From assembly GCA_029265715.1 (NCBI GenBank), contig JAJUGZ010000002.1:1-64000 (forward strand): a stretch of DNA of 64,000 bases, in the 5' to 3' direction. Source of the stretch: Bacteroidota bacterium (GTDB lineage: Bacteria; Bacteroidota; Bacteroidia; Bacteroidales; Prolixibacteraceae). A program made the translations under genes and the position numbers. This document shows, piece by piece, positions 1-64,000 of the stretch. The notes under the pieces are model-generated. The model had not been told where the DNA came from. It did not search any database and saw only the letters and a program-made list of their open reading frames with translations. Position 1 is the stretch's first letter, and every line of letters starts with the position of its first letter.

Positions 1-228
1 GTAAATATTGTTGTTAAAATATTGAAATTTAGGTGTGTACTTATGGAACTCCATGCCATGAAAATTAGCTTCTCTAATAATATTTACATGGCCTTTGGTG
101 CCACCACCATAAATTTTGTTACCGTGGCATGTTCGTTTCATCCGTATAAATTTTCAAAGTTGTTTCTTACAATTTTCGTATCTATTTCTGTTTTTCAAAA
201 TGGTTTTTCAACGAGATGGAATAGCCAT
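1..228 (-). repeat. Dispersed repeat copy A (truncated by window start)
   Basis: Read on the minus strand, this segment starts with ATGGCTATTCCATCTCGTTG at 228 and runs off the window at position 1. It is nearly identical to 18941-19175 and 19217-19306 on the plus strand. It contains the same leader (GAAAATTTATAC plus two bases and ATG) followed by an open frame starting MKRTCHGNKIYGGGTKGHVN, as in copy B. No transposase is visible. It could be a MITE-like element or a mobile leader module. The repeat relationship is seen directly; its nature is inferred. Confidence 0.8.
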
Positions 229-272
229 TTATACATTCTCGGTTTGTATGAGCGATGGCTCTTATGGCTATT
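220..272. repeat. Inverted repeat at the edge of repeat copy A
   Basis: AATAGCCAT (220-228) and ATGGCTATT (264-272) are perfect inverted arms around a 35-base spacer. The same arms flank the junction of copies B and C near 19.2 kb, with an unrelated spacer sequence. They may be element ends or a recombination site. The rest of 273-337 shows nothing recognisable. Confidence 0.6.
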
Positions 273-337
273 TCATTGCGAATTCTTTAGTTGTTTTTAA
301 TTACTTTCGAATATTTGATTACTTAAAGTGTTTTACT

Positions 338-417
338 TACTTTTGGTTAGTCAAAAGTATGATGTAAGGTGAAATAAAACAATAACTTACGTAAAAGTTC
401 AATACTTACCCGTAAGT
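338..417. promoter_or_regulatory. Palindromic sites upstream of the HxlR regulator
   Basis: Two inverted repeats precede the HxlR gene: TACTTTTG-GTTAGT-CAAAAGTA (338-359) and ACTTACCCGTAAGT (404-417). An extra ACTTAC half-site lies at 385-390. HxlR proteins bind as dimers to short palindromes near their own genes, so these are candidate operators, especially 404-417, which sits 25 bases before the start codon. The assignment is inferred from position and symmetry. Confidence 0.5.
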
Positions 418-441
418 TAGAAATGGGAAAATCATCGGGTT

Positions 442-825
442 ATGGATGAAAAAATTTCAAAAAAATATGGAAATCCGGAACTTTGTCCTGTCCGGAATGT
501 GGTTGACCGGATTGGGAACAAGTGGTCGGTGTTGGTGCTGATGATTCTTGAAGATGCGGGGGTATTGAGGTTTAATGAATTATGTGCCTGTATTGGGACC
601 ATTTCTCAGAAAATGCTGGCCGTAACGCTTAAAAACTTAGAAGCCGACGGATTAGTGAAGCGAACGGTTTATCCGCAGGTTCCGCCCAAAGTTGAGTATG
701 AATTAACTGTTCGGGGAAAATCGTTGTTGCCTCATTTGCATGGCTTGGTAAATTGGGCTGCCATCAACATGGACCCGATTAAGGAGTCAAGAGAAATTTT
801 TAGTAGTGCCGTCAATCACATTTAA
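442..825 (+). CDS. HxlR-family winged-helix transcriptional regulator
   Basis: The 127-residue protein has the HxlR layout throughout: an N-terminal CPV motif around residue 15, then the DRIGNKWSVLVLMIL helix, a winged-helix core (residues about 25-100) with LRFNEL and ISQKMLAVTLKNLEADGLVKR, and the wing PPKVEYELTVRGKSL. Family length is usually 100-130 residues. The N-terminal cysteine is the residue that senses redox or electrophile stress in several HxlR members, but the signal here is unknown. It lies alone, convergent with the methyltransferase at 857, so its target may be itself or a gene left of the window. The upstream palindromes are candidate operators. Confidence 0.9.
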   Translation: MDEKISKKYGNPELCPVRNVVDRIGNKWSVLVLMILEDAGVLRFNELCACIGTISQKMLAVTLKNLEADGLVKRTVYPQVPPKVEYELTVRGKSLLPHLHGLVNWAAINMDPIKESREIFSSAVNHI

Positions 826-856
826 CCCGATAATCTTCGGACGGCGTTAATTTTTA

Positions 857-1471
857 TTAAACCTTTTTCCCGGCTAACAGGAACAATGGATATTTTCTTA
901 AGATGCCGTTGTGCTCTTTCCCGAGTTCGAAGAAAATTTTATTAGCTACAATTTCAAATCCGGACATCTGCATTTTTTTGCCCAAATCATGAGGATCAAA
1001 TCCATTATGGCCGTCAAACTCCGGATCGTGGGCATGAAAACTGCCATCTTCGGTAATCAGGTCGGCAATAAAAAGATAACCACCCGGGCGGAGTAGTTCG
1101 TGAAATTTTGCTAGTGCTTTCTCTGGTTCGTAAATGTGGTGAAGGGTCATCAGGGTAAATACAGCATCGTAGTTTCCGGGTAGCTTGTCAGTAAAAATGT
1201 CGGCAAGCAATGGCTTGAAGTTTTCGACTTGGAGAGCCTGGATCTTTTCGTTCAGTACATCAATCATTCCGGCCGAGGTATCAGCCAGCGTGATGTGTTT
1301 AAACGTGTCTTTTAGTTCGAAACTGAGCAGGCCAGTCCCGCAGCCAAATTCAAATCCGCGATTGGCAGCTTCTTGTGGGAGCAAGGCCTTTATCTCGCTG
1401 GCCAAGTCGCGTGATCGTTCGGTTTTTATCGGATCGTTGTCCCAGGTTTTTGCACGTTCGTCAAAGCTCAT
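857..1471 (-). CDS. Class I SAM-dependent methyltransferase
   Basis: This 204-residue protein has the Rossmann-type methyltransferase motifs. Motif I is FEFGCGTGLLS (residues about 41-51). The acidic loop is TLADTSAGMI, followed by the motif II/III stretch AVFTLMTLHHI and LRPGGYLFIADL. This is the UbiE/Methyltransf_11 type, which acts on small molecules. The substrate cannot be inferred from sequence. It is the last gene of a same-strand group with the GNAT enzyme and the T9SS protein. It is convergent with the HxlR gene, from which it is separated by about 30 bases. Confidence 0.88.
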   Translation of the reverse strand: MSFDERAKTWDNDPIKTERSRDLASEIKALLPQEAANRGFEFGCGTGLLSFELKDTFKHITLADTSAGMIDVLNEKIQALQVENFKPLLADIFTDKLPGNYDAVFTLMTLHHIYEPEKALAKFHELLRPGGYLFIADLITEDGSFHAHDPEFDGHNGFDPHDLGKKMQMSGFEIVANKIFFELGKEHNGILRKYPLFLLAGKKV

Positions 1472-1499
1472 TTGTCGGTAATTTTATGCGTGATAGAAG

Positions 1500-1955
1500 T
1501 TATCTGGATAATTCTTTTTGGAAGCAAACGCTATTCGGCAGGTCTTTGTAAGGACCATAATTTTCAATGACCTGATATCCAAATCCGGAATATAAACCAA
1601 TGGCTTCGGGTTGTCTGAGTCCTGTTTCCAGCACGGCTATCTTGTTGCCCAGTTCGGCCGCCCATTGTTCAAGTTCTGCCAGAACCAGTTTTGAAATACC
1701 TTGGCCCCGAAATGCTGGACAAACATACATTCGCTTGATTTCGACAGAGCCGTTGTCGAAGGGTTTGAAACATCCGCATCCGGCTGGTTGGTCATCCAGA
1801 TAAGCAACTACCGCTGTTTGGATAAAGGCAACGTTGTTATGAGCGGAATAAGCTTCCTGGCCTTCACAATTTCGGCTCCATAAATCCGCATCTAACAGTC
1901 TGATTAATGATTCGAAGTCAGGATGATTGGTTGTCGTGCGTAAAATACGTACCAT
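1500..1955 (-). CDS. GNAT-family N-acetyltransferase
   Basis: The protein of about 151 residues shows the GNAT acetyl-CoA-binding core: VEIKRMYVCPAFRGQGISKLVLAELE (motif A with the R/QxxGxG/A-like RGQGIS), then LETGLRQPEAIGLYSGFGYQ (motif B). The frame extends seven codons upstream to 1976, but MVRILRTTTNHPDF at 1955 looks like the usual family N-terminus, so I prefer that start. The substrate is unknown. It sits between the methyltransferase gene (28 bases away) and the small T9SS protein. Confidence 0.85.
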   Translation of the reverse strand: MVRILRTTTNHPDFESLIRLLDADLWSRNCEGQEAYSAHNNVAFIQTAVVAYLDDQPAGCGCFKPFDNGSVEIKRMYVCPAFRGQGISKLVLAELEQWAAELGNKIAVLETGLRQPEAIGLYSGFGYQVIENYGPYKDLPNSVCFQKELSR

Positions 1956-1987
1956 GATAATATTGGGAAGTGGCAAATAGCAGGAGA

Positions 1988-2362
1988 TTAGTTCTTTTTT
2001 ATGATTTGGGTCCGCTGCACTCCGTCTTTAGTGATCTTCAGGATATATACCCCGGTTTTGTAACTGGTCAGGTCTAACTTAAATTTTTGGTTGCCGGAAG
2101 AAACATAGTAAGGCTCCCATTTCTTTATTTCGGTACCCAGAATGTTGAAAAGGCTGCATGTAATGTATCCTGAATCTTTTGTGGTTATCTCGATATTTAA
2201 CACGTCTTTTACCGGGTTGGGAAAAACTTTGTCAATTTTCATGGGCTGCTCTTCAATTCCCATTCCAAAATCAGCCGTGTTCTGCTGGGAATTGCCTGCC
2301 ATTTGTGCCTGAGCCAGGGCTGTAAAGACGATTAAACATATCAGTGTAAAAAAATACTTCAT
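1988..2362 (-). CDS. Small secreted protein with type A T9SS sorting domain
   Basis: This 124-residue protein is a signal peptide (about 1-19, ending ALAQA), a short linker, and a C-terminal type IX secretion sorting domain from about residue 45. The domain has the usual marks: KVFPNPVKDVLNIEI, LFNILGTEIKKW, and a GVYILKI...IIKKN end. There is almost no cargo domain, which is unusual because these sorting domains normally tail large surface enzymes. It may be a stand-alone surface peptide or a remnant of a larger protein. Confidence 0.85.
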   Translation of the reverse strand: MKYFFTLICLIVFTALAQAQMAGNSQQNTADFGMGIEEQPMKIDKVFPNPVKDVLNIEITTKDSGYITCSLFNILGTEIKKWEPYYVSSGNQKFKLDLTSYKTGVYILKITKDGVQRTQIIKKN

Positions 2363-2442
2363 TGCATCAGCGATTCATTCTTTGTATTCAATGACAAATA
2401 TGATACCAAAAAGTTGTAAAAAAGGTTACAAAAAACAAAAAA

Positions 2443-2464
2443 AGCCTGACAATGATGACAGGCT
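2443..2464 (-). terminator. Intrinsic terminator after the ferredoxin gene
   Basis: On the minus strand AGCCTG (2464-2459) pairs with CAGGCT (2448-2443), followed by a T-rich tract (TTTTTTTG). It lies 25 bases past the ferredoxin stop codon. Confidence 0.75.
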
Positions 2465-2488
2465 CTTTAAATCTTATGTCGACCGGAA

Positions 2489-2659
2489 TTATTCTGCAAC
2501 AGAAATTGCACTAACCGGGCAAACTTCGGCACATGAGCCACAATCTGTGCAAAGGTCAGCATCAATTTTGTAGATATCGCCTTCAGAGATAGCTTCTACC
2601 GGACATTCATCAATGCAAGTACCGCAAGCAATGCACTCATCAGAAATTTTGTAAGCCAT
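2489..2659 (-). CDS. 2x[4Fe-4S] ferredoxin
   Basis: This 56-residue protein has two CxxCxxCxxxCP clusters, CIACGTCIDECP and CTDCGSCAEVCP, which is the clostridial-type dicluster ferredoxin used as a low-potential electron carrier. The frame is open further upstream, but MAYKISDECIACG at 2659 is the normal family start. A -7 promoter box at 2690-2697 leaves no room for a longer protein. It is monocistronic, with its own terminator. Confidence 0.95.
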   Translation of the reverse strand: MAYKISDECIACGTCIDECPVEAISEGDIYKIDADLCTDCGSCAEVCPVSAISVAE

Positions 2660-2689
2660 AACTTTTGTTTTTTTGGTTTTATATGTCGA

Positions 2690-2718
2690 CAAATGTACAA
2701 AGTTTGGTAAATATTCAA
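2690..2718 (-). promoter_or_regulatory. Ferredoxin promoter (Bacteroidetes type)
   Basis: On the minus strand TTG (2718-2716) is followed after 18 bases by TACATTTG (2697-2690), matching the TTG / TAnnTTTG consensus. The predicted start of transcription is about 25 bases before the ferredoxin ATG. Confidence 0.6.
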
Positions 2719-2865
2719 AAAAATGACCTGTTATTTTTAGCTGAATTAATAAACACAATACATTGTTTAAAAAGCAATGTTAAATAATAGTAATCAACAA
2801 AATATGTGATTTGTACTTTTAAAATTAAATCAATGATAATTAATAGTTTAATGGAAATTAGCAGA

Positions 2866-2897
2866 TTCTCCGAAACGGATGGAGAAATAGTTTCTCC
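2866..2897. other. Hairpins downstream of the AraC gene
   Basis: TTCTCC (2866-2871) pairs with GGAGAA (2881-2886), and alternatively GGAGAAA-TAG-TTTCTCC (2881-2897) forms a tight hairpin. The two are mutually exclusive. This may be the 3' end of the AraC transcript, but there is no T tract. Nothing else is seen in 2719-2949. Confidence 0.4.
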
Positions 2898-2949
2898 GTT
2901 GTAGCACTTTGCGAAATCTCCCTGTGTACAGACCTGATGCTACTATATT

Positions 2950-3840
2950 TCAGGTGTTTGCAATGTGGTATTTTCGGTTGCGCATGACAAACCGGTTACG
3001 GTACCGGCGTGGTGACATACCCATCTTTTTTGCAAAATCTTTACTGAAATAATACGGGTCGGCGTAGCCAATGCGGAAAGCAATCTCTTTCACTTTCATG
3101 CGGGTTTGGTCGAGGTATTCGCAGGCGCGCATAATTCGCAGGTGATTGAAATACTGAATGGGTGGGTAGCCGGTGGCAGCCTTAAATGTTGTTGTAAAGT
3201 AAGTAGGCGAGTAGCCAGCTTCGGCTGCCAGTTGTTCCAGCGTAAGTGTTTTGGCGAGATTGCTTTCCATGTAGCTGATGGCTTTCCGGACAACCGGGTT
3301 TTGTTCTTCGGCAATGTCGTCGCTGGTTTTGCAGGCATAAACGAAGGTGGCCAGCAAATGTCCGAAACAGAAGCTCACATATTCCAGGTTTTCGTTGTGA
3401 AAGCCGTTGCCTAAGTTGTTAAAGATTTCGTCGAACAGCATCAGCCGGTTGGCCACCATATTGTTCACCGATGGGAGCAGGTCGCGCACAACGGTAAAAT
3501 CCTTGCTCAAGATCTGGCTTTTGCTGCCGTTAAAATGGCAGGTGTAAAAATTAGCGCCCTGTTTATCCGACAAATACGAAAACCCGAAACCGGCCGGAAT
3601 GATAAAAAACTGGTTTTGCCTGACCGGGATCTGGTCGCCGGCAATCGAAACAAACCCGTCGCCTTTGTAGCAATAGGCCAGCATGTGGTCGGCCAGCGGT
3701 TCCGGATAAGTCCAGGTTTCATTGATTGGGATCAGTAAGTTGGCAATTTCGGTGAGGTATAAATCGCGGGTAATCGGGTTGTTTTTTTGCTCCCCGACAA
3801 TCGTTGGCGGGATAATGAAGTGTCTTTTCCGGATCAGCAT
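2950..3840 (-). CDS. AraC-family transcriptional regulator
   Basis: The 296-residue protein has an N-terminal cupin-like sensing domain (about 1-160; HMLAYCYKGDGFVSIAG, IPAGFGFSYL) and a C-terminal AraC double helix-turn-helix (about 185-285). The two recognition regions are LEQLAAEAGYSPTYFTTTFKAATG and VKEIAFRIGYADPYYFSKDFAKKMGMSPRRYR. This architecture is typical of sugar or small-metabolite sensing regulators. It is divergent from the corrinoid methyltransferase operon at 4060, with a 13-bp inverted repeat between, so it very likely controls that operon. The ligand is unknown. Confidence 0.93.
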   Translation of the reverse strand: MLIRKRHFIIPPTIVGEQKNNPITRDLYLTEIANLLIPINETWTYPEPLADHMLAYCYKGDGFVSIAGDQIPVRQNQFFIIPAGFGFSYLSDKQGANFYTCHFNGSKSQILSKDFTVVRDLLPSVNNMVANRLMLFDEIFNNLGNGFHNENLEYVSFCFGHLLATFVYACKTSDDIAEEQNPVVRKAISYMESNLAKTLTLEQLAAEAGYSPTYFTTTFKAATGYPPIQYFNHLRIMRACEYLDQTRMKVKEIAFRIGYADPYYFSKDFAKKMGMSPRRYRNRFVMRNRKYHIANT

Positions 3841-3896
3841 GGCCTGGCAATTTCAGAATTCAGTGTTTTGAACATGGAAGATTGGATATTTGATAT

Positions 3897-3937
3897 TCAA
3901 TGTCGTTTAACCCACAACTTTATCTAAACGACATTGA
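3897..3937. promoter_or_regulatory. 13-bp inverted repeat, candidate AraC operator
   Basis: TCAATGTCGTTTA (3897-3909) and TAAACGACATTGA (3925-3937) are perfect inverted arms around a 15-base spacer. They lie between the divergent AraC gene and the corrinoid operon. Position and symmetry suggest the binding site of the AraC protein. It could also be transcribed as a hairpin. Confidence 0.65.
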
Positions 3938-4024
3938 TTTGGTATTAGTTATTTAGCCTTAAATAAAGTAATAATTTCCATCTTTTTCAAATAAAATACT
4001 ATTTTTAAGCAAAGGTATCGTTGG

Positions 4025-4032
4025 TAGCTTTG
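4025..4032 (+). promoter_or_regulatory. -7 box of the corrinoid methyltransferase operon
   Basis: TAGCTTTG matches TAnnTTTG and lies 27 bases before the ATG at 4060. The -33 region is T-rich without a clear TTG, which fits a promoter that needs an activator such as the divergent AraC protein. Confidence 0.55.
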
Positions 4033-4059
4033 TAAAAAACTGACAATAAAACTTTTAAT

Positions 4060-4728
4060 ATGAGCGAACTGCTAACCCAAATTGCCGAATGCATCGAGTT
4101 TGGCAAAATAAATAAGGTGGCGCCTTTCCCACCGCAAATGAAAGGGCAGGACGGGGCCGATGAACTAACAGCCAGGGCGATAGCTGAAGGTGTTGCTGTT
4201 CAGGATATTCTGACCAAAGGACTGATGGCGGGAATGGAAAAAGTAGGGATCAAATTCCGTGAGAACAAGATTTTTGTTCCACAGGTTTTGATGTCGGCCA
4301 AAGCAATGAGTACGGCCATGATGCACCTGAAACCATTTTTTGCCTCCGGGGAAGCCCGGCAAAAAGGGACCTTTATTATTGGAACCGTGTTGGGCGACCT
4401 GCACGATATTGGCAAGAACCTGGTCGCTATGATGGTTGAAGGCAACGGGTATAACGTGGTTGATCTGGGGACCGATGTGCCCGCCGCTAAATTTATTGCG
4501 GCGTTGGAAGAGTACCCGGGCGCGGTGATTGGCTTATCGGCTTTGCTTACTACCACCATGACCAACATGGATTCAATAACCCGTGAAATCAAAAAGTTAA
4601 AACCCGAGACTGTGGTAGCCATTGGTGGAGCGCCTGTAAATCAGGAATTTTGCGAGAAGATTGGGGCCGATTATTATTCTCCCGACCCGCAGGGCGTTGT
4701 TGAATTCCTGAACCGAAGAATAGCTTAA
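4060..4728 (+). CDS. Corrinoid (B12-binding) methyl-carrier protein
   Basis: This 222-residue protein matches the MtaC/MtbC/MtvC type. It has an N-terminal four-helix cap (about 1-95; MEKVGIKFRENKIFVPQVLMSAKAM is typical) and a C-terminal Rossmann cobalamin domain. The axial-ligand motif DLHDIGKN is present, with His115 expected to coordinate cobalt from below, followed by GLSALLTTTM and GGAPVN. It would carry a methyl group on Co between a substrate methyltransferase and an acceptor methyltransferase in the cytoplasm. It is the first gene of a four-gene operon, 11 bases ahead of the methyltransferase. The substrate is not shown by sequence. Confidence 0.93.
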   Translation: MSELLTQIAECIEFGKINKVAPFPPQMKGQDGADELTARAIAEGVAVQDILTKGLMAGMEKVGIKFRENKIFVPQVLMSAKAMSTAMMHLKPFFASGEARQKGTFIIGTVLGDLHDIGKNLVAMMVEGNGYNVVDLGTDVPAAKFIAALEEYPGAVIGLSALLTTTMTNMDSITREIKKLKPETVVAIGGAPVNQEFCEKIGADYYSPDPQGVVEFLNRRIA

Positions 4729-4739
4729 AGTACAGATAA

Positions 4740-6095
4740 ATGCAGGGGGTGAAATTGTTAGAGAAGGCTTTCCGGCTTCAGCCGGTTGAGCGGGTGCCGT
4801 GGGTTCCGTTTGTGGGTGTTCACGGTGGTTTTTTGTTGGGAGTTGATGCGGAGGAGTACCTGAGATCGGGCGACCTGATGGTTGAGGGGATCAGCAAAGC
4901 GATTGAACTGTACCGCCCGGATGGTATCCCGGTGGCATTCGACCTTCAGATTGAGGCTGAAATTCTGGGCTGTAAACTGAACTGGTCGAAGGAGAACCCT
5001 CCGGCTGTTGTTTCGCATCCGTTGTCCGAAGGCGTGAAGCTGTCAGATTTAAAGATGCTGACCGAAAATTCAGGACGTATTCCAGAAGTAGTCAAGGCGG
5101 CAAAATCGTTGCGGGCCAGATATCCGGACATTGCTTTGTATGGCCTGATTACCGGACCGTTTACACTGGCTCTGCACTTGCTGGGCACCGAAATTTTTAT
5201 GAAGCTTTTTGAAGATCCGGATTCTGTTTTCGAACTGATGGATTTCTGCGCCGAAGTTGGGATAAAGCATGCCGAAATATTGATGAACGCCGGTTGCGAT
5301 GTGATTGCCGTGGTCGACCCGATGACCAGCCAGATTGACCCCCTGTCGTTCGAAACGTTTGTTTCGCCCTATGTTTCGCGGATTTTTGAGTCTGTTAGAA
5401 AGAACGGGAAGTTCAGTTCATTTTTTGTTTGCGGTCATGCCCGGCAGAACATCGAGGCCATGTGCGATTGCCGCCCCGACAATGTTTCGATTGATGAGAA
5501 CATTCCGCTGGAATTCGTGAAGGAAATTGCCTTGCAAAAGCAAATTAGTTTTGGGGGCAATATGAAACTGACCAGTGTGTTGTTGCTGGGCAACGAAACC
5601 GATTCGAAAAAAGAAGCTATTTCTTGTCTCGATGCAGGCGGGAAAACCGGTTTCGTGCTGGCCCCCGGCTGCGATCTCCCGATGGATACGCCGGTTGCCA
5701 ACCTGAAAGCTGTAACTGATCTGGTTTACGATGAATACATTCAGCAGGTAACCCGCGAACTAAAGCACACCTCATCGATCCAGCCGCTCGATTTGGACGG
5801 GCATTGGAGTGCCGATAAAGTTATTGTTGACATTATCACGCTCGATTCGGCTTCGTGCGCGCCGTGCCAGTACATGGTTGAGGCTGTCAGACAGGCTTCG
5901 GCTGAGTTTGGCAGTAAGGTGGTTGTTAACGAGCATAAAATCAAAGATATCGACGGAATCCGGATGATGATGGCTTTGGGGGTTCAGAACGTGCCGACCA
6001 CCTGCATTAATGGCAAGGTAACTTTTATCAGCCAGATTCCGCCTAAAAGTGAGATTACCAAAGCGATTCAGGAATCATTGAGTTTGATAAAATGA
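4740..6095 (+). CDS. MtaA/URO-D-family corrinoid methyltransferase fused to a thioredoxin domain
   Basis: The 451-residue protein has a uroporphyrinogen-decarboxylase-like barrel (about 1-335) followed by a thioredoxin-fold domain (about 360-451) with CAPC at 373-376 and the cis-Pro stretch NVPTT. Family members such as MtaA, CmuA and MtvB transfer methyl groups to or from corrinoid proteins using Zn held by HxC...C. Here Cys231 (FFVCGH) and Cys311 (APGCDLP) remain, but residue 229 is Phe where His is expected, and a His sits at 233. The plain URO-D reaction is unlikely because all partners are corrinoid proteins. The gene overlaps the CobW gene by four bases (ATGA). The methyl donor and acceptor are unknown. 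Confidence 0.85.
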   Translation: MQGVKLLEKAFRLQPVERVPWVPFVGVHGGFLLGVDAEEYLRSGDLMVEGISKAIELYRPDGIPVAFDLQIEAEILGCKLNWSKENPPAVVSHPLSEGVKLSDLKMLTENSGRIPEVVKAAKSLRARYPDIALYGLITGPFTLALHLLGTEIFMKLFEDPDSVFELMDFCAEVGIKHAEILMNAGCDVIAVVDPMTSQIDPLSFETFVSPYVSRIFESVRKNGKFSSFFVCGHARQNIEAMCDCRPDNVSIDENIPLEFVKEIALQKQISFGGNMKLTSVLLLGNETDSKKEAISCLDAGGKTGFVLAPGCDLPMDTPVANLKAVTDLVYDEYIQQVTRELKHTSSIQPLDLDGHWSADKVIVDIITLDSASCAPCQYMVEAVRQASAEFGSKVVVNEHKIKDIDGIRMMMALGVQNVPTTCINGKVTFISQIPPKSEITKAIQESLSLIK

Positions 6096-7003
6096 GTGTC
6101 GGGCTGCACTTGGTTACCGGTTTTTTAGGAAGCGGGAAAACTACATTCCTGAAGAATTACCTGAAAGCATACGGAGGACAACGAAAAATTGCAATCATCC
6201 AGAACGAGTTTTCGCAGGTTAATATCGACGGGAACGAATTAAAATCGGCGGGCGGTAATGCCGCAGGCTTCGAGCTGTTGGAAATTAACAACGGCTCGGT
6301 TTTTTGCGTTTGCCTGTTGGGCAGCTTTATCGATTCGCTTGCCGTTTTCACCGACCAGGTAAAGCCCGATGTGTTGGTAATGGAGGCTTCAGGGATGTCT
6401 GATCCGATCAGTCTGGGGCAGATATTTCAGTCGGAAAAGCTGCGTGGAAAAGTTTATCTGGAATATACCTGGTGTATCGTTGATGCACTGAATTTCGACC
6501 GGGTGAAAGCTTTGCGAAACCGGTTGGAACATCAGATCAGGGTGGCCGATACGGTGGTAATTAATAAGCTCGACCTGGTCGAGGGAAATGACAGCCCGCT
6601 CGGGGAAGAAATCCGGAGGATTAATCCGTTTGCTCACGTTGTGGAAACGTCGTTTGCCCGCGTTGACTTTGAAATGAAGAAATTGCCGTTCAAAGTGTTC
6701 CGGCTCGAAGAAAGTACTGAGAGTTGCCGGCCTGACCTGGAATCGGTTGTGGTAAAAACCAATCTGGAAATTAGTCCGGTGAAACTGGATGAATATATAT
6801 TGAAGGTGAAAGACGATTTAATCCGGATGAAAGGTTATATCAATTTACCGGGGCGGAAAAAAGTGATGCTGCAAAGCACGTTTGGGAAATTCACCGTCGA
6901 AGAGGTTGAATGGTTCACCGGACCAACCGAATTTACCGGCATTGGAGAGATTAACGAAAAGAATAAATATCAATCTTTGTTCGAAGAATATTGTAACCCA
7001 TGA
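6092..7003 (+). CDS. CobW/G3E-family GTPase
   Basis: This 303-residue protein has the G3E GTPase marks: Walker A GFLGSGKT (10-17), a switch stretch with FCVC (Cys72, Cys74) at the place of the usual CxCC metal motif, VMEASGMSDP, and NKLD for guanine binding. The C-terminal CobW_C-like part is diverged. G3E proteins load metals or cofactors into enzymes; MeaB, a related G3E protein, protects a B12 enzyme. Here it overlaps both neighbours by four bases, inside a corrinoid methyltransferase operon. A role as chaperone for the Zn site or the corrinoid protein is a reasonable inference. Confidence 0.88.
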   Translation: MSVGLHLVTGFLGSGKTTFLKNYLKAYGGQRKIAIIQNEFSQVNIDGNELKSAGGNAAGFELLEINNGSVFCVCLLGSFIDSLAVFTDQVKPDVLVMEASGMSDPISLGQIFQSEKLRGKVYLEYTWCIVDALNFDRVKALRNRLEHQIRVADTVVINKLDLVEGNDSPLGEEIRRINPFAHVVETSFARVDFEMKKLPFKVFRLEESTESCRPDLESVVVKTNLEISPVKLDEYILKVKDDLIRMKGYINLPGRKKVMLQSTFGKFTVEEVEWFTGPTEFTGIGEINEKNKYQSLFEEYCNP

Positions 7004-7704
7004 TAAAAGAGTTCAGTTTTCGGTTCGATGAACTGGTTCTGGATTTGCCATTACTGGAACAATCGCTGGGGTTTGGCGAAGGCCCGTTGCCCGAGCCAAT
7101 TGATGAGTATTTGGCCGAGGCCTTGGCGTTTGCAGTCGATTTGCCAGATATTCGCTGTGCGTATCGGCTTGTTGATTTGGACGAGCCGGTTCACAGGAGC
7201 CATAAAATTGTGGCCGAAGGAATCGAATTTCATGTGGGGCATACGGTTCGGCATGAACTGAAAAAATCGGAACGCCTGGCATTTTTTATTTGTACGGCCG
7301 GGGCTGTAATCAGCGAACGATCGAAAGCGTTGCTCCTTGACGGCGACCCGGTGCTGGGGTATGTATATGACCTGGTGGGTTCGTTTGTCGCCGAATCGGC
7401 CGGCGATAAGATGCAGGAGATTTTACTGGAGCAGGTGTCGTCATCAGGCGAGAAAATAACGAACCGGTATAGTCCCGGCTACTGCCAGTGGTCGGTTTCC
7501 GAGCAGCACAAACTTTTTTCATTGTTCCCCGATCGTTGCTGTGGGGTGAGCCTCACACCCTCGGCCCTGATGCACCCGGTGAAGTCGATCAGCGGTGTGA
7601 TCGGGGTAGGGAAGGAGGTGAAATTCAGGGAATATCGTTGCGCCGTATGTTCAAGCACCGATTGTGTTTATCGCCAGATCCATCAGCGAAGTGTGATGGC
7701 ATAA
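7000..7704 (+). CDS. MetH-activation-domain-like protein (corrinoid reactivation)
   Basis: The 234-residue protein resembles the stand-alone vitamin B12-dependent methionine synthase activation domain. It has the RYSPGYCQWSVSEQ stretch, then CCGVSLTPSALMHPVKSISGVIG, the part that binds SAM in MetH. It ends with a CAVCSSTDC cluster (Cys214, 217, 222) that could hold a metal or Fe-S centre. The expected role is reductive methylation or reactivation of the corrinoid protein when Co(I) is oxidised to Co(II). It overlaps the CobW gene (ATGA) and is the last gene of the operon. It is convergent with the sensor kinase, 11 bases away. Confidence 0.85.
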   Translation: MIKEFSFRFDELVLDLPLLEQSLGFGEGPLPEPIDEYLAEALAFAVDLPDIRCAYRLVDLDEPVHRSHKIVAEGIEFHVGHTVRHELKKSERLAFFICTAGAVISERSKALLLDGDPVLGYVYDLVGSFVAESAGDKMQEILLEQVSSSGEKITNRYSPGYCQWSVSEQHKLFSLFPDRCCGVSLTPSALMHPVKSISGVIGVGKEVKFREYRCAVCSSTDCVYRQIHQRSVMA

Positions 7705-7715
7705 CCGTTTGGGGG

Positions 7716-10547
7716 TTAGTTTAACGGCAGGTAAAACGAGAAGCGGCTGCCTTTGCCAACCTCAGATTCGAGCATGATCTTGCCCTCCATTAATTCAACT
7801 AAGTTTTTGGCGATAGAAAGCCCCAGGCCGGTTCCGCCGTAAACCCGGGACAATGATTCTTCGGCCTGCCTGAACCGTTCAAAAATTTTGGTTTGAGACT
7901 GGGGGCTGATCCCGATCCCGGTATCGGCTACAAAAAACCAGATTTTATGATCGGATATTTCGGAAATCCCAAATTCGATAGCTCCGGTTTCGGTAAATTT
8001 GATTGAATTGCTGAGCAAGTTCATAAGAACCTGGTTTAGCCTGACTTTATCGGTGTTCAGATAAACCGGGTTTCCTGGTCGTAACAGTTTTAATTCGATA
8101 TGTTCTTTCCCCAGTTCATCCAGTTTTTTCCGGAATATCGTATGAAGTTCGTCTAAGAGCGGGTCTATGCAGGTTTTACTTTTATAGATCTTAAGTTGGC
8201 CTGTTTCCAGTTTCGATACATCGAGAATGTCGTTTATAATATGCAACAGGCTTTCGGCGCTCCGGTTGATAATGTTGGCATATTCGGCCCGCAATTCGCT
8301 GGTCGTGTCTTCTTCCATCGATAAGATGTTGGTAAAGCCCAGGATGGCATTTAGCGGCGTGCGGATTTCGTGGCTCATATTAGCCAGGAATGCCGATTTC
8401 AGACGGTCGCTTTCCTCTGCTTCTTCTTTGGCAAGCCGGAGTTCGGCGATGATCTTTTTCTTTTCGGTAATATCCTGGTAAATTGCTAAAAAGTGTTTTT
8501 CCCCGTTCCAGTTTATCATTTTTCGGAAAACCTGGACACACCGGATATCGCCAGCCTTGTTTACAATTTCGGTCTCGTATTCTGCCGGGACACTCTCTCC
8601 TTTTTTCCTTTTTTCGCGACGTATTTTGTGTTGTTCCAGACTTTCGGGGGTGAAGCGTTTTTCATCCGGAGTATTTAAGAACTCTTCTAACCCGGTGTAT
8701 CCGTAAATTGCCAGTAATGCTTCATTAACATAGAGCGTTTTCCCTTCGGGCGATACGATACGCATTCCGAGAGGCGATTCGTCCATCGTAGCCTTAAAAT
8801 TTTCGGTTACCTGGAGCAGCGCCGCTTCTGTTTCCTTGCGCGAGGTTATGTCGGTAATTGTCCCGATGTAACCAATAACTTCGCCGCTTGTAGTGATTTC
8901 GGGCACGGCCTCGCCCAAGACCCAGGTAATGCTGCCGTCGGGTTTTAAAAAGCGGTACTCGGCAACTGATTTTTCTGAGTTACCGGTTGCCTTGTCCCAG
9001 CTTTTTTTTACATCTAACTTATCGTCGGGGTGCAGGGCTTTCATCCATCCGTAGCCGATAGCCTGGTCGTAGCTCATTCCGCTTAATCGTTTCCAGCTCG
9101 GGTTCACATAGGTTGTGTACCCGTCGGCCCGGGTCTGGGAAATGCCCACCGGCGAATTTTCGGCCAGGTTATGGAACAGCCGTTCTTTTTCCTGCAGTTC
9201 TTCTTCGGCCAATTTGTCGTTGGTATAATCGTGGGCAATGGCCATGATTTCGTGAATATTCCCATCGCCGGACGAAAGCGGGATGAATGAAATATCCAGG
9301 TAGGTTGGCGTTTGCTGGTTTTGCCGGATACAAACGTCCAGTTTTTGGGGCATTCCGGTTTGACGGGCCTTTTGTAATAATTCCAGGTATTTTTCAAACT
9401 CAGGGGCATTCCAGAATTCTTCGGGCGAATGGCCGATCATTTCCTGAATTGTTTTTCCATTTTTACTCAGCAGCGACTCGTTTACAAACTGGATTTTCAA
9501 ATCGAGGTTGTAGATTGTAATCATGTCGGGCACACTGTTGACAGCCCGTTTAAACCGTTCCCGGCTTTCCTGTACTTGCCGGTGTAGCAGCCGTTCGGCA
9601 GTCTGGTCGCGAAAAACCAGCACGACCCCGTCAATATCGCCGTTGGTGTTTTTAATGGGAGCCCCGCTGTCGGCAATCGGAATTTCCTGCCCTTGTTTGT
9701 TAATCAGGAGAGTGTGGTTGGCTAATCCGCAGATAATTCCTTCGCGGAGTACTTTTTTTACCGGGCTTTCGCTTTTTTGCCTGCTTTCTTCCTGGATGAT
9801 TTGAAAGATTTCTTCAATTGGGCGGCCTGAGGCTTCTTGTTCTGTGTAGCCGGTTAATTGTTCGGCAATGGGGTTTAAATAGGTTATTTCTCCTGATTTG
9901 TCGGTTGTGATTACAGCATCGCCAATGCTGTGCAGGGTCGTCCGGTAGCGTATTTCGCTTTCGCGGATGGCAGCTTCTCCGAGGATGCGCAAGGTTTCAT
10001 TTTTCATCAGGAGCCCCATAACGGTTGTTGCAATGGGAAATATAGCACCAACAGGGAGCCAGATATTTTTTATCACGCTTAGGCCGGTTGGCCATGGCAA
10101 CAAAAGCTGGCACAACAGCATGGCAGCGCTGCTGAGCAAACCCATGCATAGAAAAGCAGGAATGCCGATTGTTTCGGGTTTGTTGTTAAACCGGCGCCGA
10201 AAAAAAAGGCCCACCAATGCTGTAATTGCGATGGTGGCAACGCCGGCGTAAACACCCGGTCCATCCAGGTAAAGCCGGTATGATGCGGCAAATATGGCTG
10301 AAATAAGAACCACTGTCCCTCCTCCAAAAACGCCGGCCAGGGTCATCACAATCGAACGGCCGTCGTAAATAATGCCGGGGGTGTAGTTAAAAGGCATAAG
10401 CATACCGCCTATGGCGATGCCGCCAAATAAAATGCCACCGATCAGTTTATGAATAAGCAAGACCGATTCTCTTTTTCGCACCCAAAAGCTGTACATGATG
10501 GTCAGTGTAATTAATAAGGACGAATTTTGAAGCAGATCGGTAATCAT
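7716..10547 (-). CDS. Multi-PAS membrane sensor histidine kinase
   Basis: The 943-residue protein begins with a 5TM LytS-type membrane sensor (about 1-182; NYTPGIIYDGRSIVMTLAGVFGG is diagnostic). Four PAS domains follow (about 197-325, 328-450, 455-580, 580-705), then HisKA with SHEIRTPLNAILGF and HATPase_c with NLLSNSIKF, DTGIG and GGTGLGLSI. It ends at the ATPase domain, so there is no receiver or AraC output and it is not a hybrid two-component system. No response regulator lies nearby. I chose the start at 10547 because a promoter lies at 10592-10621. A longer frame reaches 10721 but would include that promoter. Confidence 0.92.
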   Translation of the reverse strand: MITDLLQNSSLLITLTIMYSFWVRKRESVLLIHKLIGGILFGGIAIGGMLMPFNYTPGIIYDGRSIVMTLAGVFGGGTVVLISAIFAASYRLYLDGPGVYAGVATIAITALVGLFFRRRFNNKPETIGIPAFLCMGLLSSAAMLLCQLLLPWPTGLSVIKNIWLPVGAIFPIATTVMGLLMKNETLRILGEAAIRESEIRYRTTLHSIGDAVITTDKSGEITYLNPIAEQLTGYTEQEASGRPIEEIFQIIQEESRQKSESPVKKVLREGIICGLANHTLLINKQGQEIPIADSGAPIKNTNGDIDGVVLVFRDQTAERLLHRQVQESRERFKRAVNSVPDMITIYNLDLKIQFVNESLLSKNGKTIQEMIGHSPEEFWNAPEFEKYLELLQKARQTGMPQKLDVCIRQNQQTPTYLDISFIPLSSGDGNIHEIMAIAHDYTNDKLAEEELQEKERLFHNLAENSPVGISQTRADGYTTYVNPSWKRLSGMSYDQAIGYGWMKALHPDDKLDVKKSWDKATGNSEKSVAEYRFLKPDGSITWVLGEAVPEITTSGEVIGYIGTITDITSRKETEAALLQVTENFKATMDESPLGMRIVSPEGKTLYVNEALLAIYGYTGLEEFLNTPDEKRFTPESLEQHKIRREKRKKGESVPAEYETEIVNKAGDIRCVQVFRKMINWNGEKHFLAIYQDITEKKKIIAELRLAKEEAEESDRLKSAFLANMSHEIRTPLNAILGFTNILSMEEDTTSELRAEYANIINRSAESLLHIINDILDVSKLETGQLKIYKSKTCIDPLLDELHTIFRKKLDELGKEHIELKLLRPGNPVYLNTDKVRLNQVLMNLLSNSIKFTETGAIEFGISEISDHKIWFFVADTGIGISPQSQTKIFERFRQAEESLSRVYGGTGLGLSIAKNLVELMEGKIMLESEVGKGSRFSFYLPLN

Positions 10548-10591
10548 ATTGCGATAAATCAAGGTGTAATAAAATGGTAGTTTTATGTTCT

Positions 10592-10621
10592 GCAAACTAA
10601 AAATAAAAATTGGGGAATCAA
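10592..10621 (-). promoter_or_regulatory. Promoter of the sensor kinase
   Basis: On the minus strand TTG (10621-10619), a 19-base spacer, and TTAGTTTG (10599-10592), one mismatch from TAnnTTTG. It lies 45 bases before the chosen start codon at 10547. Confidence 0.45.
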
Positions 10622-10713
10622 AATTTTTATCACAGGGTTCATTGCTTCGTATAAAAACAACGGGATGTATTTCTGAAAAAAAGTCGTCATTGAAAATATT
10701 AATATTGTGTCGG

Positions 10714-10743
10714 TTGTACACAATTGTAAAAATAGCATATTTG
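10714..10743 (+). promoter_or_regulatory. Promoter of the ECF sigma factor gene
   Basis: TTG (10714-10716), a 19-base spacer, and CATATTTG (10736-10743), one mismatch from the consensus -7 box. It is 28 bases before the ATG. Confidence 0.5.
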
Positions 10744-10771
10744 CAATTCTGAGATTTGTTGCGGTTTTAAC

Positions 10772-11383
10772 ATGATAATCACACAACCTGACTTTGGCGA
10801 GTTTTTCTTTCATCGTTTTAAAAGCGGCGATGAACTTGCATTTGAACGGATTTTCAAATCAGGTTACAGGCAGATTGTTGGTTTTTGCGACCAGTTTATT
10901 AACGATCACGATAAAGCCCAAAGCTTGGCGCAGGAAGCGTTTATAAACCTTTGGCTGAACCGGGAAAAAGTTGAAACCGTCAACGGCATCAAATCATTCT
11001 TATTTACCTATGCCCGGTCTGGTTGCCTGAATTACCTCCGCCACAAAAAAGTGGCCAATAAATATCAGGATAAACTGCTAAATACCAAAGAGGCTGATAT
11101 AAACCGGGAAGTCTTGGAGTCATTCGACTTCCATTCGATTGAGGTTACCGAGTTGGAGGAGATTATACAGCGATCGATTAACGAGTTGCCCGATAAATGC
11201 CGCGAAGTTTTTGTTATGAGCCGGTTTGGCAACAAGCGGAACAAAGAAATTGCCGAAGAATTGGGAATCACAGAAAAAGCGGTCGAAGCGAATATAACCC
11301 GGGCAATTAAAACGTTAAAGTCTTCTTTGTCAGACTATTTTCCAATGTTGCTGGTTCAGCTGATCATGCAGTACCTTACCTGA
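10772..11383 (+). CDS. ECF RNA polymerase sigma factor, PUL type
   Basis: This 203-residue sigma factor has region 2 (about 18-90; DHDKAQSLAQEAFINLWLNRE and IKSFLFTYARSGCLNYLRHKK) and region 4 (about 130-185; INELPDKCREVFVMSRFGNKRNKEIAEELGITEKAVEANITRAIKTLK). It is the Bacteroidetes-specific ECF type that works with a FecR-like anti-sigma and a TonB receptor carrying an STN domain. All three are found directly downstream in that order, so the target is most likely the SusC/SusD operon at 12658. It is divergent from the sensor kinase. Confidence 0.94.
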   Translation: MIITQPDFGEFFFHRFKSGDELAFERIFKSGYRQIVGFCDQFINDHDKAQSLAQEAFINLWLNREKVETVNGIKSFLFTYARSGCLNYLRHKKVANKYQDKLLNTKEADINREVLESFDFHSIEVTELEEIIQRSINELPDKCREVFVMSRFGNKRNKEIAEELGITEKAVEANITRAIKTLKSSLSDYFPMLLVQLIMQYLT

Positions 11384-11477
11384 TGACCCGATAGGCGGTA
11401 AAAAAAATCACATTTTTTCAAAGAATCGATATGGGGATGGCGCCAGAATGCGTGTACTCATATTAGAACACGAAAAA

Positions 11478-12461
11478 ATGGATTACTCACTCATCAATAA
11501 ATATTTGTCGGGGAAAGCTTCGGAAGTCGAGGTGAAGCAGGTTTTTGACTGGATTGATGCTGCTCCGGAAAACAGGGACGAATTTATCCGCTACAAACAG
11601 ATTTGGGCCCTGACTGCCCAATCAACCGACAACCCGGTAAAAGCCTGGTCTGAAATATTGGTCGATCAGATCCAGGGGAAAAGCAAGGTTAAAAAGTTGT
11701 TGCGGGTTGTCGGCAATGCAGCTGCCGTTGTGCTTGTTTTTGGACTGGGAATGTCTGTCCGGTATTTTGTCCCTGGCAAATCACCGGTTTTGTTTTCGTA
11801 TATGGCCAGTACAAAGGTTGAAGTTCCCCCGGGTCAGATGTCAAATGTTGTTTTGCCCGATGGTACAACGGTTCAGTTAAATTCCGGAAGTAAGTTGGTT
11901 TACTCCGGATCATACAACAACGGGCAGCGCCAGGTGCAACTCGAAGGAGAGGCTTTTTTCGATGTTGCCAAAGATGCGGAGCACCCGTTTGTCATCCAAA
12001 CCCGTTTACTCGATTTTAAGGTTTATGGCACTTCGTTCAATGTTGAAGCCTATCCGGAAGAAAAAGAAGTTAATACGACATTGGTCGAGGGCAGCCTGGG
12101 CGTGCTGGCCAAAAGCGGTAAAGAGTTAACAAAGTTGTTCCCCGGAGAGAATGTTTTGTATCAGGAAGACTCGAAAAGTATTGTTATTAGCAAGGTCGAT
12201 CCTGGCATGTATACTTCCTGGAAAGAGGGAATTATTACCTTCAGGAGTGAACCGCTGGACGAAATTGCCCGGAAAATTGAGCGTTGGTATAATGTGGAAA
12301 TTGTAATTCAAAACCCTCAGGTTGCAAACGAGCGTTACATGTTAACGGTAATGAAATATAAACCAATCGACCAGATTCTGGAAGTATTAAAGATTACCTC
12401 CGGATTGAACTATCGGATTGAACACCGGATTGACAAGCCTGCACGGATCTATTTGGAATAA
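11478..12461 (+). CDS. FecR-family anti-sigma factor
   Basis: The protein of about 327 residues has a cytoplasmic sigma-binding N-terminus (MDYSLINKYLSGKASEVEVKQVFDWI), one membrane helix around residues 78-96 (NAAAVVLVFGLGMSVRYFV) and a periplasmic FecR domain (VEVPPGQMSNVVLPDGTTV, VQLEGEAFFDVAKDAEHPF, VYGTSFNVEAY, TLVEGSL). A C-terminal STN-like DUF4974 region follows. It should hold the ECF sigma factor at the membrane until the SusC receptor signals substrate. An upstream ATG exists at 11448, but MDYSLI at 11478 is the normal family start. Confidence 0.92.
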   Translation: MDYSLINKYLSGKASEVEVKQVFDWIDAAPENRDEFIRYKQIWALTAQSTDNPVKAWSEILVDQIQGKSKVKKLLRVVGNAAAVVLVFGLGMSVRYFVPGKSPVLFSYMASTKVEVPPGQMSNVVLPDGTTVQLNSGSKLVYSGSYNNGQRQVQLEGEAFFDVAKDAEHPFVIQTRLLDFKVYGTSFNVEAYPEEKEVNTTLVEGSLGVLAKSGKELTKLFPGENVLYQEDSKSIVISKVDPGMYTSWKEGIITFRSEPLDEIARKIERWYNVEIVIQNPQVANERYMLTVMKYKPIDQILEVLKITSGLNYRIEHRIDKPARIYLE

Positions 12462-12536
12462 TATACGGCACAGTGAATAAACAAAAAACCAAACGATAAC
12501 GACTTATGGAAAAACAAAACTCAGGCTAAAAACAAT

Positions 12537-12592
12537 CAGACCGAAAATACTGGACATATTTCCGGTCTGCCTTCAGGTTGATTATCTCAACC
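12537..12592 (+). promoter_or_regulatory. Paired hairpins in the susC leader
   Basis: CAGACCG (12537-12543) pairs with CGGTCTG (12563-12569), with most of the inner bases also pairing. Next, GGTTGA (12576-12581) pairs with TCAACC (12587-12592). The two stems stand in the 196-base gap before susC and may be transcript structures that control the polar step from fecR to susC. Confidence 0.5.
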
Positions 12593-12657
12593 AACCCATG
12601 TGATGAAAATAAAGCCTTCTGGACAAAGGCACTTATTAACTAAAACACGTCAAATTT

Positions 12658-15600
12658 ATGAAAAAAAATGTGGATTATGACCCGATTTATCGGGACATTA
12701 CTAAACTATTGCGGATTATGAAAATAACTGCGCTTTTCGTGTTCTTATTCAGCATGCACATTTACGCCGTTTCGTTCGGACAATCGTCCCGGTTAAGCCT
12801 CACGATGAATTCTACCTTCAGGGAAGTAATTGAACGGCTGGAGCAGGAATCCGGTTATCATTTTGTGCTGAAATACAATGAGAGTATCTTGGATAAGAAG
12901 GTGAACGTCAGGTACATCAACGAAACCATCGATCGCGTGATGGCCGATTTGCTGAAGGATACCGGCTATACTTATAAGATTGTCGATAAATATATTGCAA
13001 TAACCTCGGTAACCGAACCGATTATGCAGATGCAGCAAATCAAAAAAGTTTCGGGTAAAGTGACCGATGAAAAAGGGATGGCCCTTCCCGGAGTAACCGT
13101 TGTTGTGAAAGGCACAACCAACGGGACGATAACCGGAGCTGATGGTTCCTATGTTCTTACGGATGTAAATGCCAATGCGGTTTTGGTTTTTTCATTTGTC
13201 GGGATGAAGACACAGGAATTTTCGCTGGATGGCAAAACAACACTTGATGTGGTTATGTCTGAAGAAACAATCGGGATCGAAGAAGTGGTTGCCGTGGGTT
13301 ATGGTACAATCAAGAAAAGCGATTTGACCGGCGCTATTTCTCAGGTAAAAACCTCCGACATGGAAAACCGGACCATCGTGCGCCCGGAACAGGCCCTGCA
13401 GGGAAAAACAGCCGGCGTTCAGATTATCCAAACATCCGGGGCGCCCGGGAAAAGCGCCACCGTACGTATTCGCGGGTTTAGTTCGAATGCTTCGTCCGAC
13501 CCGCTGTATGTGGTCGACGGGTTGCGGACTTCCGATATTGGTCCGATCGATCCGAATAACATCGAATCGATTGAAGTACTGAAAGATGCGGCTTCGGCGG
13601 CTATCTATGGGGCCCAGGCCGGTAATGGTGTTGTCCTGATTACCACCAAAAGAGGGAAAAAGGGCGATGGCAAAATCACCTACGACTTTCAGTATGTAAC
13701 CAATCAACTGGCCCGGATCCCGAAGGTGATGAACGCCAATGAATACATTAACTATATGACCGAGGCCAACTTTATTTCGGCCAACGAAGTTTCTTCGTTA
13801 TGGGATAAAACTACTGATACCGACTGGACCGATGTGGCTTTCGAAACATCTCTTATGCAAAAACACAACCTTAGTTTGCAGGGCGGAAATGAACGGGGTT
13901 CGTATAATTTATCACTTTCGTATCTCGACCAAAATGGGATTGTTAAAGGCGATGATGACGTTTATAACCGGGTAACGGGTATGATTAATGCCGATTATAA
14001 CATTAAAAGTTGGTTAAAAATCGGGACAACCACGATTCTTGAAAAATACAAGAGTAAATCGGTGTCTGAAAACTCTGAATATGGTAGTTTGCTGGCTGCC
14101 GTTTTAACGATGGACCCCCTGACCCCGGCTTATTTTGATGCCGACAATTTGCCAACCTATATGCAAGACCTGCTTGATGCCGGAAAAGTTTTGCTAACTG
14201 ATGAAAAAGGCCGTTATTATGGGTTGTCGCAGATATTTAAATCGGATCAGGTCCATCCGCTGATTATGCGCGACCGCACCGACTCGAAAGCCGAAGGCGG
14301 GAATGTTATGGGTACCATTTATGCCGATTTCAAGCCGGTCAAAAACCTGACAATCACCTCAAAATTGGGATATCGCGGAGGGTTCTACAGTAGTTATTAT
14401 TTCAACTATATCTATTATGCAAACGATGTAACCAAGAACGATAACATTGGGGTTGGGCGTACCAATACCAACAACATCTATTATCAGTGGGAAAACTTTG
14501 CAAATTACAATTACAACAAAGGGAACCACAATTTGACCACCATGTTGGGTATTTCGTATTCAAACCCGTACTCAACAACGGTTACTGCATCGGGCAATGC
14601 CATTACTAAAGATGACCCGCTGTACCGTGATTTGAATTACCTGACTGCAACCGCCACCAAAAGCGTTTCCGGAGGGTACAGCGAGGCCGGACGTCAGTTC
14701 TCTTATTTTGGGCGTTTTATCTATAACTATGCGAATACCTATTTTCTCCAGGCTTCGTTACGTCGCGATGCCAGCGATGTGTCAATACTTCCGGCCAACA
14801 ACCGTTGGGGAACATTCCCGGCAGTGTCGGCAGGGTATACCATTTCAAACGAAAACTTCTTCCCGAAAAATACGCCCATTACCAGTTTAAAATTGCGTGC
14901 CAGCTGGGGGCAAAATGGGAGCACCGGTCCGTTGGGGAACTTTGCATACCGCGCCTCAATTGCTTCCGGAGGTTCGTATCCGTATTCGGACGATGTAGCT
15001 TATCAGATTGCATCGTACCCAAGTACGCTTAGCAATCCGGAGCTTAAATGGGAAACTTCGGAACAGACCGACCTGGGGTTTGATTTGCGGGCCTTCAAAG
15101 ACCGGTTCAGTTTCGGTTTCGACTATTTCGACAAACAAACCAAAGACCTTCTGGTTACTATTACGCCTCCTTATGAAACCGGGGTTAGTTCAACAACCGT
15201 GAATGCCGGGAATGTGTCGAACAAAGGAATTGAGCTTGAATTAGGCTGGAGTGAAACTATTCGGGGTTTTAACTATTCTATCCGGGGAAACCTGGCAACC
15301 CTGAAAAATAAGGTAACTTATCTCGATCCCAGTATTTCGCGGATCAACGGGGCTTCGTTCCATACCCAACAAGGGATTACTGCTTTCGAAAAAGGGTACC
15401 CGGTTTGGTACATGCGCGGCTATGAACTGGCCGATATTGACGATGCCACCGGCGACCCGGTTTTTGTAGACCAGAATAATGACAGCGCCATAACGGATGA
15501 TGATAAAGTGATGCTCGGGAGCGGTATCCCTGATTTTACTTACGGGATCACGGTAAATGCAACCTACAAGGGGTTCGACCTGACCGTTTTTGGCGCCGGT

Positions 15601-16014
15601 TCACAGGGCAACGATGTGTATAACTGTTTAACCCGCATCGATCGCCCGAGAGGGAATAAACTGAAAATTTTCTACGATGACCGTTGGACGACAACCAATA
15701 CCAGTGCCTCCAAGCCGCGCCCCAATGCCAATGGGGAAGATAAATACTGGATCAGTAGCGACGCCGTCATGGATGGTTCATTCTTTAAGATCAAACAGAT
15801 ACAGTTAGGCTATACACTCCCGAAACGATTGAGCAACAAGTTGTATATGAGCAGCCTGCGCGTGTATACTTCGCTCGACGACTGGTTTGTATTTACCAGC
15901 TATCCCGGCTTTGACCCCGAAGCCTCGGCTGGCTCAACCTCATCACTGGGTGTTGACAAGGGCTCGTACCCCAACTCCCGGAAAGCTGTATTTGGTATCA
16001 ATGTAACTTTTTAA
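12658..16014 (+). CDS. SusC/RagA-family TonB-dependent receptor with STN domain
   Basis: The 1118-residue outer-membrane transporter has a long signal region (about 1-42, ending YAVSFGQ) and an STN domain (about 45-120) that talks to FecR. A carboxypeptidase-D-like regulatory domain follows (about 130-205, KVSGKVTDEKGMALPGVTV), with the SusC signature EEVVAVGYGTIKKSDLTGAI at 208. The plug (VRIRGFSSN, LYVVDGL, SIEVLKDAASAAIYG) leads into the beta-barrel, ending in GINVTF. It imports an oligomeric ligand captured by the SusD lipoprotein encoded 12 bases downstream. The substrate is likely an acylated glycoside, inferred from the esterase and GH3 genes downstream. Confidence 0.96.
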   Translation: MKKNVDYDPIYRDITKLLRIMKITALFVFLFSMHIYAVSFGQSSRLSLTMNSTFREVIERLEQESGYHFVLKYNESILDKKVNVRYINETIDRVMADLLKDTGYTYKIVDKYIAITSVTEPIMQMQQIKKVSGKVTDEKGMALPGVTVVVKGTTNGTITGADGSYVLTDVNANAVLVFSFVGMKTQEFSLDGKTTLDVVMSEETIGIEEVVAVGYGTIKKSDLTGAISQVKTSDMENRTIVRPEQALQGKTAGVQIIQTSGAPGKSATVRIRGFSSNASSDPLYVVDGLRTSDIGPIDPNNIESIEVLKDAASAAIYGAQAGNGVVLITTKRGKKGDGKITYDFQYVTNQLARIPKVMNANEYINYMTEANFISANEVSSLWDKTTDTDWTDVAFETSLMQKHNLSLQGGNERGSYNLSLSYLDQNGIVKGDDDVYNRVTGMINADYNIKSWLKIGTTTILEKYKSKSVSENSEYGSLLAAVLTMDPLTPAYFDADNLPTYMQDLLDAGKVLLTDEKGRYYGLSQIFKSDQVHPLIMRDRTDSKAEGGNVMGTIYADFKPVKNLTITSKLGYRGGFYSSYYFNYIYYANDVTKNDNIGVGRTNTNNIYYQWENFANYNYNKGNHNLTTMLGISYSNPYSTTVTASGNAITKDDPLYRDLNYLTATATKSVSGGYSEAGRQFSYFGRFIYNYANTYFLQASLRRDASDVSILPANNRWGTFPAVSAGYTISNENFFPKNTPITSLKLRASWGQNGSTGPLGNFAYRASIASGGSYPYSDDVAYQIASYPSTLSNPELKWETSEQTDLGFDLRAFKDRFSFGFDYFDKQTKDLLVTITPPYETGVSSTTVNAGNVSNKGIELELGWSETIRGFNYSIRGNLATLKNKVTYLDPSISRINGASFHTQQGITAFEKGYPVWYMRGYELADIDDATGDPVFVDQNNDSAITDDDKVMLGSGIPDFTYGITVNATYKGFDLTVFGAGSQGNDVYNCLTRIDRPRGNKLKIFYDDRWTTTNTSASKPRPNANGEDKYWISSDAVMDGSFFKIKQIQLGYTLPKRLSNKLYMSSLRVYTSLDDWFVFTSYPGFDPEASAGSTSSLGVDKGSYPNSRKAVFGINVTF

Positions 16015-16025
16015 AACAGTGAATT

Positions 16026-17627
16026 ATGAGAACAAAATTCATATATCTGCTTAGTTTGATCATTGGCGGTGTTTTCCTGAATTCCTGCGAAAACATGCTG
16101 GACGAAGTCGATCAGCAGGGAACAACCTCCATCGAAAGTTTTTATAAAACCGATAACGATGCCGAAGAGGCTATTGCAGCTGTTTACCTGCAATGGCGCA
16201 GTATGGCATACAATGACTTTTTTCTGAAGAATACTTTGTCGGATGATATTTTCTCCGGAGGGGGCTCGCGCGGCGACAACTCCATTCTGGAGCAACTCAA
16301 CGAATACAAATTCAGTACGTCGAACAGTACCATGAGCGGGTATTTTAGCGGATTGTATTCGTTGATCTATCGGTCGAACCTGGTTATAAACAACTTTAAG
16401 GCTGAATCGGATGTGAAAAAGCGGGCTATTGCCGAGGCTAAAATTGCACGAGCCTGGGCTAACTTCAATTTAGTGACTTTATGGGGCCCGGCGCCGTTTG
16501 TGACCCACGAATTGGCCCCCAGCGAATATCAGCAGCCCAACGGTGAAATCAGTCAATTCTGGTCCCAGATTGAAACCGACCTGAACGAAGCCATTGCCTC
16601 GGGGGTCCTGCCTGAAAAGAGCAGCGCAACCGACAAGTCGACAGGGGCCCGGCTGACCAAACAGGCTGCCCAGGCATTTCTCGGCAAAGCCCAGGTTTTT
16701 GAAGGCAAATACAGCGAAGCAGCTATCACGTTAAAACAGGTTATCAACTCCGGGAAATATGCCTTGATCTCGAATTACGAAAACGTTTTGCGTAAAGTGG
16801 AAGATTTTGGGCCGGAGAATATTTTTGAGGTTAACTCAATTAACGATGGTGAAAATGCATTTAACCAAGGGACTACCATGCTGGGCAATATGTATGGCTG
16901 GCGAAGCGATAAGCTGTCGTTGTGGGGTTATTGGATGGGGCTTCACGACCTGTATCCTGGCGGTTGGGGGTTTGCCAACCCAACCAAAGCGCTGTATGAT
17001 GCTTTTGTAGAAATGGAAGGGGAAAACGGCTATAGGTTGAATGCAACCATTAAAACCTATGAGCAGGTTAAAACAATTGGAGCCCCGGTTGCCCCGGTTA
17101 CCATCAATGCCGGTACAAGTTTGTACGGTCATCAGGGATATTTCGACTGGAAATGGCGTTTTGTAGGCTCGGAGGTAATTCCAAACTCCTGGGGATTGGT
17201 TACCGACAACAACTACCGTTTGATGCGTTATGCCGAAGTCTTGTTGCTGGCTGCCGAAGCTTGTTTGCAATCGGGCGATCAGACAGGCGCGTTGAACTAC
17301 ATTAACCAGATTCGGACCCGGGCCCAGTTGCCGGCTTTGTCGAGTGTTACACTCAACGATATCAAGAAAGAAAAACGCCTGGAACTCTGTATCGAGCAGG
17401 TTCGTTTTCAGGATTTGGTCCGGTGGGGCGATGCTGCCACTGTTTTGGCTAACCAAGGGAAACAAGTTCCAGTTTTCTCAGGTCTTAACAGCGATGGTTC
17501 TTACAATGTGACCTATCCATACTCCAATGAAAAATACGGATTTAAGGCAGGCAAACACGAGTTGCTCCCGTTCCCCGAACATGAAATGGGAGTAAACAAG
17601 AACCTGGTTCAAAATCCGGGATGGTAA
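16026..17627 (+). CDS. SusD/RagB-family outer-membrane lipoprotein
   Basis: This 533-residue protein has a lipoprotein signal (lipobox LNSC, Cys21) and the SusD fold with TPR-like helices (AEEAIAAVYLQWRS; KIARAWANFNLVTLWGPAPFV; NNYRLMRYAEVLLLAAEACLQSGD; ALNYINQIRTRAQLPAL). It ends in the usual HELLPFPEHEMGVNKNLVQNPGW tail. It captures the ligand at the cell surface and closes over the SusC barrel. It is the immediate partner of the susC gene. Confidence 0.96.
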   Translation: MRTKFIYLLSLIIGGVFLNSCENMLDEVDQQGTTSIESFYKTDNDAEEAIAAVYLQWRSMAYNDFFLKNTLSDDIFSGGGSRGDNSILEQLNEYKFSTSNSTMSGYFSGLYSLIYRSNLVINNFKAESDVKKRAIAEAKIARAWANFNLVTLWGPAPFVTHELAPSEYQQPNGEISQFWSQIETDLNEAIASGVLPEKSSATDKSTGARLTKQAAQAFLGKAQVFEGKYSEAAITLKQVINSGKYALISNYENVLRKVEDFGPENIFEVNSINDGENAFNQGTTMLGNMYGWRSDKLSLWGYWMGLHDLYPGGWGFANPTKALYDAFVEMEGENGYRLNATIKTYEQVKTIGAPVAPVTINAGTSLYGHQGYFDWKWRFVGSEVIPNSWGLVTDNNYRLMRYAEVLLLAAEACLQSGDQTGALNYINQIRTRAQLPALSSVTLNDIKKEKRLELCIEQVRFQDLVRWGDAATVLANQGKQVPVFSGLNSDGSYNVTYPYSNEKYGFKAGKHELLPFPEHEMGVNKNLVQNPGW

Positions 17628-17646
17628 AACCGGTTAATCCAATTGG

Positions 17647-17692
17647 CAGGTTGTTCCGGATATAAGTCAGGAATTATGTCCGGAGCAACCTG
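17647..17692 (+). terminator. Strong hairpin after susD
   Basis: CAGGTTGTTCCGGA (17647-17660) pairs over 14 bases, with one G-U, with TCCGGAGCAACCTG (17679-17692), followed by TTTAG. It probably reduces or ends transcription between susD and the amidohydrolase gene. This kind of hairpin often sets SusC/D levels above downstream enzymes. Confidence 0.65.
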
Positions 17693-17713
17693 TTTAGTAT
17701 AAATCATGAGCAT

Positions 17714-18715
17714 ATGAATTTAAACAAAACAAAAATTACCATTGCTGCGTTGCTGCTCGTTTCGGGCTTATGGGTCAAGGGACAGTCGACAACGCCGGCT
17801 AAACATTTGCCCATAATCGATGTGCACGTGCATACCATGAAGGTGAACCCCAGCTGGGCATCGCCGATGTGCCCCTGGTTTTTAAGTAACATGCCTGGGT
17901 CTGATCCCAATGAGCAGCCACCTTCGTTTATGAACCTCGACTGTCCTGATCCGCTTCAGCCAGCCAAGAGCGATGAGGAAATGCAGGCAGCCGTGTTGGA
18001 AACCATGAACCGGTTAAACATGACTCTCGTGGCGTTTAGCGATGCCGAAATTTTGCACCGTTGGTACAATGCAGCCCCGAAAGGGCGCATCATCCCGGGA
18101 ATCGGGGTCAGCAGTTCCAATGAAATGAGTGTTGAGGCTTTTCGCGATTCGCTTTCAAACGGTTTTTATAAGGTGATGAGCGAAGTTGCCCCTCAATATC
18201 AGGGGATGTCGCCAAGCGACCCTTCGCTGGACGCTTATTTTGCTGTAGCCGAAGAACTGGGCGTACCGGTAGGCATACACATGGGTACTGGCGGGAATGG
18301 CATGGCCAATATTACACAGCCGAAATACCGCGCATCGCTGGGAAATCCCTTGTTACTCGAAGATTTGCTGGCCCGTCATCCCAAACTGAAAATCTGGGTT
18401 CAACATGCCGGTTACCCGATGGTTGATGAGTTAATTGCCCTGATGGGAGCCAATGCTTATGTGTATTGCGATATTTCCGGAATGATTTGGAGCTATCCGC
18501 TCGAAGAAATTCATGCCTACATCAAACGGTTGGTTCAGGCCGGCTTCGGCAAACGAATTATGTACGGGACCGATTTTATGATGTGGCCGAAGTTGTTCGA
18601 AACATCGATCGGTGTCATTGAAAATGCTCCCTATCTATCGTTTGAGCAAAAGCGCGATATTTTATATAACAATGCAGTCCGGTTTTTCCGTCTGGATGAG
18701 AGCAAGCTGAAGTGA
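17714..18715 (+). CDS. Secreted amidohydrolase (Amidohydrolase_2 family)
   Basis: The 333-residue protein has a signal peptide (about 1-23, ending VKGQS) and a metal-dependent TIM barrel. HVH at the first strand (IDVHVHTM) is present, as are His in VGIHMGTG, His in WVQHAGYP and Asp in MYGTDF. The Amidohydrolase_2 family includes hydrolases and also aromatic-acid decarboxylases such as gamma-resorcylate and 5-carboxyvanillate decarboxylase. The reaction here cannot be set from sequence. Export is unusual for the decarboxylase branch. It follows susD and leads into the esterase block. Confidence 0.85.
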   Translation: MNLNKTKITIAALLLVSGLWVKGQSTTPAKHLPIIDVHVHTMKVNPSWASPMCPWFLSNMPGSDPNEQPPSFMNLDCPDPLQPAKSDEEMQAAVLETMNRLNMTLVAFSDAEILHRWYNAAPKGRIIPGIGVSSSNEMSVEAFRDSLSNGFYKVMSEVAPQYQGMSPSDPSLDAYFAVAEELGVPVGIHMGTGGNGMANITQPKYRASLGNPLLLEDLLARHPKLKIWVQHAGYPMVDELIALMGANAYVYCDISGMIWSYPLEEIHAYIKRLVQAGFGKRIMYGTDFMMWPKLFETSIGVIENAPYLSFEQKRDILYNNAVRFFRLDESKLK

Positions 18716-18782
18716 GTAAAAAAACAAAGTTTTAGGTTGAGTCATGAAATCTGAATTTTTTAATGTGTCAATTAAACACAAG

Positions 18783-18866
18783 CAGGCTTTTGCAGTCTAA
18801 AATAACTCCTTGCCTAAAAAAGCCTGTTTCGGGATAAAATAGTGTAGTTCAGGATAAAATAGTGTA
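18783..18866 (+). repeat. Inverted repeat and 20-bp tandem direct repeat
   Basis: CAGGCTTTT (18783-18791) and AAAAGCCTG (18818-18826) form an inverted repeat that may end the amidohydrolase transcript. Just after it, GGATAAAATAGTGTA occurs twice (18832-18846 and 18852-18866) with a 20-base period. The direct repeats could be paired binding sites. No regulator is known. Confidence 0.5.
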
Positions 18867-18940
18867 ACTTAACAACAATAGGGAGCTGATGAAACGAACC
18901 ATAGCTAAATTATGCATAGCGACTTGATTCTTTGGGCAGG

Positions 18941-19175
18941 TTCCATGCGTTGGATTTCAGATTGAAAAACTAACGCAGTTACGGAAATTGTACGAACCAA
19001 CATTGAAAATTTATACTTATGAAACGAACATGCCATGGTAACAAAATTTATGGTGGTGGCACCAAAGGCCATGTAAATATTAGTAGAGAAGCTAACTTTC
19101 AAGGCATGGAGTTCCATAAGTACACACCTAAATTTCAATATTTTAACAACAATATTTGCTTGAGAAATAGCCATG
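18941..19175 (+). repeat. Dispersed repeat copy B
   Basis: The copy starts at TTCCATGCGTTGG, which resembles the start of copy D, and continues GAAAATTTATAC, two bases, ATGAAACGAAC. It then matches repeat copy A to the end (AATAGCCAT at 19166-19174). Copies A and B differ at only a handful of bases across the small open frame. Half of the differences seen are synonymous for that frame. Confidence 0.8.
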
Positions 19176-19237
19176 ATTTACAAACACCAACCGATAATGA
19201 AAATAATAACCGGATCATGGCTATTCCATCTCGTTGA
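19019..19237 (+). CDS. Small ORF inside repeat copy B, function unknown
   Basis: The 72-codon frame begins MKRTCHGNKIYGGGTKGHVN and is preserved in repeat copy A over the first ~47 codons. The differences seen include synonymous third-base changes (CAT/CAC, AAC/AAT) and three replacements (S/I, Q/H, C/Y). The tail past residue 50 enters spacer sequence between repeat copies and is unlikely to be real. I do not recognise the protein. It may be a coincidental open frame in a non-coding repeat. Confidence 0.25.
   Translation: MKRTCHGNKIYGGGTKGHVNISREANFQGMEFHKYTPKFQYFNNNICLRNSHDLQTPTDNENNNRIMAIPSR
19166..19225. repeat. 12-bp inverted repeat between repeat copies B and C
   Basis: AATAGCCATGAT (19166-19177) and ATCATGGCTATT (19214-19225) are perfect inverted arms around 36 bases. 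The left arm ends copy B and the right arm begins copy C. The arms match the inverted pair at 220-272, though the spacers are unrelated. Confidence 0.65.
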
Positions 19238-19306
19238 AAAACTAGTTTGAAAAACAGGAATAGATACGAAAATTGTACGAACCAACATTGAAAATTTATA
19301 CAGATG
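19217..19306 (+). repeat. Dispersed repeat copy C, leader of an esterase gene
   Basis: ATGGCTATTCCATCTCGTTG through GAAAATTTATAC is nearly identical to the first part of copy A, but it ends exactly at the ATG of the CE1 esterase gene (19304). So the esterase carries the repeat leader in place of the small ORF of copies A and B. Confidence 0.8.
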
Positions 19307-20500
19307 AAAAAACAACTAATCCTCACAATGGCTTTCATAGCCTTGTTATGCCTTTCGACGTATGCCCAGCAAGCGCTTTGGGGTGGTTCTCAAATCATAT
19401 CGCCGGAAGTAAACCCCGATAAATCGGTAACTTTCCGAGTTCAGGCGCCTGCCGCCGATTCCGTACAAATTACAGGCGATTTCTTGCCGCCCGTTAAAAT
19501 GAAAACCCAATTTGGGACATTCGATGCGCCGGGTGTTGCTAATTTAGTAAAAGATGAAAAAGGAGTGTGGACTTTTACTTCGCAGCCCCTTCAATCGGAT
19601 CTGTATTTATATAACGTTATCGTCGATGGGTTCAAAACCACCGATCCGAATAATGTTTACATGATCCGCGACGTGTCATCCGTATTTAGCGTGTTTATTG
19701 TGGGAGGTGGCAAAGGCGATTTATATACCGTGAATAAAGTGCCTCACGGATCGGTAACCCGGCGCTGGTACGATTCTCCGGGTAATGGAATGTCGCGCCG
19801 GCTCACCATTTATACTCCTCCGGGATATGAAAAAAGCGCTGAAAAATATCCTGTTCTTTATTTGCTTCATGGAATGGGGGGCGACGAAGAAGCCTGGATT
19901 GCCTTGGGACGTACTTCTCAAATCATGGACAACCTGATTGCCCAAGGGAAAGCCAAACCGATGATTGTGGTAATGACCAATGGAAATGTGGTGCAAGAAG
20001 CTGCTCCCGGCGAATCGAGCCTTGGTTTTTATAAACCAACCATGCAACTCGATCATACGATGGATGGCAAATTTGAAGAAACCTTTCCGGATGTAATCAA
20101 ATTTATTGAAAGCAATTATCGGGTGAAAGCCGATAAAAGCAACCGGGCAATTGCCGGCTTATCAATGGGTGGATACCATTCGCTCCATATTTCACGTTAC
20201 TACCCCAATACATTTGACTATGTCGGGTTGTTCTCGGCGGCCATCATGCCAAACGAAAATGTTCAATCGAAAGTTTACCAGAATTTTGATGCTACGTTGC
20301 AAACCCAGATGAAAAACGGGTACAAATTATACTGGATTGGAATTGGCAAATCAGACTTCCTGTATAAAAACGTGACCGATTACAGGGCCAAGCTCGACGG
20401 CATGGGAATGAAATACACATATCAGGAAACCGAAGGTGGCCACACCTGGACTAACTGGCGGGTTTATTTGTCGCAATTTGTCCCGCTTCTCTTTAAATAA
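19304..20500 (+). CDS. CE1-type esterase with N-terminal early-set domain
   Basis: The 398-residue secreted protein has a signal peptide (about 1-22, STYAQQ), an N-terminal CBM48/E-set-like domain (about 30-120; VTFRVQAPAADSVQITGDF, GVWTFTSQPL) and a C-terminal alpha/beta hydrolase of the esterase-D/feruloyl-esterase type. The nucleophile motif is GLSMGG, the oxyanion strand is YPVLYLLHGMGGDEEAW, and the catalytic His is in EGGHTW. Known relatives act on acetyl, feruloyl or other acyl groups on plant glycans. The acyl group here is unknown. The repeat leader ends at its ATG, as at the 26038 gene. Confidence 0.9.
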   Translation: MKKQLILTMAFIALLCLSTYAQQALWGGSQIISPEVNPDKSVTFRVQAPAADSVQITGDFLPPVKMKTQFGTFDAPGVANLVKDEKGVWTFTSQPLQSDLYLYNVIVDGFKTTDPNNVYMIRDVSSVFSVFIVGGGKGDLYTVNKVPHGSVTRRWYDSPGNGMSRRLTIYTPPGYEKSAEKYPVLYLLHGMGGDEEAWIALGRTSQIMDNLIAQGKAKPMIVVMTNGNVVQEAAPGESSLGFYKPTMQLDHTMDGKFEETFPDVIKFIESNYRVKADKSNRAIAGLSMGGYHSLHISRYYPNTFDYVGLFSAAIMPNENVQSKVYQNFDATLQTQMKNGYKLYWIGIGKSDFLYKNVTDYRAKLDGMGMKYTYQETEGGHTWTNWRVYLSQFVPLLFK

Positions 20501-20588
20501 GATCAGATCGGCCAGCGCTTGCCAGAGGTTAGGCCAGGCGGCGCCGGCTGATATAATTTCTCTTATCCATAACTAACAACCAAATACG

Positions 20589-21410
20589 ATGACCCTGAAA
20601 TTTTCAGTTGCTGCCATCATTTTGCTTTTTCTCGGATGGCAGACTGCATCGGCACCGGTTTTTACCAACGATGATCTTTCGATCAGCAGGCTCGAAAAAA
20701 ACATGTGGGTGGTCGAAACAGACGACAAAGCCAGCATGTACATCATTGAAGGCTCTGATAAAGCGATGTTGATTGACACCGGCACCAAATGCGAAAAACT
20801 CGATTCGGTAGTGCGGTTGATTACCCAAAAACCGCTTTATGTGGTCATTACCCATTTGCATCCCGATCACGCCGGTAATGTAAAATACTTTGATGAAATC
20901 TATTATCATCCGGCCGATTCGGTATTGATTGGGCGTAAAGGAGTCGGCTACACGGGGAAAACGCATTATGTGGCCGACGGGCAAACGTTCGATTTGGGCG
21001 GAATTACGCTCGAAGTCCGTTTGATGCCGGGCCATACGCCAGGCTCTATCGTTTTGCTCGACTGGGATGCCGGTAACTGTTATTCCGGCGATGCCTTTGG
21101 ATCAGGTCAGGTTTGGATGCAGCTTCAGCCACATGTGCCGATGGCAATTTATGCGCAATCTTGCCGCACGATGGAATCATTGATGGAAAGGGGCATCACT
21201 AAACTATATTGCGGGCACTATCCGCATGTTAAAAAAGCGTTCGATAAAACATACATGACCGAAATGCGGCAGTTGGCCGAACAGCTTTCTTCCGGAACGG
21301 CACCGGAAGGAAATCCATACCCTCTTGTTATTCCGGGCGCTGCACAAAAGCCGATGATTGTTACAAACGGAAGCGCCAGCATTGTTTACGATCCGGAGCA
21401 TATCAATTAA
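20589..21410 (+). CDS. Exported MBL-fold metallo-hydrolase
   Basis: This 273-residue protein has a signal peptide (about 1-21) and the metallo-beta-lactamase fold. It carries the zinc motif THLHPDHAG, a His in MPGHTPGS, an Asp in SGDAFGSG and a His in YCGHYPH. MBL-fold enzymes include lactonases, thioesterases and other hydrolases. Its place in the esterase block suggests ester or lactone hydrolysis, but this is inference. It is 13 bases upstream of the next esterase. Confidence 0.88.
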   Translation: MTLKFSVAAIILLFLGWQTASAPVFTNDDLSISRLEKNMWVVETDDKASMYIIEGSDKAMLIDTGTKCEKLDSVVRLITQKPLYVVITHLHPDHAGNVKYFDEIYYHPADSVLIGRKGVGYTGKTHYVADGQTFDLGGITLEVRLMPGHTPGSIVLLDWDAGNCYSGDAFGSGQVWMQLQPHVPMAIYAQSCRTMESLMERGITKLYCGHYPHVKKAFDKTYMTEMRQLAEQLSSGTAPEGNPYPLVIPGAAQKPMIVTNGSASIVYDPEHIN

Positions 21411-21423
21411 TAAACAAAATAGT

Positions 21424-22287
21424 ATGACTAAAAAACAATGCGTCTTATTGCTCTTTCTGCTGATAACTACAGTTACTTTTGCGCAATTTCCGCAGATGCC
21501 CGCACAAGGCCAGGTAAAGGTTGATAGCATGAAGAGCGTAATCCTGAACGTGTACCGGCAATATTCGGTCTATCTTCCCAAAAGTTATACAACCAATCCG
21601 GAGAAAAAATACCCGGTGCTTTATTTGCTTCACGGAGTTTTCGACAACAACAACGGATGGGTGCAGCGCGGTCATCTGCAGGATGTTGCCAATAAATTGA
21701 TTGATGCAGGTGAAGCTGTCGAGATGATTATTGTTGTTCCGGATGCAGGCCGCATCTGGAATGGTTATTTCGACATGGAAGGCTGGCCATACGAAACGTT
21801 CTTTTTCACCGAATTTCTACCCTACATTGAATCGAAATACCGCATTATCGGCGATAAGCAGCACCGTGCCATTGCCGGCCTTTCGATGGGTGGAGGCGGA
21901 ACGACTGTTTACGCGCAGAAACATCCCGAACTGTTTTCGTCGGCTTATGCCATGAGCGCTCTGATGGGGCTGGAGCCAGGTGGCGGCATGCAAATCGATG
22001 ACAATAAGTTCAAAGCATTAAATCAGTCGGTTATAGAAAACCATTGCGTAAAATTTGTTGAAAATGCCAACGACGAGATCAAAGAGAAATTGAAAACCGT
22101 CCGATGGTTTATCGATTGTGGCGACGACGATTTTTTGTTTGACGTTAACATCGCTTTTTGTCAAGCTATGAAGAAAGCCCGGGTTCCGTACCAATTGCGG
22201 GTCCGCGATGGGGGCCACGATTGGGAATACTGGCATTCGGCTTTGTATACAGCCCTTCCTTTTGTGTCAAATGGCTTTCCAAAATAA
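21424..22287 (+). CDS. CE1-type esterase (single-domain)
   Basis: The 287-residue protein has a signal peptide (about 1-20, TVTFAQ) and a single esterase domain. It shows YSVYLPKSYTTNPEKKYPVLYLLHG, the nucleophile motif GLSMGGGG, an acidic residue region DCGDDDF and the catalytic His in GGHDWEYW. It lacks the early-set domain seen in the 19304 and 26038 proteins. The next gene is its close paralogue, six bases downstream. I use the ATG at 21424, the usual short-signal start; the frame is open further upstream. Confidence 0.9.
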   Translation: MTKKQCVLLLFLLITTVTFAQFPQMPAQGQVKVDSMKSVILNVYRQYSVYLPKSYTTNPEKKYPVLYLLHGVFDNNNGWVQRGHLQDVANKLIDAGEAVEMIIVVPDAGRIWNGYFDMEGWPYETFFFTEFLPYIESKYRIIGDKQHRAIAGLSMGGGGTTVYAQKHPELFSSAYAMSALMGLEPGGGMQIDDNKFKALNQSVIENHCVKFVENANDEIKEKLKTVRWFIDCGDDDFLFDVNIAFCQAMKKARVPYQLRVRDGGHDWEYWHSALYTALPFVSNGFPK

Positions 22288-22293
22288 AAACTT

Positions 22294-23151
22294 ATGAAGC
22301 AAATTTTTACCCTAATTGTACTTATTGGGCTGGCTTTGGGGGCGTATGCCCAAATGCCGGCCGTGGGAAAGGTTGAGTATAAAACCATGCCCAGCAAAAT
22401 TTTGAATCAGGAACGCGAGTACGCTGTTTATCTGCCGAAAAGTTATACGACGGACCCGGATAAAAAATATCCGGTTTTGTACCTGTTGCACGGTGGCGGT
22501 GGAAGTCATACCGATTGGCCCGAAAAAGGCCGGTTGGTTGATGTAGCCAATCCTTTAATGGATTCAGGCGATGCAACCGAGATGATTATTGTTTGTCCGG
22601 AAGCCGGGAAAACATTTATGAATTATTTCAACAACCCGGACTGGCGCTATGAAGATTATTTCTTTCAGGAATTAGTTCCCTTTATTGAAGCAAACTACCG
22701 TGTTGTCGGCGATAAAAACCATCGGGCCGTGGCCGGCTTGTCGATGGGCGGGGGCGGGACCATTGTTTACGCGTCGCACCATCCCGAACTGTTTTGCGCG
22801 GCCTATTCGATGAGCGGCTACTTGTACCGGCACGACAATTTGTTCTGGATTAACTTTAACGATCCGGTCCAAAAGAAAATTCACCAGCTGGTTGAGGATA
22901 ATAACTGTGTGAAATTGGTGAAAAACGCCGGCAAGGAAAAAGTTGACGCCATGAAAACAGTAAAATGGTTTATTGATTGTGGCGACGACGATTTTACGTT
23001 TAAAGCCAATGTCGAATTTGTATTGGCAATGGGCGAGGCGGGAATACCCTGTCAGTTCCGTGTTCGCGACGGCGGTCATACCTGGGAGTATTGGCATACG
23101 GCGCTTTACCAGGTTCTGCCATTTGTTTCAAATTCTTTTAGTTGTAAGTAA
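22294..23151 (+). CDS. CE1-type esterase (single-domain), tandem paralogue
   Basis: The 285-residue secreted esterase is a paralogue of the preceding one. The signal peptide covers about 1-19 (ALGAYAQ). YAVYLPKSYTTDPDKKYPVLYLLHG, GLSMGGGG, DCGDDDF and GGHTWEYW correspond one-to-one. Insert lengths near residues 165-180 differ, so acyl specificity may have diverged after duplication. Confidence 0.9.
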   Translation: MKQIFTLIVLIGLALGAYAQMPAVGKVEYKTMPSKILNQEREYAVYLPKSYTTDPDKKYPVLYLLHGGGGSHTDWPEKGRLVDVANPLMDSGDATEMIIVCPEAGKTFMNYFNNPDWRYEDYFFQELVPFIEANYRVVGDKNHRAVAGLSMGGGGTIVYASHHPELFCAAYSMSGYLYRHDNLFWINFNDPVQKKIHQLVEDNNCVKLVKNAGKEKVDAMKTVKWFIDCGDDDFTFKANVEFVLAMGEAGIPCQFRVRDGGHTWEYWHTALYQVLPFVSNSFSCK

Positions 23152-23167
23152 TGATAAATTCAGAGCA

Positions 23168-24312
23168 ATGAACAAAATATCAAAATACCTATATGGGGCA
23201 GCCATCGTAGGAGTACTTGTGTCTTGCTATGATAGCGCAAATGCTCAATTCCCGGGATTTAAGCCAACACCGGGTGATACATTAAAATCGATCCGGATAT
23301 CGGCCGATCACAAAATTACATTCAGTATGTATGCTCCAAAAGCATCAGACGTAACTGTTTCAGGCGATTTCCAGAAAAGTTATGGTGCGCTGAAGTTACA
23401 AAAGGACGAACTTGGAATTTGGACAGTAACAGTTGGACCGGTTACCCCCGATTTGTATTCGTACGATTTTATGGTTGACGGCTTGAAGGTCGTCGATCCC
23501 AAAAACATACAGGTAAAGGAAGGAGCCGGCGGTTATTCCAATTTGGTAGAAGTGCCGGGTAAAGAGTCGGATTATCAGGCAATAAAAAATGTTCCGCATG
23601 GCAGGCTCACGAAGGTTTGGTTTTATGCCGAATCGCTCGGGGCAATGAGCCGGGTTCATATTTATACGCCTCCGGGATATGAAAAAATGACAGAAAAATT
23701 GCCGGTTCTTTACCTGCAACATGGTGGAGGTGATAATGATGCATCGTGGGCGACTGCAGGAAGGGCCAATTTCATCCTTGATAATTTGCTGGCCGACGGG
23801 AAGATTAAACCCATGGTCGTGGTTATGCCTTATGGAAATCCGGGCGGAGGCTTCTTTGCTGGTGTGGGTGTTGATACTGATCCGTACTACAACTACTTTT
23901 TCAAAGACTTGGTCCCGTATGTCGAGGCAAACTATAAGGTGGCCGCTTCGCGCGAAAACCGGGCTTATGCCGGCCTCTCGATGGGAGGCTTACAGGCGTT
24001 GAATATGGCGATCTTTTTCCCTGAAAAATTTGGTTATGTTTTGCCCCTTAGTACAGGTTTTTTGCTGATAACCTGAAAGTTGTAGAGGAAAAATATGCGT
24101 CGGCCCTCAGGAACCCGGAAATTAACAAACTCAAACTTTTCTGGATCGCCATGGGCGGTGAAGCGGATATAGCCTATCAAAATGGGGAAAATACAAAAGC
24201 CCTGTTCGATAAATTCGGGATTAAATATCAGACAAACAGTTATCCGGCTGGTCATACCTTTATAACCTGGAGACATAACCTGGCCGAATTTGCCCCGATG
24301 CTTTTCCGCTAA
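23168..24312 (+). pseudogene. CE1-type esterase with early-set domain, frameshifted at a T6 run
   Basis: The N-terminal frame (MNKISKYLYG..., signal about 1-26, early-set domain about 35-130, GLSMGG nucleophile) stops at 24076. The rest of the enzyme, including the catalytic His in AGHTF and the end FAPMLFR, continues in the -1 frame to a TAA at 24310-24312. The break is at T6 (24058-24063), read G-GTT-TTT-TG; in frame zero this is the heptamer T TTT TTG. One missing T, a sequencing error, or programmed -1 frameshifting would all explain it. Without restoration the product lacks the catalytic His. Confidence 0.85.
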
Positions 24313-24355
24313 AATCGTTTAATGCGTATGCTTACAACCCATAAAACCTCAACTG

Positions 24356-25924
24356 ATGAAAAATACCCTGCTACTAATCTTGATGACTGTTCTTTTTGCT
24401 TGTAATTCAGGGCAAAAGGGGAGAACCATCGACATAGTCTCGGTTGCAACAAAAGCCGGGCTGGTTTCTGGTAAACTATCGGATAATCAGGAAATAAAAA
24501 TCTTCATGGGCATTCCGTATGCCGCACCTCCGGTTGGCGATTTGCGCTGGAAAGCCCCGCAGCCGGTTGTTCCTTGGGAGGGTGTCCGTCCCTGTGTCGA
24601 CAATCCGCCATCGGCTATGCAACAACCGCCCAAACCGTTCTTTTGCTGGACCACCGAGTTTATGGCTCCGGAAAAACCAATCAGTGAAGACTGTTTATAC
24701 CTGAATATCTGGACGCCGGCCAAAACAGATCAGGATAAACTGCCCGTAATAGTCTGGATCCACGGAGGGGCGTTGTCTTCCGGATCGGGAACGGTACCTC
24801 TGTACAACGGGGAAGGAATGGCAGCCAAGGGTGTTGTTTTTATTACAATCAATTATCGGTTGGGAATCTTCGGGTTTATGGCCCATCCGGAGCTTTCGGC
24901 TGAATCTGATCTGAAGGTTTCCGGGAATTACGGGATACTTGACCAGATTGCCGCCCTGAAATGGGTAAAAGAAAATATTGCGGCCTTTGGCGGCGACCCG
25001 GATAATGTGACTATCGCCGGCCAGTCTGCCGGATCTTTCAGTGTAAACATGTTGGTGGTTTCTCCGTTGGCAAAAGGTCTTTTTCAAAAAGCAATTGGGC
25101 AGAGTGGCGCAATGTTTGGGGAACAACTCTCGTTGGGCCAGACTTTGTCGGCAGCCGAAGAAGCCGGTCGGCAAATATCCGAAAAGCTTGGTGCTGCGTC
25201 GATTGCAGATATGCGCGCTCTGTCGGCTGATTCATTACTGAACGTGCCGGGCCGTTTTGGGATAACCATCGATCAGGTAGTGGTTCCGCCGATCCGCGAA
25301 ACGTTTGCTGCCGGGAAACAAAACGATGTGCCACTTATTACCGGATGGAATGCCGACGATGGCGTTTCGTTTGGCCCGCCTGTTTCGGCTGAAAAATTTC
25401 AGGAAATGGCCAAAGCGCAATACGGAGAGAACGCTAACCGCTACCTTCAGCTATTCCCGGCCACAACCGACGACGAAGCGGTCCGGTCGCAGAAGCTGGT
25501 TTCGCAGCTTATCTTTGGCTGGCATAATTATACCTGGGCCCGAATGCAGGCGATTCACGGAACCGGGGAATCGTATCTCTACTATTTTAAGCGGGTTCCT
25601 CCGGGCGAACCCAATTACGGGGCATTTCATTCGGCTGAGTTTGGCTATGCCCTTCATACCCTGAAATTCTGGAACCGTCCGTTCACCGACGTAGACTATA
25701 ATCTGGAAGAGGTGATGAGCAGCTATTGGGTAAATTTTGCTAAAACAGGCAACCCCAATGGCGAAGGGTTGCCTGTCTGGCCTGCCTTCAGCAACAATAA
25801 TCCGGAAGTGATTGAGCTGGGCGACGAAGTGAAAGCCGCACCACTTCCACACAAAGACCAGCTTTTGTTCATGGATGAAATGGCCATAAGAGACATAGCC
25901 CATACAAAACAAAAAATGAATTGA
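24356..25924 (+). CDS. Type-B carboxylesterase lipoprotein
   Basis: The 522-residue protein has a lipoprotein signal (LFACNS, Cys16) and the carboxylesterase family features. These are GIPYAAPPVGDLRWKAPQP near the N-terminus, SEDCLYLNIWTP, WIHGGALSSGSG for the oxyanion hole, the nucleophile GQSAGS, an acidic position in NADDG (usually Glu) and a catalytic His in AFHSAE. It would hydrolyse carboxylic esters at the outer membrane or periplasm. It follows the frameshifted esterase by 43 bases. Confidence 0.92.
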   Translation: MKNTLLLILMTVLFACNSGQKGRTIDIVSVATKAGLVSGKLSDNQEIKIFMGIPYAAPPVGDLRWKAPQPVVPWEGVRPCVDNPPSAMQQPPKPFFCWTTEFMAPEKPISEDCLYLNIWTPAKTDQDKLPVIVWIHGGALSSGSGTVPLYNGEGMAAKGVVFITINYRLGIFGFMAHPELSAESDLKVSGNYGILDQIAALKWVKENIAAFGGDPDNVTIAGQSAGSFSVNMLVVSPLAKGLFQKAIGQSGAMFGEQLSLGQTLSAAEEAGRQISEKLGAASIADMRALSADSLLNVPGRFGITIDQVVVPPIRETFAAGKQNDVPLITGWNADDGVSFGPPVSAEKFQEMAKAQYGENANRYLQLFPATTDDEAVRSQKLVSQLIFGWHNYTWARMQAIHGTGESYLYYFKRVPPGEPNYGAFHSAEFGYALHTLKFWNRPFTDVDYNLEEVMSSYWVNFAKTGNPNGEGLPVWPAFSNNNPEVIELGDEVKAAPLPHKDQLLFMDEMAIRDIAHTKQKMN

Positions 25925-25951
25925 CCAAAGGGAAATCCGCGAAGCGAATAA

Positions 25952-26040
25952 ATGGCTATTCCATGCGTTGGATCTTAAAAATGAAAAACAGAAGCTGATA
26001 CGAAAATTGTACAGACCAACTTTGAAAATTTATACTTATG
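25952..26040 (+). repeat. Dispersed repeat copy D, leader of an esterase gene
   Basis: ATGGCTATTCCATGCGTTGG through GAAAATTTATACTTATG ends exactly at the ATG of the esterase gene at 26038. It shares ATACGAAAATTGTAC and GAAAATTTATAC with copies A-C, while the middle is more diverged. Confidence 0.75.
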
Positions 26041-27210
26041 AACCGAAAAAACATTTTGTTGTCGATTATTCTCCTGGCATTTTTCATGGGAGCTTATGCG
26101 CAGGAGCTTTCCAATTTCATGAACAGAAAGCCGATTGTTTCGCCGGAAATTGGTAAAACAGAAGTAACGTTTAGATTATTGGCCCCTAGTGCCGATTCAG
26201 TGCAAATCACGGGTGGTTTTTTGCCGACGGTCAAGATAGAAACCTCGTTCGGTAAAATGGATGTTCCGGGGAAAACCAATCTTACAAAAGACGAAGCCGG
26301 ACTTTGGTCGATAACCCTGCCTCTGCCTGCTCCGGAGCTCTATACCTATAGTTTTATTGTGGATGGGGTGTCGATTAATGATCCAAACAACATTTTTCTG
26401 CAACGCGACGGCACCCGTTACCTGAGTGTTTTATTAATTCCTGGCAAAAAAACAGAGAATTACGTCGAAGCTAAAAAGCGCGGGAACCTGCACCAGGTAT
26501 GGTATGATTCTCCTACGTTGGGATTGAACCGAAGATTGTTTGTTTACACCCCATATGGCTATGAATCTGGCAAACAGAGCTATCCGGTGTTATATCTGCT
26601 GCACGGTGCCGGTGGCGACGAGGACGCCTGGAGCACAATGGGACGCACTTGTCAGATTTTGGATAATCTCATCGAAAAAGGTCTGGCTGTTCCAATGATC
26701 TGTGTCATGCCCAACGGCAATCCGAATCAAATGGCTGCTAAAACGACCCAGCTACCCGAGGGAGAATTCGATTTCAGGGATCCTTCCAGAAAAAACCTAT
26801 ATGTAAACAGCATTGTGAAAGATATTGTACCATACATCGAAAAAAACTTCAGGGTACTTGCCGATCCGGATCACCGGGCTATTGCAGGCCTTTCGATGGG
26901 GGGCGGGCATACCATCTCTGCAGCCAATGAGTATCCTGGTATGTTTCAGTACATTTGTCCATTAAGTATGGGGTTGTGGGGTGAACAGCCCGATATCGAT
27001 GAAAAGTTGCAAGGGCTGAAAAAGGCCGGGTATAAGTTGTATTGGTTGGCTTGCGGGAAAGGAGATTTTGTATGGGAAAGCGCACAGAAACTGGATGCCA
27101 AATTGACTGAAAACGGGCTAAAGCATACTTTTTTTGTGTCTGAAGGCGGACATACTTGGGATAACTGGAGGATGTATCTAAACACCTTTGCCCCATTATT
27201 ATTCAAATAA
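26038..27210 (+). CDS. CE1-type esterase with N-terminal early-set domain
   Basis: This 390-residue secreted protein has a signal peptide (about 1-21, GAYAQ), an early-set domain (about 28-125; VTFRLLAPSADSVQITGGF) and an esterase domain. The esterase domain shows YPVLYLLHGAGGDEDAW, the nucleophile GLSMGGGH and the catalytic His in EGGHTW. It is the closest relative in the window of the 19304 esterase, and both share the repeat leader. Specificity is unknown. Confidence 0.9.
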   Translation: MNRKNILLSIILLAFFMGAYAQELSNFMNRKPIVSPEIGKTEVTFRLLAPSADSVQITGGFLPTVKIETSFGKMDVPGKTNLTKDEAGLWSITLPLPAPELYTYSFIVDGVSINDPNNIFLQRDGTRYLSVLLIPGKKTENYVEAKKRGNLHQVWYDSPTLGLNRRLFVYTPYGYESGKQSYPVLYLLHGAGGDEDAWSTMGRTCQILDNLIEKGLAVPMICVMPNGNPNQMAAKTTQLPEGEFDFRDPSRKNLYVNSIVKDIVPYIEKNFRVLADPDHRAIAGLSMGGGHTISAANEYPGMFQYICPLSMGLWGEQPDIDEKLQGLKKAGYKLYWLACGKGDFVWESAQKLDAKLTENGLKHTFFVSEGGHTWDNWRMYLNTFAPLLFK

Positions 27211-27300
27211 GAATTGTTTTTGTCATTCAAAAAAAAATAAGGCAGCGATTAACCCAGACGTATCCTGAAAAATCGCAACATAACATAAATATTCAACTTA

Positions 27301-29571
27301 ATGCGAAACTTAAAATTTATAATTATAGCAGTAATGATGCTTCCGATAGTATCCCTGTCGGCTGAAAAAGGTCATCGATCTGCATTGCTTCAATACGACA
27401 GGCAGATTGACGGGATCATTAGCCAGATGACGCTCGAAGAAAAAGTGAATATGCTCCACGCCAAATTCATGTTTGTTTCGGCCGGAGTTGAAAGGCTTGG
27501 CATCGCCGACATCAAATATGCCGACGGGCCTTTTGGCATTCGCGAAGAAATGCAGCCCAAAGGCTGGGCCGGCCTGGGTTGGGAAACCGACAAAGCTACG
27601 TTCTTCCCCACCGGATCGGCGCTGGCTGCGACCTGGAGCCCCGAGCTGGCTTATTCCTACGGAACCGGCATGGCTAAAGAAGCACGTTTGCGCGGAAAAG
27701 ATATGATCCTCGGGCCGGCCATCAATATTCAGCGCATCCCAACCGGTGGACGGACCTATGAGTATCTCAGCGAAGATCCGTTCCTGAGCTCAAAACTGGC
27801 CGTTGGCTATACCAAAGGTGTGCAAGACAATGGTGTGGCCGTTTGCCTGAAACATTATGCGCTAAACAATCAGGAAGACAACCGTGGAACAGTGAATGTG
27901 ATTATTGGCGAACGCGCTATGCATGAAATTTATCTGCCGCCGTTCAGGGCTGCCGTCGAAGAAGCGGATGCTTTTGGCGTGATGTCGGCCTACAACAAAG
28001 TGAACGGGTTCTGGTGCGCCGAAAACGAGATATTGCTCGATAAAATTCTTCGTCAGGATTGGGGTTTTGCCGGGATGGTCATTTCCGACTGGGGCGGAAC
28101 ACACAGCACCGTTAGGTCAGTGAAAGCCGGGCTTAATGTGGAAATGCCCGACCAGAAATACCTCGGACAAGCCCTGATTGATTCAATAAAAGCAGGCTTG
28201 GTTTCAGAAGAAACCATCAACCAGCGTGTTCGCGAAATTCTGCGGGTCCGGATGGCCATCAAGCCTGTTCCTGAAGATATGGCAAATAAGGAAATGACCT
28301 CGCAACCCGCGCAGCAGAAAATCGCCTACGAAGTTGCCTGCAAGTCGATTGTTTTGTTGAAAAATGAAGGCGCCCTTCCGTTGAAACTCGAAAACAAGCC
28401 GGTCATTGCCGTGATCGGGGCGAATGCCACGCAAATCATGGCAACAGGAGGATTAGGGGCCGGTGTGAAAACATTGTACGAGATTACGCCACTGGATGGA
28501 TTGAAAAACCGGATTGGAGATAAAGCCGAGATCCTTTTTGCGCAAGGGTATGAACCTGTTAAATTCAGCTGGGTGAGAAAAACGCCTGAACAACTGGAAA
28601 AAGAAAATCAGGAAAAAGAGCTGGCAGCCCAGAAACTGGCCAAGGAAGCCATTGAAGTGGCGAAGAAAGCCAGCATTGTATTGTTTATCGGAGGAGACAA
28701 TCGGGCTGTTGAAACCGAAGGAAGTGACCGCAAAGACATTTTCCTGCCATCCGGACAAGACGAGCTGATTAAGAAAATTGCGGAAGTTAACCCGAACATT
28801 GTCACCGTTCTGACCAGTGGTGCGCCCAACGACCTGAACGTGGTTAAACCCCTGTCGAAAGCGTTGCTCATCTCGTGGTTCAACGGGAGCGAAGGTGGAA
28901 ATGCGCTGGCTGACGTGCTGATCGGTAAAATTTCTCCGAGCGGGAGATTACCGTTCACGCTGCCCGTAAAACTGGAAGATTCGCCGGCTTATGCCCTGGG
29001 TAATTATCCGCAGGGAAAGAAAAGTGCTGATGTGTTTGCCAACCTGGTTTCGGAAACCGAATCGACAGACAAATCTCAGGAGAAAAAAGACGAAGCGGCA
29101 AAAGGTGACCCGAACACAGCTTATTATTCAGAAGAATCGCTGATTGGCTACCGCTGGTTCGACACGAAAAATAAACCGGTGATGTATCCCTTCGGATATG
29201 GCCTCACCTACACCACGTTCAACTATTCGAAACTAAAAACGGACAAGGATAAATATGGTAAGAGCGACATCATCCATGTTGCGTTTGAGTTGAAAAATAC
29301 GGGGAAAATGGCTGCCGACGAAGTGGTTCAGGTGTATGTTCACCGTGTAAATCCCTCAGTTGAATGGCCTGCAAAAGAGTTGAAGGCATTCTCACGGGTC
29401 TCGCTCGCTTCGGGAGAAAGCAAAACCGTGAAACTGGAAATCCCGATTGAAAACCTCCGGTACTGGAACGAGACCAAACATGCCTGGGACGATGACTTGT
29501 GTAAAATTGAGTTGCTGGTCGGCGCCTCGGCAGGCGACATCAAACTGAAAAAAGAAATCACGCTTAAATAG
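27301..29571 (+). CDS. GH3 beta-glycosidase, secreted
   Basis: The 756-residue protein has a signal peptide (about 1-20). The GH3 barrel has YADGPFGIRE, KHYALNNQEDNRGT, MSAYNKVNGFWCAEN and the nucleophile Asp in VISDWGGTHS. The alpha/beta sandwich has VLLKNEGALPL and NGSEGGNALADVLIG, and a C-terminal fibronectin-III-like domain follows (from about 640; GYGLTYTTF, FELKNTGKMAADEVVQVYV). Two charged inserts, EKENQEKELAAQ near 435 and a Lys/Glu-rich stretch near 590, are unusual. It removes terminal sugars; beta-glucoside or beta-xyloside cannot be chosen from sequence. Confidence 0.94.
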   Translation: MRNLKFIIIAVMMLPIVSLSAEKGHRSALLQYDRQIDGIISQMTLEEKVNMLHAKFMFVSAGVERLGIADIKYADGPFGIREEMQPKGWAGLGWETDKATFFPTGSALAATWSPELAYSYGTGMAKEARLRGKDMILGPAINIQRIPTGGRTYEYLSEDPFLSSKLAVGYTKGVQDNGVAVCLKHYALNNQEDNRGTVNVIIGERAMHEIYLPPFRAAVEEADAFGVMSAYNKVNGFWCAENEILLDKILRQDWGFAGMVISDWGGTHSTVRSVKAGLNVEMPDQKYLGQALIDSIKAGLVSEETINQRVREILRVRMAIKPVPEDMANKEMTSQPAQQKIAYEVACKSIVLLKNEGALPLKLENKPVIAVIGANATQIMATGGLGAGVKTLYEITPLDGLKNRIGDKAEILFAQGYEPVKFSWVRKTPEQLEKENQEKELAAQKLAKEAIEVAKKASIVLFIGGDNRAVETEGSDRKDIFLPSGQDELIKKIAEVNPNIVTVLTSGAPNDLNVVKPLSKALLISWFNGSEGGNALADVLIGKISPSGRLPFTLPVKLEDSPAYALGNYPQGKKSADVFANLVSETESTDKSQEKKDEAAKGDPNTAYYSEESLIGYRWFDTKNKPVMYPFGYGLTYTTFNYSKLKTDKDKYGKSDIIHVAFELKNTGKMAADEVVQVYVHRVNPSVEWPAKELKAFSRVSLASGESKTVKLEIPIENLRYWNETKHAWDDDLCKIELLVGASAGDIKLKKEITLK

Positions 29572-29604
29572 CCGAATGTTTCAAAAAAATTAAATCAGAA
29601 TAGA

Positions 29605-31272
29605 ATGAAGACTAATCGGAGAAACTTTTTCCAAACGCTGGGAGCCGGGGCTGCCGGAATCGGCCTGACTTCTTTTGCTCTGCCTTCGGTGGCTGCAGAC
29701 CAAAGCCGGCCGGACATGGATGATCAACAGCTTTTTATTGGCGACGATATTGCTGTTGCAGAGACCCAATATGGGAAAGTAAAAGGTTTTATCCTTCGCG
29801 GGATAACCCAGTTCAGGGGAATACCTTATGGCGACAACACGGCTGGCCCCAACCGGTTTATGCCGCCCAGACCGCCCAAAGCGTGGGACGGGATATTGCC
29901 CGCTGTTTGGTGGGGGAACACGGCTCCGCAACTGATGGATAACCGGTATGCGAATGCCTATTCGTCGTTTGTCGATCATTGGAACTACGACGATGTTAGT
30001 GAAGATTGCCTGAAACTAAACATATGGACCCCGGCCATCGACCAGAAAAGGCGCCCGGTTTTGGTTTGGTTGCATGGTGGCGGATACACCAATGGGAACG
30101 GCATCGAGCAGGACGGCTATGACGGCGAGAACCTGAGCCGCAAAGGCGATGTGGTGTTTGTATCGATTAATCACCGGCTGGGGCCGATCGGCTTTAGTGA
30201 TTTGTCGGGCGTGGGCGGTTCGAAATACGCCGACTCCGGAAATGTAGGGGCACTCGATATGGTAGCCGCCCTGAAATGGGTAAAAGACAATATCGCGAAT
30301 TTTGGCGGAGATCCGTCGAATGTGACCATCATGGGACAGTCGGGCGGCGGGGCAAAGGTTTGTACCTTGATGGCGATGCCAGCAGCCAAAGGGCTTTTTC
30401 ATAAAGCCGTTCCGTTAAGCGGGTCAACCATAAAAGCGATGGATCAGGCCTATTCCAGAAAATTAGGCGAGTATATCCTGAACGAAGCCGGGTTAACCCC
30501 TTCGGAAATCGACAAACTTCAGGAGATGCCTTGGAAAGACTATATTTTACTGGCCAACAAGGCGGCGCAAAAGGCTGCTGCCGAAATGGGGACAGCCGGC
30601 ATGCGTGGGGGCTTTGCTCCGGTGGCCGATGGTGTTCACATTACAAAAGAACAATTTTTTAATGAGCCGGACGGACTTTCATCGAACGTTCCGATGTTAA
30701 TTTGCACCACGTTTCATGAATGGGGAATGGCTCGAACCATGCCAGAAATGGAGCTGATTACCCGCGAAAAAGCGATTGAAATGTTAAAAGAGCGGGCTGG
30801 TATGGGCAGCGGACTGGGCGATAAAGCTGAAGCCGTTTACGATGCTTATGCCAAAGTTTTCAATCAAGCCAAGCCAATTGAAATAATGACCCTGGTTAGC
30901 AGCAATCGGAAAGGGGTTATCGATACGGCCAATGCAAAAGCAAAACAAAAAGCTCCGGTCTATCTCGCATGGTTTGGCTGGGAACCGCCGTTGTTTAATA
31001 ACCGGATGCGGGCGTTCCACTGTCTCGATATATGTTTCTGGTTTGCCAATACCGATTTGATGCTTACACACACCGGAGGAGGAAAACGCCCGCGGGCGCT
31101 GGCCGAAAAAATGTCGGGGGCCCTGCTGCAGTTTATGCGTACCGGGAACCCCAATAATGGAGGGCTCCCCGAATGGAAAAGATATACGCCGGAAAAAGGA
31201 GAAACAATGGTTTTAAACGATCGTCCGGAACTGAAAAATGATCCCGATCGTCAAGCCAGACTTTTGTTGTGA
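29605..31272 (+). CDS. Type-B carboxylesterase with Tat-type signal
   Basis: The 555-residue protein starts with a twin-arginine-like signal (NRRNFFQTLGAGAAGIG). It has carboxylesterase motifs: QFRGIPYGDNTAGPNRFMPP, SEDCLKLNIWTP, WLHGGGYTNGNG, the nucleophile GQSGGG and a late His in AFHCLD. The acidic residue is not obvious: FHEWGM lies where NxDEG is usual. It ends about 270 bases before the second GH3 gene. Confidence 0.9.
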   Translation: MKTNRRNFFQTLGAGAAGIGLTSFALPSVAADQSRPDMDDQQLFIGDDIAVAETQYGKVKGFILRGITQFRGIPYGDNTAGPNRFMPPRPPKAWDGILPAVWWGNTAPQLMDNRYANAYSSFVDHWNYDDVSEDCLKLNIWTPAIDQKRRPVLVWLHGGGYTNGNGIEQDGYDGENLSRKGDVVFVSINHRLGPIGFSDLSGVGGSKYADSGNVGALDMVAALKWVKDNIANFGGDPSNVTIMGQSGGGAKVCTLMAMPAAKGLFHKAVPLSGSTIKAMDQAYSRKLGEYILNEAGLTPSEIDKLQEMPWKDYILLANKAAQKAAAEMGTAGMRGGFAPVADGVHITKEQFFNEPDGLSSNVPMLICTTFHEWGMARTMPEMELITREKAIEMLKERAGMGSGLGDKAEAVYDAYAKVFNQAKPIEIMTLVSSNRKGVIDTANAKAKQKAPVYLAWFGWEPPLFNNRMRAFHCLDICFWFANTDLMLTHTGGGKRPRALAEKMSGALLQFMRTGNPNNGGLPEWKRYTPEKGETMVLNDRPELKNDPDRQARLLL

Positions 31273-31538
31273 TGCAGTTGGTTTTAGTTTATCCGTAAGC
31301 GCCGGCGCGATTTGAGTCTTGTGAAGGCAACCTGGAAATACGGGACGTTGTAAGGAGGCAAAAATCGTGTCGGTAAATTTTCTTCTATATCAAAGCCTGT
31401 TTTAAAACATGTGTTAAGTCTGTCTTGTGCAGATAAATATTTCATTCAGAGGTATCTCTGTTTGGTAAATCAATTTTTTTAAATTATCATTGCGTCATAA
31501 TGACATATTAAAAAAATATCATAATTAAATCTAAAGAT
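31273..31538. other. Intergenic region before the second GH3 gene
   Basis: It holds a perfect palindrome GCGCCGGCGC (31299-31308), a small stem CAGAG-GTAT-CTCTG (31447-31460) and an AT-rich stretch before the next ATG. No clear promoter box is seen. It could hold a transcription start for the two downstream GH3 genes. Confidence 0.3.
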
Positions 31539-33995
31539 ATGAATCTGAAAAACTCTCAATCGAAGGCCTTTGTGTATGTTTTTACACTGCTTTTATTAAG
31601 TATCTTTTTCTGGCAATGCTCTGGCAATAAAGCCGGACAATCGGATGATCAGAAAGTTCAGGAAATCATTTCGAAAATGACCCTGAAACAAAAAGCCCAA
31701 TTGGTTATCGGAACCGGGATGTTTTTCGAACTTCCTGATTCGATTATGGCAAAAATGCCTGCCGGGTTCAAAGGCGAAGCAGATCCGAATGACTCGGTTT
31801 ATTCGGCAATGGTCAAAAAAATCAGGAAATATTTGCCTGGCGCTGCCGGAAATTCTGCTGAGTTTCCGGAATTGGGCATTGCTACACAGGTATTGACCGA
31901 TGGGCCGGCCGGGCTCCGTATTCAGCCTAAACGTAAAGGCGACGATAAAACATACTATTGCACGGCTTTCCCGATCGCAACGGTTTTGGCATCGAGCTGG
32001 GATACGACCCTGGTTTACAGCGTTGGGAAGGCAATGGGAAATGAAGTTAAAGAATATGGATCAGATATTTTGTTGGCTCCTGCCTTAAACATCCAGCGTG
32101 ACCCGTTATGTGGCCGCAATTTTGAATACTATTCGGAAGACCCGCTGGTGGCCGGTAAAATGGCCGCTGCAATGGTAAATGGTATCCAGTCGAATGGAGT
32201 GGGAACATCCATCAAACACTTTGCAGCCAACAACTCGGAGACAAACCGCATGTCGGTTAATACGATTGTGAGCGAACGTGCTTTGCGCGAAATCTATCTG
32301 AAAGGCTTTGAAATTGCAGTGAAAGAAGCCCAGCCTTGGACTGTTATGTCTTCTTACAACAAAATCAACGGGATTTATACCTCGGAAAGCGAAGATTTGC
32401 TGACCAAAATTCTGCGCAATGACTGGGGATTTCAGGGATATGTAATGACCGACTGGGGCGGCGGCAGCGATGTGGTAGCCCAGATGAAAGCCGGTAACGA
32501 TATGATTCAGCCCGGACAACCAAAGCAAATTCAGGAACTGATTGATGCGGTGAATACCGGTAAATTAGACGAGAAAATTTTAGACCGCAACGTCGGGCGT
32601 ATCTTGAAAATTATGCTGAAAGCGCCGCGCTATAACAACTATGCATACAGTAATAATCCGGATTTGCCCGCGCATGCTGCTGTTACCCGTCAGGCGGCCA
32701 CCGATGGGATGGTACTGCTTAAAAATGCCAGCAATGCGTTGCCCATGCCGGCCGATGTGAAAACCATTGCTGCATTTGGAAATACGTCGTACGATTTTAT
32801 CTCCGGAGGTACCGGGAGCGGCGACGTGAATGAAGCGTATACTGTTTCTTTGACCGATGGGATTATCAATGGGGGCTATGCGGCCAACGACGAGTTGAAG
32901 GCTATTTACAATAAATACATGAAAGAAGCGGAGGCTAAACGTGGCCCGTCTAAAAATCCATTGGCGTTTTTAGGCGGGAAAGAACCGGTTGAAGAAATGC
33001 CGGTTTCTAAGGCTCTTGCTGCAAAAATGGCCGATAAAAATGATATTGCCCTGATTACTATTGGGCGTAATGCCGGCGAAGGACGCGACCGCACGGCAAC
33101 CGAAGGCGATTTCTACCTGACAGCCACTGAAAAAGAAATGATCAAAAATGTGTCGGAAGCATTCCATGCCAAAGGGAAAAAAGCAGTTGTTGTGTTGAAT
33201 GTGGCTGGCGTTGTTGAAGTAGCCAGCTGGCGCGATATGCCTGATGCGATCTTATTGGCATGGCAGCCGGGCCAGGAAGGCGGAAACTCGGTAATCGATG
33301 TATTGAGCGGAAAAGTCAATCCATCCGGAAAACTGGCTGTCACGTTCCCTATGTCATATGCCGACGCTCCCACTGCTAAAAACTTTCCGGGAGTTCCTGA
33401 AGCATCGGATGTGGTTGACAATGCCGCCGATCTTTCTGGATTTTCGTTTATGCGCCGCATGCCATGGCAGATTACCTACGAAGAAGATATTTACGTTGGT
33501 TACCGTTATTATACCACCTTTAACGTGCCGGTTGCGTATGAGTTTGGCTATGGGCTGTCGTATACCAGTTTCGAATACAGCAACCTGAAACTCAGTTCTT
33601 CTGATTTTAACGGTGAACTGACGGCTACCGTGGAGGTTAAAAATACCGGTTCGGTTGCCGGTCGCGAAGTGGTTCAGGTTTATGTGTCGGCACCGAATGG
33701 AAAACTGGAAAAACCGGAAGAAGCCTTGGTAGCTTTCGGGAAAACTAAGTTGTTACAACCCGGCGAGGCCGAAACATTGAGCTTCAAGATCAAGACCAAA
33801 GACATTGCTTCATTCGACGAAGCAACTTCTTCCTGGATTGCCGAATCGGGCGATTATACTCTGCTTGTTGGCGCGTCATCGCTGGCCATCAAACAATCGG
33901 CGCCGTTTAAGGTAGGAAGCGAGCTGAACGCGGGCAAGGTGTCAAAAGCGCTTGTTCCTTCAGTTGTAATCAACAAACTGACTGTTTCCAAATAA
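31539..33995 (+). CDS. GH3 beta-glycosidase lipoprotein
   Basis: The 818-residue protein has a lipoprotein signal (FFWQCS, Cys27) and the GH3 fold. The barrel shows TDGPAGLRIQP, KHFAANNSETNR, MSSYNKINGIYTSES and nucleophile Asp in VMTDWGGGSD. The sandwich shows VLLKNASNALPM, GRNAGEGRDR and WQPGQEGGNSVIDVLSG. The C-terminal fibronectin-III-like domain has GYGLSYTSFEYS and VKNTGSVAGREVVQVYV. It is likely exo-acting at the cell surface or in the periplasm. Confidence 0.94.
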   Translation: MNLKNSQSKAFVYVFTLLLLSIFFWQCSGNKAGQSDDQKVQEIISKMTLKQKAQLVIGTGMFFELPDSIMAKMPAGFKGEADPNDSVYSAMVKKIRKYLPGAAGNSAEFPELGIATQVLTDGPAGLRIQPKRKGDDKTYYCTAFPIATVLASSWDTTLVYSVGKAMGNEVKEYGSDILLAPALNIQRDPLCGRNFEYYSEDPLVAGKMAAAMVNGIQSNGVGTSIKHFAANNSETNRMSVNTIVSERALREIYLKGFEIAVKEAQPWTVMSSYNKINGIYTSESEDLLTKILRNDWGFQGYVMTDWGGGSDVVAQMKAGNDMIQPGQPKQIQELIDAVNTGKLDEKILDRNVGRILKIMLKAPRYNNYAYSNNPDLPAHAAVTRQAATDGMVLLKNASNALPMPADVKTIAAFGNTSYDFISGGTGSGDVNEAYTVSLTDGIINGGYAANDELKAIYNKYMKEAEAKRGPSKNPLAFLGGKEPVEEMPVSKALAAKMADKNDIALITIGRNAGEGRDRTATEGDFYLTATEKEMIKNVSEAFHAKGKKAVVVLNVAGVVEVASWRDMPDAILLAWQPGQEGGNSVIDVLSGKVNPSGKLAVTFPMSYADAPTAKNFPGVPEASDVVDNAADLSGFSFMRRMPWQITYEEDIYVGYRYYTTFNVPVAYEFGYGLSYTSFEYSNLKLSSSDFNGELTATVEVKNTGSVAGREVVQVYVSAPNGKLEKPEEALVAFGKTKLLQPGEAETLSFKIKTKDIASFDEATSSWIAESGDYTLLVGASSLAIKQSAPFKVGSELNAGKVSKALVPSVVINKLTVSK

Positions 33996-34013
33996 ATCCT
34001 GATATTTTTGGAT

Positions 34014-34047
34014 GAATCCCCGGAGTATACCAATAATCCGGGGATTC
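34014..34047 (+). terminator. Hairpin between GH3 genes
   Basis: GAATCCCCGGA (34014-34024) pairs over 11 bases with TCCGGGGATTC (34037-34047). There is no T tract, so it may be a partial terminator or a mRNA-stabilising stem between the two GH3 genes. Confidence 0.5.
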
Positions 34048-34119
34048 TTAACTCAAAAAGTGCATGTTGTCTGAAGGTTTGTTTTCCGGAAGAAAATAAC
34101 AATCCACTAAATCCAACGC

Positions 34120-36432
34120 ATGAAGAAAATTACTGTTTGGGGCCTGGCGGCTCTGCTGATTGCCATTTGGGGCTGTAGCCCGAAATGGAGCGAAGAAGAT
34201 AAAGGAAGTTATAAGCTGGTTCACAACGAAGGTGGCCCGACTCTTGGGTATGCGCCTACTTCCGGAGTAACCATCCTTACAGTTGATAGGTTTGCTTTTA
34301 AAGACCTGAATAAAAATGGTCGGCTGGACGCATACGAAGACTGGCGGTTGCCGGTTGATGAACGGGCCAGCGACCTTGCTTCGAAAATGACGATCGAACA
34401 GATTGCTGGTTTGATGCTGTACAGCGGGCACCAATCGATACCGGCAACCGGGAATGGCTTTTATGGTGGAACGTATAACGGGAAACCGTTTGCAGAAAGC
34501 GGCGCCATGGCCAGCGATTTATCCGATCAGCAGAAGAAGTTCCTGACCGATGATAACCTTCGCCATGTGCTGATTACCTCGGTTCAGAGTCCGGCGATTG
34601 CCGCTCAGTGGAACAACAATGCCCAGGCGCTGGTCGAAGCAATTGGGTTGGGTATTCCGGCCAATAACAGTTCTGATCCCCGTCACGGAACCGATTCGTA
34701 TGCCGAGTTTAATGCCGGGGCTGGAGGAAAAATCTCGATGTGGCCTGGTACGTTAGGTCTTGCTGCTTCGTTCGACCCGCAGTTGATGAAGCAGTTTGGC
34801 AGAATTGCAGCCTTGGAGTATCGGGCGTTGGGAATTACCACAGCGCTTTCTCCTCAGATTGACCTGGCAACAGAACCACGTTGGAGCCGCTTCGACGGAA
34901 CGATGGGCGAAGATCCCAAACTAGCCACTGATATGGCCCGGGCTTATGTCGATGGTTTTCAGACTTCGACCGGAGCCGACGAGATTGCCAATGGGTGGGG
35001 CTATAAAAGTGTGAATGCCATGGTAAAACACTGGCCGGGCGGCGGTCCGGAAGAAGGTGGGCGCGATGCTCATTTTGGCTACGGAGCTTATGCCGTTTAT
35101 CCGGGAAATAACCTGAAAGACCACCTGAAACCGTTTACTGAAGGGGCTTTCAACTTGGATGGCGCCACCGGGATGGCCTCGGCAGTGATGCCTTATTACA
35201 CTATTTCGTTCAATCAGGATACAGTAAACAGGGAAAACGTCGGGAACAGCTACAACAAGTATCTGATAACCGATTTATTGCGCGGTAAATACGGTTATGA
35301 TGGTGTTGTTTGTACAGACTGGATGATTACCAAAAATACACAATCGGTTGATGTGTTTCAGGGTAAATGCTGGGGCGTTGAAAATCTGAGCGAAGCCGAA
35401 CGTCATTATAAAGCCATTGAAGCCGGAGTGGACCAGTTTGGTGGGAACAACGAGATGGGGCCGGTTCTTGAGGCTTACCAGATGGGGGTTGCCGAACATG
35501 GTGAAGAGTATATGCGCAAACGGTTTGAGCAGTCGGCTGTTCGTCTTCTCCGGAATATTTTCAGGGTTGGCTTGTTCGAAAACCCGTATCTGGATGTAGC
35601 CGAAACCGAGAAAACGGTTGGTAATCCCGAGTTTATGAAGGCCGGTTTCGAGGCCCAGTTACGCTCGGTTGTCATGCTCAAGAACCAGAAAAATACACTT
35701 CCGCTGAAAAAGCAAACCAACGTGTATATTCCGAAAAAATATATTCCGGGGGGCAAAAACTGGTTTGGCGTTGAAACGAAACCCGAATGGAAGGATGCAG
35801 TAAATCCGGAGATAGCAAAAAAATATTTTAAAGTGGTTGAAAAACCTGCCGACGCCGATGTGGCCCTGGTATGTATTGATAGCCCGAAAGGCGGGGTGGG
35901 TTACTCGTTGGAAGATGTTGCGAAAAAGAGCAACGGTTATGTGCCGATCAGTCTTCAGTATGGTCCGTACAAAGCCGATTTTGCCCGTGAAACCAGTATT
36001 GGCGGTGGAAGCCCGTTCGAAAACTTTACCAACCGGTCGTATAAGGGGAAAACCGGAATTGCTTCCAATATGCAGGATATGAAAACGGTACTCGAAACCA
36101 AAAAGCAGATGGGCGTTAAACCGGTGGTTGTGGTGGTTCGGGTATCAAACCCAATGGTTTTTGCCGAGATTGAACCCAGCGCACACGCTCTTCTGATCCA
36201 CATGGGCGTTCAGGACCAGGCTATTATGGAAATATTGACGGGCGGTTCAGAGCCGTCGGCATTGCTGCCGTTCCAGATGCCAGCCGACATGAAGACGGTT
36301 GATGAACAGTTCGAAGATGTGCCCCGCGATATGAAATGCTACACCGATTCGGAAGGGAATACCTACGATTTTGCTTTTGGGCTGAACTGGACCGGGGTTA
36401 TTCAGGATGAACGGGTGGCAAAATATAAATAA
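34120..36432 (+). CDS. GH3 glycosidase lipoprotein, exo-glucosidase branch
   Basis: The 770-residue protein has a lipoprotein signal (WGCS, Cys19), and a linker with a calcium-binding-like stretch DLNKNGRLDAYED near residue 66. The GH3 barrel shows LSPQIDLATEPRWSRFDGTMGED, KHWPGGGPEEGG and the nucleophile Asp in VVCTDWMI. The sandwich shows RSVVMLKNQKNTLPL. It belongs to a different branch from the two other GH3 proteins here. It is the last gene of the esterase/GH3 block, with a terminator after it. Confidence 0.92.
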   Translation: MKKITVWGLAALLIAIWGCSPKWSEEDKGSYKLVHNEGGPTLGYAPTSGVTILTVDRFAFKDLNKNGRLDAYEDWRLPVDERASDLASKMTIEQIAGLMLYSGHQSIPATGNGFYGGTYNGKPFAESGAMASDLSDQQKKFLTDDNLRHVLITSVQSPAIAAQWNNNAQALVEAIGLGIPANNSSDPRHGTDSYAEFNAGAGGKISMWPGTLGLAASFDPQLMKQFGRIAALEYRALGITTALSPQIDLATEPRWSRFDGTMGEDPKLATDMARAYVDGFQTSTGADEIANGWGYKSVNAMVKHWPGGGPEEGGRDAHFGYGAYAVYPGNNLKDHLKPFTEGAFNLDGATGMASAVMPYYTISFNQDTVNRENVGNSYNKYLITDLLRGKYGYDGVVCTDWMITKNTQSVDVFQGKCWGVENLSEAERHYKAIEAGVDQFGGNNEMGPVLEAYQMGVAEHGEEYMRKRFEQSAVRLLRNIFRVGLFENPYLDVAETEKTVGNPEFMKAGFEAQLRSVVMLKNQKNTLPLKKQTNVYIPKKYIPGGKNWFGVETKPEWKDAVNPEIAKKYFKVVEKPADADVALVCIDSPKGGVGYSLEDVAKKSNGYVPISLQYGPYKADFARETSIGGGSPFENFTNRSYKGKTGIASNMQDMKTVLETKKQMGVKPVVVVVRVSNPMVFAEIEPSAHALLIHMGVQDQAIMEILTGGSEPSALLPFQMPADMKTVDEQFEDVPRDMKCYTDSEGNTYDFAFGLNWTGVIQDERVAKYK

Positions 36433-36673
36433 GAAATGGTTTTTCTCTTAAATCTTCAGAGGCGGTTTAAATTTAGTTCATGTGTTTATTTTTTGTTTTT
36501 AATTGCATCTGGAATTCATTCCATGGATTTCACTTCGTTCAATTCGCATGATTGGAAAAATAATCATATCGATTGGTGTTTCCAGAAATCGTGCTCATTT
36601 CATCGAAGAGTTTTAAATTCAATTTTATCATTTTCTTTATTTGAAGGTTGAGGGTTATGGTTGTTACTGCCTT

Positions 36674-36713
36674 TCCCTGTTTTCTAAGCAGGGGAGGGCG
36701 CTTCCGGCCCTTT
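36674..36713 (+). terminator. Terminator after the GH3 block
   Basis: TCCCTG (36674-36679) can pair with CAGGGG (36689-36694). Next, AGGGC (36695-36699) pairs with GCCCT (36707-36711), followed by TT. The second stem is the likely terminator of the esterase/GH3 transcript. The weak 71-codon frame at 36436-36651 has no recognisable features. Confidence 0.55.
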
Positions 36714-36783
36714 ATCATGAGTCGGCTTTTACAGAGCTTAAGCTTCTTATTGGGTGTTGTTTAATAATAATTAGGGGATGATG

Positions 36784-36816
36784 AGGTGCAGTTGACTTGT
36801 TGAGGTTGCTGCACCT
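36784..36816 (+). other. Inverted repeat upstream of the small secreted protein
   Basis: AGGTGCAG (36784-36791) pairs with CTGCACCT (36809-36816) around 17 bases. There is no T tract. It may be part of the same transcript as the structured RNA that follows. Confidence 0.45.
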
Positions 36817-36886
36817 TCTAATAAACCTGACTTGTCGGGAATTCATCCTGATTATCAAACGAAAATAGAAAACAGAACGTTGGGCG

Positions 36887-36994
36887 ACGGAGTCGGCAAC
36901 CAGCGAAAACCGATTACCTGAATTTGGCAGGTGGTCGAAGGCTGGGCGTTTCTCCGTGAAAATTTGAGGGTGAACCGGGTTAATGAATGACCCG
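36887..36994 (+). ncRNA. Candidate structured leader RNA
   Basis: Three nested stems are visible: ACGGAG (36887-36892) with CTCCGT (36952-36957), CCAGC (36900-36904) with GCTGG (36941-36945), and CGATTACCTG (36911-36920) with CAGGTGGTCG (36928-36937), ten pairs including two G-U and a 7-base loop. A further stem CGGGT/ACCCG (36976-36994) lies before the ATG at 37022. I do not match it to a known riboswitch: TPP, cobalamin and SAM-I consensus boxes are absent. It may be a leader of the 37022 gene. Confidence 0.45.
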
Positions 36995-37021
36995 ATATGG
37001 AATTTCTATATCTAAAACTTT

Positions 37022-37654
37022 ATGAAACAACTATTTGTCAAATGCCTGATGCTGTTCAGTATCATGTGTGTAAAATGGGCGCATGGCCAATCGCTTTCTT
37101 CAGAAATTACCGGAATGGAACGTAGCTGGGCAGTCAGTGGCTCGTTTAATACAAGCCTGACTAAATCGCGGAAGTTCAATTTTTCAAACGTAAGCCGGAT
37201 TAGTTCCGGGTACGAACCGGAGTCTGATCTGAGGGCCTTGGTCCTGTCGAATGTAAGTTATGCGTTTTCTCCAAATTACAAAACGACATTGGGTGCCATG
37301 TACACAACAACTTCCGGGTTCACACCTACATTGGGATTTCAAATGACCGGGAGCCGGAAGTTGTGGCAATGGATGGTGTTCCCGAATCTTAATGTCAGTA
37401 AAACACCTGATGTAATGACGCTTTCGATGATTCAATATCTGCACAGTATGTCGACAAAGGTCAAATTTGTTTTTCGGATACAATCACTGGATTTTATAAA
37501 TGGCCGGGGACATTTGTTCAGCACCTTTCGGTTCCGGAGCGGATTTGTTCGGGGGCGTTGCCAATTCGGAGCGGCATCCGATTTGAACCTGCGTGGGAAT
37601 GAGTTTGACTTTGAAAAATCGGTGGGTGTGTTTTTGCAGTGTCAGGTTTTCTGA
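37022..37654 (+). CDS. Small secreted beta-barrel-like protein, function unknown
   Basis: The 210-residue protein has a signal peptide (about 1-23, AHGQS). After that it is rich in alternating polar and aromatic strands (SWAVSGSFNTSL, ALVLSNVSYAF, TLGAMYTTTSG, LGFQMTGSRKLW) and ends with an aromatic residue (QCQVF), as in outer-membrane barrels. I do not recognise the family. It stands alone with a structured leader before it and a bidirectional terminator after it. Confidence 0.7.
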   Translation: MKQLFVKCLMLFSIMCVKWAHGQSLSSEITGMERSWAVSGSFNTSLTKSRKFNFSNVSRISSGYEPESDLRALVLSNVSYAFSPNYKTTLGAMYTTTSGFTPTLGFQMTGSRKLWQWMVFPNLNVSKTPDVMTLSMIQYLHSMSTKVKFVFRIQSLDFINGRGHLFSTFRFRSGFVRGRCQFGAASDLNLRGNEFDFEKSVGVFLQCQVF

Positions 37655-37732
37655 GTCGAGTTTCTGACAGCAACTATTTTCCTGATAAATCTAAAGTTAG
37701 ATCAGGGGAAAGTGCGACTAAAAGAGCGGTTG

Positions 37733-37764
37733 ACCGAGAATATTCAATCAGCCGCTCTCTTTTT
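37733..37764. terminator. Bidirectional terminator between convergent genes
   Basis: AGAGCGG (37733-37739) pairs with CCGCTCT (37752-37758), with inner TGA/TCA also pairing, and a T tract follows on the plus strand. It serves the small secreted protein and, less strongly, the alkaline phosphatase gene on the other strand. Confidence 0.75.
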
Positions 37765-39183
37765 TTAGACTGTTTGGGCTGCCGGAACTTCAACTCCGGT
37801 AGCTTCGAGCATCAGGTAATGCAGATCGGTATTTTTGACAAACTGTTTCAGTAATTCGCTGCCTTGTCCGAACATAGCCAATTCGACAAAATCAGCCGAA
37901 TGGTCCATTCCCGACCAGCCAACCGATGTGTAGTTTTGCTGGATCTGGGCCAATTGCCGGAATGGTAGTTTGTATGCGTTGTAAATACCTTCGTTGTCCA
38001 GATCGGCACAATGAGACAGGATCTGTTTTGCTTCATCGGTGGTAATGGTATACCCTTGGGCGTAGTTGATCCGTTCGATAACCTGGGCGGGGGTATCTGT
38101 TTTCTTCAGTCCATTCAGGATCCACTCGTTGGTTTGTTTAAAGTTCTGGATCAGATCGAATTTGGCATCGACATTTTTGCTTTTAATCAGACCGGGGTTT
38201 GAGTTTCCGTGATCGGTGGTAACTATCACCAGTGTGTCGTCGCGCTTTTCGGCAAAAGCAATCGCAACGGCAATGGCTTCGTCAAACGCAATCTGGTCGT
38301 ACAGCGAAGCGGCAATGTCGTTGGCATGCGAGCCCCAGTCAACTTTTCCTCCTTCAACCTGCAACACGAACCCGTTGGGGTTTTGGCTCATGTGATCAAT
38401 AGCTTTCCGGGTCATCTCGGCAAGTGTTGGTATTCTGGCCAGTAACTCGGCGTCGGCTTTTTGATCGATCGTGTAGGGGAGACCATCTTCATGAAAAACG
38501 CCCAGCAATGGTTTGTCGTTCCCGGCATTTATCATCTCGTCTTTGGTTTGGGCAACCAAATAACCCTGGGCTGTAAATTCGGCAAACAGATCTTTGCCAT
38601 CCTGCCGTTTCTCTTTGCTGAAATATTCGGTCCCGCCACCCATCATTACATCAAAATGTAAAGGCAAATACATTTCGGCAATGTCGGCCTGGGAGCCCCG
38701 GTTTTTGGCATTGATGCAAAATCCGGCCGGCGTTGCGTGTGTGATTGGAACGGTTGTTACACAGCCTACCGCTTTTCCGGCTTCCTTAAATTTTTGAAGG
38801 ATAGGTTTGTATGCTGTGCCATCAGGTCCCACATTCAGCGCTCCGTTGTTGACGCGGTAACCGCTGCCCCACGATGAACTTCCGGCTGCCGAGTCAGTCA
38901 CCAGCGAGTCGGCCGAGGCAGTGTCCATCAATGCCCTTTTGGCGCGGTTGTCGCGATAGAGCCCGATCCAGTTGCTGCCTTTCCCGGTTTTTCGCTGGAG
39001 CAGCAGGTCGGCCATGTTCAGGGTGCCGATGCTCATCCCGTCGCTCACCATGAAAATGATATTTTTTGTTTTGCCGTGTGATTTTGTTTTTGATCCCGGG
39101 GCGCATCCCACCACGGTTGTTGAAGCAATTGTTCCTCCTACTGTCGCAATTACTCCTAAATTCAGAAAGTCCCTTCGTTTCAT
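37765..39183 (-). CDS. Alkaline phosphatase (PhoA family)
   Basis: This 472-residue protein has a Tat-like signal (KRRDFLNLG) with a lipobox ending VVGC. The metal and catalytic motifs are FMVSDGMSIGTLN, the nucleophile Ser in VTDSAAGSSSW, THATPAGF, EGGKVDWGSHAND, VTTDHGN and a late GMDHSADFVELAMFG. It hydrolyses phosphate monoesters outside the cytoplasm. It is transcribed away from the ThuA-like gene, with no shared operon. Confidence 0.93.
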   Translation of the reverse strand: MKRRDFLNLGVIATVGGTIASTTVVGCAPGSKTKSHGKTKNIIFMVSDGMSIGTLNMADLLLQRKTGKGSNWIGLYRDNRAKRALMDTASADSLVTDSAAGSSSWGSGYRVNNGALNVGPDGTAYKPILQKFKEAGKAVGCVTTVPITHATPAGFCINAKNRGSQADIAEMYLPLHFDVMMGGGTEYFSKEKRQDGKDLFAEFTAQGYLVAQTKDEMINAGNDKPLLGVFHEDGLPYTIDQKADAELLARIPTLAEMTRKAIDHMSQNPNGFVLQVEGGKVDWGSHANDIAASLYDQIAFDEAIAVAIAFAEKRDDTLVIVTTDHGNSNPGLIKSKNVDAKFDLIQNFKQTNEWILNGLKKTDTPAQVIERINYAQGYTITTDEAKQILSHCADLDNEGIYNAYKLPFRQLAQIQQNYTSVGWSGMDHSADFVELAMFGQGSELLKQFVKNTDLHYLMLEATGVEVPAAQTV

Positions 39184-39339
39184 TTCTTGTTTGATTTATT
39201 GTGCCCTGAACCTTTTTTCAGGTGTGAAATGTATTTGTTTAGTAGAAGACAAATTTATCCGAAAAATTGATCTTTGGACGGTTGTTGTATTAATTTATGG
39301 ATAAAAAATGGTAACAGGCGGTTTGTCATACATTCGTTT

Positions 39340-40089
39340 TTATAATCGCCGGGCGCACCAGTCGATTGCATCGGCAATGTGTTCGCTTATTTTGGGATCG
39401 TCAAACGCTTCGGGGGTATGCCCGAAGACGGTGTAAAACGAGCGGCTTTGGTTTATTTCCTGATACCAGATCAGCGGATGGTCTCCCATTTTCCACGTAT
39501 CATCTTTGCGTGTTTCTTCATCGAGTGAGTTCTCATCGAGACGGGCCAGGACATGGACCCTCGCCTGGGGGTTTTCTTTAAACGAGTACCATTCGTCGAA
39601 TGTGCGGTATTCTTTCATTCCCCGAAAAGCTTTCATGCCGGGGTGACTGGTGTTTTCGAAAACGACGGTTGCCGTTTGTGCTTTCGGATGTGTGCGGAAA
39701 TAGGCGCCTGTAATTTTTCCGTAAAAAGGCCATTCGTATTCGCAGTCGGTAGCGGCATGGATCCCGACAAAACCTTTTCCGGAGTTCATAAAATCTTCAA
39801 ACGCTTTTTGCTGAGCCTCGTTCAGTACATCGCCGGTCGGGTTCAGAAATACCAGCACTTCGAATTTTTTCAGGGTCGAGGGGGCGAAAACCGAAGGGTC
39901 TTCGGTTGCTGTGACAGCCCAGTTTCTTTTTGAAGCCAGATTGGTTATCATTTTAATCCCGTTTTCGATTGAATTATGCCTGAAGCCGGCTGTTTTTGAA
40001 AAGACGAGGACATTGATTTTTTTGTTTTGGGCCTGTCCGGGAAGGACAAGGACCGACATCAAGGAAATGAGGAAAACTATCTTTCTCAT
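39340..40089 (-). CDS. ThuA-like domain protein, secreted
   Basis: The protein of about 249 residues has a signal peptide (about 1-20) and a ThuA-like domain of the glutamine-amidotransferase fold. It shows VLVFSKTAGFRHNSIENG, GKGFVGIHAATDCEYEWPFYGKITGAYFRTHP and SRSFYTVFGH. ThuA-like domains occur in carbohydrate-use loci, and a trehalose role is only a name. The frame is open to 40128, but MRKIVFLISL at 40089 gives a normal signal peptide. Confidence 0.85.
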   Translation of the reverse strand: MRKIVFLISLMSVLVLPGQAQNKKINVLVFSKTAGFRHNSIENGIKMITNLASKRNWAVTATEDPSVFAPSTLKKFEVLVFLNPTGDVLNEAQQKAFEDFMNSGKGFVGIHAATDCEYEWPFYGKITGAYFRTHPKAQTATVVFENTSHPGMKAFRGMKEYRTFDEWYSFKENPQARVHVLARLDENSLDEETRKDDTWKMGDHPLIWYQEINQSRSFYTVFGHTPEAFDDPKISEHIADAIDWCARRL

Positions 40090-40200
40090 GGTTTGGTCGA
40101 ATTGGTTAATAGCATCACAAGGATACAAAAAGGATCAGAAATTACCCAGTTTTACAATCCGAATATAAACGAATCGGGTAAAAATTCTCTGGGCGTTTTA

Positions 40201-40208
40201 TACCTTTG
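40201..40208 (+). promoter_or_regulatory. -7 box of the alpha/beta hydrolase gene
   Basis: TACCTTTG fits TAnnTTTG. Transcription would start near 40215, too close to an ATG at 40220, which favours the ATG at 40256. Confidence 0.5.
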
Positions 40209-40255
40209 ATTTTTCTTTTATGCGATTGGTCCTGATATGTTTACTACTTATAGCC

Positions 40256-41893
40256 ATGAACTTGTTTTTTAATGTCAAAAAGGTTTTAACGAGCTGTTTG
40301 GTCGCAGCTCCGTTTTTGTTGTTTTGTCCTGATTTTTCCCGGGCCGGAAATGTTGCGCCCGGGAAAGGAATTTACGATGGGAAAATCGGTTCCGACCAGC
40401 TGATTACTGTTCTGGAAAACAAAAGCGACAACAGTTTCTCCGGATACTTTGTGCAAAGCCGGGGAAAAGCAGTTGAGGCAAGTCATTCGTTTGTAATGAC
40501 TGCTGCAGGGCGAAAATGGATTTTTCAGTCTGATTTATATGCCGGAAAGCTGAAGAAAGCGACGGTGAACGACTCTGTTTTTTCCGGGACCCTTTCTCTT
40601 CACAACCGGAAAAAGTTTCTTTTCTTTTCAGAAAAGGTCCCGGTTGCATTTGTGTTGCGTCACGAAACCAAGGTGGCTCCGACCGACCGATACTGGAAAG
40701 AACAATTTCCGACTGTTGAAGTCCGGAAAGATTTGTTGTATGCCAAGGCGAAAGGGTACTGGACCGAGTCGCCTTATTCGGACGAACCCTATGTAAATGT
40801 ATTGGCAAAGGGCTTGGTGCGTACGTTTGATGATCCGGAATTGCTCGACCTGAAATTAGATGTTTATTATCCGAAGGGCGACTTTTTCAAAAGCAGGCCG
40901 TTGGTGATGTTAATCCATGGCGGGGCTTTTTATATTGGCAGCAAAGAGTCTGTCTCCGAAAAAGAACTGGCGACAGCATTGGCCAAACGGGGATATGTGG
41001 TAGCATCCATCAATTACCGGCTGGGTTTTAAGCCTTATCCGGACGATGTGGAACGAAGCGGGTTTCGGGCAGTGCAAGATGCGCATGCTGCACTGAGATA
41101 TTTGTCGTATAATGCCAAAGGGCTGGGAATTGACCCCACCCAGGTTTATGTCGGGGGAACCAGCGCCGGGGCTATTGCCTCGCTTAATCTGGCTTTTATG
41201 GACAACGATGAGCGTCCGGCCAGTGTTACCGGAGCGGGGAGTAATTCGCTGGGTAAAATTGAATCGTCGGGCAATAAGTACACCGATTCGTTCCAGATAA
41301 AGGCTGTGGCCAATATGTGGGGAGCCGTGGCCGACCTGAATATTATCGACCGGGACGAACGGATACCGGTGCTGTCGATTCACGGGACTGCCGACGATAT
41401 TGTACCGTACAGTTACGATTATCCGTTTCAGAACTCGTTGCTGATAAACCGGCTGATCATGAATAAAATGTATGGCTCGTCGGCCATCCGGCAGCGCTTG
41501 AACGATCTGGGGATCCCCAATAAACTTGTTTCACTCAAGGGGCTTGGGCACGAACCGGAATTAGACAACTACAAAACGTTGAACCATTATATGGACACCA
41601 TCGTGTCGCACGTTTCGTCGTTTTTTGCCCGGCAAACAGCGCCTTCCGTTTTTTTCCCGCAGAACCAGCAGGTGGTTCAGGCGAATGCCAACATCAAACC
41701 CTTGTACTTTGAAGTGTCAAACGGATCGGCTGTCCAGCTTGACGTAACAGGCGGGCTGAAGGTAAATGGCGACCCGTTGGATTCGTCCATCATTTGGCTG
41801 AAAGATGCAGATAAAAGGCAGGTAACTATTTGGGCGAAGAATAAATTTGAAGCCTGGAACTCAAACACGTTCGACATCCAGATCAGCCAATAG
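40256..41893 (+). CDS. Secreted alpha/beta hydrolase, carboxylesterase-like
   Basis: The protein of about 545 residues has a signal peptide (about 1-31, SRAGN). The hydrolase domain starts around residue 220, with LVMLIHGGAFYIGSKES for the oxyanion hole, nucleophile GGTSAGA, acidic HGTADDIVPYS and His in GLGHEPE. The first ~200 residues are unlike the family and lack obvious motifs. A C-terminal extension (from ~460) may be an extra beta domain. The start is moved to 40256 because of the -7 box at 40201. Confidence 0.85.
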   Translation: MNLFFNVKKVLTSCLVAAPFLLFCPDFSRAGNVAPGKGIYDGKIGSDQLITVLENKSDNSFSGYFVQSRGKAVEASHSFVMTAAGRKWIFQSDLYAGKLKKATVNDSVFSGTLSLHNRKKFLFFSEKVPVAFVLRHETKVAPTDRYWKEQFPTVEVRKDLLYAKAKGYWTESPYSDEPYVNVLAKGLVRTFDDPELLDLKLDVYYPKGDFFKSRPLVMLIHGGAFYIGSKESVSEKELATALAKRGYVVASINYRLGFKPYPDDVERSGFRAVQDAHAALRYLSYNAKGLGIDPTQVYVGGTSAGAIASLNLAFMDNDERPASVTGAGSNSLGKIESSGNKYTDSFQIKAVANMWGAVADLNIIDRDERIPVLSIHGTADDIVPYSYDYPFQNSLLINRLIMNKMYGSSAIRQRLNDLGIPNKLVSLKGLGHEPELDNYKTLNHYMDTIVSHVSSFFARQTAPSVFFPQNQQVVQANANIKPLYFEVSNGSAVQLDVTGGLKVNGDPLDSSIIWLKDADKRQVTIWAKNKFEAWNSNTFDIQISQ

Positions 41894-41916
41894 AACGGAT
41901 ATTCCGGGCAAATACA

Positions 41917-41957
41917 AAAAAGAACAGGCGCTCAAATTTGGAGCGCCTGTTCTTTTT
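41917..41957. terminator. Strong bidirectional terminator
   Basis: AAAAAGAACAGGCGCTC (41917-41933) pairs over 17 bases with GAGCGCCTGTTCTTTTT (41941-41957). The A and T runs on the two sides give U-tailed hairpins for both strands. It separates the hydrolase gene from the oadB gene. Confidence 0.9.
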
Positions 41958-41973
41958 ATTAATTGTGTTGTGA

Positions 41974-43128
41974 TTAAGCCAGGAAGCTTAGCAGGATACC
42001 GGCAGCAACAGCCGACCCGATAACGCCTGCAACGTTTGGTCCCATGGCGTGCATCAGCAAGTGGTTTGTTTTGTCGTATTCCAATCCAACAATCTGCGAT
42101 ACGCGTGCGCTGTCGGGAACGGCAGAAACGCCGGCATTACCGATCAGCGGGTTCATCTTGTGTCCTTCTTTCAGGAACAGGTTGATAATTTTCACGAACA
42201 TAACACCACCAAAAGTTGCGATTACGAACGAGAATGCACCCAATGCGAAAATACCTACCGATTTGATGGTCAGGAATGTGGTTGCCTGGGTCGAAGCGCC
42301 TACCGTTAGCCCGATCAGGATAGTCACCACATCGATCATCGGGCCTTTGGCCGTGTCAGCTAAACGTTTGGTTACGCCGCTTTCTTTCAGCAGGTTTCCA
42401 AAGAAAAGCATTCCTAACAATGGGAGGCCACTGGGTACGATGAATGTTGTTAATAGCATCCCGGCAATGGCAAAAATGATTTTTTCAACTTTCGATACTG
42501 CTCTTGGCGGTTTCATGCGGATTACGCGTTCCTTTTTAGTAGTCAGCAGCTTCATAATCGGAGGCTGTATAACCGGAACAAGGGCCATGTACGAGTATGC
42601 CGAAATAGCGATTGCTCCCATCAGGTCCGGGGCCAGTTTCGACGACAGGAAGATCGCTGTTGGGCCGTCGGCGCCGCCAATGATACCGATAGCACCCGCT
42701 TCGGTTGGACTGAAGCCAAGAGCCAGCGCGATACAGTAAGCCCCGAAAATACCCAGCTGGGCTGCCGCTCCGATCAGCATCAGTTTCGGATTTGAAATCA
42801 ATGCAGAGAAGTCGGTCATCGCGCCGATTCCCAAGAAGATCAGAGGCGGATAGATCCCCTGGAGTACACCAAAGTAGAGGTAATTTAATACCGATCCGGA
42901 TTCATAAACCCCGATTTTATAACCGGGGGCAAACGCAATATTTCCTACCAGAATACCAAAGCCAATCGGGATCAGCAGCATTGGTTCAAATTCTTTGGCA
43001 ATTGCAAGGTAAATGAATGCCAATCCAACGCAAATCATGACTAAGTGGCCAACTGTCAGGTTTGCAAAAGCTGTGAAATGGAGGAATTGCGCTATGTGTT
43101 CAATAATAAATTCGAAAAAGCTACCCAT
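41974..43128 (-). CDS. oadB/mmdB: Na+-translocating decarboxylase beta subunit
   Basis: The 384-residue membrane protein belongs to the OadB/MmdB/GcdB family. It has about ten hydrophobic helices and the conserved stretch IGIIGGADGPTAIF around the Na+ site, with GNAGVSAVPDSARV near the end. It couples decarboxylation of carboxybiotin to Na+ export across the inner membrane. It is the last gene of the operon, three bases after the biotin carrier, and follows the gamma and alpha subunits. The neighbouring methylmalonyl-CoA epimerase points to methylmalonyl-CoA rather than oxaloacetate as substrate. Confidence 0.95.
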   Translation of the reverse strand: MGSFFEFIIEHIAQFLHFTAFANLTVGHLVMICVGLAFIYLAIAKEFEPMLLIPIGFGILVGNIAFAPGYKIGVYESGSVLNYLYFGVLQGIYPPLIFLGIGAMTDFSALISNPKLMLIGAAAQLGIFGAYCIALALGFSPTEAGAIGIIGGADGPTAIFLSSKLAPDLMGAIAISAYSYMALVPVIQPPIMKLLTTKKERVIRMKPPRAVSKVEKIIFAIAGMLLTTFIVPSGLPLLGMLFFGNLLKESGVTKRLADTAKGPMIDVVTILIGLTVGASTQATTFLTIKSVGIFALGAFSFVIATFGGVMFVKIINLFLKEGHKMNPLIGNAGVSAVPDSARVSQIVGLEYDKTNHLLMHAMGPNVAGVIGSAVAAGILLSFLA

Positions 43129-43131
43129 GTT

Positions 43132-43575
43132 TTATTCTCCTATTATGATTAGCACGTCTCCTTCCATTACGCTGTCGCCTTTGTGTTTCATGATTGATAC
43201 AACTTTTCCGGCTTTGTCGGCTTCGATGTTGTTTTCCATTTTCATGGCTTCCAGCATCAATAATTTCTGTCCCATTTTTACAGTTTCGCCTTCTTTTACG
43301 AATACCTCGAGTATTACGCCTGGCAGCGGAGATTTGATGCTACCGGTCCCTTTGGGAGCCGAAGGGCTGGCTGTTTTTGCAACCGACGGGTGAATATCGG
43401 TTGATGGAACGGCCACCGGACGAACCAGTTTCGGAGTTTTTACGGGTTTAATTTCTTTGTCAACTTCAACTTTGTACGAAGTTCCGTTGATTTCAATTTC
43501 GGCAATATTATCTTCTACGCTGATGATTTCAGTGTCGTATTGATTGCCGTTTATGGTAAATTTAAATTTCTTCAT
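43132..43575 (-). CDS. mmdC: Biotin carrier subunit of the decarboxylase
   Basis: The 147-residue protein has a C-terminal biotinyl domain (about 75-147) with the AMKM motif; Lys112 should carry biotin. A Pro/Ala/Thr-rich linker (about 48-75) tethers it to an N-terminal part (about 1-47, FKFTINGNQYDTEII). It moves CO2 from the alpha subunit to OadB. Confidence 0.93.
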   Translation of the reverse strand: MKKFKFTINGNQYDTEIISVEDNIAEIEINGTSYKVEVDKEIKPVKTPKLVRPVAVPSTDIHPSVAKTASPSAPKGTGSIKSPLPGVILEVFVKEGETVKMGQKLLMLEAMKMENNIEADKAGKVVSIMKHKGDSVMEGDVLIIIGE

Positions 43576-43587
43576 CTTGATTGATTA

Positions 43588-44487
43588 TTAACGCGGTGTT
43601 TTTCTTAAGGTGTAAATTTTTGAACTCCAGGGCGAGTAGTTTCTTGACACTTTCTGGATAGTCAAAACGGTGTTTTCCGTATCATGCAGTTCGCTTTGGT
43701 ACATATAAAGGGCCATGGCAATGGCTGCATTCACTTCGCCTGAGATTTCTTCTTTACGTGCCGGAACTTTTTCTGCGCCTCCTTTGGCTTCAACTGCTAC
43801 AGGTTTTGTCGCCTTTTTCGTGAAATATTTCCCGGTGCTGCGGAAGATTAGGTATAGGATTGCCAAGGCTGAGAATACAACGCTCATGGCAATTAGGGTC
43901 ATTCCAAAACCAAGCGGGTCAAGGGCAACAAATTGTTCCCCGGCCGACGCTTTGCGGCTATGGTCGTTGTTGGCTCCCGGAGTTGAATGGTCTAAATAAC
44001 CCCAGTTCTGGCTGTTGTCGGCCAGACGCCCGTAAGTTGTGTCAACTTTTTGTTCTGTCGGGATTTCCAACTTATCGATCATGGTCCGGCCGTTGGCATC
44101 AAATAAGGCAATAGTTTTTCCACCTTCCAGCTTAAAGTTCAGGTGAAAAATTCCGCGTGTAGGCATATCGTCGGCCCAGAAAACCATGTAACAGCGCGGT
44201 GGAATTACGGTAGCCGGGTCGCCTGTCGGAATCCAGTATTTGGTCGGATTGTTCAGGTCGTCGGTCAGATAACAGCCACCGATGTTTACCGAGTTGTATG
44301 CCGAGTTGAAAATTTCGATCCACGAATTATGCTGACCAAAGTCATCTACATAATTCGAATCGTTTAGTACCAGAACTTCATTAAACCGCAGGTCGGTTGC
44401 GTTTTGTGCTTTTGCCTGATTGCCAGCTAAAACGACCGCAAGAAGAATGAATATTCCGGAGAATATAGATAGATTTCTTTTTTGCAT
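43588..44487 (-). CDS. OadG-type gamma subunit fused to a lamin-tail domain
   Basis: The 299-residue protein has a signal-like start (about 1-27), a periplasmic lamin-tail domain (about 32-165; LRFNEVLVLNDSNYVDDFGQHNSWIEIFN and YLTDDLNNP), a membrane helix around 192-216 (LGFGMTLIAMSVVFSALAILYLIF) and a cytoplasmic tail. Classic OadG is a short one-helix protein of about 80 residues, so the lamin-tail domain is an added outward-facing part. It sits between alpha and biotin carrier genes, so it probably assembles the complex. Confidence 0.85.
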   Translation of the reverse strand: MQKRNLSIFSGIFILLAVVLAGNQAKAQNATDLRFNEVLVLNDSNYVDDFGQHNSWIEIFNSAYNSVNIGGCYLTDDLNNPTKYWIPTGDPATVIPPRCYMVFWADDMPTRGIFHLNFKLEGGKTIALFDANGRTMIDKLEIPTEQKVDTTYGRLADNSQNWGYLDHSTPGANNDHSRKASAGEQFVALDPLGFGMTLIAMSVVFSALAILYLIFRSTGKYFTKKATKPVAVEAKGGAEKVPARKEEISGEVNAAIAMALYMYQSELHDTENTVLTIQKVSRNYSPWSSKIYTLRKTPR

Positions 44488-44496
44488 GGTCGTTAA

Positions 44497-46056
44497 TTAT
44501 AATGGAATATTGGTGTGTTTCTTTGCAGGCATCACATCTTTTTTGGTTGCCAGGGCCTGAAGGGCGCGGATAATCCGGAAACGCGTGTTACGGGGCTCAA
44601 TAACATCGTCGATGTAACCGTATTGAGCGGCATTGTATGGGTTTGCGAATTTATCTTTGTATTCTTCTTCGGCCTGGTTGATGAATGCAGCACGTTCTTC
44701 TTCGCTTTCGATGGCAGCGATTTTTTTGCTTTGCAGCACTTCGATAGCGCCTTTCGGGCCCATAACGGCAATTTCGCCGGTTGGCCACGAGTAGTTGATG
44801 TCGCCGCGCAGGTGCTTCGAGCTCATTACGCAGTAAGCGCCTCCGTACGACTTGCGCAGGATAACGGTGATTTTCGGAACAGTTGCTTCGCCGTATGCAA
44901 ACAACAATTTAGCTCCGTGTGTGATGATGCCGCCGTATTCCTGGGCTGTTCCGGGAAGGAAGCCTGGTACGTCGACCAACGTCACGATCGGAATGTTGAA
45001 CGCGTCGCAGAAACGGACAAAGCGGGCTGCTTTACGCGAGGCATTGATGTCCAAAACTCCGGCGAGATAATTGGGCTGGTTGGCAACAATACCGGTTGAA
45101 ACGCCATTGAAACGGGCAAAACCAACTACAATGTTCTGTGCGTAGTTGCGGTGAACTTCGAGAAATTCGTTATAGTCGACAATCGAGTGGATAACGTCTT
45201 TTACGTCGTATGGTTTGTTTGGATTGTCTGGAATAACCTCGTTCAAGAAATCATCCAGGCGGTCGATCGGGTCGTCGCATGGGGCCAGCGGAGCGTCTTC
45301 CAGGTTGTTTTGTGGCAGGTAGCTCAGTAGTTTGCGGATCAACAGGATACCTTCTTTCTCGTCTTCGGCGATGAAATGAGAAACGCCTGATTTTGACCCG
45401 TGCACGGTAGCGCCGCCTAACTGTTCGTCGGTAACAACTTCGCCGGTTACCGTTTTAACAACTTTAGGCCCGGTAACGAACATGTAGGACTGTTCTTTGG
45501 TCATCATGATGAAGTCGGTCAGAGCCGGAGAATATACAGCGCCGCCGGCACAAGGGCCGAAAATCGCCGAAATCTGGGGAACAACTCCCGAGGCCATGAT
45601 GTTGCGTTCAAAAATTTCGGCATAACCGGCCAGGGCAGTTACGCCTTCCTGGATACGGGCACCACCCGAGTCGTTGATCCCGATTACCGGGGCGCCAACT
45701 TTCATGGCCATGTCCATTACCTTGCAGATTTTCTGTGCAAAGGTTTCAGACAGCGAACCTCCGAAAACAGTGAAATCCTGGGCAAAAACATAAACGACAC
45801 GACCATCGATTGTTCCCTGACCGGTTACAACGCCATCGCCTAAAAATTTGGTTTTTTCGATACCGAAATTGTTACAGCGATGCTGGACGAACATATCGTA
45901 TTCTTCGAAACTGCCTTCATCCAGCAACATTTCGATACGTTCGCGGGCAGTCATTTTACCTTTGCTGTGTTGAGCTTCAATTCGTTTTTCTCCTCCGCCT
46001 AATTTAGCTTCAGCCCTTAGGTCGATGAGTTTCTTTATTTTGTCTTGATTATTCAT
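44497..46056 (-). CDS. mmdA: Methylmalonyl-CoA decarboxylase alpha / acyl-CoA carboxyltransferase
   Basis: This 519-residue protein has the two carboxyltransferase domains of the family: [39 protein letters not shown] (N-half) and [51 protein letters not shown] (C-half). It removes CO2 from an acyl-CoA onto carrier biotin. Relatives act on methylmalonyl-CoA or propionyl-CoA, and the epimerase and Na+-pump genes in the same operon favour methylmalonyl-CoA decarboxylation. Confidence 0.95.
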
Positions 46057-46086
46057 TGTGGTTGTAAAATATAGGATAAATCAATG

Positions 46087-46488
46087 TTATTCAGAGCAAA
46101 GTTCGGTTAATACTCCCATGGTCGATTTGGGGTGCAGAAAGCCGATGTTCAGGCCTTCAGCGCCTTTGCGCCCGGTTTTGTCGATCAGTTGAACGCCGGT
46201 AGCTTCAACGTCTTTCAGCGCTTGGTTCACGTTTTCAACGGCAAAAGCGATGTGGTGTACGCCAGGTCCTTTTTTCTCGATGAATTTGCCGATAGGACCT
46301 TCCGGATCGGTTGACTCTAATAGTTCAATTTTGGTTTGCCCTATTTTGAAGAAAGCTGTTTTTACTTTTTGGTCGGCTACTTCTTCAACGGCATAGCATT
46401 TCAAACCTAATGTTTTTTCGTAGTATGGAATCGCTTCGTCCAGACTTTTTACGGCAATGCCAATGTGTTCAATATGTGAAATTTCCAT
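46087..46488 (-). CDS. mce: Methylmalonyl-CoA epimerase
   Basis: The 133-residue glyoxalase-fold protein shows IEHIGIAVKSLDEAIPYYE at the start, KIELLESTDPEGPIGKFIEKKGPGVHHIAFAV in the middle and GVLTELCSE at the end. The metal His and Glu residues sit in these motifs. It interconverts (R)- and (S)-methylmalonyl-CoA. It is the first gene of the decarboxylase operon, with a -7 box about 64 bases ahead. Confidence 0.95.
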   Translation of the reverse strand: MEISHIEHIGIAVKSLDEAIPYYEKTLGLKCYAVEEVADQKVKTAFFKIGQTKIELLESTDPEGPIGKFIEKKGPGVHHIAFAVENVNQALKDVEATGVQLIDKTGRKGAEGLNIGFLHPKSTMGVLTELCSE

Positions 46489-46551
46489 TGTGTTGAATAA
46501 TTAGAAGTTTTGTGAAAATAATGTTGAATTGATGTATTTTTTTTGGAGCTG

Positions 46552-46559
46552 CAAAAGTA
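46552..46559 (-). promoter_or_regulatory. -7 box of the epimerase/decarboxylase operon
   Basis: On the minus strand TACTTTTG matches TAnnTTTG and stands 64 bases before the epimerase ATG. No clear -33 TTG is seen at the usual distance. Nothing else is seen in 46560-46734. Confidence 0.5.
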
Positions 46560-46734
46560 CAGAACATTGTGTACTTTTAAACGAAATACTTAAATATTCG
46601 AAAAAATACGCACGCTGTTCTTTAGCAGGTTCACTTTTTACGTGGTTCTCTTGTGGTTTTTCTGATTGATGTAATTCAGAAATTAAATTTTTTTGAGTTG
46701 CCTGATTGTGTGTGTTCAGAAAAAATACAGAAAG

Positions 46735-46764
46735 AAAAAAGGCAGCCATTTTGCCTGCCTTTTT
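46735..46764 (-). terminator. Terminator after the CoA-transferase gene
   Basis: On the minus strand AAAAAGGCAG pairs with CTGCCTTTTTT (plus positions 46764-46755 and 46745-46735), with a T tail. It lies 11 bases past the stop codon at 46775. Confidence 0.8.
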
Positions 46765-46774
46765 CTTATTGTGT

Positions 46775-48079
46775 TTATTTTTTTACAAAACGATAATGAG
46801 GGCCAAAACGTTCAAAAGCTGCACGATCAAGGGCTTCACGATGATCGGGGTGTGCAATTGAAATCAGCAATCTGGCGCGTTCCTGCAATGTTTTACCGTA
46901 GAGGTTTACTGCGCCATACTCTGTAACAACCCAGTGCATGTTTGAACGGGTACTGACAACACCTGAACCTTCGAGCAAGGTCGGACAGATTTTAGATACG
47001 CCTTTATTGGTTACCGAAGGAATTGCGATGATGGGTTTTCCGCCAACCGAGTGTCCGGCACCACGGATAAAGTCGATCTGGCCGCCGACGCCCGAATAGT
47101 GTTTGGTGCCAATTGAGTCGGCACATACCTGGCCTGTCAGGTCGATCGATAAAGCCGAGTTGATTGCTGTAACCCGGTCGTTCTGACGGATCATGTGCAC
47201 GTTGTTGGTGTGGCCAACATCCATCATGGCAACCATCGGGTTGTCATCAACAAAGTCGTACAGCGCTTTGGTCCCCATCAGGAACGAAGCAACCATTTTC
47301 CCTTTGTCGAGTGTTTTGTATTTACCGGTAACAACTCCTTTTTCAACCAGCGGAAGAATACCATCCGAGAACATTTCGGTATGTACGCCCAAATCTTTGT
47401 GGTTACCCAGCTGGGCCAGAACAGCGTTTGGAATACCGCCGATACCCATTTGCAGGCAGGCGCGGTCTTCAACCAGGGCGGCTACGTTCTTTCCAATGGC
47501 GATCTCGGTTTCTGTCAGCGGTGCTAAATCGTGGGCATACAACGGAATGTTGTCTTCAACAAAAATGTCGATGTCGTTAATGCTGATCATGGCATCGCCC
47601 CAGCAGCGTGGTACGTTCGGGTTGACGGCAGCAATAACGATGTCGGCAGTCTGAACTGCGGCTAATGTTGCGTCAACCGAGGTTCCCAACGATACATAGC
47701 CGTGTTTGTCGGGTACCGAGCACATGATCATGGCAACATTCACTTTCAGGTAACCTTCGCGGATCAGCTTCTGCGTTTCGCTCAGGAATACCGGAATGTA
47801 ATCAGCGTATCCGGCCTGTGTTTGTTTGCGCATGTTTCCGGCAACAAAGAATTGTTCGCTCTGAAAAATTCCTTCAAACTCCGGATTGGCGTATTCAACC
47901 GGGCCTTCAATGTGGATGTGCTGAATTTTAACATCGTACAGTTCTCCGTTGCGGCCACGTTCAACCATCGGTTTAATCAACGTGTGAGGAGTTACTGCAA
48001 CACTGCTTAAATGGACGCGGTCTCCGGATTTGATTACTTTTACTGCTTCTTCCGGAGAAACGTATTTAATTTGTTTCAT
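46775..48079 (-). CDS. Acetyl-CoA hydrolase / succinyl-CoA:acyl CoA-transferase
   Basis: This protein of about 434 residues belongs to the acetyl-CoA hydrolase/CoA-transferase family. The active-site Glu is in LGVHTEMFSDG, with GIGGIPNAVLAQL, GVGGQIDFIRGAGHSVGGKPIIA and VVTEYGAVNLYGKTLQERARLLISIAHP. Relatives swap CoA between succinate, propionate, acetate or butyrate. Next to the methylmalonyl-CoA decarboxylase operon, a propionyl-CoA:succinate transfer step is the likely job. The open frame reaches 48127, but that would overlap the -7 box at 48125, so I use the ATG at 48079. Confidence 0.92.
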   Translation of the reverse strand: MKQIKYVSPEEAVKVIKSGDRVHLSSVAVTPHTLIKPMVERGRNGELYDVKIQHIHIEGPVEYANPEFEGIFQSEQFFVAGNMRKQTQAGYADYIPVFLSETQKLIREGYLKVNVAMIMCSVPDKHGYVSLGTSVDATLAAVQTADIVIAAVNPNVPRCWGDAMISINDIDIFVEDNIPLYAHDLAPLTETEIAIGKNVAALVEDRACLQMGIGGIPNAVLAQLGNHKDLGVHTEMFSDGILPLVEKGVVTGKYKTLDKGKMVASFLMGTKALYDFVDDNPMVAMMDVGHTNNVHMIRQNDRVTAINSALSIDLTGQVCADSIGTKHYSGVGGQIDFIRGAGHSVGGKPIIAIPSVTNKGVSKICPTLLEGSGVVSTRSNMHWVVTEYGAVNLYGKTLQERARLLISIAHPDHREALDRAAFERFGPHYRFVKK

Positions 48080-48124
48080 ATATGTGATTTTGAATAGATT
48101 GCCGTCTTTCTTTGAAATCGCCGG

Positions 48125-48132
48125 CAAATATA
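48125..48132 (-). promoter_or_regulatory. -7 box of the CoA-transferase gene
   Basis: On the minus strand TATATTTG matches TAnnTTTG, 45 bases before the ATG at 48079. The rest of 48133-48457 shows nothing recognisable. Confidence 0.5.
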
Positions 48133-48457
48133 AATATTAATTTTTCACGGCTGGAAACGGCAAGTTATTTAAAAAGGGTCTAAGAAAATTGTCATTGATT
48201 TGTAAAGTTAATGTTAATTCGACGCTTTTGCTGCAAATGAATTGAAACATTATGTTCGTCAGAGTGTACCTTTAATGTGCAAAAAAATAGAGTTTTGTCA
48301 TTAATCCCTATTTGTGTTTTTCTCTGATACAGATCGTATTTATTACAATTTGATTTCAACATAGGCAGTTGACTTTTTTATTTCGGCAAAGTATCCCCAA
48401 TGTTAAGACAACGTTTATTGCCGGTTGTCAGAAGTGTGTGCCCACGAAATAAAATAA

Positions 48458-48487
48458 CCGATTCATCGGAAGGAATTTTTATCTTTG
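48458..48487 (+). promoter_or_regulatory. purL promoter region
   Basis: TATCTTTG (48480-48487) fits the -7 consensus. Just ahead, CCGAT-TC-ATCGG (48458-48469) is a perfect palindrome in the core promoter and could be an operator. The purL ATG is at 48543. Confidence 0.5.
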
Positions 48488-48542
48488 TGGCGTCGTACGA
48501 CAATCCCTGAAAGTGGCAAAACTTTAAATTAAATATTCCAAC

Positions 48543-51500
48543 ATGATTCTATTCTTTAAGACTCCGGAAAACAGTGTGATTGCTGTTCAATCGGCTATTT
48601 CTCCGGATCAGGAAACAATTGGGAAACTGACCTGGTTGTTTGGCAATGCCGAAAAGCTGGACGCTGACGTCCTGACCGGCTGGTTTATTGGTCCACGAAA
48701 GGAAATGTTGACCCCCTGGAGTACCAATGCGGTTGAAATTACCCAAAACATGGGCATCAGCGGAATTCTGAGGATTGAAGAATACGTGGAAGTTCCTGAC
48801 CAGAAAGCAGGTTTCGACCCGATGTTGAAATCGTTGTATAAAAATCTGGACCAGCATATTTTTACCATCGATAAGTTGCCCGATCCGATTATTTCGATCG
48901 ACGATATTGCTGCTTACAACGAAAAAGAAGGTCTGGCCCTGAGCGAGGACGAAATTGCCTATCTGAATTCCGTTTCAGAAAAACTGGGCCGAAAACTGAC
49001 CGACAGCGAAGTGTTTGGCTTTTCGCAGGTGAACTCGGAACACTGTCGACATAAAATTTTTAACGGGACTTTTGTGATTGACGGGGTAGAGCAGGAGATG
49101 TCGCTCTTCCAGCTGATCAAAAAAACTTCGAAAGAAAATCCCAACAAGATCGTTTCGGCTTATAAGGATAACTGCTCGTTTGTGCAGGGGCCCGTGGTTG
49201 AACAGTTCGCCCCCAAAACGCAGGACAAACCTGATTTCTTCGAAATAAAAGATATTGAAACCGTGCTTTCGCTGAAAGCCGAAACGCATAACTTCCCGAC
49301 TACGGTCGAACCGTTCAACGGCGCCGCGACCGGAACCGGGGGTGAAATCCGCGACCGCATCGCCGGAGGGAAAGGGAGTATCCCGGTGGCCGGGACGGCT
49401 GTCTACATGACTTCATATCCGCGTCTGGAAGGCGCCCGTCCGTGGGAACAGGGCACCGAAGAACGCGACTGGTTGTACCAAACTCCGGAAGAAATCCTGA
49501 TCAAGGCCTCGAACGGGGCCAGCGATTTTGGGAACAAATTCGGGCAGCCCGTAATCTGCGGTTCGGTTTTGACGTTCGAGCATTTCGAGAATTTTAAAAA
49601 ATACGGATACGATAAAGTGATCATGCTGGCCGGGGGGATCGGTTTCGGCGCTAAAAAGGATAGTCTGAAAGCTACCCCGGAAAAAGGCGACAAAGTGGTG
49701 TTGCTTGGCGGCGATAATTACCGCATCGGGATGGGCGGCGGCGCAGTTTCGTCGGTAGCAACCGGCGAGTACGAAAACCACATCGAACTAAATGCTGTTC
49801 AGCGCGCCAATCCGGAGATGCAGAAACGGGCTTACAACGCCATCCGTGCGCTGGCCGAGATGGACGAAAACCCGATTATTTCGATTCACGACCATGGAGC
49901 AGGCGGCCATCTGAACTGTTTGTCGGAACTGGTCGAAGCCACAGGCGGAAAAATTGACACGTCGAAATTGCCGGTTGGCGACCCGACTTTGTCGCAAAAA
50001 GAAATTATCGGCAACGAGTCGCAGGAACGCATGGGCCTTGTGATGAAAGAAAAAGATGTGGCCCTGCTGAAACGCATTGCCGACCGCGAACGTGCCCCGA
50101 TGTATGTGATTGGTGAAGCTACCGGCGATATGCAGTTTACCTTCGAAAATTCGCAGACTGGCGAAAAGCCAATCGACTGGCAGTTGGAATACATGTTTGG
50201 TAACCCGCCGAAAACGGTTTTGACCGACACAACAATAAAAGAGCAGTTTGCCGAACCGGAATACGATCAGGCAAAACTGGAAGAATACCTGGAAAACGTG
50301 CTGCAATTGGAATCTGTTGCTTGTAAAGACTGGCTGACCAACAAGGTTGACCGTTCGGTCACGGGGCGCATTGCCAAACAGCAGGGAGCCGGCAAATTAC
50401 ACCTTCCACTGAACAACGTTGGTGTGATTACGCTCGACTATCAGGGCAAAAGCGGGTTTGCAACAACAATCGGCCATGCCCCGGTTGCCGGGTTGATTGA
50501 TGCTGAAAGCGGCTCGGTCCTGTCGATTGCCGAAGCGCTGACCAACATCGTGTTTGCACCAATGCCCGATAAGATCCGGAGCGTTTCGCTGAGCGCCAAC
50601 TGGATGTGGCCAGCCAAAAATGCAGGGGAAAATGCCCGTATTTACAAGGCCGTGAAAGCAGCCAGCGATTTTGCCTGTGCGCTGGGAATTAACATCCCGA
50701 CCGGGAAAGACTCGATGTCGATGACCCAGAAATATAAAGATGACGTGGTTTACTCGCCCGGGACGGTGATTATTTCGGCTTCCGGAGAAGTAACCGATGT
50801 GCGAAAAGTGGTGGAGCCGGTGTTGGTTAACGACCCCTCGAAAGCGCTGTACCTAGTTGATTTATCGAGGATGGGCCGCAAACTGGGCGGAAGTGCTTTC
50901 TCACAAATTATCAACAAGCTGGGAAATGAAGCTCCGTCGGTTGCCGATGCGGCTTATTTCGTGCGGGCGTTCAATGCCCTTCAGGATGAAATTGAAGCCA
51001 ACAACATTCTGGCTGGTCACGATATTTCGTCCGGAGGTTTGATTACAACGTTGCTTGAAATGTGTTTCTCTGATAACGAATCGGGCTTGCAGCTTGACCT
51101 GAGTTCGTTGGCTGAAGCCGACAGCGTGAAAGTATTGTTTAGCGAAAATCCGGGTGTTGTGGTCCAGGTAGCCGATGCCACAACATTCGAAACCAATATG
51201 AAAAAAGCTGGCGTTGATGTACTCCGGATTGGGCAACCCTCGGGTTCGCGAAAATTCGCCGTGAAAAATCAGGGGCAGGTATTCGATTTTGATATCAATT
51301 CGTTGCGCGAACTGTGGTTCAAAACCTCGTATTTGCTCGACCGCAAACAATCAGGCGAAAAGCTGGCCCTCGAGCGGTATAAGAATTATAAGAAAAACGA
51401 GTTGGTTTACGATTTTAAATCGTTTACCGGAAAGGCTGCCGATTATGGCATCGACCTGAAACGTCGCACGGCAAGTGGCGTAAAAGCAGCGATCATCCGG

Positions 51501-52232
51501 GAGAAAGGGGTGAATGGCGACCGCGAAATGGCTTATGCCATGTATCTGGCCGGTATGGATGTCAAGGATGTTCACATGACCGACCTGATTTCGGGTCGTG
51601 AAACCCTGGAAGAGGTAAACATGATCGTATTTGTCGGCGGTTTCTCCAACTCCGATGTGCTGGGATCGGCCAAAGGCTGGGCCGGCGCGTTTAAATACAA
51701 CGATAAAGCCCGCCTTGCCTTGGAAAACTTTTATAAACGCGAAGATACGCTGAGTTTGGGCGTTTGTAACGGCTGCCAGTTGATGGTTGAGTTGGGACTG
51801 GTTTACCCGGAACACGATGAGAAACCGAAAATGCTGCATAACGATTCGCATAAGTTCGAATCTTGTTTCGTGAATGTGGAGATTTTGCCGAACAATTCCG
51901 TGATGCTGGGTTCGATGGCTGGTATGAAGCTGGGTGTTTGGGTGGCGCACGGCGAAGGAAAGTTTAGTTTACCCAAAGCCGAATCGGCATACAACATTCC
52001 GATGAAATATGCCAACAGATTTTACCCCGGAAACCCGAACGGATCACAATTTGATGCGGCATCGCTTTGTTCGGCCAACGGTCGTCACCTGGTAATGATG
52101 CCTCACTTGGAACGGGCATTCAAACCATACCAATGGGCCTACTATCCGATTGATCGCAAATTGGACGAAGTTGCACCATGGATTGAGGCATTTGTAAATG
52201 CCCGAAAATGGATTCAGGACAAAACCAGATAA
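48543..52232 (+). CDS. purL: Phosphoribosylformylglycinamidine synthase (single-chain)
   Basis: The 1229-residue enzyme has the full-length PurL layout: N-terminal PurS-like part (about 1-130), linker, two AIRS-like synthetase halves (HNFPTTVEPFNGAATGTGGEIRD; GGDNYRIGMGGGAVSS; LDYQGKSGFATTIGHAP; ALGINIPTGKDSMSM) and a C-terminal class I glutaminase. The glutaminase nucleophile is Cys1075 in GVCNGCQLM, with the catalytic His near the end in PHLERAF. It converts FGAR to FGAM with ATP and glutamine in purine synthesis. It is monocistronic, with promoter and terminator. Confidence 0.97.
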   Translation: MILFFKTPENSVIAVQSAISPDQETIGKLTWLFGNAEKLDADVLTGWFIGPRKEMLTPWSTNAVEITQNMGISGILRIEEYVEVPDQKAGFDPMLKSLYKNLDQHIFTIDKLPDPIISIDDIAAYNEKEGLALSEDEIAYLNSVSEKLGRKLTDSEVFGFSQVNSEHCRHKIFNGTFVIDGVEQEMSLFQLIKKTSKENPNKIVSAYKDNCSFVQGPVVEQFAPKTQDKPDFFEIKDIETVLSLKAETHNFPTTVEPFNGAATGTGGEIRDRIAGGKGSIPVAGTAVYMTSYPRLEGARPWEQGTEERDWLYQTPEEILIKASNGASDFGNKFGQPVICGSVLTFEHFENFKKYGYDKVIMLAGGIGFGAKKDSLKATPEKGDKVVLLGGDNYRIGMGGGAVSSVATGEYENHIELNAVQRANPEMQKRAYNAIRALAEMDENPIISIHDHGAGGHLNCLSELVEATGGKIDTSKLPVGDPTLSQKEIIGNESQERMGLVMKEKDVALLKRIADRERAPMYVIGEATGDMQFTFENSQTGEKPIDWQLEYMFGNPPKTVLTDTTIKEQFAEPEYDQAKLEEYLENVLQLESVACKDWLTNKVDRSVTGRIAKQQGAGKLHLPLNNVGVITLDYQGKSGFATTIGHAPVAGLIDAESGSVLSIAEALTNIVFAPMPDKIRSVSLSANWMWPAKNAGENARIYKAVKAASDFACALGINIPTGKDSMSMTQKYKDDVVYSPGTVIISASGEVTDVRKVVEPVLVNDPSKALYLVDLSRMGRKLGGSAFSQIINKLGNEAPSVADAAYFVRAFNALQDEIEANNILAGHDISSGGLITTLLEMCFSDNESGLQLDLSSLAEADSVKVLFSENPGVVVQVADATTFETNMKKAGVDVLRIGQPSGSRKFAVKNQGQVFDFDINSLRELWFKTSYLLDRKQSGEKLALERYKNYKKNELVYDFKSFTGKAADYGIDLKRRTASGVKAAIIREKGVNGDREMAYAMYLAGMDVKDVHMTDLISGRETLEEVNMIVFVGGFSNSDVLGSAKGWAGAFKYNDKARLALENFYKREDTLSLGVCNGCQLMVELGLVYPEHDEKPKMLHNDSHKFESCFVNVEILPNNSVMLGSMAGMKLGVWVAHGEGKFSLPKAESAYNIPMKYANRFYPGNPNGSQFDAASLCSANGRHLVMMPHLERAFKPYQWAYYPIDRKLDEVAPWIEAFVNARKWIQDKTR

Positions 52233-52235
52233 TCA

Positions 52236-52270
52236 GAAAAGCCTCCGGATTTCCGGGGGCTTTTCTTTTT
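52236..52270 (+). terminator. purL terminator
   Basis: GAAAAGCCTCCGG (52236-52248) pairs over 13 bases, with one G-U, with CCGGGGGCTTTTC (52253-52265), followed by TTTTT. It begins four bases after the purL stop. Confidence 0.95.
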
Positions 52271-52340
52271 CGCGGTGCCGATTGACTGATGTGTCTGGAT
52301 ATTATGTGCTTACTATTTAAGTTTTTTTAGTATTTCAGAT

Positions 52341-52372
52341 TGTCGGGAGATTAAATTTTGGAATTATCTTTG
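52341..52372 (+). promoter_or_regulatory. Promoter of the candidate small RNA
   Basis: TTG (52341-52343), a 21-base spacer and TATCTTTG (52365-52372). Transcription should begin near 52379, far ahead of the peptidase gene at 52690, and a terminator intervenes at 52506-52542. Confidence 0.65.
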
Positions 52373-52378
52373 CAGTCT

Positions 52379-52542
52379 CCAATGAGCATCTGGGCCAAAT
52401 CTTCTCCAAACAAATTACCGTAAATCGATTCTTAAATAAAAAGATATACTGAGGTAGTGCTAGTGGCATTTGTGATTGATTGGTTGAGGGGATGCACTAT
52501 CGCAGAAGTCCTGGCCTGTTTGTTACGGGTCGGGACTTTTTT
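52379..52542 (+). ncRNA. Candidate small RNA or attenuated leader
   Basis: A promoter at 52341-52372 and a strong terminator bracket about 165 bases without a good open frame. The terminator is AAGTCCTGGCC (52506-52516) paired with GGTCGGGACTT (52528-52538) plus a T tail. Inside, GCATC (52386-52390) can pair with GATGC (52491-52495), and ACAAAT (52410-52415) with ATTTGT (52468-52473), leaving an unpaired bubble on both sides. That overall shape resembles 6S RNA, but I cannot confirm family membership. It could also be a leader attenuator for the peptidase gene. Confidence 0.5.
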
Positions 52543-52689
52543 ATTCAGGTTTAGCCGTATTTACTTTCTTTCTTTAGCAATTAGCTGATTGCTGGCATAA
52601 AATGTAACCGGATATTATTCTTCAAACTGGCAGACCGAATGATCTGTTTTGTATTTTTGGTTTCTTAACCTTAAAAAGAAAGAAAGTTG

Positions 52690-53739
52690 ATGACAGAATA
52701 TATTGAATTGCTGACCCGGTTGATTGCAATTCAGTCGTTTAGCCGCGAAGAGCAGGATGCGGCCAATCTCATGCGTGAGTTTCTTGCCTCGAAAAATATT
52801 CCCTTTCAGGCCAAGCTGCATAACACGTGGGCCCGGAACAGGGAATGGAAAGACGGTTTGCCGGTTATCCTCCTGAACTCGCATATCGACACGGTAAAGC
52901 CGAACAATGGTTACACGCGCGACCCGTTTTCTCCGGAAATAGAGGATGGAAAATTATACGGTTTGGGAAGTAATGATGCGGGCGGTCCGTTAGTGACCCT
53001 TCTGGCTGTATTTGTGCATTTTTATCATGCCGAAAACCTGCCATTTAATCTGATTTATGCCGCAACAGCCGAAGAGGAAGTCTCGGGAGTAAATGGTGTT
53101 GAGAGCATTTTGGAAGAATTGGGGCCGATTGATTTAGCTATTGTTGGCGAACCGACACAAATGCAGATGGCTATTGCTGAAAAAGGGTTGATGGTATTAG
53201 ATTGTTATGCCCACGGTAAAGCCGGTCATGCGGCCCGGGAGGAGGGAATTAATGCCATTTATAAAGCCATTCGCGATATTGAAATTATCCGGAATTACAG
53301 GTTTGAAAATTCGTCAGACCTGTTAGGACCGGTAAAAATGAGTGTAACCATGATCAATGCCGGTTATCAGCACAATGTGGTTCCAGATGTGTGTTCATTT
53401 GTGGTTGATGTCCGAACCAATGAATATTACCAGAACCAGGAGGCATACGAAATTATTTCCGGTTTAATCGAGTCCGACGTCAAGCCTCGGTCGTTTCGGT
53501 TGAATTCATCCGGAATTGCAGTTGACCACCCCATCGTAAAACGAGGAGCCAGCCTTGGATTATCGTATTATGGTTCGCCTACAACTTCCGATCAGGCAGT
53601 TATTCCGTGGCCTTCGATCAAAATTGGTCCGGGAGATAGCGCCCGTTCCCATACCGCCGATGAGTATATCTTTATTCAGGAGCTGGAGGAAGGGTTTGAG
53701 ATGTATAAAAAATTATTAACCGATTTAAGATTGAAATAA
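52690..53739 (+). CDS. M20-family deacylase (ArgE/DapE-like)
   Basis: The 349-residue zinc enzyme has the M20 motifs: metal-binding SHIDTV, the bridging Asp in GLGSNDAGGPL, catalytic Glu-Glu in TAEEEVSGV and AIVGEPT. The family removes acyl groups from amino acids or dipeptides. In Bacteroidota such genes often take part in arginine synthesis on acylated ornithine or citrulline. The argH gene at 60171 makes that plausible, but it is 6 kb away and not in the same operon. A TTG lies just upstream at 52687; the ATG at 52690 is the likely start. Confidence 0.85.
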   Translation: MTEYIELLTRLIAIQSFSREEQDAANLMREFLASKNIPFQAKLHNTWARNREWKDGLPVILLNSHIDTVKPNNGYTRDPFSPEIEDGKLYGLGSNDAGGPLVTLLAVFVHFYHAENLPFNLIYAATAEEEVSGVNGVESILEELGPIDLAIVGEPTQMQMAIAEKGLMVLDCYAHGKAGHAAREEGINAIYKAIRDIEIIRNYRFENSSDLLGPVKMSVTMINAGYQHNVVPDVCSFVVDVRTNEYYQNQEAYEIISGLIESDVKPRSFRLNSSGIAVDHPIVKRGASLGLSYYGSPTTSDQAVIPWPSIKIGPGDSARSHTADEYIFIQELEEGFEMYKKLLTDLRLK

Positions 53740-53765
53740 TTGCTGCGAACAGCCGTAACAAAATG

Positions 53766-53801
53766 AAAACCTCCGGAATTCTACTGTTTCGGAGGTTTTT
53801 T
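53766..53801 (+). terminator. Terminator after the M20 deacylase gene
   Basis: AAAACCTCCG (53766-53775) pairs with CGGAGGTTTT (53790-53799), followed by more T. It is 27 bases past the stop. Confidence 0.9.
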
Positions 53802-53818
53802 CGATCATAAAAAAAGAA

Positions 53819-53842
53819 GGGGCCTGTCCCCCGACAGGCCCC
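53819..53842 (-). terminator. amt terminator
   Basis: GGGGCCTGTC (53819-53828) and GACAGGCCCC (53833-53842) form a 10-bp stem. On the minus strand it is followed by TTCTTTTTTTATG, so it ends the nitrogen operon. Confidence 0.9.
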
Positions 53843-53878
53843 CAGAGAAAGCTACAGACTTAAAGGCTGAAGAAATTA

Positions 53879-55141
53879 TTAATTGTAGGCACTTTCTCCA
53901 TGTTCATAGATGTCAAGGCCTTCTTCTTCGATTCGTTTCGGAACGCGTAGCCCGATGGTTGCTTTCAGCACTTTGAAGAGGACAAAACCGGTAGCCAGGG
54001 CCCATATGGCAGTCGAGCCAACACCGATCAGCTGAGAAACCAACTGGGCAGTGCCTCCGCCGTAAAACAAGCCGGATCCCTGGGCGAAAAAGCCAACCAG
54101 AATTGTTCCTAAGGCGCCGCAGACGCCGTGTACAGAAACGGCACCTACCGGGTCGTCAATGTGAAGTACATTATCGATAAAGGTTACAGCGTATACCAGA
54201 ACCACACCGGCGATTGTTCCAATAATGATAGCCCCCAGATCGGAAACAAGGTCGCAACCGGCCGTGATGGCCACCAACCCGGCAAGAACACCGTTCAGAG
54301 CAAAGCTTAAGCTCGGTTTTCCGAACCGGATCCAGCTGATTAACAGGGCTGATATTGCACCGGCAGCACCAGCTAAGTTGGTTGTGACAAAGATGTGCGA
54401 AATAGCAGTTGCATTGGCCGAACCGGAAGCTGCAAGCTGAGATCCGGGGTTAAACCCAAACCAGCCCAACCAGAGGATGAATACGCCAAGCGCACCGTAA
54501 GGAATGTTGTGTCCGGGGATGGCGTTTGCTCTTTTCCCGCTGTATTTCCCGATACGTGGGCCTAAGGCAATTGCTCCGGTCAGCGCGATTAAACCGCCTA
54601 CCATATGTACAACTGTTGATCCGGCGAAATCGTGAAACGGAGTTTCCATCGAAGCCAGCCAGCCGCCACCCCAGGTCCAGTGCCCGGAGATCGGATATAT
54701 TAAGAGAGAAATGATCAGCGAATAAACCAGGTAGGTTTTAAACTCGGTGCGTTCGGCCATTGCTCCGGATACGATTGTTGCTGCCGTTGCGGCAAAGACG
54801 GTTTGGAAGATCAGGAATGCTTCTTCTGGAATTCCACCTTTCCAAATGTCGAAATTAAAAAGAGAAGGGCTTCCCATGAATCCACCGGCTGTATTGGCCC
54901 CAAACATCAGGCTGAACCCAATGGCCCAGAAAACGATTGAGCCAACAGCGAAATCCATTAAGTTTTTGTAGAGAATGTTTACCGTATTTTTTGCACGGGT
55001 AAAACCTGCTTCAACGAAGGCAAAACCTGCCTGCATAAAGAACACCAGCGCAGCGGTGACAAGTACCCAGATGGTGTCGATTGACATAGCCATATCCGCT
55101 GCGGATTTAGCTAAAGTATCTAATGTTAATGCGTCTTCCAT
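53879..55141 (-). CDS. amt: Ammonium transporter Amt
   Basis: This 420-residue membrane protein has the Amt/MEP/Rh features, including MQAGFAFVEAGFTRAKNTVNILYKNLMDF near the start, DFAGSTVVHMVGG, WLGWFGFNPGSQLA, and the late pore region DDPVGAVSVHGVCGALGTILVGFF with one of the twin pore His. About eleven helices are visible. It conducts ammonium across the inner membrane and is regulated by the PII protein encoded just upstream (31 bases). Confidence 0.97.
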   Translation of the reverse strand: MEDALTLDTLAKSAADMAMSIDTIWVLVTAALVFFMQAGFAFVEAGFTRAKNTVNILYKNLMDFAVGSIVFWAIGFSLMFGANTAGGFMGSPSLFNFDIWKGGIPEEAFLIFQTVFAATAATIVSGAMAERTEFKTYLVYSLIISLLIYPISGHWTWGGGWLASMETPFHDFAGSTVVHMVGGLIALTGAIALGPRIGKYSGKRANAIPGHNIPYGALGVFILWLGWFGFNPGSQLAASGSANATAISHIFVTTNLAGAAGAISALLISWIRFGKPSLSFALNGVLAGLVAITAGCDLVSDLGAIIIGTIAGVVLVYAVTFIDNVLHIDDPVGAVSVHGVCGALGTILVGFFAQGSGLFYGGGTAQLVSQLIGVGSTAIWALATGFVLFKVLKATIGLRVPKRIEEEGLDIYEHGESAYN

Positions 55142-55172
55142 GATTGAAAATTTTTCGGATTACAGAAATTTT

Positions 55173-55529
55173 TTATTCTTCCTTGCCTTTGATATAAAGG
55201 GACTCGTCGCCAAACTCACCGGTGCGGATGCGGTATGATTCATCAATTGAGGAAATGAATATTTTGCCGTCGCCAATCTCTCCGGTGCGTGCAGCCTTCA
55301 TGATGGCAAGCACTGTTTTTTCCACGTTTTTGTCGCGTACAATAATTGAAAGAAGTGTTCTTTCGATAATGCTTGTATCGTAAACTACTCCGCGGTACAT
55401 GCGGCCTTCGCGTGTTTGGCCGGCACCTCTTACATCCCAGAAGGAGAAGAATTCGATTCCTGCATCGAGGAGGGCTTCCCGTACCTCTTCGAATTTGGTT
55501 TTTCTAATAATTGCTTCAATCTTTTTCAT
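55173..55529 (-). CDS. glnB/glnK: PII nitrogen regulatory protein
   Basis: The 118-residue protein has KKIEAIIRKTKFEEVREALLDAGI at the start. The T-loop has a Tyr in RMYRGVVY at the usual modification site, and the ending is GEIGDGKIFISSIDESYRIRTGEFGDESL. The T-loop is changed from the enterobacterial GRQKGHTELYRG. It blocks or releases Amt according to ATP/ADP and 2-oxoglutarate. It lies between the porin and amt genes. Confidence 0.95.
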   Translation of the reverse strand: MKKIEAIIRKTKFEEVREALLDAGIEFFSFWDVRGAGQTREGRMYRGVVYDTSIIERTLLSIIVRDKNVEKTVLAIMKAARTGEIGDGKIFISSIDESYRIRTGEFGDESLYIKGKEE

Positions 55530-55559
55530 TTCTATAGTCTTTAAGTGATTATTCCAAGG

Positions 55560-56204
55560 TTACAAGGAAAAGCCGACAACAATGTGGAATTGTTCTGTTG
55601 ACGGGTTCAGGATGACAGCACCGGTTACGGGGATTGAGAAACTGTCGGTGATTTTGATTTCTTTTGAAGTTTTGAGGCCTACGTTGCACAGATTGAATTT
55701 TGTGTCTTTCGTATACTGTCCGTCGCCCGCGCCGGCGAACAGGTTAACTGCGCCTACGGCAAGACCTGCTTCGAGATACACATCTTCTGCATTAGTCATG
55801 TATGCCCCGGCAAGAGAAAAATTACCCAGGCCCAGGTTGACCATTGGTTCAAAGTAATGAGAGTCTCCATCGAAATACGCTGACGCCGGAAAGTAGTAGT
55901 CGGTAACCGTAAATGTCAGCGAACTGTTTTTTCCCAAATCAAGCCCATAACTGATGTAAGTGTCGGCTTCGGTAGCTTCGGTGTCAGAGAAACAATAGGA
56001 CCCCCATGCTCCGATAGAGAAACCACCCTTGCTATACTTTAATGAAGGCTGGAAAGCGGGACCATTCCCAAATTTGATGCCACGCCATACATAACTGCTG
56101 TAGATGTCAGCGCCGGTACTCCAGGAACTTTCTTCCTGTGCGTTTACGTTCAATGTCAGAATCGCAAGTAAACCAAAAACGAATAATGCAATTGTCTTTT
56201 TCAT
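55560..56204 (-). CDS. Outer-membrane porin-like protein (TorF-like) of the Amt operon
   Basis: The 214-residue protein has a signal peptide (about 1-22, NVNAQ) and an all-beta barrel-like pattern. It starts WSTGADIYSSYVWRGIKFGNGPAFQPSL and ends FHIVVGFSL, which fits the TorF-like putative porin family. Being the first gene in the PII-Amt operon, it may help nitrogen compounds cross the outer membrane. Confidence 0.75.
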   Translation of the reverse strand: MKKTIALFVFGLLAILTLNVNAQEESSWSTGADIYSSYVWRGIKFGNGPAFQPSLKYSKGGFSIGAWGSYCFSDTEATEADTYISYGLDLGKNSSLTFTVTDYYFPASAYFDGDSHYFEPMVNLGLGNFSLAGAYMTNAEDVYLEAGLAVGAVNLFAGAGDGQYTKDTKFNLCNVGLKTSKEIKITDSFSIPVTGAVILNPSTEQFHIVVGFSL

Positions 56205-56640
56205 AGTACTTAAAAATTTTAGGGTTTAACACATTTAATTTTTTGGCCTTGCTTTAAGTGGGTACTCTCTTGAAATAATGCTCTTTTTCTGGATTTACCC
56301 CCATTTTTTAATGGGTTTGTTTCTCAAAAGTATGTATTTAATTCAAATAAATGCCGATCCAGGTGGGGGTATTGCTGGATTTAATAATTAGTTAAATCGA
56401 CTGGCAGAGCATTTTGGGGCCGGCTCAGATGAAATTGTATAGTTTAACTGAATGTGTGTCAGTGTGTTGATCGGTTGTTGCGGAAGATTCGGCTTGCGGG
56501 AATAAAAAATGTAACTATTTGTTGTGTGATAACAAATAGTTAATATTTGGGTGTTTTTGTTTGTTTAAAAGATGTGTTTTTGTTGTCTTAGCTGACAAAA
56601 ATAATGATAATTGGTTGTGTGAATTTCTAATTGCTATTCG
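56205..56640. other. Intergenic region ahead of the nitrogen operon
   Basis: It contains the leader and presumably the promoter of the porin-PII-Amt operon. CCCATT-TTTT-AATGGG (56300-56315) is a compact hairpin. I could not see a convincing sigma-54 site or a -7 box, so the control of this operon is open. Confidence 0.4.
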
Positions 56641-58302
56641 TTATTTTATTCGTTTAGCCAGATAGAATGTCTTGATTTTGTCGGGAGTGTCCGGAGTTTT
56701 GTCCGGAAAAAGGATATCGGACACTAAAAATTGTGTTTTTTCCCGGGCGATTGGTGCGATGCTATACAAGTCTTCATCGAAGTTCGGTTTTTGAGAGGAG
56801 TTGTATATAAAAATATCGGAATTCTCAGACGCTCCCTCTTTATCAAGGGGGGGGGTAGTAATTTTTGTTTTTCCGTGTGTCTCGATCCTGATTTTTGCCG
56901 CCACTGTTGTTCGGTCGTAAAAGCGGATTTCGGAATTTTCAAGCTTCTCTTTTCGTAAATAATCAGCAATTTGGCGTGCCTGGGTCGGGAGGGCAATTGG
57001 TTTTATCATGAAATAACCCAGCAGGTAGCTCAATATCACCGGGAAAACCATCTTTCCGAAGGTGACCATCTTTGTTTTATTCCTGTGAAGGAGGATAGCA
57101 ACAAAAATTATGAGCAAGCCGAGCACTATTGTCAACAAAAGCCCGGCAAAGTCGCGATGGTATATCATTGGATATATATTTAATAAGATCAGCATGCCGA
57201 GAATGCCAATAAAGACATAGGAAAGAATTTCGATGATCCTTTTTTTGCGTTTCGAATAATATTGGATCAGAAACTTGGCTATCAAAACGGTTAGCAATGG
57301 CATGACGGGGAAAAAGTACCGGTCGTAAAATTTAACGGTGAATGTTCCGAGAATAAACATGGTTAATGTCCAAAGCAAAGTGAGCGCAAAAAACATTTTT
57401 CGTTCGGCGCTGAATTTTGTGTAAGACAGATAGTTGCGCCTGATAGCGGGGAGGGCCATGAATAGCCAGGGGAAGAAATAGCCGGCGATAGAAATGATAG
57501 CCAGTAAGAAGTTTTTAAACACCCGGATATTCTGTTCGGAAACCCGTCCGGAAACCTGATCGGTCAGGAATGAATCGAGAAACAATTGGCCGTGTAAATA
57601 GTACATGAGCACGAACCACCAGAGGGCAATGATCAATGAAACAAATGCTGCCGGCCAGTTGATGAGGTCCGTTAATTTATATTTTCGCCAAGGGTTTAGA
57701 AGAAGAAACAAGACCGATAACCCGAAAAAGAAAGCGGCCGGTAGCCCTTTGGTGGCAAATGCCAGGGCAAACCCGAGGTAGAAAGTCCAGGTGTCTTTTT
57801 TGTTGGGCTTTTCTGATGCCACAATGCCGGTTAGCCCAAGGGCGCCCAATGTAAAAAAGACAGTTTGCGGCATGTCTGGAATGGCACGCGATGCGCTTTG
57901 GATTACCATCGGGTTTCCGGCCAGGAGCATGACCGAAAGAATCGATACGTTGTTATTGTGGCTGATCCGGCGTGCAATGCGATAAGTGAGGTACAGTAAA
58001 ACGGCGCCAAGCAGTAAAAACGGGAGCCGGGTGCTGATGGCATTAATCCCCAGAAGGGCGTAGCTGCCGGCGATCAGCCAGTAGGTAAGTATTGGTTTCA
58101 GGAACCGGGTTTCGCCATCGGGCAGGCGGGGGGTGAAATAGTCGTGGGTTTTTGTCATGGTGATGGCCGCGTCGGAATAGTACATTTCATCCATGTGGAT
58201 AAACTCGTAACTAAGCGAAAAGGGCGCGACGCATACAATAAACAAGGCAATCCAGAAAAACGGGCTCTTGAAAAGTCGGTGCAAGATAAGTTTGTAATCC
58301 AT
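56641..58302 (-). CDS. ArnT/PMT-like membrane glycosyltransferase (GT83/GT39 type)
   Basis: The 553-residue membrane protein has a short N-terminal helix, then the donor loop HMDEMYYSDAAITMTKTHDYFTPRLPDGETRFLKPILTYW with an acidic pair (DE). About ten further helices and a short periplasmic end follow. Family members move sugars from lipid-phosphate carriers to lipid A or proteins at the outer face of the inner membrane. It is three bases downstream of a related gene. Near the C-terminus it holds a C9/G9 run and a palindromic insert. Confidence 0.88.
   Translation of the reverse strand: MDYKLILHRLFKSPFFWIALFIVCVAPFSLSYEFIHMDEMYYSDAAITMTKTHDYFTPRLPDGETRFLKPILTYWLIAGSYALLGINAISTRLPFLLLGAVLLYLTYRIARRISHNNNVSILSVMLLAGNPMVIQSASRAIPDMPQTVFFTLGALGLTGIVASEKPNKKDTWTFYLGFALAFATKGLPAAFFFGLSVLFLLLNPWRKYKLTDLINWPAAFVSLIIALWWFVLMYYLHGQLFLDSFLTDQVSGRVSEQNIRVFKNFLLAIISIAGYFFPWLFMALPAIRRNYLSYTKFSAERKMFFALTLLWTLTMFILGTFTVKFYDRYFFPVMPLLTVLIAKFLIQYYSKRKKRIIEILSYVFIGILGMLILLNIYPMIYHRDFAGLLLTIVLGLLIIFVAILLHRNKTKMVTFGKMVFPVILSYLLGYFMIKPIALPTQARQIADYLRKEKLENSEIRFYDRTTVAAKIRIETHGKTKITTPPLDKEGASENSDIFIYNSSQKPNFDEDLYSIAPIAREKTQFLVSDILFPDKTPDTPDKIKTFYLAKRIK
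56834..56855. repeat. Palindromic insert with G9 run inside the glycosyltransferase gene
   Basis: CCCTCTT-TATC-AAGGGGG (56834-56851) forms a hairpin, and the G run extends to 56855 (nine G). In the minus-strand reading frame it encodes TTPPLDKEG. Such CCCCCTTGATAAAG-like palindromes recur in many genomes as small inserted repeats. Confidence 0.6.
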
Positions 58303-58305
58303 TGG

Positions 58306-59928
58306 CTAACGAATTCGGAATAAGTACATGTTCTCTTTGCTTTGTTCCCGGGTTTGGGGATTCAGGAGACGGGCTCCTTTTTTCAGGTTTGCATGTTTTA
58401 TGACGAAGATTGTATCGATATGTGGTTTTTGTTCCTGAATGTCGGCATAGCCCCAGCGGTCGGTGAAAATCCAGGCATGCCCGTCGGTTAGTGTCTTTTT
58501 TAGCTCATCGATGTTGCCAATGTTGGGGACCAGTCCTTTTCCGTAAAAGAACAGTTCGAAATGTCCATACTTATAATTGTATAGTTTTTCGTCGGGCTTT
58601 GCCATGCTGTTATATAACCTGGCTGCTTCGGGAGGGGCCTGTTGGCTGAAAACATCCGGAAATACCCGGTAGTTTAGCGTCAGGCTTAGGGCAGTCATGG
58701 CGATGGCGGCTAAAAATACAGGCTGATAGGTTAGTTTCTTATTTCTCCACGTTGTCAGGAACAGGATGAACAGGGCGCCTGTGATTATCCAAGGTATCGG
58801 GTTTTTAACCGGGAAAATATAGGTGGCTACAATGATTAACAGGATCCAGAGTAATATAGAGGTAATTTGTTCTACGGATGTCAAATATTTTCGAAGCTTT
58901 GGGGTTGATGTAAGGTAGCTGTAATAAATCCACTTGGCAGTCAGGACGCACATCATAGGCGCCAAGGCATAGATGTAATTAGGCAGCTTGCTTCGTGAAA
59001 AGCTCATGAGCAGGAAAAAGACCCAGATGCCTGAGGTGGTGTAAAATTCGAATGATCGAAAATGTTTTCTGACAATGCGTCTGATGTCGATAAAAGCCGC
59101 GTTGTAAAAGAAAACCGACCACGGAAGGAGCATGTACAAAATGGTATGGACGAAAAAGGTATAATCGTGGTTGGTCCCCATGTACGAGCCGGTCAGGCGG
59201 CCAATGTTGTTTGTCCAAAAGAAAAAACCAATGCCTTTCAGTCCGAACTGCCCGTACAGGCCAGCCAGCGCCGGGATAATGATGATCCCGGAAACTGCAA
59301 CTCCGACGAGCCATCGCCAGTCGAATATTTGTTTGATTTTCCCGGATAAAAGCAGGTGCCCCCCAATGGTAAAAGCAGGGATGACAGCTCCGATAGGGCC
59401 TTTGGTGAGCATGGCCAGTCCAATCCCCACAAACCCTCCGATCAGATTTTTCATTTTTCTGTGCCGGACAAACTCAACCAGCTGCCAGTTAGCCAATGCA
59501 ACCGACGGCAAAAGGGCCGTGTCGGTGTGTATGTCCATGACGTACAAAATGAAATACTCCGAAAATGCCAGGCAAAACGCCGACAGCAATCCGATGGTGT
59601 GGTTGAAGATCGATTTTCCAAGCCGGTAGGTAAAATATACTCCGGATAAGGAATAGAGCAAAAGAGGCAGTTTAAAGCTGAAATTGGAAAACCCAAAGGC
59701 CAGAAATGACAAAGCCGAAAGCCAGAACATAAAGGGAGGCTTCTGGTTATATGCTTCCCCGTGTATTTTCAGGTTGATATAATCGCCGGTCAGCACAATT
59801 TCTTTGGCTATCGCAGCATATTTTCCTCCGTCGCGGGCCACATCAATAAACAAACCTCCGAAGTAAATAGCAAGGGCCCCGGCGATTAAGATCATGATCA
59901 GCAGATTTTTCAGAGAAAGGTTCTGCAT
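58306..59928 (-). CDS. ArnT/PMT-like membrane glycosyltransferase, paralogue
   Basis: This 540-residue membrane protein is related to the one downstream. The donor loop reads FIDVARDGGKYAAIAKEIVLTGDYINLKIHGEAYNQKPPFMFW, with Asp replacing the DE pair. It is followed by about ten helices and a C-terminal periplasmic domain ending NMYLFRIR. It is the first gene of the pair. The two genes are co-transcribed (three-base gap) and likely modify a common acceptor such as lipid A. Confidence 0.88.
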   Translation of the reverse strand: MQNLSLKNLLIMILIAGALAIYFGGLFIDVARDGGKYAAIAKEIVLTGDYINLKIHGEAYNQKPPFMFWLSALSFLAFGFSNFSFKLPLLLYSLSGVYFTYRLGKSIFNHTIGLLSAFCLAFSEYFILYVMDIHTDTALLPSVALANWQLVEFVRHRKMKNLIGGFVGIGLAMLTKGPIGAVIPAFTIGGHLLLSGKIKQIFDWRWLVGVAVSGIIIIPALAGLYGQFGLKGIGFFFWTNNIGRLTGSYMGTNHDYTFFVHTILYMLLPWSVFFYNAAFIDIRRIVRKHFRSFEFYTTSGIWVFFLLMSFSRSKLPNYIYALAPMMCVLTAKWIYYSYLTSTPKLRKYLTSVEQITSILLWILLIIVATYIFPVKNPIPWIITGALFILFLTTWRNKKLTYQPVFLAAIAMTALSLTLNYRVFPDVFSQQAPPEAARLYNSMAKPDEKLYNYKYGHFELFFYGKGLVPNIGNIDELKKTLTDGHAWIFTDRWGYADIQEQKPHIDTIFVIKHANLKKGARLLNPQTREQSKENMYLFRIR

Positions 59929-60041
59929 GTGCGCGTGTTTTTAGTTTCTGTTTCCGGCGTGAATTTAAATCAAAAAAGGGGAACCTCTGCCGAATTCTCA
60001 GATAAATGATTGTTGCATAAATGTAAAGTTCCAAATTGACT

Positions 60042-60049
60042 TATCTTTG
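60042..60049 (+). promoter_or_regulatory. -7 box of argH
   Basis: TATCTTTG fits the -7 consensus. The 120-base leader to the argH ATG has the small stem CCTGATGAGG followed by TTTTTT (60101-60116 region), which might attenuate, and nothing else recognisable. Confidence 0.5.
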
Positions 60050-60170
60050 TATGCCGTTGGGATTACATTTTGCTCGTATAATGAGAACAAGCATGGCATC
60101 CTGATGAGGTTTTTTAGTTAACAGGAGCCAACAGGCGAAAATAAGTGGTTGGCGCAAAAAAAATTACACA

Positions 60171-61505
60171 ATGAAGCTTTGGGATAAAGGAACTGTTGTA
60201 AACGAACTGATCGAAAATTTTACAGTAGGGAAAGACCGCGAAATGGACTTGTACCTGGCTAAGTTTGACGTGTTGGGCTCGATGGCCCACATTCGGATGC
60301 TCGAATCGATTGGTTTGCTCAGAAAGGACGAACTCGATATGTTGCTCGCAGAGTTACTGAATATTTATAAGTTGGCCGATAGAGGGGAATTTGTAATCGA
60401 AGAAGGGATTGAAGATGTTCATTCGCAGGTTGAGTCGATGCTGACCCAAAAATTAGGCGATGTGGGCAAGAAAATTCATAGCGGACGTTCGCGTAACGAC
60501 CAAGTTTTGCTTGACCTAAAACTATTTGCCCGTCACGAGATTCAAAATATCGTGGAGGCGACCCATGAGCTTTTCGGTAAATTGCTTCGGAAAGCTGAAG
60601 AGAACAAACAAAACCTGATGCCCGGGTATACGCATTTACAGGTGGCTATGCCATCGTCGTTTGGCTTGTGGTTTAGCGCTTATGCCGAGAGTTTAGCCGA
60701 TGATTTGCTGTTGATGCAGGCGGCATACAAAATCACCAACCAAAACCCGTTGGGTTCGGCTGCCGGTTATGGTTCGTCGTTCCCTCTGAACCGCCAGATG
60801 ACGACCGATTTGCTGGGCTTCGATCAGTTGAATTACAATGTGGTATATGCACAGATGGGCCGGGGCAAAATGGAAAAGACCGTTGCTTTTGCCATGGCAT
60901 CGATTGCCGCTACGATTTCGCGTCTGGCTTACGATGTTTGCCTGTTTATGAGCCAGAATTTTGGTTTTGTCGCCCTGCCCGACGAACTGACGACCGGTTC
61001 GAGCATCATGCCGCATAAGAAGAACCCGGATGTTTTTGAGTTGGTTCGGTCGCATTGTAACCGTATCCAGGCTATCCCGACTCAGATTACCCTGATGGTA
61101 AACAATCTGCCAAGCGGTTATTTTCGCGATTTGCAGTTGATTAAAGAGGTTTTTCTTCCGGCGTTCGATGAACTCATGAGCTGCATCCGGATTACCGGTT
61201 TTGCGATTGATAATATGACTATCAGACAGAATATTCTGGATGATGACCGATACAAATATGTATTCAGCGTTGAAGATGTCAACCGGCTTGTTTTGGACGG
61301 GGTACCATTCCGTGATGCATATAAGCAGGTTGGCGGGCAAATAAACGCCGGAATTTACGAACCAACCCGCACGGTTGAGCATACACACGAGGGGAGTGTC
61401 GGTAACCTTTGTCTGGACCGTATTGAGTCGAAAATGGACGGTGTTGTAGCTGGGTTTAGATTCGAAAAAGTTGAGCAAGCTTTGAATAGCCTACTTTCAA
61501 TCTGA
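60171..61505 (+). CDS. argH: Argininosuccinate lyase
   Basis: The 444-residue protein shows the lyase family marks: HSGRSRNDQVLLDLKLF around 104, MPGYTHLQVAMPSSFG around 150, and the signature GSSIMPHKKNPDVFELVRSH around 281. It splits argininosuccinate into arginine and fumarate. It stands alone with its own promoter. Confidence 0.96.
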   Translation: MKLWDKGTVVNELIENFTVGKDREMDLYLAKFDVLGSMAHIRMLESIGLLRKDELDMLLAELLNIYKLADRGEFVIEEGIEDVHSQVESMLTQKLGDVGKKIHSGRSRNDQVLLDLKLFARHEIQNIVEATHELFGKLLRKAEENKQNLMPGYTHLQVAMPSSFGLWFSAYAESLADDLLLMQAAYKITNQNPLGSAAGYGSSFPLNRQMTTDLLGFDQLNYNVVYAQMGRGKMEKTVAFAMASIAATISRLAYDVCLFMSQNFGFVALPDELTTGSSIMPHKKNPDVFELVRSHCNRIQAIPTQITLMVNNLPSGYFRDLQLIKEVFLPAFDELMSCIRITGFAIDNMTIRQNILDDDRYKYVFSVEDVNRLVLDGVPFRDAYKQVGGQINAGIYEPTRTVEHTHEGSVGNLCLDRIESKMDGVVAGFRFEKVEQALNSLLSI

Positions 61506-61910
61506 AAGTAAAGATGGATTGATCTCCGGAATTTATTCATTAAAGTCTGAAAATCCTTGGTTTTCAGTAGTGGTTTAAGTTCGCTTCCAGAGTTGATCTG
61601 TTAATTAATCGTTATCTTTTGGATGGGCTGCAACGTTTATAAAAGCTGGTGTTTGTGTGTAAGTTGTTTTATTTCAAATTTTTATAAAAGTATATCCGGA
61701 GATTTTGAAATTTTTAGCGCGGTTTTCCTGTTGTATTTAATGGTAATAGATTGGACGTTAATACAAATAATACTACTTTTGCTTTCACTTCGTAAGTATT
61801 TAGGGGTTTTTACTTACAATCTTTTCAAAAAAAGGGACGAAGGACAATTAAAGGCTGGCTGATTGGCGGATTATCAGCATGTAAGAAATAATAACAATAT
61901 AGAGAGAGAA
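61506..61910 (+). promoter_or_regulatory. Intergenic region with gltB promoter
   Basis: TTG (61751-61753), a 20-base spacer and TACTTTTG (61774-61781) form a good Bacteroidetes promoter 130 bases ahead of gltB. A 79-codon frame at 61623-61862 overlaps it and is unlikely to be coding. Nothing else is seen. Confidence 0.6.
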
Positions 61911-64000
61911 ATGATGCAATTAAGATTTCCAAAAGCGCAGGGATTATATGATCCGGCGAATGAGCATGATAATTGCGGGATTGGTTTTGTTGCCCATATC
62001 AAAGGCCAAAAATCACACGACATTATCGAAAGGGGTTTGGAAGTTCTTCGGAACATGGACCATCGTGGTGCGACCAGTGCTGATAACAAGACTGGCGATG
62101 GTGCTGGTATTTTGATGCAAATACCCGATGAGTACATCAAGGATGTTTTAAAGGTGAACGTTCCGGCGCCTGGCAAATACGGTACCGGCTTAATCTTCCT
62201 TCCGCGTATTCCCGCTGAAGCTGATTTTTGCCTGGACGTACTGACTAAATACATCAAGCAGGAAGGCCTGGAGTTGATTGAATACCGCGACGTTGCAGTA
62301 GACAGTTCCGCTCCGGGAGAAATCGCCAAACTAACTGAACCCGTTGTCAAACAGGTTTATGTAAAGGCTGATCTTGAGCAAGACATCCTCGAACAGAAAT
62401 TATATCTGGTCCGGAAACAAGCTGAACGTGAAGTACGGAGTTCGGCCTTGACCCAGAAAGAGGCTTTCTATCTTCCGAGTTTTTCTTCGAAAGTGATTAT
62501 TTATAAAGGGATGCTTACCCCCGATCAGGTCCGCGAGTATTACAAAGACCTTCAGCACCCCAAAATGAAGAGCGCCATCGCGCTGGTACACTCCCGTTTC
62601 AGTACCAACACGTTCCCAACCTGGGATTTGGCACAGCCTTTCCGCATGCTGGCCCACAACGGCGAAATCAATACCGTAAAAGGCAACCGGTTGTGGATGC
62701 AGGCCCGCGAAGCGTTGTTGAAATCAGAAATTTTCGGCGACGACCTGAAAAAGTTGTTCCCGATTATCGAACCCAATAAATCAGACTCGGCATCGTTCGA
62801 TAACGTGCTTGAGTTCTTGCACCTGACAGGCCGCTCCATGCCGCATGCCTTGTGTATGATGATACCGGAATCGTTTAACTCGAAAAACCCGATCCCGGAT
62901 AGTCTGAAAGCGTTCTACGAATACCATTCAACGATTATGGAACCATGGGACGGCCCGGCTTCGATGGTATTCTCCGATGGCCGTTATATTGGCGGTACGC
63001 TCGACCGTAACGGCTTGCGCCCGTCGCGCTATGTGATTACCAAAAACGATCTGATCGTGATGGGCTCTGAAGTTGGTGTTCAGACATTTGCTCCGGAAGA
63101 AATTAAAGAAAAAGGCCGCCTGCGTCCGGGTAAAATCCTCTTGGTCGATACCAAATTAGGGATCATCATCCCGGATAAAGAAGTAAAAGCACAGCTGAGC
63201 CAGCGCAATCCCTATGCAAACTGGCTGCGCGAAAACCGTTTATGTCTGGAAGATATTAAGGTAAAACAGCGCGTTTCGTCAACTTTGGGCGAGAACTTTA
63301 AGAAATATGCCGATACCTTTGGTTACTCGAAGGAAGACATGGAAGTGATCATTAAGCCGATGGTGGAAGGTGCGATGGAACCAACCAGTTCGATGGGTAA
63401 TGATACACCACTAGCCTGTTTTTCGGATAAACCGCAGCGTTTCTTTAACTATTTCCGCCAGGTGTTTGCACAGGTAACCAACCCGCCGATCGACTCGATC
63501 CGCGAAGGTCTGGTGATGGACCTGACCAACTACATCGGTTCGCTGCATTCCAATATTCTCGACGAAACTCCTGAACATTGCAAGCTGATTAAATTCGAAA
63601 GCCCGATCATTACCAATACCGACCTGAATAAGATCAAAACGATGAACTACGAAGAGTTCCGTCATGTGACGATTCCGATGGTATTCCCGGTTAAGGAAGG
63701 GGCTGAAGGGTTTAAAAAAGCGTTGGAAAGTATTCTGGACAAAGCTGAAAAAGCAGTTGATAATAAGAACAACTTCATCATTTTGTCCGACCGTGATATT
63801 TCGGAAGAATACGCCCCGATTCCATCGTTGCTGGCAGTTTCGGCTGTACATCACCACCTGATCAAGGCTCAGAAACGTATGCAGATCGGCATCCTGGTCG
63901 AAACCGGCGAGGCGCGAGAAGTTTCACACTTTGCCATGTTACTGGGATACGGCGCAAGTATCATCAACCCATACCTGGCTTTTGCCGCAATCGACGAACT
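61911..64000 (+). CDS. gltB: Glutamate synthase large subunit (5' part, cut by window end)
   Basis: An open frame of about 696 codons runs to the window end. After MMQLRFPKAQ it has the class II glutaminase motif EHDNCGIGFVAHIKG, whose Cys22 becomes the N-terminal nucleophile after propeptide removal. It continues with RNMDHRGATSADNKTGDGAG, ALVHSRFSTNTFPTW and MLAHNGEINTVKGN, then the central domain. The last ~800 residues lie beyond the window. It makes glutamate from glutamine and 2-oxoglutarate, matching the PII-Amt genes nearby. Confidence 0.96.
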   Translation, partial: MMQLRFPKAQGLYDPANEHDNCGIGFVAHIKGQKSHDIIERGLEVLRNMDHRGATSADNKTGDGAGILMQIPDEYIKDVLKVNVPAPGKYGTGLIFLPRIPAEADFCLDVLTKYIKQEGLELIEYRDVAVDSSAPGEIAKLTEPVVKQVYVKADLEQDILEQKLYLVRKQAEREVRSSALTQKEAFYLPSFSSKVIIYKGMLTPDQVREYYKDLQHPKMKSAIALVHSRFSTNTFPTWDLAQPFRMLAHNGEINTVKGNRLWMQAREALLKSEIFGDDLKKLFPIIEPNKSDSASFDNVLEFLHLTGRSMPHALCMMIPESFNSKNPIPDSLKAFYEYHSTIMEPWDGPASMVFSDGRYIGGTLDRNGLRPSRYVITKNDLIVMGSEVGVQTFAPEEIKEKGRLRPGKILLVDTKLGIIIPDKEVKAQLSQRNPYANWLRENRLCLEDIKVKQRVSSTLGENFKKYADTFGYSKEDMEVIIKPMVEGAMEPTSSMGNDTPLACFSDKPQRFFNYFRQVFAQVTNPPIDSIREGLVMDLTNYIGSLHSNILDETPEHCKLIKFESPIITNTDLNKIKTMNYEEFRHVTIPMVFPVKEGAEGFKKALESILDKAEKAVDNKNNFIILSDRDISEEYAPIPSLLAVSAVHHHLIKAQKRMQIGILVETGEAREVSHFAMLLGYGASIINPYLAFAAIDE

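Follow-up and report, generated by a model that had tools for sequence, protein, structure and literature searches.

A Prolixibacteraceae bacterium that degrades polysaccharides carries, in the window analysed here (the whole stretch of 64,000 nucleotides), four genes for corrinoid-dependent methyl transfer and a divergent regulator gene. Which enzyme delivers methyl groups to this operon, and which one takes them away? An earlier note had read the locus as a carrier, an MtaA-type methyltransferase, a CobW protein and a MetH-type reactivator under AraC control. Open reading frame coordinates and Pfam domains bear out the four forward-strand genes at 4060-7704, and the domains support a methyl-transfer unit of this composition in Bacteroidota; the nearby AraC gene is real as well. 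The description of the genes as tightly overlapping fits two of the three junctions (4-base overlaps), the first being an 11-base gap. Two elements had been overlooked, namely a thioredoxin domain in the methyltransferase, hereafter Mta-Trx, and a trio of invariant cysteines in the tail of the fourth protein.

Table 1 Features of the operon and its upstream region in the window
Feature	Position	Strand	Details
AraC-type regulator, divergent from the operon	2950-3840	-	HTH_18 and HTH_AraC (Pfam)
13-bp perfect inverted repeat, possible operator	3897-3937 (arms 3897-3909 and 3925-3937)	.	longest in 200 shuffles, 10 bp
TAnnTTTG box	4025-4032	+	35 nt upstream of the corrinoid gene start
Corrinoid (B12-binding) methyl carrier	4060-4728	+	222 aa; B12-binding and B12-binding_2 (Pfam)
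Mta-Trx, MtaA-type URO-D methyltransferase with fused thioredoxin domain	4740-6095	+	451 aa
CobW-type GTPase	6092-7003	+	303 aa; cobW, 129 bits (Pfam)
Putative standalone MetH-type reactivation protein, CxxCx4C tail	7000-7704	+	234 aa

Components of the operon

The four-gene unit is far from chance, and its gene order recurs. When the same set was sought in relatives, all four genes were present in 33 of the 49 loci with enough flanking sequence; the CobW gene was found in every one of these loci (49/49) and the reactivator gene was absent from 16. A relative of the methyltransferase is encoded by 366 of 394 candidate stretches in named genomes. The AraC orthologue cluster is represented in 23 of 80 loci. 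The TAnnTTTG box, which we take to be the Bacteroidota -7 box, recurs at -32 to -45 in 18 of the 22 relatives having an AraC-corrinoid spacer, and 22 relatives showed no 13-bp inverted repeat at the corresponding position. A sigma-70-type promoter scan was uninformative, with 1 match (5.0 expected), and no Rfam element, the cobalamin riboswitch included, reached its gathering score within 2400-12000.

The corrinoid protein, whose nearest solved sequence is 1y80 (164 bits), retains the motif D113-x-H115-x-x-G118 in 86/86 sequences. The CobW-type GTPase, presumed to be a metal chaperone, has a changed cysteine motif, S-x-F-C-x-C, with C72 kept in 77/77 and C74 in 74/77 sequences. The fourth protein matches Met_synt_B12 (Pfam) at 31 bits against a cut-off of 25, and its structural model (pLDDT 93) superimposes on 1j6r (Z 21.5) and on MetH reactivation domains (Z about 16-18). 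Its AdoMet motif R-Y-S-P-G-Y is mostly conserved (45-49 of 49 per position), and C214, C217 and C222 are invariant (49/49). As judged from model and sequence, this protein has the predicted fold and the AdoMet motif of a MetH-type reactivation domain.

Mta-Trx consists of a URO-D domain (residues 6-330, 204 bits) and a Thioredoxin_3 domain (residues 370-443, 37 bits; both Pfam). Residues F229, C231, C311, C373 and C376 are each conserved in 79/79 sequences: Phe replaces the zinc His of MtaA, the two Cys ligands are retained, and the CxxC of the thioredoxin domain (C373, C376) is invariant. Mta-Trx thus departs from the His-Cys-Cys metal site of MtaA-type (SCMT) enzymes. Its best sequence match is 4ay7 (106 bits), which is also favored in the fold comparison, with Z 42.0 versus 36.6 for the best HemE. 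Because it is nearest to MtaA in both sequence and fold and keeps two Cys ligands, the URO-D protein of the operon is a probable acceptor-side enzyme. A search for viral copies returned two pattern matches, neither of them a relative. In the literature searched, which comprised few subscription papers and no bioRxiv-only preprints and was available in part, we found no report of an MtaA-thioredoxin fusion or of corrinoid-dependent sugar demethylation.

Donor-type URO-Ds and their genomic context

The assignment of Mta-Trx probably reverses the earlier note's view that the acceptor-side enzyme is absent from the operon; the component missing in cis is probably the donor-side enzyme. The window operon has no donor gene, and three candidate donor URO-Ds are encoded elsewhere in the source genome, two of them beside glycosidases. 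Among the 49 flanked loci, a donor-type URO-D adjoins the operon in 25, while 7 are without a donor-cluster URO-D, SMT or RACo, including the close relatives L006, L010 and L011.

Extra URO-Ds, counted as PF01208 matches minus one HemE (judged by E-value) and minus Mta-Trx, co-occur with the carrier, in counts that shared ancestry inflates. Of 61 near genomes, they are found in 34/34 with a close corrinoid protein (a match of at least 59% identity) versus 3/27 without, and the three exceptions are all <90% complete. At a threshold of 1e-40, one further genome (G049, 45%) becomes positive without an extra URO-D, giving 34/35 versus 3/26. The phylum sample, with the same 1e-40 threshold, showed an extra URO-D in 16/17 corrinoid-positive and 5/180 negative genomes, where genomes without a match (15 unlisted) were scored as zero and G216 (two matches, best 4.5e-81) was scored as having an extra one.

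Many donor-type metal sites are altered to H-x-C...H, H-x-D...H or H-x-D...G; U157 of the source genome keeps H-x-C...C, the thiol-type pattern. By the metal-site rule stated in the available text of PMC10418091, the altered sites indicate oxygen substrates. The rule is not strict, since zinc-free corrinoid methyltransferases exist (PMC13222342, available in part). The donor-type proteins were grouped by best BLAST match to a few queries, with several on long branches, and the one of L053 has no PDB sequence match at E 0.01. In the count of long and short forms, L045, whose ORF begins at the edge of a contig, was for that reason assigned to the long form, and 41 were called short, a call that is unsure for L029 (cut by a contig end) and L082 (short ORF).

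Several of these genes lie in a sugar context. Rhamnosidases occur in 6/27 donor loci, being absent from the other 21, versus 0/20 HemE/MetH regions and 0/20 arbitrary regions, the latter hand-picked before viewing from ten genomes with no random generator. Galactokinase or a P450 set is present in 10/15 loci of one donor clade versus 0/65 other loci, the clade having been chosen from the tree after those neighbors had been seen. The set of P450, ferredoxin, reductase and ADH is that of 6-O-methyl-galactose demethylation (PMC10033563, in the part available), and it adjoins the operon in four loci. In the closest named relative, RhaM, an SSF transporter and sugar-type dehydrogenases surround the operon. 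For gut bacteria, PMC12316285 states that the surroundings of the porphyran loci yielded no candidate gene. The Pfam table of the set gives the 25 commonest families, a family not listed there being present in at most 2 of 114. Other donor-type URO-Ds adjoin histidine kinases or NamZ.

Proposed methyl transfer and competing explanations

Computation shows which parts the operon has and how well they are conserved, that the metal site is altered, that extra URO-Ds co-occur with the carrier and that some of these lie in a sugar context. On this basis we propose, with about an even chance of being right, that the operon is the shared core of a corrinoid system in which donor URO-Ds take methyl groups off O-methyl sugars, the carrier receives them and Mta-Trx hands them to a thiol. 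In the first step, donor URO-Ds encoded elsewhere, and in cis in many relatives, would methylate the carrier's Co(I) corrinoid with a methyl group taken from an O-methyl sugar, the sugar differing by locus (methyl-rhamnose, methyl-galactose or similar). Mta-Trx would then transfer the methyl group from the methyl-corrinoid to a thiol, its fused CxxC either keeping the two-Cys, His-less metal site reduced or providing the acceptor thiol. Many relatives add a homocysteine S-methyltransferase, by which methyl groups could end in methionine. As its predicted fold suggests, the MetH-type protein would reactivate oxidized corrinoid with AdoMet, and CobW probably supplies the metal. A bolder version, which we regard as improbable, holds that oxygen-independent sugar demethylation is modular in polysaccharide-degrading Bacteroidota and in at least one gut Bacillota record, with locus-specific URO-D demethylases sharing one carrier, and that Mta-Trx methylates its own thioredoxin Cys, which would complete the metal site left by the lost His.

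Three other explanations were weighed. The operon could be an O-demethylase core for methoxylated aromatics, or for methanol, released from plant cell walls (lignin or pectin methyl groups), a reading we consider unlikely. It would suit the downstream polysaccharide locus of the window, with four Esterase-family, two COesterase and two GH3 proteins, some of them possibly feruloyl esterases. Three-component O-demethylases and Cdm (OdmB/MtvB type; PMC13222342, in the part available) combine, as the proposed system would, a URO-D-fold donor, a corrinoid protein and a second methyltransferase, but their acceptor is tetrahydrofolate, as it is for known bacterial O-demethylases (PMC3727330, likewise in part), whereas the second enzyme here is MtaA-like. 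The source genome encodes no standalone pterin-binding methyltransferase (MTII); its only two Pterin_bind matches lie in a 1226-aa MetH frame and in a 314-aa frame taken as FolP. A folate acceptor served by a dedicated enzyme was rejected on this ground. MtaB is present in 12/61 near genomes, adjoining the carrier in seven viewed loci and Mta-Trx in L036, and this pairing with the carrier makes methanol a donor in some relatives. The source genome itself gave no match to MtaB or to an MttB-type donor; of the substrates that had been named for the operon, methanol and methylamines or betaine thus lose their enzyme families there, and methoxylated aromatics remain. The P450, galactokinase and rhamnosidase links point instead to sugars.

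Slightly less probable still is the salvage of methyl-sulfur or methyl-selenium as in type 1 mlp clusters (Kountz and Balskus, PMC10418091, available in part), where an MtaA-like enzyme would take the methyl group of a methyl-thiol or methyl-selenol and load it on the corrinoid protein. That paper supports such a role for MtaA-like proteins; as there, an MtaA-like enzyme, here with two metal-site Cys, accompanies a corrinoid protein without a folate methyltransferase, and the thioredoxin domain weakly matches models of thioredoxin-like seleno- and ArsE-type proteins. However, type 1 clusters have at least two Mlps, a corrinoid protein and a Ram/RACE activator gene in one direction, whereas this operon has a single MtaA-like gene, a MetH-type reactivator, CobW and the thioredoxin fusion, and RACo was not found in the source genome. 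Selenium salvage is further disfavored by SelD, which scores 65.9 bits in the source genome (cut-off 125) and exceeds the cut-off in only 2/17 genomes having Mta-Trx. The partner enzymes, moreover, belong to the donor-type URO-Ds with altered sites, and several of them lie in sugar loci. The terms "Bacteroid", "sugar", "polysaccharide" and "CobW" do not occur in the available text of PMC10418091. To the third explanation, that the operon serves heme or B12 metabolism and its URO-D protein is a uroporphyrinogen decarboxylase, genuine or diverged, we give next to no probability, despite the common URO-D fold and the CobW name. MtaA-type models score Mta-Trx at 137-183 bits, below the curated NCBIfam cut-offs, versus 80 bits for the hemE model (cut-off 303), and the source genome has a separate HemE (320 bits). 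Clustering with HemE, which the earlier note had named as its refutation, was not seen: the two form separate clades, each 100/100, in a tree whose long branches that meet, as flagged by the tree tool, include MtaA with HemE. Tree and profiles together rule out a HemE identity.

The proposed sugar demethylation would serve the same end as the P450 route for 6-O-methyl-D-galactose (PMC10033563, in part), which needs oxygen and yields formaldehyde; the corrinoid route would do without both. Algal and plant sugars are difficult to digest when they carry methyl ethers, and the anaerobic enzymes that remove sugar methyl groups are reported as unknown; the operon names candidate genes. If the proposal is true, Bacteroidota gain a B12-dependent C1 route, their B12 supply is tied to polysaccharide use, and a path opens by which the methyl groups of seaweed and pectin sugars could reach methionine or volatile thiols. 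MtgBCD of Ruegeria (PMC12478193, available in part) offers a parallel to the SMT form, in that a corrinoid module joins demethylation to methionine synthesis; its substrate, however, is glycine betaine, its hosts are aerobic and marine, and the available text names no URO-D donor. The soluble coenzyme M methyltransferases MtaA/MtbA of methanogens resemble Mta-Trx in their URO-D fold and two metal-site Cys, from which Mta-Trx differs by Phe in place of His, the fused thioredoxin domain and its non-methanogen hosts. In L131-L133 and L135, from genomes without Mta-Trx, His-Cys-Cys MtaA-like enzymes adjoin the carrier, which favors the acceptor-side role proposed for Mta-Trx.

Components of the corrinoid operon

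The ORF check found four ORFs, all on the plus strand, where the earlier note had placed a corrinoid methyl-transfer operon. The genes had been called tightly overlapping, which holds for two junctions (overlaps of 4 bases) but not for the first, an 11-base gap. Gene 1 had been read as a corrinoid protein (the carrier) and gene 3 as a CobW-type GTPase; the Pfam domains of the former and a domain search with the latter bear this out. The cobalt-ligand motif D113-x-H115-x-x-G118 of gene 1 is present in all 86 aligned sequences, and its nearest solved sequence is 1y80 (164 bits). A TAnnTTTG box begins 35 nt 5' of the corrinoid start, and 18 of 22 relatives have one between -32 and -45, a position that would fit a single promoter ahead of gene 1 for the operon.

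The assignment of gene 2 as an MtaA-type URO-D protein was supported by both profiles and predicted fold. Four MtaA-type NCBIfam models score 137-183 bits against 80 bits for hemE, all below the curated cut-offs, and the predicted structure (pLDDT 92, pTM 0.88) matches MtaA (4ay7) with Z 42.0 against 36.6 for the best HemE. The earlier note had named clustering with HemE as the outcome that would overturn its reading; a tree of 96 URO-D proteins separates the nine thioredoxin-fused enzymes from the six HemE, each group a clade with 100/100 support, and only its deeper branching, where long branches meet, is uncertain. Tree clades, profile bits and fold Z together rule out HemE as the identity of gene 2. 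The window's genome has a separate HemE (320 bits, contig C31), which stands amid genes judged by eye to be heme genes. The fused Thioredoxin_3 domain, for which we call the protein Mta-Trx, had been missed.

For gene 4, described before as MetH-activation-like, the predicted structure (pLDDT 93) has residues 1-204 folded as a MetH reactivation domain (Z 21.5 with 1j6r and about 16-18 with MetH domains), and the Met_synt_B12 match covers the C-terminal part only (31 bits). Its R-Y-S-P-G-Y motif is kept in 45-49 of 49 sequences per position and its tail, C214-x2-C217-x4-C222, in 49 of 49. Lying past the 1j6r-aligned part, at lower model confidence, this tail is a possible iron-sulfur or metal hand-over site. 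Gene 3 carries S-x-F-C-x-C (C72 in 77/77 and C74 in 74/77 sequences), with Cys at position 69 in three aligned sequences. The usual motif of the CobW family is C-x-C-C, which is present in the CobW of relative locus L131.

Features of the window and of relatives' loci (L-numbers), with positions on the respective sequence
Feature	Sequence	Position (strand)	Length	Assignment or content
Corrinoid operon	window	4060-7704 (+)		genes 1-4
Gene 1	window		222 aa	corrinoid protein; B12-binding_2, B12-binding domains
Gene 2	window		451 aa	URO-D protein; Thioredoxin_3 at residues 370-443
Gene 3	window		303 aa	CobW-type GTPase
Gene 4	window		234 aa	Met_synt_B12 match; MetH reactivation domain fold (model)
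Dicluster ferredoxin	window	2489-2674 (-)	61 aa	FdxA_fam, over cut-off
Polysaccharide locus	window	10772-36432 (+)		four Esterase-family, two COesterase, two GH3 proteins; sigma factor, FecR-like, SusC-like, SusD-like (assigned by eye)
ORF with common peptide	window	1-300 (+)
ORF with common peptide	window	18905-19174 (-)
MtaB	L131	5852-7225 (-)		537 bits
MtaB	L036	6617-7990 (+)		between carrier and Mta-Trx
URO-D region	L138	6651-10140 (-)		H-x-C...N URO-D flanked by two ORFs, one NamZ (exo-N-acetylmuramidase)
Plasmid region	L236	119-15275		annotated as Subdoligranulum plasmid; radical-SAM-like protein also encoded

Metal sites, methyl donors and the acceptor side

The zinc ligands of MtaA, which we take to be His, Cys and Cys, map to Phe229, Cys231 and Cys311 of gene 2 in the alignment to 4ay7. 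Each of these residues, and each of the thioredoxin cysteines Cys373 and Cys376, is found in 79 of 79 sequences, window included. The available part of PMC10418091 agrees on the MtaA ligands and gives S-methyltransferases of the superfamily a His-Cys-Cys site, with one or both Cys swapped for carboxylates or non-ligands in O-methyltransferases. By this rule Mta-Trx, which keeps both Cys, would fall on the thiol side.

The window operon contains no donor, that is, no URO-D enzyme proposed to methylate the carrier. Beyond HemE, the genome encodes three URO-D proteins: U155 (contig C155) directly follows a GH106 rhamnosidase and lies two genes before a GH78 rhamnosidase, U157 adjoins a GH2-type protein, and U160 adjoins an AraC gene. 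A survey of 104 URO-D proteins found H-x-C...C in U157 and in the MtaA-like enzymes of L131-L133 and L135, H-x-C...H in the operon-linked donor types and many sugar-locus enzymes, H-x-D...G in U160, H-x-C...N in the L138 enzyme beside NamZ, and H-x-D...H in four related enzymes (L143, L149, L166, L170), three of them with GH106 in the locus. By the rule in that part of PMC10418091, these altered sites would place many donors on the oxygen side; we infer that His for Cys, a change unnamed there, is also an oxygen-type site. The site of U157 counts against so simple a rule, as do the zinc-free corrinoid methyltransferases, including a Moorella O-demethylase, reported in the accessible portion of PMC13222342.

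His-Cys-Cys MtaA-like enzymes (L131-L133, L135) or homocysteine S-methyltransferase (SMT; L118-L122, L124, L125) stand with the carrier in genomes without Mta-Trx, which argues that Mta-Trx works on the acceptor side; the MtaA-like enzyme and Mta-Trx occur as if they replaced each other. The window has the short form of Mta-Trx. A long form, of about 539 aa, has an additional C-terminal domain that by eye looks like a second thioredoxin-type domain, and SMT (assigned by PF02574 in L032) accompanies it in 26 of 37 loci, against 0 of 41 called short; in this count L045, with an ORF beginning at a contig edge, is taken as long, and the short form of L029 and L082 is uncertain. The sole PF02574 match in the window's genome sits within a 1226-aa MetH frame, as does one of two Pterin_bind matches. 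MtaB (methanol:corrinoid methyltransferase) adjoins the carrier in seven loci (L127, L128, L130-L133, L136), so methanol is another substrate for which some species use this carrier. An MtaB match is present in 12 of 61 near genomes (Bacteroidota). The window's genome (99.94% complete, 200 contigs) yielded no MtaB, RACo or MttB match and no SelD match over cut-off.

U160-type URO-Ds, 58-87% identical to U160, occur in L139, L141, L144, L147, L150, L155, L159, L160, L163, L164, L167, L168 and L171. Most have an AraC gene as one neighbour, and the opposite flank carries ORFs of about 415, 305 and 459 aa, identified in L141 as DUF6807, ThuA and Gfo/Idh/MocA genes. URO-Ds related to that of L138 are found in L157, L165 and L169. 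The neighbour set that covers L138 includes two NamZ, and the L138 enzyme may have the lactyl ether of muramic acid as its substrate. L161 and L162, both from genome G012, pair URO-Ds with corrinoid proteins that are only distant homologues (20-27%), next to large ORFs, and the neighbour set covering these loci includes PAS/histidine-kinase and DUF1638 proteins.

Distribution and co-occurrence with extra URO-Ds

A genome scan returned 366 relatives of Mta-Trx, of which the best 80 were compared. Going by record titles, these are for the most part Bacteroidota, with Planctomycetes, Calditrichota, KSB1, Sumerlaeota, Neiella and Lysobacterales among the others; the cluster of the window's divergent AraC gene occurs in 23 of the 80 loci and a second AraC cluster in 16. 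Flanks of at least 2.5 kb upstream and at least 3.5 kb downstream were available for 49 loci. The four-gene set does recur in relatives, complete in 33 of these 49 (CobW in 49, corrinoid protein in 46, reactivator in 33), alongside donor-cluster URO-D in 25, SMT in 16 and a RACo-type activator in 11. Mta-Trx is found in 17 of 61 near genomes, own included. A 25.7-kb record of the gut Bacillota Subdoligranulum (L236, OY725850.1) encodes a full-length copy (39% identity), CobW, AraC, a second URO-D, a Gfo/Idh oxidoreductase, a sugar-type ABC transporter (solute-binding protein and two permeases) and an MGH1-like glycosidase-domain protein, and its start holds a 20-residue match to the corrinoid protein end.

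Extra URO-Ds were counted as URO-D proteins minus HemE and Mta-Trx. Near genomes with a close corrinoid protein, own included, have at least one in 34 of 34 cases (median 5), against 3 of 27 without (Fisher p 5e-14), counts that move slightly under other thresholds; the three exceptions are 66, 84 and 70% complete. In a phylum-wide sample, own genome left out, the figures are 16/17 with and 5/180 without the carrier (p 3e-18). Both p-values are too small because the genomes share ancestry. In 13 of 17 phylum-sample loci, the corrinoid gene has SMT, reactivator, URO-D or MtaB no more than about three genes away; in L219, L222, L226 and L234 none was found within that distance.

Sugar context and proposed mechanism

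Rhamnosidases were sought by tblastn, with the GH78 and GH106 of the window's genome as queries, around donor-type URO-Ds more than three genes away from a close corrinoid homologue. They occur in 6 of 27 such loci, the C155 locus that supplied the queries among the six, against 0 of 40 control regions (0/20 arbitrary regions from ten related genomes, 0/20 HemE/MetH regions; p 0.003). Pfam assigned 8 GH78-type and 5 GH106 proteins, as well as histidine kinases and NamZ, among 128 donor neighbours; for the 114 proteins from arbitrary regions, the 25 commonest families include neither of these glycosidase families. One donor clade is tied to galactose: 10 of its 15 loci have galactokinase (six) or P450 (four others), found in 0 of 65 loci outside it. 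Near the operon end, the four P450 loci (L040, L059, L063 and L064) encode P450, ferredoxin, ferredoxin reductase and zinc alcohol dehydrogenase, the same four-component set that the available part of PMC10033563 describes for oxidative demethylation of porphyran 6-O-methyl-D-galactose. Caution is warranted for gut porphyran degraders, where the corrinoid system, if present, lies away from the porphyran locus. In Sunxiuqinia indica, the closest named relative (L006), a 314-aa ORF comes next after the operon and on its strand, ahead of genes for RhaM, aldo-keto reductase, amidohydrolase and zinc dehydrogenase, with SSF transporter and Gfo/Idh genes on the operon's 5' side. A RhaM gene is also present, together with a RhaT-like one, in donor locus L151.

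From the parts and genomic associations observed, we infer substrate, direction, acceptor and thioredoxin role as follows. Donor URO-Ds most likely take methyl groups from O-methyl sugars onto a single shared carrier; Mta-Trx, plus SMT where present, would unload the methyl-carrier onto thiols, and gene 4 would rescue oxidised carrier. As the acceptor of the short-form operon, the least certain part of this scheme, sulfide, homocysteine and the enzyme's own thioredoxin cysteine would all fit. A literature search of incomplete coverage found no published proposal of corrinoid enzymes for sugars. The closest published systems differ from the operon in acceptor, activator or donors: the parts of PMC12478193 and PMC7857596 available concern other donors and acceptors, and that of PMC9768040 mentions thioredoxin solely with glycine/betaine/sarcosine reductase genes.

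Just past the AraC gene, the window encodes a dicluster ferredoxin with a possible role in corrinoid reduction. The polysaccharide locus lies downstream of the operon, beyond an opposite-strand histidine kinase. Two further ORFs of the window, oppositely oriented, share the peptide VVKILKFRCVLMELHA...FGATTINFVT and its surroundings, a pattern like that of a repeated element.
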